27,334 nt of DNA from positions 1 through 27,334 of the IMG/VR virus record IMGVR_UViG_3300036444_000047; one strand, given 5' to 3'. The notes beneath the pieces are model-generated. The model saw only the letters and a list, made by a program, of their open reading frames with translations. It was not told where the DNA came from and did not search any database. Of this stretch, positions 1-27,334 are shown one piece after another. Made by a program: the position numbers and the translations under genes. The DNA comes from a virus. The first letter of the stretch is position 1, and every line of letters starts with the position of its first letter.

Positions 1-228
1 TCAGGTGTGATTCGCAGCGTGCATACGGCGTTCGGCCTTCCAGGCTTCGATGTGGCTTTCCCACCAGCCGACACAGTTCGCCGAGATCTGCACCTTCGGC
101 GGGAACTGGCCGGTGCGATGCAGGCGGTTGATGGTGGCTTGGCTAAGGCTTGTCTCGGCAACGACGTCCTTCATGCGGAGGAGTCGGCCGGACGGTGCCG
201 CGATCGGCGGATTGCTCATGTCGCTCAT
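1..228 (-). CDS. AlpA-like phage transcriptional regulator (75 aa)
   Basis: This is a small DNA-binding protein of the AlpA/excisionase-like (MerR-type winged helix) family, which in P4/P2-type elements controls excision and early transcription. Residues about 18-68 carry the family pattern: RMKDV, then a helix with LSQATINRLHRTGQFPP, then a WW.S.I..W tail that places the recognition wing. The start at 228 is chosen because its ATG overlaps the methyltransferase stop as ATGA (225-228); longer frames upstream would lie inside the methyltransferase. It is the last early-operon gene visible before the window edge and its stop codon is complete. The exact target is unknown; a role in excision or early control is inferred from the family. 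Confidence 0.85.
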   Translation of the reverse strand: MSDMSNPPIAAPSGRLLRMKDVVAETSLSQATINRLHRTGQFPPKVQISANCVGWWESHIEAWKAERRMHAANHT

Positions 229-956
229 GCTTCTGCTCGCTGCAGGATGGTGGAGGTTGGGATGGGGGCGGGCCGCTCCATGGCGGCGACGGCGGCGCGG
301 ATCCGCGCCACTGCTGTTTCGAAGTGACGAGGGTTGTGCTCGATGCCTGTGAAGCGTCGACCAGCGCGGACGGCGGCGACGCCAGTCGATCCAGTGCCCA
401 TGAATGGATCGCAGATGCTGTCGCCGGCGAGATTGCGAATGATGCTGGCCATCAGCTCGTCCGGCTTGCACGTTGGATGATCGAAGCGAGCGTCACCGCG
501 CGGTGACGAGACCCGGCGCAACCGGTGCTTCTCGGTCAGCTCGCCTTGTGGATGGTAACCTCGGTTCCAGGCGTGAACGTAGAACTCGACATCTGGGCGA
601 TAATGCTTGTTCGCCAGCGGCTGAGGGTTCGCTTTCTGCCAGACACAGAGCGCATGGCGTTCGAAGCTGCCGTTCACGAAGGTCAGCAGCTCGGCGAGTT
701 GATCGTTGTGCGCGAATGCGACGACGGCGCCGCACAGGAGCGGATTGATGATCCGAAGATCGAAGCCTGTATGCAGCGCTTCGTCGGCGATGCGATCCAT
801 CCCCGGCCGCTCAGCGCGATAGCGGCCGCCGCCCTCCGCGCGGAAGGCGTATGGCGGATCAAAGCAGTCGGCGTCGAAAAAGCCGAGCTGAGGCCGGATC
901 TGGTAAGCGTCGCCGTAGTAAAGCGTAGCGGGACCGATGATGACTGGCTCGCTCAT
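225..956 (-). CDS. DNA methyltransferase, beta-class, probably N6-adenine (243 aa)
   Basis: This phage-type amino-methyltransferase transfers a methyl group from S-adenosylmethionine to an exocyclic amino group of a base in DNA. The catalytic motif IV DPPY is at residues 33-36, and the AdoMet-binding motif I (FMGTGSTG) comes late, at 185-192, followed by the GIE segment at 204-206. HPTxKP at 160-165 precedes motif I. The order IV then I is the beta-class arrangement. DPPY favours N6-adenine over N4-cytosine, but the motif alone does not prove it. It starts inside the stop of the GapR-like gene (ATGA at 953-956) and ends overlapping the AlpA-like gene, so it is translationally coupled. No restriction enzyme adjoins it. 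It probably protects replicating phage DNA or tunes early expression (inference). Confidence 0.9.
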
Positions 957-1546
957 GTCGCGTCCGGCGCGTCGCTCGGCTGTCGCGGATCCACTGCGAG
1001 GACTTCGCGGCGGCCCACATGGTCGGGTCTGGAGACGATCCCCTCGCGCTCCATGCGCTCGATTAGGCGGGCGGCGGGGTTGTAGCCGATGCGTAGCTGG
1101 CGCTGGAGCCAGGATGTCGATGCCTTCTGGTGCTCGCGCACCAGGGCGACGGCGTCGGCATAGCCTTCGCTTTCGGCCGCGCTGTCGCGCGCCTCCTGGT
1201 TCAGCGCCACTTCGTCACCGCCGGCCACGGTCATCGTAACGGCGATGCCTTCGGTGGTCTGCTCGAAGTTCTGGATGGCTGCACCGAGCGGCGTGCTGGT
1301 GAAGTCCATGCCGAGCGCCGCCTTGTAGGTATCGAGCAGCATGTCCGCTTCGTCGCGGTGGTGCTTTTCCATGCGGCGCAGGCGGATGATAGTCCGCATC
1401 GTCCTCACGTCGAAGCCGGTGGCCTTAGCCTCGCCGTAGACGTCCCGAATGTCCTCGGCGATGCCCCTCTTCTCTTCCTCGAGCCGCTCGATGCGCTCGA
1501 CAAGCAGGCGAAGCTGATCCGCCGAGATAGATCCCAGCTGGGCCAT
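953..1546 (-). CDS. GapR-like (DUF2312) domain fused to FtsK gamma winged-helix domain (197 aa)
   Basis: Residues about 10-80 match the DUF2312/GapR family, with [28 protein letters not shown] and IIRLRRMEK segments. GapR is an alphaproteobacterial nucleoid protein that clamps overtwisted DNA ahead of polymerases. Residues about 128-185 match the FtsK gamma domain ([40 protein letters not shown]), the winged helix that reads KOPS sequences in FtsK/SpoIIIE translocases. A linker of about 45 residues joins them. There is no ATPase motor. The ATG overlaps the upstream small gene's stop (TGATG, 1544-1548). I infer a phage nucleoid or replication-assisting protein with added sequence-specific DNA binding. 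Each domain call is strong; the joint function is unknown. Confidence 0.85.
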
Positions 1547-1680
1547 CAGCGGCGCTCCCCGGCGATTGCCGCGAGGACGAGCAGGATAAGGACCGGCACG
1601 ACAGCCAGGCAGGTCGCCGTATAGATGGCGAGGCGCCCAAGGCGGCGCTTGCGCGCCGGGGCGGCGGTGGACGTCGTCAT
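1546..1680 (-). CDS. Small single-pass membrane protein (44 aa)
   Basis: A short gene read from an ATG at 1680. It encodes a basic N-terminus ([10 protein letters not shown]) followed by one hydrophobic segment at about residues 18-41 ([20 protein letters not shown]) and a short GERR tail, so an inner-membrane protein with a positive N-terminus is likely. GGGAG lies about 8 bases upstream as ribosome binding site. It is joined on both sides: its ATG overlaps the stop of the 49-aa gene (ATGA, 1677-1680) and its stop overlaps the GapR-like start. That coupling is the main evidence that it is real. I recognise no family, and function is unknown. Confidence 0.6.
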
Positions 1681-1826
1681 GAGAAGGCTCCCAAGGCGAG
1701 GTGAATCAGGGCGCGACCTGGCACCGCCACGAAGGCGAGCGCGCCGAGGATCGTGAGGGCGTGGCGCACGCGAGGCGAGCGATCGGTGGCGCAGCGGTCG
1801 CAGCTGCAGGGCGGCAGGCGGACCAT
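1677..1826 (-). CDS. Small Cys-containing, possibly membrane-associated protein (49 aa)
   Basis: An ATG at 1826 opens a 49-codon frame that ends at TGA 1677-1679. The N-terminus has a CSCDRC cluster (residues 7-12), and a moderately hydrophobic stretch follows at about 24-36 ([12 protein letters not shown]). Its ATG overlaps the stop of the upstream HTH protein (TGATG at 1824-1828), and its stop overlaps the start of the 44-aa protein (ATGA). The gene is supported mostly by this perfect packing in the operon. No family was recognised. It could bind a metal through the Cys cluster, but this is speculation. Confidence 0.5.
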
Positions 1827-2287
1827 CAGAGGCTCTCGCCGTCTGTGCAGCGGGTGCAGATGTTCAGGCCTGCCGGGGCGCAGGGCGCAGCGCCGTCGCG
1901 CCGACAGGCATCATTTTGGCTGCACCCGCAACCGCGGCAGATCCGCGGGTGCTGATCAGCGGACGCGGTGGCCAGCTGCCGATAGACGTCGGCGTCGATC
2001 GGGAAGCCGCAGGCAAGCCGTTCGATCGTCGCGTACGCGCGGGCCACGACGCCGGGCGTTTCAAGCTGGCGCAGCAGCGCGCGGATCTCGGCAAGCGTGT
2101 TCGCCTTCACGCTCGAGCGACCACGCTGCATGAAGAGGGCGAAGCCGATGCGCTCGGCGGCCTGTTCGATCGTGATGCCCGCGGCCTTGCGGCGCAGGCG
2201 GACATAGTCGGACGGAGTCAGCGGCGCCGGCTCGCCGAAGAGGACCGGCGCGGGCGCCGGGCGGATGAGGATCGGTGCATGCAACAT
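1826..2287 (-). CDS. HTH protein with C-terminal zinc-binding Cys cluster (153 aa)
   Basis: Residues about 24-70 look like a helix-turn-helix of XRE type (SDYVRLRRKAAGITIEQAAERIGF). The C-terminus carries seven cysteines at about 117, 120, 122, 128, 136, 144 and 147 in the order CRGCGC..NDAC...C.......C..C. This resembles a small zinc module seen in several alphaproteobacterial phage and plasmid proteins. GGAG lies about 8 bases upstream of the ATG at 2287. A gap of 107 bp separates it from the Ogr-like gene, the only sizeable gap in the early operon. It is probably a DNA-binding early regulator or replication accessory protein; the exact role is not known. Confidence 0.7.
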   Translation of the reverse strand: MLHAPILIRPAPAPVLFGEPAPLTPSDYVRLRRKAAGITIEQAAERIGFALFMQRGRSSVKANTLAEIRALLRQLETPGVVARAYATIERLACGFPIDADVYRQLATASADQHPRICRGCGCSQNDACRRDGAAPCAPAGLNICTRCTDGESL

Positions 2288-2394
2288 GGGTCACTCTCCA
2301 TTTCGAAGGGCAAGCGAAGGGCGTTCCCGGAAGCGCGGTGCGGCCGGGGTGGTTGGCTCAGTCAGGAGGCGCCGGGGCGGCGCGGGCTAGGGGA

Positions 2395-2721
2395 TCAGCC
2401 CGTCATGGGCACTTCAGCGGCGGCGGGCCGCGGTTCGCTCTCGTCGTTCGCCGGCGTGCGGTGATCGTCGTTCGCGGGCCGCGGCCCGAAATGCTGAAGG
2501 TTGGGATTGCAGAGCGGCAGAGTGACCTCCGGGTTAGGCTGCGCGCTGGGCACGAGCGTGCGAAGGATCACGAGCTGGGCAACGAAGGCGTGCCCGCAGC
2601 CATCGTTCTCGCAGCGGAAGCGGATCTCGCGGGAGAGGAGCGTCTCCTCCTCGCTATGGCGCACCGTAGCGCGGGCGCGGCAGTGCGGGCATCGAATCGT
2701 AAACCTGGATCTGGCGGTCAT
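2395..2721 (-). CDS. ogr: Ogr/Delta-type zinc-finger activator of late transcription (108 aa)
   Basis: The family signature is clear: RCPHC at residues 10-14, a RE..F.C segment, then C37-x4-C42 followed by GHAFVAQL and a LRTL.PS tail. The four cysteines (11, 14, 37, 42) bind zinc in P2 Ogr and P4 Delta. Those proteins bind a dyad upstream of phage late promoters and recruit RNA polymerase through its alpha subunit. At 108 residues it is longer than P2 Ogr (72 aa), with an extra Pro/Asn-rich tail of low complexity. The ATG overlaps the upstream gene's stop (ATGA 2718-2721). Here it is encoded in the early operon rather than downstream of D. Likely targets are the two dyads upstream of J and V. 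Confidence 0.9.
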   Translation of the reverse strand: MTARSRFTIRCPHCRARATVRHSEEETLLSREIRFRCENDGCGHAFVAQLVILRTLVPSAQPNPEVTLPLCNPNLQHFGPRPANDDHRTPANDESEPRPAAAEVPMTG

Positions 2722-3212
2722 TGGGTTCCCCCCATGGTTTCCCCGCGCGGCCCCGCGCCGAGCGGCAGGAAAGACGAGAGACGCCGAACAACGACCGCCA
2801 TCGCTGATCTGGCTTCTTCAGCTTCGCCCAGCGCGCGGTGTGCCTCACGCGGGCCAGAACCCGGCTGCGAAACGGCCAGGCCGTGCGCGATCGCCTCTCC
2901 GCATTCCTTCGCGGCCGTCGCCAGATCATTGGCGAGCGCGATGCGGGAGGCGACCTGACGGCCAAGCTCGTTATCGAGCTGCTGGGCATAGGTTTCCAGG
3001 ATGGGTGCGCCATCGCCGCCGGCAGCCGCGAAGGCCGCATCGAGCGCGAGCGCCTGATTAAGCGTGGGGTAGGCGCCGGCGTGCGGGTGCATCCATTTGT
3101 GCACCAGGCGCTCGCTGCGGCGAACGACGCGCGCCATGCCGGCCACAGTGAGGAGCGCGGCAATACGCGTGAGCGCGTGCTGGAAAGTGACCGGATCGCG
3201 GCGCAGCGTCAT
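2718..3212 (-). CDS. Phage DNA-binding regulator, CII/Cox-like (164 aa)
   Basis: The N-terminal part contains a predicted helix-turn-helix (residues about 23-41: VAGMARVVRRSERLVHKWM), followed by a Pro-Thr-Leu turn and an Ala-rich helical body ending in a Gly/Pro-rich tail. Position directly after the Cro-like gene at the head of the early operon is typical of CII or Cox regulators. The start at 3212 is preferred over the ATG at 3254 because it makes an ATGA overlap with the Cro-like gene; its stop overlaps the Ogr-like start in the same way. The family call is tentative, while DNA binding is likely. Confidence 0.6.
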   Translation of the reverse strand: MTLRRDPVTFQHALTRIAALLTVAGMARVVRRSERLVHKWMHPHAGAYPTLNQALALDAAFAAAGGDGAPILETYAQQLDNELGRQVASRIALANDLATAAKECGEAIAHGLAVSQPGSGPREAHRALGEAEEARSAMAVVVRRLSSFLPLGAGPRGETMGGTQ

Positions 3213-3529
3213 GCGCCGGCCCCATAGGAGTGCGGAGCGGCGCCCCGATCGCACGCGACGGCAGTCGCGTCAGAGACTACGACGCTGCCATGCGGAGGGA
3301 TTGCCGGAGCGCCAGCGTCGCGCGGATAGATGTCAGGGCGGAGATCATGGCGAGAGACGCCCGTCTGCGCTTCGGCGACGAGGACGTGCTCGGCGGGAAG
3401 GGGACGTCGCTTCTTCATCCATTTCCAAACGGCGGCTTGGGTCACGCCGCAGATGCGGGCCATCGCCGACTGACCGCCTGCATTCGCGATCGCCAGCTCA
3501 AGTGCGGAAAGGGGTGTAACGCTGCTCAT
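3209..3529 (-). CDS. Cro/YdaS-like repressor, first early gene (106 aa)
   Basis: Residues about 5-60 form a compact HTH of YdaS/Cro type: LELAIANAGGQSAMARICGVTQ, then AAVWKWMKKRRPLPAEHV. The C-terminal half is low in structure. It is transcribed divergently from the CI-like repressor across an 88-bp switch region, the usual place of Cro in lambdoid and P2-like phages. ATG 3529 is chosen because it directly precedes the conserved domain; an alternative ATG at 3544 would add five residues and lie in the operator. No strong ribosome binding site is visible for either. It probably represses the repressor gene and early transcription during lytic growth. Confidence 0.75.
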   Translation of the reverse strand: MSSVTPLSALELAIANAGGQSAMARICGVTQAAVWKWMKKRRPLPAEHVLVAEAQTGVSRHDLRPDIYPRDAGAPAIPPHGSVVVSDATAVACDRGAAPHSYGAGA

Positions 3530-3544
3530 CCTAGACCGGTACAT

Positions 3545-3610
3545 ACAACCATAGTTGTTAATATTCAACAACCAAACTTTCCTGTTCGTCAACAACCAAA
3601 GTTTTAGGTT
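3545..3610. promoter_or_regulatory. Immunity switch operators with three ACAACCA repeats
   Basis: The heptamer ACAACCA occurs at 3545, 3568 and 3592, spaced 23 and 24 bp, so the sites lie on nearly the same DNA face. Copies two and three extend to 16-bp near-identical repeats (3565-3580 and 3589-3604, one mismatch). Copies one and three also form inverted repeats (ACAAC-N4-GTTGT and CAACC-N9-GGTTG). This A/T-rich stretch lies between the divergent Cro-like and CI-like genes. It is the expected binding region for one or both regulators. Confidence 0.65.
3563..3592 (-). promoter_or_regulatory. Candidate early promoter
   Basis: Reading leftwards, TTGACG (3592-3587) resembles a -35 element and TTGAAT (3568-3563) could serve as -10 with 18-bp spacing. 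Transcription would begin near 3555, about 25 bases before the Cro-like start. Both hexamers overlap the operator repeats, so repressor binding would block it. The -10 match is poor, so this is a weak prediction. Confidence 0.35.
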
Positions 3611-3616
3611 GGCGCA

Positions 3617-4117
3617 ATGATCAGGAAGGAACGCGTCCGCGCGCGGATGGAAAAGGTGGGAACATCTCAGGCGGGCTTGGCGCGTGCACTCGGCATTTCG
3701 CAGCAGGCGGTCGGCAAAATTGTGAACGGCGAAACGCGGAACACGTCACACCTGAGCAGGCTCGCTCGGGAACTGCAAACGACGCCTGAGTACCTCCTCG
3801 GCGAAATTGACGACCCCGATAATGGAGCGGATATCGCGTCACGAGCCGCACCACAAATGCAGCCCATAACGATGCAAGTGCTCCTTCCTAATGAAGCTGC
3901 CCTGGCGCGGATGTTCGAAGGCCTGCTGCGTCCGCTCGATCGCGATATGCCGGTGGCCGAGCTCGCTCGAACTCTCGCTCGGCGGCTGCCAACTGGGCTC
4001 GCGCAGCTTCAAGATCTGATGCCCGCACCCGAGCCGGACGAAGCGAGCGTAGGCGATGCAGCTCCTCCAGCTCCCGCCAAAGCTGGTCGCGCGTCGCAGC
4101 GAGCACCGCGCACATAA
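3617..4117 (+). CDS. CI-type phage repressor, XRE family (166 aa)
   Basis: Residues about 5-65 form a textbook XRE helix-turn-helix: RARMEKVGTSQAGLARALGIS, QQAVGKIVNGETR, then LSRLARELQTTPEYLLGE. The remainder has a short helical segment (about 95-130) and a Pro/Ala-rich tail. There is no S24/LexA-type peptidase domain, so RecA-stimulated self-cleavage is not expected. It is divergent from the Cro-like gene and next to the operator repeats. It is most likely the repressor that maintains lysogeny and controls the early operon. The accessory cassette lies downstream on the same strand. Confidence 0.85.
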   Translation: MIRKERVRARMEKVGTSQAGLARALGISQQAVGKIVNGETRNTSHLSRLARELQTTPEYLLGEIDDPDNGADIASRAAPQMQPITMQVLLPNEAALARMFEGLLRPLDRDMPVAELARTLARRLPTGLAQLQDLMPAPEPDEASVGDAAPPAPAKAGRASQRAPRT

Positions 4118-4758
4118 CATCGCAGCGCGGGCACGCCTGCTGGCACCCAGGGGTAAGCCGAAAAACGGGTTCGCTCACTCTTTGCCTCGGTCCGAATAGT
4201 TCCTGATATGTTCTTATCGTCCTCCGAATCCTACAATGAAAGGGGCGGAGCTGCTCACCGGTTCTCTCGGCTGAATTGGGCCCTAATTTCGGTCGTTCGA
4301 GGCGTCCCATGCGGCTACCTAAAAGCAGACGCGCGCTGGGCTGCTGCTGCACGGGTAGCAGCTTTCTTCATCCCAAATTGCTTCTTGCTTTGCCGACGTT
4401 CTCCTGCGCGCTAGCGCAACTAGTGAGCAAGCGTAGTGCTTCGCGACAAGCCTCGGAAACTCAGCAATGCACGGGCCGCCATCGACAACGCCATCAGCGC
4501 CAACTGACCCGGCGCTTGGAGGCTCATGTGGATCTATGGGCTTCAATGCTGCCGGTGTGTGGCGGGTTGACCTCGGCGCTTCTGGCGGACGATATGCGGG
4601 CGAGGGGAGATTGGACGGCATCGCAATGGTAAAGTGCCTGCCCGGGTCGGTAGAAGATAACACTTCAGGTCTGGCAACGAAAAGGTGCGGTCCGATCGAG
4701 CTTAACATGAGGAAGCCAGTATTGGGGGCTTGGCAGTGCTGATTGGGCGACGAGTCTT
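4118..4758. other. 641-bp region without a recognisable gene
   Basis: This stretch separates the repressor from the defence-like cassette. Several overlapping frames of 68-130 codons exist on both strands, but none resembles a known protein and none has a convincing ribosome binding site. Base composition is mixed, falling from G+C-rich near the repressor to more A+T-rich toward the cassette. It may hold the cassette's promoter or decayed genes. No clear -35/-10 pair, terminator or repeat was found. Confidence 0.4.
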
Positions 4759-7011
4759 ATGATAGAAGTCGCGGACAGCGTGGGCGAGTATGAGGTCGAA
4801 GCAGAAGACCCGTCTCTCGTTCCGATCAAGTTCTCCGCAGATTCGGCGCTAATACGCGAGCTGGGCGAGCGCTTGGTGGGCCAGCCCTACATCGCGCTCG
4901 CGGAGCTGATTAAGAATTCATACGACGCCGATGCGACCCTTTGCCTAGTAAAGCTCGAGGAAGATAGGATTACTGTGTCCGACAACGGGCATGGGATGAA
5001 CTCTAGCGAGTTCAAAGAATACTGGATGAAAATCGGCACTCGGAACAAACAGCGCACAGTTCGCAGTCGGAGATTTAATCGATCTACGACAGGCTCAAAG
5101 GGAGTTGGTCGGCTCTCCGCGCAATTTCTCGCTCACCGAATGCAATTGATTACGACCCCAGAGGGAGACGATAGCGTGCGGCTTCACGCGCTTGTCGATT
5201 GGGACAGCGCCGTGGACGCGGGTCTGCTCACCAATGCCCAAGCCCTCTACAAGACCACAGCCGCTGACGACGCTCGTTTTCCCAACGACAGCCCCGTGGG
5301 AACGACGGTGATCATGGAAGGACTGAAGCAAAATTGGGGTCCCGACGAAGTTCGCAATCTCGGAAGAGAGATTTGGAGTCTCCAGTCACCCTTCGAGAAT
5401 TGGGGACAACTCTCCTCCGGGAACATAGATGATCTGACATTTCGTATCGAGTTCGAATCCGATCGACTGGGTCTTGACCGGACGTTCGGCCAGCAGATGC
5501 GCGCGATCATCGATAGCTCGCACGCGATCATTCGCGGTAACCTAGTCGACACAGAAGACGGGAAGGTCGTGGAGGTCGATCTGCAGTTCGCAGATGGCGA
5601 ACGATACGCGCAGACTTGGCCAGTGGAGGCGCTAAAGGCACATGAGGATGATTGGGCCAAATGGGTACTCCACAATGCCTCTTGGCAAATCAACATATAT
5701 GACTTCGTGGGCCGTCAACCAGGAGGAGTTCCGGTTCGTGAAGCGCGTGAATATCTGGAGAGGTTCGGGGGCGTGTCGATATACGATACCGGCTTCAAGC
5801 TCCCACATTACGGCATAAATACCGATTGGTTGCGGATCGAGTTCGATCATGCCCACCGGCGATCCGCATCAGCTCTGCTTCCGTCGCGGCTCCAAGTCAC
5901 TCGCGCCCTAAACGATCTTCCGTCGCAGGGACGGATCATGGGCGTGGTAAGCGTGAACACGGGCTCCGAATTCGATAACGCTGCGCCGACGGAGCGGAAT
6001 AGCGGCGAGTATCTCAAGATCCTTATTACTCGTGATCGGCTCGCGTCGAACGACGCGATGACTCAGCTTACGCGAGCGGTACGGTCTTCACTCGACTTCT
6101 ACGCCACTCGTCAGCGCATAAGAAGCGATCGAGAGATAGAAATAGAGCGCCCAGCCGAGCCGGCGTCGTTCAAGGTGGGACGCTTGGCGTCGTTGGCCAC
6201 TGAGGTTAGCCGCAGATATCCCGACGACGAAACGATCAGTCAATTTGCTAGGGAGGTTTTTGACCTCGACCAAACGATCGCGCGACAAGAGCGTGCGGAC
6301 AACGGTGAGCGAAGCCTACTGGGTTCATTGGCTTCGACCGGGATGGCCGCGCTCGCGCTGGAACATGAAAACCGCAAAGAGATTCGACTCGGTCGGCAGC
6401 TTGTTCAGAGACTGCGGCGCGCCGCGAGCCAGTTCCGCAACAGCGAGCTAGAAAGCATAGCCAGCGAGTTCGAAGTGTGGCTCGATCGGCTTGAGGCGAC
6501 GCGCGACATCTTTGCACCAATGTTGAGTGCCGAGGATCGCGACGTCGTCGAGGCGTTGCAGGTTTCCGGAGTAGTTCGGCAGGTCGTGAGAGCAACGAAT
6601 GCCCTGATGCCTTCGGTCGATTTCAAGTATAGTATCCCGCCTGATGCATACTTCCCACCGGCAACCTATGCTGATTGGCACGCGCTAATTCAGAATGTGC
6701 TAGTGAACGCCGCCAACGCGATGCTCGACACGCCGCGACCATTGATCGAGTTCTCCTTCGGCCGAACAGGTCGGTCGAACTGGCTGCGGATCATCAACAA
6801 CGGTGTTCCGATCGATCTTGCTGCCGCGGACCAGTTCTTCGAGCCTTTCAAGCGCAAGCAGGTCATCACCTCAGAGCGCGCCGCCTTGGGCCTCGGCGGC
6901 ATGGGACTCGGTTTAACAATCGTGCGAATGATCGCGAGCCTCCGTGAATGCAACGTCAGGTTCGTCGAAGGTGACGGCAGGACGACATTCCAGATAAGCT
7001 GGAGCACCTAG
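4759..7011 (+). CDS. Double GHKL protein: MORC/HSP90-like ATPase fused to histidine-kinase-like module (750 aa)
   Basis: Two ATPase folds of the GHKL superfamily are visible. The N-terminal one (about 25-240) has an intact MutL/HSP90/MORC-type site: N-box E49..KN53..DAD58, DNGHG at 75-79 and GSKGVG at 112-117. The C-terminal one (about 630-750) looks like a histidine kinase ATPase. Its N-box is NVLVNAANA (646-654), its F-box FFEPF and its G2 box GLGGMGLGL, but the G1 box reads NNGVPI (680-685) where DxGxG is expected. A helical segment before it has LEHEN with His536, a possible phosphoacceptor. The ATG at 4759 is preceded by only a weak ribosome binding site. The stop overlaps the next gene (TAGTG). 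It probably senses or remodels DNA or invading phage and signals to the receiver-like protein (inference). Confidence 0.8.
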   Translation: MIEVADSVGEYEVEAEDPSLVPIKFSADSALIRELGERLVGQPYIALAELIKNSYDADATLCLVKLEEDRITVSDNGHGMNSSEFKEYWMKIGTRNKQRTVRSRRFNRSTTGSKGVGRLSAQFLAHRMQLITTPEGDDSVRLHALVDWDSAVDAGLLTNAQALYKTTAADDARFPNDSPVGTTVIMEGLKQNWGPDEVRNLGREIWSLQSPFENWGQLSSGNIDDLTFRIEFESDRLGLDRTFGQQMRAIIDSSHAIIRGNLVDTEDGKVVEVDLQFADGERYAQTWPVEALKAHEDDWAKWVLHNASWQINIYDFVGRQPGGVPVREAREYLERFGGVSIYDTGFKLPHYGINTDWLRIEFDHAHRRSASALLPSRLQVTRALNDLPSQGRIMGVVSVNTGSEFDNAAPTERNSGEYLKILITRDRLASNDAMTQLTRAVRSSLDFYATRQRIRSDREIEIERPAEPASFKVGRLASLATEVSRRYPDDETISQFAREVFDLDQTIARQERADNGERSLLGSLASTGMAALALEHENRKEIRLGRQLVQRLRRAASQFRNSELESIASEFEVWLDRLEATRDIFAPMLSAEDRDVVEALQVSGVVRQVVRATNALMPSVDFKYSIPPDAYFPPATYADWHALIQNVLVNAANAMLDTPRPLIEFSFGRTGRSNWLRIINNGVPIDLAAADQFFEPFKRKQVITSERAALGLGGMGLGLTIVRMIASLRECNVRFVEGDGRTTFQISWST

Positions 7012-8243
7012 TGACTATCAAGAGTATCTATGTCTGCGACGACAAGGAGGCGCTCGCCAAAGGCTGGGCGGAAGAGATTCGACGCAAAGCGGGCAACGGC
7101 GTGACCGTCGAACGAATCGAAGACCCAGGGAATGAGTTCAAGAAGCTTCTCAGAAGAATTCCGCGCGAGCGGAGAGATATCGAGAGGGAAGTCGAAAGCG
7201 CCTTCGACAAGGCCGATATTCTCGTCGTCGATTACGATCTTCTGGAGGTCGATGCCGACCAAGCTCGCCACACGGGCGAAGGCTTCGCGAGAACGGCGCG
7301 CTTATATTCTGATTGCGGCTTGGTCATCGTGATGAACCAATTTGTGAACGAAGCCGCGTTCGATTTATCTCTAACGGGCCACCTACACAGCTTCGCCGAC
7401 CTCAACATTGACGACCGACAAGTAGGACTCAGCACGCTATGGGGGGCAAAGCGCGACGGGAGCGTATTCGCACCCTGGCACTGGCCAGACCTTGAGTCCG
7501 CTTTGGTCCAACGAAGGGCGTTGATTGGAAGGATCAAGGATCACCTCGATCACTCACTGCTGGAGGTGATCCAATTCCCTGTCGAGATGATCTCGCGTTT
7601 ATCTGACCGAGCATTCGGCTTTCTTTTTCCTTTGATCGATGGACTGCCGGGGACGTTTAGCCAAGCCGAAAATCTCAAGAAGTTGGAGGCGCTTACCGTC
7701 CGGCAGTTCCTTCTCTCGATGAACGAGCACAAGGAGTTCGAACGGGCCATTGAGGCAAATCCCACGCGCGCGGCATCCGCAGCCGCTGCACGGATCGCTA
7801 AATGGTACTCAAGAGCCGTGCTAGCGCCGCAGGACCTGCTCGTCGACGTGCCACATCTTCTCCAACGCATGCCCTTTCTGCTTCGCTCCGACTTCGGGGC
7901 TTTCGGTCAAATAAAGACTTGGAACGACGCGATCGACGCAGGGCCTGACGCTCTCATCGGGGAACTCCGCGAGTGCGAATTTGCGCCGTCCAAAGAATGG
8001 ACGGGTCGCACCTCGTATTGGTGGCCGAAGGTCAGCAACCATCCGAAGGTGATGGAACTCAGATCCGAATTTGATTTAAGCACATTCCCGGATGTCGTTT
8101 TTGCAGAAGACGCTTCGTGCTTCATCGATGAAAAGGAGGCCGTGGCATTTCGGGCAGGATTCTTCAATCAGTATGACATCAGGTACATCAAACTCTTCAA
8201 GGACGTGCACTATGGTCCGGCGCGTCGCTTAGCCGCCGTGTAG
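7011..8243 (+). CDS. Receiver-like protein with large unknown C-terminal region (410 aa)
   Basis: The first 140 residues resemble a response-regulator receiver: acidic pair D10-D11 after a beta strand (IYVCDD), and LVVDYDL at 71-77 with D74 at the phospho-acceptor position. G89-x-G91-F-A-R and a hydrophobic strand (LVIVMN, 104-109) follow. The conserved Thr/Ser after that strand and the later Lys are not obvious, so it may be a pseudo-receiver. Residues about 150-410 have no family I recognise. The GTG start at 7011 is shared with the preceding stop codon (TAGTG), giving tight coupling to the GHKL gene. Together the two proteins look like a modified two-component pair. The C-terminal region could be the output or effector domain. 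Confidence 0.65.
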   Translation: MTIKSIYVCDDKEALAKGWAEEIRRKAGNGVTVERIEDPGNEFKKLLRRIPRERRDIEREVESAFDKADILVVDYDLLEVDADQARHTGEGFARTARLYSDCGLVIVMNQFVNEAAFDLSLTGHLHSFADLNIDDRQVGLSTLWGAKRDGSVFAPWHWPDLESALVQRRALIGRIKDHLDHSLLEVIQFPVEMISRLSDRAFGFLFPLIDGLPGTFSQAENLKKLEALTVRQFLLSMNEHKEFERAIEANPTRAASAAAARIAKWYSRAVLAPQDLLVDVPHLLQRMPFLLRSDFGAFGQIKTWNDAIDAGPDALIGELRECEFAPSKEWTGRTSYWWPKVSNHPKVMELRSEFDLSTFPDVVFAEDASCFIDEKEAVAFRAGFFNQYDIRYIKLFKDVHYGPARRLAAV

Positions 8244-8247
8244 AGTC

Positions 8248-8949
8248 ATGGAAGAGGCGGGAAAGGCAATCGTTGCGATATTAGAGATTCTCACCAGACG
8301 GGGCCTGGAAGGATATCGGAGCTTGGATGTTTCGGATCGCGACGCACTTCAAGCTAGCCCGAAGGGCAAGCTCGATAAGGTCGTTTCGCAATATAGCTTG
8401 ATGCACCCTCGCGAAGTCAGCGATTTGGCGAACAGTCCGGTTCGTCAAGCATTCGACGCTAACAGATTCATACGGCTTGAGCCATCGAACAATTCGAAGG
8501 AGGGGTACGGATACCTGTGGTGCCGGTGGGATTTCGCGAACGGCGAGAAGAGCGGGTTCTACTATGGCTATTATCGGTTGGCCGAGAGCCATACCGATGA
8601 CGAGCAGGCGAAGGTGAAGGGCGGAGTGCCCCAGTTCATCGGGTATCGATTCGAGTCTCCTACATTGCGGGGCGACGTCGAGCATAAGTTCTTCCATGCC
8701 CAGCCCGCCAACTCCATGAGCCCTGACGCTGGTCTCAAGATGGCGTATGCTCTACCGAGGCCAGACTATGCACCTACCTTCCCACTTCCGGTTCGGACTG
8801 TCTGCGGCTTGTTGCTCTGCGTCGTATTGGCCGTGCTGGGTCGCCGCCAGCTCGAAGAAATAATTGGCGAGTTGGAGCAGCACCGACGGTTAGCAAGAAA
8901 TGCGCATCTTCAAGAGGCCATCCGGCAGGTACGGGAGATTGCCACCTGA
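8248..8949 (+). CDS. Unknown protein of the accessory cassette (233 aa)
   Basis: I do not recognise a family. The protein is mixed alpha/beta, rich in aromatic residues around 86-110 (YGYLWCRWDF, FYYGYYRL). It has one hydrophobic stretch at about 184-198 (TVCGLLLCVVLAVLG) and a charged helical C-terminus that may form a coiled coil. It starts 4 bases after the receiver-like gene and is followed by a 45-bp gap before the methyltransferase, so it belongs to the signalling half of the operon. No PD-(D/E)XK, HNH, GIY-YIG or Toprim motif could be identified by eye. In this context it may be the missing effector or an adaptor. Confidence 0.6.
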   Translation: MEEAGKAIVAILEILTRRGLEGYRSLDVSDRDALQASPKGKLDKVVSQYSLMHPREVSDLANSPVRQAFDANRFIRLEPSNNSKEGYGYLWCRWDFANGEKSGFYYGYYRLAESHTDDEQAKVKGGVPQFIGYRFESPTLRGDVEHKFFHAQPANSMSPDAGLKMAYALPRPDYAPTFPLPVRTVCGLLLCVVLAVLGRRQLEEIIGELEQHRRLARNAHLQEAIRQVREIAT

Positions 8950-8994
8950 GACCATGCCGTGCATAAGCGTCGCCAGAGCGTCGTCAGAAGTTGA

Positions 8995-10053
8995 ATGAAG
9001 AGTCAATCGCCCTTTGCCGCATCGGTCGTCGACCTGTTCTGCGGAGCAGGAGGGCTCGCGCACGGCTTTAAACTAGAGGGGTTTCCGATCGCCGCGGGGG
9101 TCGACCTTGACCCGGCATGCCGATATCCCTTCGAGTACAATAATGGGTCCACGTTCCACGAGCTGGATATCGCCGAAGCGGACGGCGCGACGATTTCCAG
9201 CCTGTTTCCGGCCGAAGGACGGCGAGTGCTCGTCGGCTGCGCGCCCTGCCAGCCGTTCTCGACGTACACGCAACGCCGGATGGATCCCCAATATGGCTTG
9301 GTGTCTAAATTTGCCGACATCATCGCAGAAGCCAAGCCCGACATCGTCTCCATGGAGAACGTGCCCGCCCTGATGGATTATCACGGCGGCAGGTTGCTCG
9401 ACGGCTTCGTTAGGAAGCTGGAGGACGCGGGCTACCAGGTAAGCGCGGAACGCGTGTATCTCCCCGATTACGGCTTGCCGCAACGTCGCCGGCGCCTGGT
9501 TGTGTTGGCGTCGCGATTTGGATCCATCGCGCTCGAGAGAGCCGATGTCGGGATCAAGCCGGAGACGGTCCGCAGTCGCATAGGCGATCTGCGTCGACTC
9601 GACGCGGGCGAGCGTGATCCGAACGATCCGCTGCACTGCGCCAGCAAGGTGTCGGATCTCAATCTCCGCCGTCTTCGAGCCTCAAAGCCTGGCGGAACAT
9701 GGCGCGATTGGGATCCATCTCTCGTCGCCGATTGTCACAAGAAGACGAAGGGCAAGGGATACGGCGCCGTGTACGGACGGATGACGTGGGACGATCCATC
9801 GCCCACCATAACTACGTTGTTCTACGGCTTCGGGAATGGGCGCTTTGGTCATCCCGAGCAAGATCGTGCCTTGTCCTTGCGAGAAGGGGCATTGTTGCAA
9901 ACGTTTCCGCCGGACTATCGGTTCGTCGAACCCGGTAAAGAGGTGAATATGAGGACGACCGGTCGGCTCATTGGGAATGCCGTGCCGGTCGAGCTGGGGC
10001 GCATTATCGCTCGATCCGTGCGACGACATCTCGAGCAGCACCGCGAGCGATGA
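8995..10053 (+). CDS. C5-cytosine DNA methyltransferase (352 aa)
   Basis: All main C5-methyltransferase motifs are present in order. Motif I (DLFCGAGG, 13-20) binds AdoMet, motif IV (APCQPFS, 83-89) carries the catalytic Cys85, and motif VI (ENV) is at 121-123. Motif VIII (PQRRRR) is at about 162-167 and motif X (GNAVP) at about 327-331. A target-recognition region lies at about 185-290. The recognition sequence cannot be read from the sequence. The stop overlaps the Vsr start (ATGA 10050-10053). Pairing with Vsr is common because Vsr repairs T:G mismatches left when 5-methylcytosine deaminates at the methylated site. It is probably the self-marking enzyme of the cassette. Confidence 0.92.
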   Translation: MKSQSPFAASVVDLFCGAGGLAHGFKLEGFPIAAGVDLDPACRYPFEYNNGSTFHELDIAEADGATISSLFPAEGRRVLVGCAPCQPFSTYTQRRMDPQYGLVSKFADIIAEAKPDIVSMENVPALMDYHGGRLLDGFVRKLEDAGYQVSAERVYLPDYGLPQRRRRLVVLASRFGSIALERADVGIKPETVRSRIGDLRRLDAGERDPNDPLHCASKVSDLNLRRLRASKPGGTWRDWDPSLVADCHKKTKGKGYGAVYGRMTWDDPSPTITTLFYGFGNGRFGHPEQDRALSLREGALLQTFPPDYRFVEPGKEVNMRTTGRLIGNAVPVELGRIIARSVRRHLEQHRER

Positions 10054-10529
10054 CTTCTTTTAGAATAGAAGACATCCCACCGGAGCGCTCTCTTCTAATG
10101 GGGCGAGTTGGGGGTAAAAACACAAAACCCGAGATCCTTGTGCGCAAGGCGCTCCATAGCGCAGGCTTTCGCTTCAGGCTGCATAGGCGAGATCTTCCGG
10201 GGCGCCCCGACATCGTCCTACCTCGCTTAAAGACCGCAGTTTTCGTCCATGGCTGTTTCTGGCACCGTCATGAAGGGTGCAAGCTCAGCACCAATCCGAA
10301 GACGCGCGTGGAGTTCTGGCAGGGTAAGTTCGACGCCAACGTGGCGCGTGACCGCGGAAACGAGGAAGCGCTATCTGGACTCGGGTGGAAGGTTGTGACG
10401 ATCTGGGAATGTCAGACGCGAAACGCTGAGAATCTGACCGTCCTTTTGTCCGAGGCGCTGCGCGCCGACGAGTCCGTGAGCCTAAGCTTTCAGAATACGA
10501 GCCGCGTTGATTCAGTTGCGCCGCGTTAA
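10050..10529 (+). CDS. vsr: Vsr-type very short patch repair endonuclease (159 aa)
   Basis: The match to the Vsr family is strong along residues 15-121: MGRVGGKNTKPE, VRKALHSAGFRFRLHRRDLPGRPDIVLP with the metal-binding Asp54, then FVHGCFWHRH with Cys69 and His residues of the zinc/catalytic site. W90, GKFDANV.RD and the WEC motif (119-121) follow. Vsr nicks 5' of the mismatched T in T:G pairs arising from deaminated 5-methylcytosine. The gene is coupled to the methyltransferase by an ATGA overlap and is last in the cassette, converging on gene D. It may only repair methyltransferase sites; recruitment as a nicking effector is possible but unproven. Confidence 0.93.
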   Translation: MTSFRIEDIPPERSLLMGRVGGKNTKPEILVRKALHSAGFRFRLHRRDLPGRPDIVLPRLKTAVFVHGCFWHRHEGCKLSTNPKTRVEFWQGKFDANVARDRGNEEALSGLGWKVVTIWECQTRNAENLTVLLSEALRADESVSLSFQNTSRVDSVAPR

Positions 10530-10653
10530 ACCTGTGATCTTGGTCGTTCTCGCTCCGCGCACTTCCTGAGCGTAGGTCCGCCTCTTACCGAAGCGCGTCC
10601 GAAATCTCCCAGTCAGCAGCCGGCCGATTTTCAGTCGCTGCACCGTGCACTGG

Positions 10654-11658
10654 CTAACTGTTCAGTTCGAGCTGAACTCGCGTCGCGAAGCCACCATTGC
10701 TGTCGAGCTGGTGCTCCGCCTCGCCAACCAGCCAGCTCGTTTGATCGATCTCAGCCTTGAACCCCTCGGCACGGATTCGCTGTTCGGGGTAGAGATCGAG
10801 CCGCGCGAAGGCGAGGTTGAGGCTCAGCTTGCGCGGTGCGCGTGCGTCGCGCTTCGCTTCAGCTTCCGCCGCCCGCCTCGCAGCCTGTTCCGAAGGGTAG
10901 ACCCGCGCGAGCTTGCGCTCCGGGCCATCGCCGGCACCGGCAGTGACGGTCTTTTTCTTTGCCGATTTGCGATCGTGCCAGGAGGCAGTGACACGGCCGA
11001 CCGCCTCTCGCTTCTCGATCCGGAAGGTGTGTCGATCGCCGTCGCGGCGGCGGATCACGGCAGAGGGCAGGGGCTGGCCGCTGGCAGTGATGCCGGCGCC
11101 GATCGGGGCGAAGATCAGCGCACCTGCCTTGATCGTGGCAACGGCATCGTGTTCGCGGCCAAGGCGGCGCAGGAAGGCGATGTCGCTCTCCCGCGACTGG
11201 GACAGCGCCTTGACCGCGATCGAAGCCAGAGCGGCCGCGCAGCGCGCGGTGAGGCCGTGGCGCCCGGCGATCTGGCGCACCACGTCTCCCAGAGTGGTAT
11301 CGTGCCAGCTCTGTTCGCGGCGGGTGGCGATGGCGCTGGTGAAATCGGCGGAGCGGGCGCGGATGGTGAGGGTATCGGGCGGGCCGGAATGCTCCAGCTC
11401 GTCGACAATGAAGCGGCCCTTGTCGACCAGGCCGACGGCAACGTCGCTTCCGGCCTTCCACCCGAGCTGCAGGGCAAGCACAGCGCCCTCTGGCGGCATG
11501 GCAAGGCGGCCGTCGCTGTCGTCGAGCACGATATCGAGCTGATCGGCCTCGCTCCCGCGCTTTTCGACGAGCCGAAGCGAGACGAGCCGGGGGCGGAGCC
11601 GAAGCGAAATATCCTCACCGCCCAGCATCACGCGGAAATCGGGGACGGCTACGCTCAT
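10654..11658 (-). CDS. D: Tail protein gpD, late gene (334 aa)
   Basis: This matches the P2 gpD family of baseplate hub/tail proteins, which form the hub around the spike at the tail end (related to T4 gp27). Features are an N-terminal strand-rich region (FRVMLGGEDIS.RLRPRLVSLRL, a DQLDIVLDD segment, LGW), a central DTLTIRARSADF segment, a LGDVVRQIAGRHGL helix, and a late SWHDRKSAKKKTVTAG loop. The start at 11658 is set by the ATGA overlap with gene U. It is the last gene of the late operon and faces the accessory cassette across 124 bp. No clear terminator was found in that gap. Confidence 0.9.
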   Translation of the reverse strand: MSVAVPDFRVMLGGEDISLRLRPRLVSLRLVEKRGSEADQLDIVLDDSDGRLAMPPEGAVLALQLGWKAGSDVAVGLVDKGRFIVDELEHSGPPDTLTIRARSADFTSAIATRREQSWHDTTLGDVVRQIAGRHGLTARCAAALASIAVKALSQSRESDIAFLRRLGREHDAVATIKAGALIFAPIGAGITASGQPLPSAVIRRRDGDRHTFRIEKREAVGRVTASWHDRKSAKKKTVTAGAGDGPERKLARVYPSEQAARRAAEAEAKRDARAPRKLSLNLAFARLDLYPEQRIRAEGFKAEIDQTSWLVGEAEHQLDSNGGFATRVQLELNS

Positions 11659-12062
11659 ACGCCGCGCCGTGCCGCGTTGGCCGCGGGATCGACCTCGAGG
11701 AGATCGATGCCGAAGTCGATCATCCGGGGCGTGCCATCGGGCAGGAAGTGCGTCTGCCGCTCGTCGATCTGGGTGATGACGAAGGCGCCATAGACGGTGC
11801 CCGACCCATCGACCAACGACCAGGCCTCTCCGCTGCTGGCCATGTCGCGCAGCGTATCGAGCGACACCATGCCGTCCATTAGCTCCGCGGGCGCGCTTCC
11901 GCTGAGCGAGACGGCCATATTGTCGGGGCCCACGAACTGCAGAGCGTCGCGAGCGCCGACCCGCGGGCTGGGTGCGTGGCGCCAGGACTGGCGGCGCTGC
12001 AGCTCCTGGAAGGCGAGGGTAGGAAGCGAGAAGGCGAACATGCCGAGGCTCATCATCGTCAT
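11655..12062 (-). CDS. U: Tail terminator/tail protein gpU (135 aa)
   Basis: A gpU-family protein of P2-like phages, needed for tail completion. It begins MMSLGMFAFSLPTLAFQELQR, has W.H.PSPRVG followed by LQFVGPD, and ends with a F.ITQIDE and F..DG.PR.I.F.I.L strand pair typical of the family. Length is close to P2 gpU (159 aa). The ATG at 12062 overlaps the tape-measure stop (ATGA) and the gene's own stop overlaps the D start, so T-U-D form one coupled block, as in P2. Confidence 0.88.
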   Translation of the reverse strand: MTMMSLGMFAFSLPTLAFQELQRRQSWRHAPSPRVGARDALQFVGPDNMAVSLSGSAPAELMDGMVSLDTLRDMASSGEAWSLVDGSGTVYGAFVITQIDERQTHFLPDGTPRMIDFGIDLLEVDPAANAARRGV

Positions 12063-14560
12063 GCGTCTTCTCCGTCGGGCGAATCGAGCATGGTGCTGCG
12101 CCGCGCGGCCCGACGATCGCCGTCGATCCGCTCAAGCTCGGCGCGCACGGCGCGCGCGAGATCCTGCGCCGACTGGCCGGGCTGCTGGTGAATGTGGATC
12201 TCGATCCTGGCCGCTGCAGCCGGAGCAGGTGCCGGGGCCGGGGCAGCAATGGCCGCCCGAGGCGGGGCCGCTGCGGCCGGCATTGCCGCGGTCGCTGCCG
12301 TGCCGACGCTAAAGGCCGTGATCAGTTCACGCGAGAGCGTCTGGATTCGCTGCACGGGCTCGGACTGGCTGGCGGCGATGCCGCGATCGAGCCCCTGCAT
12401 CATGAAGCCGCCGAAGCCGGCGAAGACGCGCGAGGGCGAGCGGATGCCGAGCTTCGCCTTGAACCAGTTGGCCGCCGAGCTCGCGGCATTGACGATAGTC
12501 GAGTGGAGCTGACCAAGCATGCCGGTGATCCCTCGAATCAGTCCGCGCACCAGGTCTCCGCCCGCGGAGACGAGCTGGCCCGCCATGTCGCCGCGGAGCC
12601 AGGCGAGCAGGGCCATGAAACCCTGCAGGAACAAGCCTTGGGGCGTGAAGCTGAGCAGCATGCGGCCGAGCCCCTCGACGCCTGCCCAGAACACGCTCTT
12701 GATGCCCTCCCACAAGCGGCCGAACCAGCCCGCGATCGCGCCCCAATTCTGGTAGATGTAATAGGCAGCCGCGCCGATCGCGGTGATCGCTAGCACCACA
12801 CCCCCGACGATTCCGATCAAGGGTAGCATGCCGACCCCGAAGGCCGCAGCGGTGGCGGAGAGCGCTGCGAAGGGGGCGGCGAGGCCGGCGATCAGGATCG
12901 CGCCGCCGCCGACCACGAGGAAAAGCGCGCTGAGCCCCGCGATCGCGAGCGCGATGCCCTTGGCCAAGACGGGGTGGCGCTGCGACCAGGCGGAGATCCT
13001 GTCGGCGACGGCGACGGCAATCCCGGCGACCCTGTTGGCCGCAGGGAGGAGCTGCGCGCCGAGCGTGATCGCCAGCGTCTGTGCCCGGACCTTCAGCTCC
13101 CGTGCCTTCTCGGCAGAATCCTTCATGCGCTCGGCGAAGTCGCCATCGGTGGTGCCGCTGGATGCTCCGGCTTCAGCGCGGATCCGGCGATACTCCTCCA
13201 TGTTGGCAATCAGCGGGCGCAGCGCCTGCTGCACCTGAGCGTCTTCGAACAGGTAGCCGAGCTTCGACATATCGCCGCCCAAGGTTCTCTGGGTAAGCTC
13301 GGCGATCGCCTCGAGGGGCGTCTTGCCCTCCTGGTAGGCGCGCTTGAGCGCCGCCGGCAGATCGACGCCGTAATTCTTCTCGAACGCACGCACCGTCGCC
13401 GGCGACGTAATCTTCTGCAGCAGGTTGGCGACGTTGGTGGCGGCACTCGCGGAATCGCCGGCACCTTTGCGCGCGATCTGCAGCGCGGCGGAAAGATCCG
13501 CGACTGCGGGCACGCCCTTTTGCCCCAGCGCCTGGTAGCCAGCGGTGAGGGCGGGAAAGTACTGCGCCATGTCGCGCATCTCGAACGCGCCCGCCTTGCC
13601 CGCCGCGGCCATCACGTCGATGACACGCGCGGTCTGATCGACGGGCACTTTGAGGTTGTCGCTCACCGCGAAGGCTGCGGCCGACAGATCCGAGATCTGC
13701 GCCTTATACGCCGTTGCGGCGCGCCCGATCGGTGCCATCATCCGCGTCGCCTCGCGCGGATCGAGGCCGAAGCCGGAAAGTGCATCCACGCCCGCCTGCA
13801 GATCCGCGGGCATCTGGTTCGCGGCGCGCGCCGCGCGGGCCAGCGCCAGACCCATGCGCTCGCCCTCGGCGCGGGAGAGGTTCGCCTTCTGGGCGATGTC
13901 CGTCATCGCCGACTGGTACTGCTGGGCGGCCGCTACGGCACCGAGCACGGGGCGGCCGATCGACTCGCCGGTTTGGATCGCCGCGAAGCCTCCGGCAGCG
14001 AGGCCGGTGGCACCGTTCTGGATCGAGGAGAAGCGCTCGCGGCCCGCGGCGAAACGGCGAGCGCGCGTGTCGGCGGCCTGCAGGCGACGGCCATGCTCCT
14101 GCAGCTCGGTATTGGTGCGGGCGATCGCGGCGCGCAGCTCACGCTGATGGGCGACCAGGCCATCAGCGCCGAGACCAGCCTCGCGCATGCGGTTGCGTAC
14201 CTGCTGAAGCTCGGTCGACTGCTGCTCGTGCTGGATCTTCAGCGCCGAGGCGGCGCGCTTCGCGTTGTCGAAGTCGCGCGCGAGCTTGCGGGAGGGCGTT
14301 TCGGCCGCATCCATCTCGCGGGCGAGCGCGGCGACCCGCGACTGCGCACTGCCGAGCTGCGCCTCTGTGGTGCGCAGGCCCATCTTGAGCGAACGGAAGG
14401 CGCCGATATCGGCCTGCGCCTGCTCGAGCTGCTTCAGGCGATCCCGGGTTTCCTTGAGAGCACGGCCCGTGCGGTTGGAACCGCTGGCGATGTTGCGCAG
14501 CGGCCCGGTGACCTTCTCGCTCGCCTCAAGCAGCATGCGGATGCGGAGATTGCGGTCCAA
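12059..14560 (-). CDS. T: Tail tape measure protein gpT (833 aa)
   Basis: This is the long tape measure protein that sets tail length. The first 180 residues are coiled coil (ALKETRDRLKQLEQAQ and similar heptads). Then comes the conserved PhageMin_Tail-type domain, with LSRAEGERMGLALARAA, FGLDPREATRMM and GAFEMRDMAQYFPAL. A strongly hydrophobic, Gly-rich membrane-like region at about 545-620 and an Ala/Pro-rich C-terminus follow. The start is taken as TTG at 14560, five bases after the E' stop at 14565, with AAGGA about 8 bases upstream; an ATG eight codons downstream is possible. The whole gene is mirrored by long spurious frames on the plus strand. Confidence 0.93.
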   Translation of the reverse strand: MDRNLRIRMLLEASEKVTGPLRNIASGSNRTGRALKETRDRLKQLEQAQADIGAFRSLKMGLRTTEAQLGSAQSRVAALAREMDAAETPSRKLARDFDNAKRAASALKIQHEQQSTELQQVRNRMREAGLGADGLVAHQRELRAAIARTNTELQEHGRRLQAADTRARRFAAGRERFSSIQNGATGLAAGGFAAIQTGESIGRPVLGAVAAAQQYQSAMTDIAQKANLSRAEGERMGLALARAARAANQMPADLQAGVDALSGFGLDPREATRMMAPIGRAATAYKAQISDLSAAAFAVSDNLKVPVDQTARVIDVMAAAGKAGAFEMRDMAQYFPALTAGYQALGQKGVPAVADLSAALQIARKGAGDSASAATNVANLLQKITSPATVRAFEKNYGVDLPAALKRAYQEGKTPLEAIAELTQRTLGGDMSKLGYLFEDAQVQQALRPLIANMEEYRRIRAEAGASSGTTDGDFAERMKDSAEKARELKVRAQTLAITLGAQLLPAANRVAGIAVAVADRISAWSQRHPVLAKGIALAIAGLSALFLVVGGGAILIAGLAAPFAALSATAAAFGVGMLPLIGIVGGVVLAITAIGAAAYYIYQNWGAIAGWFGRLWEGIKSVFWAGVEGLGRMLLSFTPQGLFLQGFMALLAWLRGDMAGQLVSAGGDLVRGLIRGITGMLGQLHSTIVNAASSAANWFKAKLGIRSPSRVFAGFGGFMMQGLDRGIAASQSEPVQRIQTLSRELITAFSVGTAATAAMPAAAAPPRAAIAAPAPAPAPAAAARIEIHIHQQPGQSAQDLARAVRAELERIDGDRRAARRSTMLDSPDGEDA

Positions 14561-14564
14561 GAGG

Positions 14565-14741
14565 CTATTCCTTCACGCCGTTCATCGCCTTGAGCCGCTC
14601 GATCGCGCGGGCATGCCATCCCATCAGCTCGGGCAGGCTCATCGGATCCATGACCGAGGGCGACCAGTGGAAGACGGTCGCCACGTCGGCCATCACTTCG
14701 TCTACGCTTGCGGGAAGTCCGGCTTCGCGGCCTGCGGCAGC
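14565..14741 (-). CDS. gpE' extension, GpE family, made by -1 frameshift from E
   Basis: This segment lies in the -1 frame relative to E and encodes the P2 GpE-family signature: MADVATVFHWSPSVMD, then MSLPELMGWHARAIER, ending KAMNGVKE. After slippage at 14747-14741, translation would add 58 residues to the first 99 of gpE, giving a product of about 157 residues. In P2 the E+E' fusion is a tail assembly chaperone that acts on the tape measure. An internal ATG at 14693 would give a 42-aa stand-alone protein, which is how such segments are often annotated. The frameshift reading is preferred because the slippery site is perfect. Confidence 0.85.
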   Translation of the reverse strand, partial: AAAGREAGLPASVDEVMADVATVFHWSPSVMDPMSLPELMGWHARAIERLKAMNGVKE

Positions 14742-15037
14742 AAAAAATCCAGCACCTCCGCGCCGAACTGCATCAGGTCCGCTGGATCCATGGTCGCGCC
14801 CTTGTGGATCATCGGCGTGGTGATGCGGGGCGCCAGCGACTCGAGCTGCAGAACGTCGAGCTGGAACAGCGACTGGAGCTGCAGACCGCGCAGCTCGCCC
14901 GAGCCGGGCTTGCGAACGTGGATCCTGGTGCCTTTGGCGATCAGTTCCTTGTCGCCGAGCATGATCGGAGCTTCGGTGGTGAAGCTGCGCTGGGCCGGGC
15001 TATCGTTAGGGACGGTCGAGTGCTGGGCGGTTTCCAT
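14702..15037 (-). CDS. E: Tail assembly chaperone gpE (111 aa)
   Basis: The P2 gpE-family chaperone has a conserved middle: LGDKELIAKGTRIHVRKP, then ELRGLQLQSLFQLDV, and late ITTPMIHKGA and LMQFGAEVLDFLL. It is the zero-frame product that stops at 14702-14704. It lies between tube gene FII and tape measure T, the constant position of this chaperone. The codons D97-F98-L99 contain the slippery heptamer, so a fraction of ribosomes should shift into E'. The ATG at 15037 has only a weak AGAAAG-like ribosome binding site. Confidence 0.9.
   Translation of the reverse strand: METAQHSTVPNDSPAQRSFTTEAPIMLGDKELIAKGTRIHVRKPGSGELRGLQLQSLFQLDVLQLESLAPRITTPMIHKGATMDPADLMQFGAEVLDFLLPQAAKPDFPQA
14741..14747 (-). 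promoter_or_regulatory. Programmed -1 frameshift site (TTTTTTG) in gene E
   Basis: On the minus strand gene E contains TTTTTTG, read in the zero frame as T TTT TTG, the X-XXY-YYZ arrangement needed for tandem tRNA slippage. It is the same heptamer used by P2 for E/E'. The -1 frame is then open for 58 codons and encodes the GpE domain. A stimulatory stem-loop was not sought in detail. Confidence 0.88.
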
Positions 15038-15095
15038 GGTTACTGGCTTTCTGAAGGAGGAGGGAGGCCGCGCCGGATGACGCGGCCCCAGGGGA

Positions 15096-15602
15096 TCAGT
15101 TCACCGCGGCGCGAAGCTCGGCCGATCGGTCGACGCCGCCGACGATGAAGACGCCGTTGAGCAGGTCGATCTCGATCTCCGTGACGCCGTTCCAGTCGAG
15201 GCGGTAGTAAGTGAGGGCGGACTTGACCTTGAACTCGCCGCCTTCGCCCGGCTTGGCCTCGCCCATGTCGATCTCTTCGTGGCGCCCGCGCACGGTGACC
15301 TCGACGGTGTCGACGCTGCCGGTAGCGTCATCCTGATACGCGCCTGAAAAGCGGAGAAAGACGGCCGAGATTCCGACCGCGCCATATTGGCGCAGCACGT
15401 CGCGCATGGGGCCGCCGGTGGTGAATTCCAGCTCCATCGGCTCGGCGCCCATGTCGATCTTTACGGTGCCGTCCATGCCGCCGCCGCGCCAGTCCTCGAA
15501 CTTGCGGGTGAGCTTGGGCAGGGTCACCGCCGCGATCTCGCCCAGATAGCTCTGGCCCTCGTTAAACAGGTTCATTCTCTTCAGTTTGCGGGGGAGGCCC
15601 AT
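15096..15602 (-). CDS. FII: Major tail tube protein gpFII (168 aa)
   Basis: This matches the phage FII tail tube family: PRKLKRMNLFNEGQSYLGEI at the N-terminus, LPKLTRKFEDWRGGGMDGTVKID in the middle, and YYRLDWNGVTEIEIDLLNGVFIVGG.D near the C-terminus. It polymerises into the inner tube inside the contractile sheath. Length equals the family norm (about 170 aa). AGGAG sits about 8 bases before the ATG at 15602. It is 40 bp downstream of the sheath gene and 58 bp upstream of E. Confidence 0.95.
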   Translation of the reverse strand: MGLPRKLKRMNLFNEGQSYLGEIAAVTLPKLTRKFEDWRGGGMDGTVKIDMGAEPMELEFTTGGPMRDVLRQYGAVGISAVFLRFSGAYQDDATGSVDTVEVTVRGRHEEIDMGEAKPGEGGEFKVKSALTYYRLDWNGVTEIEIDLLNGVFIVGGVDRSAELRAAVN

Positions 15603-15642
15603 CGGTCAGCTCCTAGTTTCGAGGAAGGGAAGGGGTCGCCGA

Positions 15643-16794
15643 TCAGCCTTGGCCGAGCGAGAAGTCGGCCAGGTAGGAATCGGTGATACGCTGGGTGAGG
15701 GTCAGGTGCTCGAGCGGCGGTACCGGCGTGTAATCATAGTCGATCACCAGCTTGCCCCCGGCGAGCGATGTCGTCGGGTTCTTCTCGGGATCGAACCAGG
15801 CGCGCCCGTCGATGAGCTGGCCTGCGGCCTTCATCTCGCGGATCGACCCGTTGATCGTCTCGACGATATCCTTGACCAGGCTGGGGCGCAGCGGTTTGTC
15901 GATCGCCCACATCATGCCCGCGGCGATCGTGTCCATCAGCACCTGGGCAGTGCGCGTGGCGCTTTCGAAGGCGAAGAGCGGTTCATCCGAGCAGGTGCGG
16001 CTGCCCCAGATTCGGAAGCCCCCGTTCGCGCGGATGAGCGCGCTCACCTCCGCGGCATTGAGCAGGTTCGCCTCGCAGTTCTCGTCCTGAACGTCGAACT
16101 GGATATCCTTGGTGAGGCCGACGACGCCCTGCACGGGCACGTTGGAGATCGTCTTGTGGAAGCCCTGCTCGGTATCGATCCGGGCACGCAGCCCAAGCGC
16201 ACGGGCCGTGCCGAAGCTGGTGACGTTCGCCTTTGCCGCCGTGTCGAATGCGACAAAGTCGGGGTAGATGAGCATCAGCTCGCGCGCCGTGAAATTGGCA
16301 CGATAGGCGATCGCTTCGGTGACGGTGTCGCCGACCGCCGCCGCATAGGCCATGGCGCGCAGCTTCTGGGCAATCACGATCATCGCCGTGGTCACCGCCT
16401 GGGTATCGAGCCCTGGCGCCCCGATTATGCGCGGCTTGACGCCGACCTGCGCTTCGGCCGCGAGCAGTGCCTGCATTCCGCTCTTCACGCCGTTCACGTC
16501 ATCGCCGATGACTGCGGCATCGGTCGCGGCAGCGTCGGCGCCGGGTGCGACGCGCACCACAACCACAGGGCAGCGGGCCTGGTCCGCGATCGCGCGAAGC
16601 GCGTTGCGAAGCGTGCCGGCGCCGCCGGCGACGCCGATCGCGGCCTCAATGTCCGTCACCAGGGCGGGGCGGTCGAGGGGGAAGGCGGCGGCGTCGGCCG
16701 CGGGGGCGGTTGCGACCAGGCCGATCACCGCCGTTGCGACGGTGGCGAGGCTGCGCGTGCCTTCGTTGACTTCGGTGATCGTGATTCCGTGCAT
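15643..16794 (-). CDS. FI: Tail sheath protein gpFI (383 aa)
   Basis: This is the contractile tail sheath protein. Family signs are HGITITEVNEGTR at the N-terminus, IGLVATAP.A, a KPRIIGAPGLDTQAV segment in the centre, a conserved IWGSRTCS near residue 285 and the C-terminal IDYDYTPVPPLEHL with LADF. The length is typical of P2-like sheaths (about 390 aa). GGGAG lies just upstream of the ATG. It is followed by the tube gene FII, as in P2. Confidence 0.96.
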   Translation of the reverse strand: MHGITITEVNEGTRSLATVATAVIGLVATAPAADAAAFPLDRPALVTDIEAAIGVAGGAGTLRNALRAIADQARCPVVVVRVAPGADAAATDAAVIGDDVNGVKSGMQALLAAEAQVGVKPRIIGAPGLDTQAVTTAMIVIAQKLRAMAYAAAVGDTVTEAIAYRANFTARELMLIYPDFVAFDTAAKANVTSFGTARALGLRARIDTEQGFHKTISNVPVQGVVGLTKDIQFDVQDENCEANLLNAAEVSALIRANGGFRIWGSRTCSDEPLFAFESATRTAQVLMDTIAAGMMWAIDKPLRPSLVKDIVETINGSIREMKAAGQLIDGRAWFDPEKNPTTSLAGGKLVIDYDYTPVPPLEHLTLTQRITDSYLADFSLGQG

Positions 16795-16806
16795 GGAAAG
16801 CTCCCT

Positions 16807-17178
16807 TCAGGCGTAGACGGTGAGGCCGCCGCGCGAGGCGAGCGGCACGGTGATGCGGGTGCGGACGTTGGCGCGGGCGACGTCGGTGCGGCGTCCCTCG
16901 ACGATTACGTTGAAGGCGCCGGGACCGGTCTGCTCGAGCGCGACGCGGGTGAGGGAGATGCGAGGCTCCCAACGCAGCAGCGCGAGCGCGGTGGCGGCAT
17001 AGATCCGGATCCTGCCCGCCGGGTTCGCAGGCTGATCGATTAGATCCATCAGGAGCGAGCCATAGTCGCGGCGCGCAACACGGGTGCCGATCGGCGTCGT
17101 CAGGATATCCGCGATGGATTGACGGAGGTGATCCTCCCCCTCGAGCGGCTTTCCGGTATGCGCGTCCATGCCGATCAT
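16807..17178 (-). CDS. W: Baseplate wedge protein gpW, gp25-like (123 aa)
   Basis: A gp25/gpW lysozyme-like-fold baseplate protein that helps trigger sheath assembly. It shows H.G..L.GEDHLRQSI.DIL.TP.GTRV.RR.YGS.L..LID.P, followed by IYAATA.AL..WEPRI.L..V, the full family pattern. The ATG at 17178 overlaps the V stop (ATGA); an alternative ATG three codons later is possible. It follows V as in P2, but the next gene is FI instead of J. Confidence 0.93.
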   Translation of the reverse strand: MIGMDAHTGKPLEGEDHLRQSIADILTTPIGTRVARRDYGSLLMDLIDQPANPAGRIRIYAATALALLRWEPRISLTRVALEQTGPGAFNVIVEGRRTDVARANVRTRITVPLASRGGLTVYA

Positions 17179-17747
17179 GCCGGCGGACCCGACTGGGCAC
17201 CGCCGGCCTGGACCCCGCTGTGCTTGTGATTCTTGAGGCTCTTGCCGCCGCCGACAACGTCTTCGGACGCCGTGAGGGTCTTGCTCACCTGGACCGAGCC
17301 GGAGATCGCCACGTCGCCCGTGATCGTCGTGTCGGCGGTGATCGTCAGCCCGCCGGGTGCCGCCAGCTCGGCGGTGCCGCCCGCGGCAATCTCGACCTTC
17401 AGCGCGTGCGCTTCAGGATCGTAGGAGAGCTGGGTGCCATCCTTGAAGGCGATCATCACGAGCGGATCGGACGAGGGGGCAGGGTGCGCGTCCGAGAACA
17501 GGCCTGTTACGGCGATGCCGGCCTCGGTGTCACCTTCCGCGCAGAAGAGCAGGCACTGTTCGGCAACACTCGGCGGCGACCAAATCCGGACCAGCTCTCC
17601 AGCGCGAGGAGCAAGCCAAGGAATGTCCCCGGTGACGTTGTCACCCACGCGGACACGGCACGTCGCTTCGCCCAGGTCGACGCTCTCGATCGTCCCCAGG
17701 CGAAGGATGTTGCCAATGATGCGGCGCGGATCCGGCAGATCGCTCAT
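17175..17747 (-). CDS. V: Baseplate spike protein gpV (190 aa)
   Basis: This is the P2-type tail spike that pierces the outer membrane. It has an N-terminal OB-fold-like region (GTIESVDLGEATCRVRVGD, IPWLAPRAGE.R.WSPPSVGEQ-like segment), a beta-helix stretch of short repeats (LTITADTTITGDVAISGSVQV), and a C-terminal tip with HKH (His174, His176), the HxH pair that holds iron in P2 gpV. ATG 17747 is preferred over TTG 17759. No Shine-Dalgarno sequence is visible, and the late-promoter dyad is centred 58 bp upstream. Confidence 0.93.
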   Translation of the reverse strand: MSDLPDPRRIIGNILRLGTIESVDLGEATCRVRVGDNVTGDIPWLAPRAGELVRIWSPPSVAEQCLLFCAEGDTEAGIAVTGLFSDAHPAPSSDPLVMIAFKDGTQLSYDPEAHALKVEIAAGGTAELAAPGGLTITADTTITGDVAISGSVQVSKTLTASEDVVGGGKSLKNHKHSGVQAGGAQSGPPA

Positions 17748-17793
17748 GGTGGCGGACAATGCCGCCGGCGGGGCAGCTTCGCGCGAATCGGGG

Positions 17794-17816
17794 CTTGTGG
17801 AGCGGGCCTCTACAAG
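17794..17816 (-). promoter_or_regulatory. Predicted Ogr-type late promoter site for the V-D operon
   Basis: A 23-bp perfect-armed dyad, CTTGT-N13-ACAAG, is centred at 17805, 58 bp before the V start codon. It matches the dyad upstream of J at 19 of 23 positions, including CTTGTGG and TCTAC. P2 Ogr/Delta sites are TGT-N12-ACA dyads centred near -55; here the spacer is 13. A 13-mer, GGCCGGGCTGCTA, overlaps its far edge (17816-17828) and also occurs near the J site. Confidence 0.7.
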
Positions 17817-18001
17817 GCCGGGCTGCTACTGATAGCCGCCCTCTTGCTCACGCTTTTCGGCAGCGTCTTCCTGCGCCTCGCGATTGCGCCCCGCAGATCT
17901 CCGATCCCATGCGGTCGATTTACCCGGGTGGAAAGCGCACGCAGGCGGCTTTCAGATTAGCGGCGATTGTTGGGCGATTGGCTCACCGGATACACGGGCC
18001 T

Positions 18002-18154
18002 CTATTGAACGAGACGCCAACCTTCGAACCGTTTCACCATCGGTCTTCCGCAGCCTTCGCAGTAGCTTTGAACGAAGCCATTCTGCCAGGCCGCGCGCTT
18101 TCTGTCCCGCTTGTGCTTACCAAACGCGCATCGCGCCAACTGCGTTATCTTCAT
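18002..18154 (-). CDS. Small zinc-ribbon-like protein, accessory (50 aa)
   Basis: Read from ATG 18154, the product begins MKITQLARCAFGKHKRDR and continues to YCEGCGRPM..RFEGWR. C9 with H14 and the CxxC pair (C34, C37) suggest a small zinc site, a design common among short unknown proteins of sphingomonads. It lies in the region between the tail fibre assembly gene and V, a joint where P2-like phages often carry accessory genes. Longer upstream codons in this frame lack support. Function unknown. Confidence 0.55.
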   Translation of the reverse strand: MKITQLARCAFGKHKRDRKRAAWQNGFVQSYCEGCGRPMVKRFEGWRLVQ

Positions 18155-18346
18155 AGCTGAAGCTATTGGATTCGCTTCGCTAATCTGACGTGAACGCTCT
18201 TCTCCGGAGATTTGCGATCGGTAGTTTAACGGAGCCAGGTTGTACCTTGGGCCGCGAACCCGGCATTCCAGCCAGGGTGTCGCGTTGGCAATCAGCTGGC
18301 TGGCAACAGTTAGCTTCACGAACAAGAAATAGGTCGCAACTGGCGG

Positions 18347-18538
18347 CTACTCGCCTTCGCCGGCAAGAAGCTTGCCTATATCCTCAACGCGTCCATTCAC
18401 CACGATGGAGTGGTCTTTTTCGAATACAATGAGAGAAGTGGGAGGATCAGGTTTATCCACATACACCTGTGTCACCTTGTCGGCGTTGACGCTCACAGAT
18501 GAGTTTGTCCCGGCCCTAGACAGCATCACAAATCTCAT
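18347..18538 (-). CDS. Small FlbD-like hypothetical protein (63 aa)
   Basis: Read from ATG 18538 with GGAG about 10 bases upstream, this short protein is a beta-rich sequence: MRFVMLSRAGTNSSVSVNAD, KVTQVYVDKP, TSLIVFEKDHSIVVNGRVED and an acidic tail. The layout resembles small FlbD-like proteins, in which residues after VN...V form a beta sheet. It belongs to the accessory pocket between tail fibre genes and V. Role unknown. Confidence 0.5.
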   Translation of the reverse strand: MRFVMLSRAGTNSSVSVNADKVTQVYVDKPDPPTSLIVFEKDHSIVVNGRVEDIGKLLAGEGE

Positions 18539-18930
18539 AAGCCCTCTCCATGATTCAGTTCGCGCTAGGCAATCATCAGACAAGAACGTCAACACGATGC
18601 GAATCCGTCTTCGTTGGCGTTTCATTGCCCGCGACTAATGCGCGATGCCGCCAAGCTTAATGCTGCTCAGCGCGCGGAAGTTCCGTCGTTAGAGCGGCAG
18701 CTTCGTCCGTATCGGCTGGTGCGCAAACCGAAGACAGCGGCCCCAAGCGCTGATTCATCGATATCTGCAATTTTCGACAGAGGCACCACGGAGATCGTTG
18801 CGGGCTCGAATGACCAATCGCAGCGCCGTTTAGAATCGGTCCATGCCGAAAAAGCTCAATTAGCAACTCGCTGGCAGCCGCTTCGCCGACAAAAGGAGCA
18901 TGAAGAGCAGCCGGTCCTTTGACACTCCCG
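18539..18930. other. 392-bp region without a supported gene
   Basis: Between the FlbD-like gene and the tail fibre assembly gene I found no convincing coding sequence. Frames of about 100 codons exist on both strands but read like non-coding sequence. A palindrome CCCGCTAGCGGG (18927-18938) spans the stop codon of the neighbouring gene, and AAAGGA (18920-18915 on the minus strand) pairs with TCCTTT (18897-18892). Neither makes a convincing intrinsic terminator. The region may be a decayed accessory gene. Confidence 0.4.
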
Positions 18931-19434
18931 CTAGCGGGCGTTTGCAAACGCATCCAACCAATTCTCAACTGCTGCCGGATCGAGCGCCGTGAGTTCACCC
19001 GCATTCATGGTCGCGATCGCCGCCTCGAGCGCGTTGCTGGCGGCACGGATCGCGTCGATGCGGGCGCGGCGATCGAGAGCGGCGGTCGTGTCGATCGTCG
19101 AGGCGCCAGCCTGGGCGATCTGCAGCGCCTGCATCGCGATTGCTGCATTGTCGTTGGCCTGGCGCTCGAGGCTGGCGACCGAGAGGATCCGGCGACGTGC
19201 CTCGGCGCGCACTCGTCGCAGCGCCGCCGCGCGCTGCTGCTCGAGCGGGAGAGCTGGCCGGCGCGCAAGGCGAGGCCGGCCCTTGCTGTCCGCAACGATG
19301 CACTTCCCTTCGGCCTGTCCCGCCATAAGCTCCCCGTGCCGGGCTGCGGTGATCGGCACCGCGTCGTCTGGAAGCTCGGCGTGGATTCCGGAATCGAAGA
19401 AGCTGTTATGTGCAGCGCTGTAGTGCAGCGACAT
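18931..19434 (-). CDS. Tail fibre assembly protein (167 aa)
   Basis: This protein resembles the Caudovirales tail fibre assembly (chaperone) family. It has YSAAHNSFFDSGIHAELPDDAVPIT at the N-terminus, then ELMAGQAEGK.I..D.KGRP.L, followed by a long helical region ending in ENWLDAF. It lies directly downstream of the tail fibre gene (12-bp gap), as G follows H in P2. GGAG precedes the ATG at 19434. It probably assists trimerisation or attachment of the fibre. Confidence 0.8.
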   Translation of the reverse strand: MSLHYSAAHNSFFDSGIHAELPDDAVPITAARHGELMAGQAEGKCIVADSKGRPRLARRPALPLEQQRAAALRRVRAEARRRILSVASLERQANDNAAIAMQALQIAQAGASTIDTTAALDRRARIDAIRAASNALEAAIATMNAGELTALDPAAVENWLDAFANAR

Positions 19435-19446
19435 TGGGTGGTCTCC

Positions 19447-21702
19447 TCAATAGCCGATGGCGAGGACGTACGGCCAGGAAAAGGCGTTGTCGCTCGGTGA
19501 ACCGGTGATCTGGCGCTGGACGGTGACGCCGGTGGTGGTCGGGCTTCCGATCAGCTGCCAAAAGGCGTCGCCTGCAGTCGTCGCGCTGCTCAAGCGGGTG
19601 GTTACCTGGGCGTGCAGGCAGGCGCTGGGAAATGCGATCGGGAAGTTGACGCCCTGCGTTGATTCATAGCCGCCGTTGGCTCCACCGCCCGCGCACCATT
19701 GGATGATGAGACCACCGGGGAGACGCTGATAACCACTGCCGGTGAGGTTGTTGGCGAAGTCAGCGAGCAGCGCGAAGTCGGACGCATGGCGCCCGTCGAG
19801 CAGATCCGCGTCCAGGCCCGAGCCGTGGCCGTCGTTCCCTGCATCCCAGACCTGATTGCCGGACCGCAACACCGTGCCGGAGAAGTTGGGAGAGGCGATC
19901 GGCGCTCTCGCGTCCAATGCTCCTTGAAGCCCAGCGATATCGGCAATCGCGTGCGTGTGGGCGGCTGCGGCTTTCGTTGCAGGGTTGAAGTTGCCGGCAT
20001 GCCAAACCTGCTGTCCGCCTTGGGTGATTGCGCCGGTGGCCGAGATTGCTCCCGCTACTGCGACCGGTCCACCGCTGAAGGTGAACCCCGCGCCGGTTTC
20101 GCTCATGAACGGGAGCGCACCATTGTTGGGTACGAAGCCAATGTAGCCCTGCCGCGCCCCGTTGAGATCGAGGAACTCGACATAGCCGCTGTTCCCCGTC
20201 CCGCCTGGGATCAGGTTGATGCGGCCGCCTCCAATGGGAGCGCAGTTGATGGTCCCCCTGAACGTCGAATTTCCGGCTACAGTAAGCCCGCCTCCGACGC
20301 CTATGTTGGCAATCGAGCTGATGTTCGGAGCCACGAACTCAGTGCTGGTGAGTGACGCAATGCCTCCGCCGCCGATGAACCAGTCATAGCGGTTATCAGT
20401 CTGGTTGAAGCGCAGAACATCCCCCGCATCAAAGGCAATGTCTGCGAGAGTGGCAGTCGGCTTGCTGAAGCCGGTGGAGCCGTTGATGAAGAAGCCGGCC
20501 GAGGCGGTGACGCCGTTCGGGAATGTCGCGCCTGTCCCCGTGATCGCTCCGCTCACTCCCAGCGTGCCGCTGAAGGCGGCGCCTGTGGCAGTGATGCGCG
20601 CCGCAAGGCCGCTTCCAACGTAGAAGTTGAAGTGATTGTTCGCGCGATCGTACTGAAGCAGATCGCCGGCGTCGAACGATACGGTCGGGACATTGACGGG
20701 CAGATCGAGATAAAACGTCGGATCTCGATGGACCGGGCCCGAGAACGTGGCACCGGAAAGGCTCGCCTTCGCCGCCGGATCGAAATTGCCCGAGTGCCAG
20801 ACGGCATTGGCGCCCACGAGCAGGCCGGTGGACCCGACGTAAACCGACGTGCCGCCGCTGGTGAGCTGGATGCGCCCAGGCCGCTCATTGACGAAAGCGA
20901 AGTCATTGCCGGTGCCGGTGTGCTGGATATAGCCGAAGCGCACCGTCTGCGCGGCGTTGTAGAAGGAATAGAAGGGCGCGGCGTGCGCGACGCGAAACCC
21001 TTCCGAATTGGTGCCAACGACCAGCGGGGCGCTCACGTTGCCCCCAAAAGCGGCGCCGGCGAGCAGCGCGAACTCGCCGCCCTGTTTCCCATCGAGCAGA
21101 TCCGCGTCGAGGCCAGATCCAGCGCCATCGTTGCTCGCGCGCCAGACATCGGCGCCCCAGGTGGCGAAGCGCGCGTTCAAGGCGAAGGTTAGGCTCTTCG
21201 GCGTGACAGCACGCTGGGCGTCGGTGCCGGCCGAGGTTTCGGCATCGTTCGCCAGCTCGACGACGCCGGCGGTTTCCGTCGTCGCCGGCGGATTGATGAA
21301 GTTGGCATCACCAAAAGTGATCGTCGTCGCGTCGATGTCCGCAAATTGGACGTCGATCGCGAGCAGCAGCAGCGCCTGCGCCGCCTTCTCCGCCACGATA
21401 TCGGCCTGCCCATAGGCGGCGAAGAGCGTCCCGTCCTGCAGGTAGAGCGCGATCGAGCGCACCGTGTAGACCGCAGTCGTTTCGTCGCGCACGGTGACGT
21501 GGATCGTGTCTTCAGACGCAGCCGCGCCGGAGATGGTGTTGATCCGCTTCACTTCGCCGGGCAGCGCCGCGGTGGCGGGCGAAGCGGCGATCGCGGTGGG
21601 CGACACGCCCACCGAGGCGATGCGAACCGCGTTGGTGCCGTCGTTGGACGCCGCGACCAGGGCCGCGCGGCCCGCGTTGGTGATGACCAGCTCGAGTGCC
21701 AT
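19447..21702 (-). CDS. H: Tail fibre protein gpH (751 aa)
   Basis: The N-terminal 150 residues are the conserved P2-type fibre attachment domain (LELVITNAGRAALVAA, IASVGVS, LPGEVKRI, VRSIALYL.DGTLFAAYGQ). The shaft is repetitive: two copies of GSGLDADLLDG, several VW.AGNF.PA.KA units and two tandem units built around FDAGD(L/V)L followed by N..(Y/F). The C-terminus (LPGGLIIQW, NFPIAFPSAC, WPYVLAIGY) resembles receptor-binding tips of long fibres. ATG 21702 with GGAG upstream is chosen; upstream codons in this frame overlap gene I. The tip should decide host range. Confidence 0.92.
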   Translation of the reverse strand: MALELVITNAGRAALVAASNDGTNAVRIASVGVSPTAIAASPATAALPGEVKRINTISGAAASEDTIHVTVRDETTAVYTVRSIALYLQDGTLFAAYGQADIVAEKAAQALLLLAIDVQFADIDATTITFGDANFINPPATTETAGVVELANDAETSAGTDAQRAVTPKSLTFALNARFATWGADVWRASNDGAGSGLDADLLDGKQGGEFALLAGAAFGGNVSAPLVVGTNSEGFRVAHAAPFYSFYNAAQTVRFGYIQHTGTGNDFAFVNERPGRIQLTSGGTSVYVGSTGLLVGANAVWHSGNFDPAAKASLSGATFSGPVHRDPTFYLDLPVNVPTVSFDAGDLLQYDRANNHFNFYVGSGLAARITATGAAFSGTLGVSGAITGTGATFPNGVTASAGFFINGSTGFSKPTATLADIAFDAGDVLRFNQTDNRYDWFIGGGGIASLTSTEFVAPNISSIANIGVGGGLTVAGNSTFRGTINCAPIGGGRINLIPGGTGNSGYVEFLDLNGARQGYIGFVPNNGALPFMSETGAGFTFSGGPVAVAGAISATGAITQGGQQVWHAGNFNPATKAAAAHTHAIADIAGLQGALDARAPIASPNFSGTVLRSGNQVWDAGNDGHGSGLDADLLDGRHASDFALLADFANNLTGSGYQRLPGGLIIQWCAGGGANGGYESTQGVNFPIAFPSACLHAQVTTRLSSATTAGDAFWQLIGSPTTTGVTVQRQITGSPSDNAFSWPYVLAIGY

Positions 21703-21713
21703 TTCGGTCTCCG

Positions 21714-22262
21714 TTAGGCGGCAGGCGCCTGCACCTGCAGGCGGCGGAAGGTGGTGGGGCGAGCGGCAGCGATGACGCCGACCTGGCCGGACAGGCTCAC
21801 GCCCTGGGTGAACGTAAAGTGCGACCGCACCGGCTTGGTGCGGCGGACTTCGTTGATCACGGCATCCGCGAAAGCGGCGCTGGCGGGCGTGCCGCCGGCG
21901 CCTGTGAGGGTGACGATAAGCTCGAAGGTGTAGGGCTCGCCGGGCGGCGTCATCTGCCACCATTCACGAAGTGCCACGCCGCCGCCGAAGCTCTCGACCA
22001 CGGCTCGCACCGATTCAGCGGTGCCCTTGCTCCGAGCGATCTCCATCGCTCGGCGGACGCGTGTGCGCTTCACCTGATCGGGCCAGTCGCTCGACCAGCT
22101 ATCGAGCGAAAGCGCCCAGGCGAGATAGGGGAGGAGGTCGATCGGGCAGGTGTCCGGGTTCACGAGCTGGCGCAGTGGAACCGGCAGCTCTGTCATGCGC
22201 GCCGTGGCCTGCTCGATCGCACGCTCGAGTGCGCTGGCGTTGGGAGGGAGGAGGCTGCCCAC
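21714..22262 (-). CDS. I: Baseplate protein gpI (182 aa)
   Basis: A P2 gpI-family baseplate wedge protein: LLPPNASALERAIEQATAR, then LWNPDTCP-like segment (LVNPDTCPIDLLPYLAWALSLD.WSSDWP), VKRTRV, and AMEIARSKGTAESV. A GTG start at 22262 is inferred because it shares a base with the J stop (TAGTG) and falls directly before the conserved LLPPNAS; the ATG at 22304 would lie well inside J. It sits between J and H as in P2. Confidence 0.92.
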   Translation of the reverse strand: MGSLLPPNASALERAIEQATARMTELPVPLRQLVNPDTCPIDLLPYLAWALSLDSWSSDWPDQVKRTRVRRAMEIARSKGTAESVRAVVESFGGGVALREWWQMTPPGEPYTFELIVTLTGAGGTPASAAFADAVINEVRRTKPVRSHFTFTQGVSLSGQVGVIAAARPTTFRRLQVQAPAA

Positions 22263-23164
22263 TATTCGCCGACGCCCGCATGCGTCACGTCGACCAGCGT
22301 GCACCAGCTCGCGTGTTCGCGATCGATTACGATGTCCGCCGCAGGGGAGGTTAGCACGACGTTCTGTACGCCCTCGCAGTGGAGCGCGGCAAAGAGCCCC
22401 GAGCGCGTGACGTCGAGGCCCAGGCGGTGCTGGCGATCCTTATATTCGTTGGCGCGCTTGATCGCCTCGGCGAGCACGATCGAGCCGTCGGGGCCTGAGA
22501 AGGTCGTAATGGTCGCGACGATCTGGTATGGCACGATCGTGGCCGACTGGACCGTCACGGCATCGGTGAGCGGGCGCCGGGTTTCGTCGGAGACGTGCGC
22601 GTCGACCAGCTCGAGCAGCTCGGGCGCCGCGGTGCCGTCTCCTACGCGGGAAAGCACCGTCACGAGCACTTGGCCGGGTGCTGGGCTGATCGCGCTGGCA
22701 TCGAGCACGTCGCCCGACGCCGATCGTGCATGGAAGATATAGGCGCCCTCTGGACCAGCCACCGAGTAGCCCTCAGCGGCGATCACGAAACGGCTGCGCA
22801 GATCCGCGTCGCTCTCATAGGTGGGCGGAACGCCGTTTGCCGGATCGCCTTCGTCGAGCAGCAGGCGCTGCACGTTCATCAGCGCAGCCAGGTTGTCGAG
22901 ATCCGTGCCGGTCGCGAACGCGGGCATCACCGCACGCGCCGCGTCGTTGATGCGGCCGCGCAGCAGCACCTCGCGATAGGCAGAGACCTGAAGGATCTTC
23001 ATCGCCGGATCGGATTCGAGGATCGCATCGAAGTCCGGCACCAGCACCTGAAGGCTGGCGAGCATCTCGCCCAGGATCTGCTCGAAGCTGAGCTGCTCGA
23101 TCACCGCCGGCGGAGGCAGGCGGGACAGATCGACGGCGGTGAAGGTGGCGGAAGTGTCCGGCAT
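22262..23164 (-). CDS. J: Baseplate wedge protein gpJ (300 aa)
   Basis: A gpJ/gp47-family baseplate protein that builds the wedge periphery. It shows DLSRLPPPAVIEQLSFEQIL at the N-terminus, FDAILESDPAMKILQVSAYRE, LRGRINDAARAVMPAFATG.DLDNLAA, and the E.D...R.R.......S.AGPEGAY.FHA segment typical of the family. No Shine-Dalgarno sequence precedes ATG 23164, and the late-promoter dyad is centred 56 bp upstream. It starts a J-I-H-fibre assembly operon. Confidence 0.95.
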   Translation of the reverse strand: MPDTSATFTAVDLSRLPPPAVIEQLSFEQILGEMLASLQVLVPDFDAILESDPAMKILQVSAYREVLLRGRINDAARAVMPAFATGTDLDNLAALMNVQRLLLDEGDPANGVPPTYESDADLRSRFVIAAEGYSVAGPEGAYIFHARSASGDVLDASAISPAPGQVLVTVLSRVGDGTAAPELLELVDAHVSDETRRPLTDAVTVQSATIVPYQIVATITTFSGPDGSIVLAEAIKRANEYKDRQHRLGLDVTRSGLFAALHCEGVQNVVLTSPAADIVIDREHASWCTLVDVTHAGVGE

Positions 23165-23208
23165 GGCGCCATGTCGCGGCGGCGCGGGCCGGGCTGCTAG
23201 TGCGCGGC

Positions 23209-23231
23209 CTTGTGGCGCGCGCTTCTACTAG
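23209..23231 (-). promoter_or_regulatory. Predicted Ogr-type late promoter site for the J operon
   Basis: The 23-bp dyad is centred at 23220, 56 bp before the J start, and reads CTTGT-N13-ACTAG. It differs from the V-operon site at 4 of 23 positions and keeps the CTTGTGG and TCTAC blocks. Position and shared sequence suggest the binding site of the Ogr-like zinc-finger activator. The 13-mer GGCCGGGCTGCTA recurs at 23187-23199, between the site and J. Confidence 0.7.
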
Positions 23232-23348
23232 GGCGCGCGGAGAAACTCGAACGGCAGAAAATTCATGCCTGCTCGCCGGGATCCGGCCATTCCGCGTACG
23301 CCCCGATTGCGGTCGAAGAAGAGGGCTGTCATCTTGCAGGCAACCCCG

Positions 23349-23573
23349 ATGCTTATGGCGGTGCGAAAAGCTATGGTTTGGAAGTTATTTTCCCAGCATC
23401 GCAGCATTATATGGACCGTCTTGGCAGTTGCCGTTCTCATTGGGCTTCATGAAGTTACCGGGGTCAGCAAGTGGGTTCTGTTGGCGCCCGTGCTGTTGGC
23501 GATGTTTGGCTTCATGACAGTATGGGATCGTTTCCTGGTGCGGCGCAAGAACGCTCCTGCATTTCGACCGTAA
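23349..23573 (+). CDS. Small two-pass membrane protein, accessory gene on opposite strand (74 aa)
   Basis: This is the only plus-strand candidate gene inside the late region. From ATG 23349 it encodes a basic lead followed by two hydrophobic helices, SIIWTVLAVAVLIGLH and WVLLAPVLLAMFGFMTVW, and a basic tail. The start is uncertain: ATG at 23355 or 23373 would fit as well, and an upstream ATG at 23265 would add Arg-rich sequence. It lies between S and the J promoter, a joint between late blocks, and the opposite orientation fits a lysogenically expressed accessory gene such as an exclusion protein. That function is only a suggestion. Confidence 0.45.
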   Translation: MLMAVRKAMVWKLFSQHRSIIWTVLAVAVLIGLHEVTGVSKWVLLAPVLLAMFGFMTVWDRFLVRRKNAPAFRP

Positions 23574-23692
23574 GCGATCGCAGGCACGATTTGGTTGGCA
23601 GGTTACCACCCGATCTTAGCCGTATTCTGGGCCGCTAGAGTTGCCTGAAAGCGGACGGCGCCCGTGCTGGAGCTCGTCCACGCGGCCAATCG

Positions 23693-24355
23693 CTAATCGT
23701 CGGCGACGTGCCTCAAGAGCACATCGAGCAGGCGTTTGCTCTCAGCATCTGTGACGCCGAGCAGTCTCCGGCGCGCGTAGCGCACAGGCTCCGCACCCAG
23801 CGCGGGGCGATCGGTGCGCCCCTCTTGGTGGACGCGCGCGATCGCCGAAGCGCGGCCGCTGAAGCCGATCCACGCTTCCCGGTCGCTGGAGCTGGCCTGC
23901 AGGTTGCTGCGCATGCGCAGCTTGCGGAACATGGCGGCGTTGCGGATCCTGCCCTTGCGCCGGAACTTGCCTGCGCCCTTGTTTTGCTCCTCGGGCTCGA
24001 CGGGCAGCCAACGATCCACCTTGTCCCAGAAGAAGCTGCGAATCCCGCCCGCCTCGACGTCGTAGCCGGTGAGCAGATTGCCCTCGTGCACCCAGCTTTT
24101 CATGAGCACCAGGCGCGGCTCGGCGGCGCCCTTCGGATAGAGGAAGCTCACGGCGAAGTTTCCGGGCCGAGCCGGCTTCTTAGCCTTTCGCGGCACATAG
24201 GCGCTGCCATCGGGGTTCTGCTGACGCCCTACGCGAGCGGACTGCGATGCCTGCAGATCCCGCGCCATGGCACGAAGGATCCGGCGGCGTTCACCGGTGC
24301 CGAGCTGGCGCAGCAGTGCGCCGGCGAGGGCCTCGATCTCGGCAAGGTCACTCAC
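23693..24355 (-). CDS. S: Tail completion protein gpS (220 aa)
   Basis: A P2 gpS/virion morphogenesis family protein required to finish tails. It has LRQLGTGERRRILRAMARDLQASQSARVGRQQNPDG.AYVPRK at the N-terminus, a K.G..RN..MFRKLR segment, and a C-terminal AWIGFSGRAS.IARVHQEG with YARR.LLGVTDAE, all family landmarks. It is longer than P2 gpS (150 aa), mainly through an insert at about 60-120. The ATG overlaps the R stop (ATGA 24352-24355). It ends the first late block in this window. Confidence 0.92.
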   Translation of the reverse strand: MSDLAEIEALAGALLRQLGTGERRRILRAMARDLQASQSARVGRQQNPDGSAYVPRKAKKPARPGNFAVSFLYPKGAAEPRLVLMKSWVHEGNLLTGYDVEAGGIRSFFWDKVDRWLPVEPEEQNKGAGKFRRKGRIRNAAMFRKLRMRSNLQASSSDREAWIGFSGRASAIARVHQEGRTDRPALGAEPVRYARRRLLGVTDAESKRLLDVLLRHVADD

Positions 24356-24858
24356 GGGGCGGGCTCGAAATCCGGATCGCTGGATTGCGCGATGAGCTGG
24401 TCGCGTAGGAAGAGCTGCCAGAGCGGAACGCAGCAGACGTCGGGGAATTCATCCGCGTGAGGGCGATCGTCGATGCGCTCGGCAGTGAAGCCGCCGCCTT
24501 CCTTCGCCTTCACAATCACGCCCTCGGTGAGTTCGATGTTAATCGACACGTCCGCGGCATCGCCGTCGAGGATTTCGGACTCAAAGACGAAGGGCTCTTG
24601 GCCCGTCGCCGCGGCGCGCTCGAGCAGATCCGGCTGCGCCTCGGCGATCCAGGCGAGCACCGGCACCATCAGCGTGTCCACGTCGCCGGTATAATCCTGG
24701 GCGACGACGTTGAGTGTGTAGCGATATTCGAAGCCGAGGCTTCCCGCGCGCGCGACGATGCGCCCCTTGTCGATGAAGAGGCTCAGCTTTGCCGGATCGC
24801 GGCCGAGCTGGAGAACGTGCGCAAGCAGGACGCGGCGGAGTTCATCGGGCTTCTTCAC
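24352..24858 (-). CDS. R: Tail completion protein gpR (168 aa)
   Basis: A P2 gpR-family protein for tail completion. Signs are MKKPDELRRVLL at the start, a DKGRIVARAG.LGFEYRYTLNVV.QDYTGDVD.LMVPVLAW.AEAQPDLL core, and FESEILD..A.DVSI.IELTE in the second half. The ATG overlaps the Rz1 stop (ATGA 24855-24858) and its stop overlaps the S start, tying lysis and tail completion genes into one transcript, as in P2. Confidence 0.93.
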   Translation of the reverse strand: MKKPDELRRVLLAHVLQLGRDPAKLSLFIDKGRIVARAGSLGFEYRYTLNVVAQDYTGDVDTLMVPVLAWIAEAQPDLLERAAATGQEPFVFESEILDGDAADVSINIELTEGVIVKAKEGGGFTAERIDDRPHADEFPDVCCVPLWQLFLRDQLIAQSSDPDFEPAP

Positions 24859-25178
24859 GGGCGCTGGCTATCCTTGGGGCAGGTGCCCGGAGCGACCCAA
24901 TTGATCAGCCGCTCGGTGCGATCGAACAGCTCGCGATAGCCGAGCGCCAGTGCCTTCAGCGGCGCGCGGATCTCGGGCGGGATCGTCGCCTCCTGATCCG
25001 TGGGGAAGGCGGCAGCCGGTTTGGGGCAGGTGAGCAGGTCCGCGGGCGGCGCGTCCCTCACCGGGACGGCGATCACCTCGGGCGCGCCGCGCTCAACGGC
25101 TGCCGCGCAGCCCTGCAAGCTCATTGAGACGAGCGAACCAGTCGCCGCCAACGCGATCGTCATCGCCAACCTGCGCAT
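24855..25178 (-). CDS. Outer-membrane spanin lipoprotein, Rz1/LysC-like (107 aa)
   Basis: A lipoprotein signal is visible: MRRLAMTIALAATG, then a lipobox LQGC with Cys24. The mature part is Pro-rich (APPADLLTCPKP, IPPEIRAPL) and carries a CPK segment. It begins inside the Rz gene in another frame (86-nt overlap, 25093-25178), the hallmark of Rz/Rz1 pairs. The two proteins fuse inner and outer membranes at the end of lysis. At 107 aa it is longer than lambda Rz1, like LysC of P2-type phages. Confidence 0.85.
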   Translation of the reverse strand: MRRLAMTIALAATGSLVSMSLQGCAAAVERGAPEVIAVPVRDAPPADLLTCPKPAAAFPTDQEATIPPEIRAPLKALALGYRELFDRTERLINWVAPGTCPKDSQRP

Positions 25179-25599
25179 CTACTTCCTCCATTTTCGCCTG
25201 CGCCGCGCGCCGATCGGCGGCACCGGCCTGGGCAGCGGCAAGATCGGCCGCGGTTTTCGCTTCCCGCTCGCGCTGGGCTTCCGCGAGAAGGCGGGCAGTC
25301 TCGGCCTGGCTGCGCACCTTGTAGGCCGCGAGATCCTGCACGCTTTCGGCGCAGAGCTGGCCGCGGGCCTTCTCGACCTTGCGCTTACCCTTGTCCGTCT
25401 GGATCTCGACGACAGCGGGCGCGATGCTCGTGCCGGCGAACGCACAGAGCTGGTCTCCCCAGCGCGCCCAGGCATCCCGGTCGGCGCGCACCTGACGCGC
25501 TTCGACATAGAACCACGCGGCGACTGCGGCGACGGCGAGCAGCACCAGCCATTCCCGCGCGCCGGAGATCCAGCGCCATGCTGCCAGTGCGGCCGTCAT
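25093..25599 (-). CDS. Inner-membrane spanin, Rz/LysB-like (168 aa)
   Basis: The N-terminus holds one membrane segment (WLVLLAVAAVAAWFYVEA, about 18-35). It is followed by a periplasmic region with long charged helices (KKVEKARGQL-like, VRSQAETARLLAEAQREREAKTAADLAAAQA), typical of i-spanins. The ATG overlaps the endolysin stop (ATGA 25596-25599). Together with the downstream lipoprotein it forms the spanin complex. Identification rests on topology, context and the nested Rz1 gene rather than on sequence identity. Confidence 0.82.
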   Translation of the reverse strand: MTAALAAWRWISGAREWLVLLAVAAVAAWFYVEARQVRADRDAWARWGDQLCAFAGTSIAPAVVEIQTDKGKRKVEKARGQLCAESVQDLAAYKVRSQAETARLLAEAQREREAKTAADLAAAQAGAADRRAAQAKMEEVDAQVGDDDRVGGDWFARLNELAGLRGSR

Positions 25600-26099
25600 G
25601 CGAGCCCCCGCAGGCAGATACTGCGTTCGTCACGGCGCCGATTGACCAGGCCCTGCACGACGCGGCCGCCGGCCCTGGTCCACATCAGGAAGGCGTCGCA
25701 GCCGCCGCGAACATCGCCGGCATTGAAGCGGCGGGCGACTGTGGAGCGGCAATAGGCGGCGGTGCCGATGTTGTAGGCGAGGCTCACCGCGGCGGCGAGT
25801 TGGTTGGGGCGATCGCGAAGGCCAGGCGTGCAGCGAAGCACCGGCTCGGCGTGCGCCACGAGCTGCGCCTCGAGGCGACGCTCGCAGCCTTCCGGCGTCT
25901 CAACCATGCCAGGGCGCACGTTGCTGGTGTCACCGTCGCAAATCGTCCAGATCCCGACGATATCGCGATAGGCGGTTAGATGCTGCTTTCCGCCGCTCTC
26001 CCATTTGGTGACCAGCGGCGACACGATCAGCGCGGCCGCAACGCCGATCGCCGCGATCAGCGACTTGGGCCGGCGCGCAAGCTTGGTAGGCGTGCTCAT
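25596..26099 (-). CDS. Endolysin, GH24 lysozyme with signal-anchor (167 aa)
   Basis: A muramidase of the T4 lysozyme/RrrD family that cleaves peptidoglycan. The catalytic triad is seen as E34, D46 and T52 in WESGG...LTAYRDIVGIWTICDGDT; the E-D distance is three residues longer than in T4 lysozyme. Residues 13-30 (SLIAAIGVAAALIVSPLV) form a weakly hydrophobic anchor right before the active site, as in signal-arrest-release endolysins. A C-terminal LVNRRRDERSICLRG matches the family. ATG 26099 overlaps the holin stop (ATGA). Confidence 0.92.
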   Translation of the reverse strand: MSTPTKLARRPKSLIAAIGVAAALIVSPLVTKWESGGKQHLTAYRDIVGIWTICDGDTSNVRPGMVETPEGCERRLEAQLVAHAEPVLRCTPGLRDRPNQLAAAVSLAYNIGTAAYCRSTVARRFNAGDVRGGCDAFLMWTRAGGRVVQGLVNRRRDERSICLRGLA

Positions 26100-26446
26100 T
26101 CGCCATCCTTTCTGCTGGGGAGGAATCGATCTGCGAGGCGCGCAGGAATGGAGGCGATCGCGTCGGCCGCGGCCGCGATGAAGCGCGGCGTGGCTTCGAA
26201 TGCGATCATGCCCACCGTGAAGGCGGCAGCCTGCAGGACGAAGGGATCCCAATGGGGATAGATTGCGCCGAGCGCGCGCGTCGCGAACCAGCTAACGACG
26301 ATGCCGACCGCGAGCTGCACGAAGCGATCGCGCCAGGTGAGCCCCTTCTTCCATGCCATGCCGACAGCAGCGCCGAGCGCGCCGGGGGCAAGGCCGGCGA
26401 GGAGCGTGAGAAGGGCGTCGAGGAAGACTTGCAGCTTGGCCGGCAT
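26096..26446 (-). CDS. Phage holin (116 aa)
   Basis: A membrane protein with about three hydrophobic segments (LDALLTLLAGLAPGALGAAVG, FVQLAVGIVVSWFATRA, FVLQAAAFTVGMIAFEA) and a charged tail (RFLPSRKDGE). Placed directly before the endolysin, it fits a LydA-like holin that permits endolysin action at the lysis time. The ATG at 26446 has GGAG 6 bases upstream and is preferred to the TTG at 26452 that overlaps the X stop. Confidence 0.82.
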   Translation of the reverse strand: MPAKLQVFLDALLTLLAGLAPGALGAAVGMAWKKGLTWRDRFVQLAVGIVVSWFATRALGAIYPHWDPFVLQAAAFTVGMIAFEATPRFIAAAADAIASIPARLADRFLPSRKDGE

Positions 26447-26448
26447 GC

Positions 26449-26664
26449 TCAACTCCAGAGCTGGACGATCTCGCGCACCTGGACAGCGGGGGTGGCGATC
26501 GTGGGGATGATGACCGGCGTGCCGATCGGGAGGATGGGGCCGAGATCCGCGAGGCCGGGATTGGCGGCGAGCACGGCATCGACCGCGTCGATGCCAAGGC
26601 CGCGTTCGCGCCAGAGCAGTTCGTCGAGCATGTCGCCCTGTGCCGAGGTAATGCGATCCGCCAT
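26449..26664 (-). CDS. X: Tail protein gpX, LysM-like (71 aa)
   Basis: A gpX-family short protein: RITSAQGDMLDELLWRERGL, then VDAVLAANPGLADLGPILPIG, and PV.I.P...P.....V.LWS. This is the complete family pattern, similar to a LysM repeat, and it assists tail formation. The ATG at 26664 shares a base with the L stop (TGATG), which fixes the start inside a longer spurious frame. It lies between L and the lysis genes as in P2. Confidence 0.93.
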   Translation of the reverse strand: MADRITSAQGDMLDELLWRERGLGIDAVDAVLAANPGLADLGPILPIGTPVIIPTIATPAVQVREIVQLWS

Positions 26665-27137
26665 CAGATCAGCTCGACGCAGGTTCGGGTGCGGCCGAGG
26701 ATCCCGCGCACGGCGTGGAGCGCGTCGCGGCGCAGCTCGCCGATCGATTCGTCCAGCTCCTCGACCTTGCGCTGCCCGGCGCCGGTGAGATCCGTATCGC
26801 GCTGGCGCTCGACCAGCAGCGCCTTGGTCCAGGCGCCCACCGCAGTGCGATAGAGCACCAGGTTGCGCGTTTCGCCGGCGAGTGGAGGCGAAGGCACGTC
26901 TTCGAAGCTGTCCGCAGTCTGGGCGGTGCGCCATTCGGCGAGCTGATCGTTGGTCCAGATCATCGCCTCGAGCACCGCAGCGCGCAGGCGATCGGCGGTG
27001 ACGGCATCGCGGATCCGGCGCTCCTCGCGCAGCACTGCGGGATCGATTGCCGGGAACCAGCCATCGTTCGCGATCGGATCAGCCGCGGGCTGCCCGGGAG
27101 GTGGCACGAGCGAGGGGGTGCAGGAAAAGCCGCTCAC
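26664..27137 (-). CDS. L: Head completion/stabilisation protein gpL (157 aa)
   Basis: A P2 gpL-family protein that completes the DNA-filled head. It has NDGWFPAIDPA.LRE..RI...VTADRLR.A...A...N.QLAEWR at the N-terminus and LVLYR.AV.AW.KA.L.ERQRD.D.T.AG..K...LD..I.ELRRDALHAVR.ILG at the C-terminus, the family hallmarks. Length is close to P2 gpL (169 aa). The ATG overlaps the upstream small membrane protein's stop (ATGA 27134-27137). It marks the head/tail border of the late genes. Confidence 0.95.
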   Translation of the reverse strand: MSGFSCTPSLVPPPGQPAADPIANDGWFPAIDPAVLREERRIRDAVTADRLRAAVLEAMIWTNDQLAEWRTAQTADSFEDVPSPPLAGETRNLVLYRTAVGAWTKALLVERQRDTDLTGAGQRKVEELDESIGELRRDALHAVRGILGRTRTCVELI

Positions 27138-27334
27138 AGCATCACCAGGCGCGAGATGATTGCCAGCGCGGCGATCGCGCCGGCGAATCCGCCGGTGGCC
27201 GCTGCGACCCCCGCGGCCTGGGCGCGCCGATCGTCGTCGAGAATGGCGGTCATGGTGCCGGCGACGGAGGCGACGACGCAGAAGCAGAGCAGTGCCGCGG
27301 CGGCGAACAGGGCGAGGGCGCTGAGATAGTGCAT
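27134..27334 (-). CDS. Small two-pass membrane protein upstream of L (66 aa)
   Basis: The frame starts with ATG exactly at the window end, so the true start could lie beyond it. The product has two hydrophobic helices (LSALALFAAAALLCFCVVASVAG and AATGGFAGAIAALAIISRLVM) joined by a charged loop (DDDRRAQ). P2 has no gene of this kind between M and L. The ATGA overlap with L supports translation. It may be a second holin-like or accessory membrane protein; no family was recognised. Confidence 0.6.
   Translation of the reverse strand: MHYLSALALFAAAALLCFCVVASVAGTMTAILDDDRRAQAAGVAAATGGFAGAIAALAIISRLVML

Follow-up and report, generated by a model that had tools for sequence, protein, structure and literature searches.

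Late transcription sites of the kind considered here are best described in Enterobacteria phage P2, which, like the phage analysed below, carries an Ogr_Delta activator gene; the symmetric activator sites of its late promoters pP, pO, pV and pF have the consensus TGT-N12-ACA and are centred approximately 55-58 bp before the transcript starts, the V transcript beginning at the V ATG itself (P2 annotation, AF063097). For Stenotrophomonas phage Smp131, sites were predicted at PP', PO', PJ' and PV' and reported as TGT-N12-ACA, in a genome with the same operon regrouping as that of the phage studied here (PMC3931495). In the Ralstonia phages phiRSA1 and phiRSY1, which also encode an Ogr homologue, four late promoter regions contain TGTTGT-X13-ACAACA with its centre at -50 to -90 from the start codon (PMC5694545). 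The arrangement of the sites and the extra spacer base are thus already known, from Smp131 and phiRSY1.

The window, by which we mean the whole stretch of DNA analysed, is a single linear IMG/VR record (IMGVR_UViG_3300036444_000047; 27,334 bases). It represents part of a P2-like phage of the Sphingomonad type; among bacterial chromosomes, close relatives occur as prophages in Sphingomonas, Sphingobium, Novosphingobium and allied genera. The start of the record falls within the late genes, from L onward; on the minus strand these run in the order L, X, lysis genes, R, S, J-I-H-G and V-W-FI-FII-E-T-U-D, followed by the Ogr_Delta gene, and mapping with P2 and window genes places Q, P, O, N and M outside the record. 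Unlike in P2, the operons are regrouped as J-I-H-G and V-W-FI...D, so that a J promoter is present and an F promoter is not. The J protein of Smp131 is 53% identical to that of the window; the two phages differ in the N12 spacing reported for Smp131 and in its gammaproteobacterial host (PMC3931495).

The initial annotation had described two dyads, CTTGT-N13-ACAAG at 17794-17816 (CTTGTGGAGCGGGCCTCTACAAG) and a one-mismatch copy at 23209-23231 (CTTGTGGCGCGCGCTTCTACTAG), and had proposed them as binding sites of the late activator. Both were recovered by direct reading of the sequence and by a pattern scan; recomputation gave the same identity of 19 out of 23 positions, and the distances from dyad centre to the start codon downstream are indeed approximately 58 bp for V (ATG at 17747) and 56 bp for J (ATG at 23164; Table 1). 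The comparison with the P2 design plus one spacer base holds for the V site, which reads TGT-N13-ACA, whereas the J copy is more degraded (half-sites CTAGTAGAA and CTTGTGGCG) and has ACA on one side and AGT on the other; the consensus is found at N13, and not at the strict N12 of P2, and the arms here are 9 bp long. The N13 spacing is not new, since the X13 sites of phiRSA1 and phiRSY1 share it (PMC5694545); these phages differ from the window phage in arm letters and host. Within the window the exact pattern occurs once and the pattern with at most one mismatch twice, and the reversed control gave none; two or more sites at this tolerance appeared in 5 of 200 first-order Markov copies of the window (approximately 2.5%), and the pair alone, without other evidence, is therefore only moderately improbable, suggestive rather than conclusive. 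Chance becomes untenable because of the joint position of the dyads before V and J and their recurrence in relatives. Our own scans agree that the window holds no third copy, which follows from the absence of Q, P, O, N and M from the record.

Table 1. Features of the window discussed in the text, with positions in the record.
Feature	Position	Strand or letters	Basis
V (baseplate spike/assembly), first gene of V-W-FI-FII-E-T-U-D	17175..17747	-	gene mapping
J (baseplate J), first gene of J-I-H-G	22262..23164	-	gene mapping
ogr, 108-aa Ogr/Delta-type zinc protein, predicted activator; modelled as NrdR-like zinc ribbon	2395..2721	-	PF04606 profile and predicted structure
23-bp dyad, predicted late-activator operator of the V operon	17794..17816	coding strand CTTGTAGAG-GCCCG-CTCCACAAG	pattern scan; kept in relatives
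23-bp dyad, predicted late-activator operator of the J operon	23209..23231	coding strand CTAGTAGAA-GCGCG-CGCCACAAG	pattern scan; kept in relatives
Predicted V -10 region, CATTGTC	17755..17761	-	CATGGTC at equal distance in V and several P promoters of relatives
Predicted start of the V transcript, no more than 3 nt from the V ATG	17747..17750	-	P2 pV spacing; V without Shine-Dalgarno
Predicted J -10 region, GACATG	23170..23175	-	GCGACATGG conserved in relatives
Predicted start of the J transcript, located at the J ATG	23162..23165	-	spacing; J without Shine-Dalgarno

For the comparison with relatives, J homologues were gathered, and 31 viral contigs were examined along all or the greater part of their sequence, the genes of P2 and of the window serving to map them; the J query from L041 added almost no new homologues. 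A dyad was found before J and before V in nearly every one of these contigs, and between P and O wherever the P-O gap was present (18 of 18 clear-dyad contigs retaining that region). The dyad centres lie in nearly all cases 55.5-58.5 bp before the J ATG, with the true ATG used, and 55-59 bp before V; in this P2-like family it is the J and V start codons themselves that stand at 55-59 bp from the dyad centre. Palindromy of at least 8 of 9 positions was seen in 58% of the J and V upstream regions, compared to 2.3% of random 60-bp stretches. The initial annotation had staked its reading on further copies before the remaining late operons, and these exist in the relatives: G002 and G003, two contigs whose J proteins are 99% and 95% identical to that of the window, carry a third copy between P and O (CTTGTAGAGACGCTCTCTACAAG and CTTGTAGAGCCGCCTAATACAAG, respectively). 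In these relatives there is one site per late operon and, as in P2, the divergent P and O share theirs; the P and O promoters of the window phage lie outside the window because the record starts within the late region.

The arms are alike within one genome and different between genomes; the types found among these phages include CTTGTAGAG, CTTGTGAAA, GGGTGTGGGA, GGGTGTCGGGA, GGTGTGGCG, CATTTGTAGAGG, ATTTGGATAG, TTTTGGAGAGG, CATCGGGCGAGA, ACGTGTACCA and others, and some arms lack TGT entirely (TTTGGATAG, CATCGGGCGAGA) and stretch the P2 consensus. With dyads located by palindromy alone, the J and V arms of the same genome agreed at 7.48 of 11 positions, versus 4.35 +/- 0.27 for shuffled pairings (maximum 5.55, none as high in 5000 permutations); the J-PO and V-PO agreements were likewise reached in 0 of 5000 permutations, and all three results hold with 22 representatives. 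Such within-genome matching is the pattern expected if one trans-acting dimer served each phage. Six other relatives (L202, L215, L222, L229, L261 and L275), in which Ogr is also present, have V dyads with quite different arms, of a GTTCTGA...CAGAAC type and a GTTGATAACC type; the statistics were calculated without them.

Scans with each phage's own arms covered 25 of 32 contigs, automatic dyad detection having been unsuccessful in seven (G015, G023, G027, G032, G034, G039 and G043), several of which show weaker or differently spaced dyads by eye. The known sites and no other were found in 21 of the 25, and the reversed sequence gave none; the other four (G025, G011, G012 and G044) each have a single extra dyad. 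In G025 (L151/L152) the extra dyad (oriented position 16972) follows a long X-R insertion and precedes R by 56 bp, as though it restored late expression. The extra dyads of G011 and G012 (oriented positions 19011 and 23370) lie approximately 1.1 kb past the start of ogr, and that of G044 (oriented position 16480) lies between S and J.

The Ogr-type protein that had been noted in the window is confirmed by its profile match (108 aa, PF04606 Ogr_Delta, E 3.9e-14, 52.8 bits against a curated cut-off of 26.3). It carries the motif CX2CX22CX4C, which has been given for Ogr, that of Smp131 included (PMC3931495), at C11, C14, C37 and C42, invariant in 70 aligned sequences. Ogr_Delta was found in 62 of 85 viral records with tail genes, those without it being mostly short fragments; all but two of the matches in viral contigs scored above the Pfam cut-off, and most long contigs carry one. 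The relation between arms and Ogr was examined by a Mantel-type covariation test in 51 phages in which the V dyad was clear and a linked Ogr was present, comparing distances of arms, Ogr zinc ribbon and V protein, with an anchored register for even-spaced sites. Arm distance was correlated with Ogr zinc-ribbon distance given V, with a partial r of 0.259 that none of 2000 permutations reached, but not with V given Ogr (0.061, 397 of 2000); in 34 representatives the corresponding values were 0.212 (8 of 2000) and 0.109 (261 of 2000), and among 26 very divergent Ogr representatives neither correlation was significant. The arms thus follow the Ogr of the same phage more closely than they follow the neighboring V protein, a correlative result that supports binding of the dyads by Ogr indirectly; as a counter-point, the Ogr of the window is only about half identical to those of G001 and G003, yet the arms are nearly the same.

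Taken together, the recurrence in relatives, the Ogr_Delta protein and a dyad-to-gene spacing equal to the annotated distance from site centre to transcript start in P2 support the proposal of the initial annotation, and the dyads are, with high probability, operators to which a late activator of Ogr type, encoded by the phage itself, would bind. Phage-specific arm letters would fit any dimer that a phage encodes, and the link to Ogr is correlative; binding of another phage regulator, for example a repressor, nevertheless appears very improbable, as the sites are almost confined to late operons, the -55 spacing is that annotated for the P2 activator sites, and the arms follow Ogr better than V. 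Still less probable is that the late transcripts fold into RNA hairpins at the dyads, acting as attenuator, antiterminator or translational element: the arms are perfectly complementary around loops of 4-7 nt, sit in 5' regions and change in a compensatory way between phages, but a cis-acting hairpin has no need of the same arms at three places per genome, the P/O site precedes each of the two divergent operons, whose RNAs cannot both contain it, and opposed mismatches have no sense-strand G.U bias (17 versus 29 A.C, p 0.10). A host transcription factor is scarcely credible, although symmetric sites upstream of promoters are common among host regulators, given the unrelated arms within one genus (Sphingomonas prophages with CTTGTGAAA, GGGTGTGGGA, GGTGTGGCG, ATTTGGC and TGTTGTC) and that no result of the analysis favors it. 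An intrinsic terminator was rejected on reading the sequence, which has no T run after the arms.

The AlphaFold model of Ogr has a three-stranded, zinc-ribbon-like core (residues 11-50, block pLDDT 94-98), and the top five structures that VIA aligned with it are without exception zinc ribbons of NrdR (Z 4.3-5.3, rmsd 1.0-1.4 Å over 41-43 residues). The structures 9gex, 9fxk and 7p37 superpose over 41-43 residues at 1.0-1.1 Å with 27-29% identity (Z 4.7-5.3), a likeness that is modest in score and by itself silent on function; unlike Ogr, NrdR is a repressor with an ATP-cone. Foldseek returned no match to the model at E <= 0.001, and the support for the resemblance therefore comes from the VIA alignment and from the zinc ligands that the two proteins have in common; a sequence search found no solved structure of an Ogr zinc ribbon. 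In NrdR, the zinc ribbons bind DNA in pairs, with D15 and R17 near major-groove bases and R26-29 on the phosphates (PMC9110341). The Ogr residues that vary most with the site letters, in a residue-level covariation without phylogeny correction, are 24, 25 and 34; on our reading of the alignment they may be at or adjoining the DNA-contact positions of NrdR, which provides a lead.

The promoters show conserved elements at matching distances. J promoters have GACATGG at the -10 position; on the O side, the conserved elements are CTTGAG, which occupies the -35 position (+20 to +25), and CCCTTTT near +45. Shine-Dalgarno sequences at -4 kcal/mol or better precede only 7% of J and 15% of V genes, and O, N, FI and FII nearly always; J has one in 96% of cases where it is internal (V-W-J order) versus 16% where it comes first behind the dyad (p 7e-12), counts that are uncorrected for the relatedness of the phages. 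Reading by eye, V genes of V-W-J genomes mostly lack a Shine-Dalgarno sequence after a visible dyad and mostly have one where there is no dyad; in P2, V has the weakest among 14 late genes scored. Since the site centre lies approximately 56 bp before the start codons and the Shine-Dalgarno sequence is absent, the J and V mRNAs are probably leaderless, beginning at or a few bases from the ATG.

On the favored reading of the dyads as Ogr operators, the 108-aa protein would, once the phage genes are switched on, occupy each symmetric site, probably with two zinc ribbons paired so that each contacts one half-site. Positioned approximately 55 bp ahead of where transcription begins, the bound protein would recruit RNA polymerase to the weak promoters of J-I-H-G and V-W-FI...D, where transcripts probably start at or a few bases from the ATG; outside the fragment, one more site, lying between P and O, would serve these divergent genes in both directions. 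A wider proposal, about as probable as not, is that repeated relettering of the late operator has taken place across P2-like phages (at least a dozen arm types, with spacers equivalent to N12-N14), in step with Ogr zinc-ribbon residues at NrdR DNA-contact places, giving each phage a private late-gene code, and that the Ogr promoters of J and V produce leaderless mRNAs. Lineage-wide relettering of the operator, the NrdR-like zinc-ribbon model of Ogr and evidence for leaderless J and V transcripts were not found described in the searchable literature. One symmetric motif, findable from sequence alone, would mark the late operons and predict transcript starts at the J and V start codons, which is a testable rule; the naturally varied arms, each paired with its cognate Ogr protein, form a data set for how the Ogr zinc ribbon reads DNA, and phage-specific arms may be the reason why one host could harbor several such prophages whose late genes are little activated by one another's Ogr.

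Three further features of the window can be recorded. The 13-mer GGCCGGGCTGCTA (plus strand) occurs at 17816-17828 and 23187-23199, beside both dyads and on opposite sides relative to transcription, perhaps by chance. On the minus strand, at 953-1546, a 197-aa protein joins a GapR-like DNA-binding domain to an FtsK gamma domain, an unusual pairing for a phage. A cargo block on the plus strand (4759-10529) encodes a 750-aa protein with two GHKL ATPase domains, proteins of 410 and 233 aa that match no Pfam family, a C5-cytosine DNA methylase and a Vsr nicking endonuclease, and looks like a restriction-modification or defence cassette.
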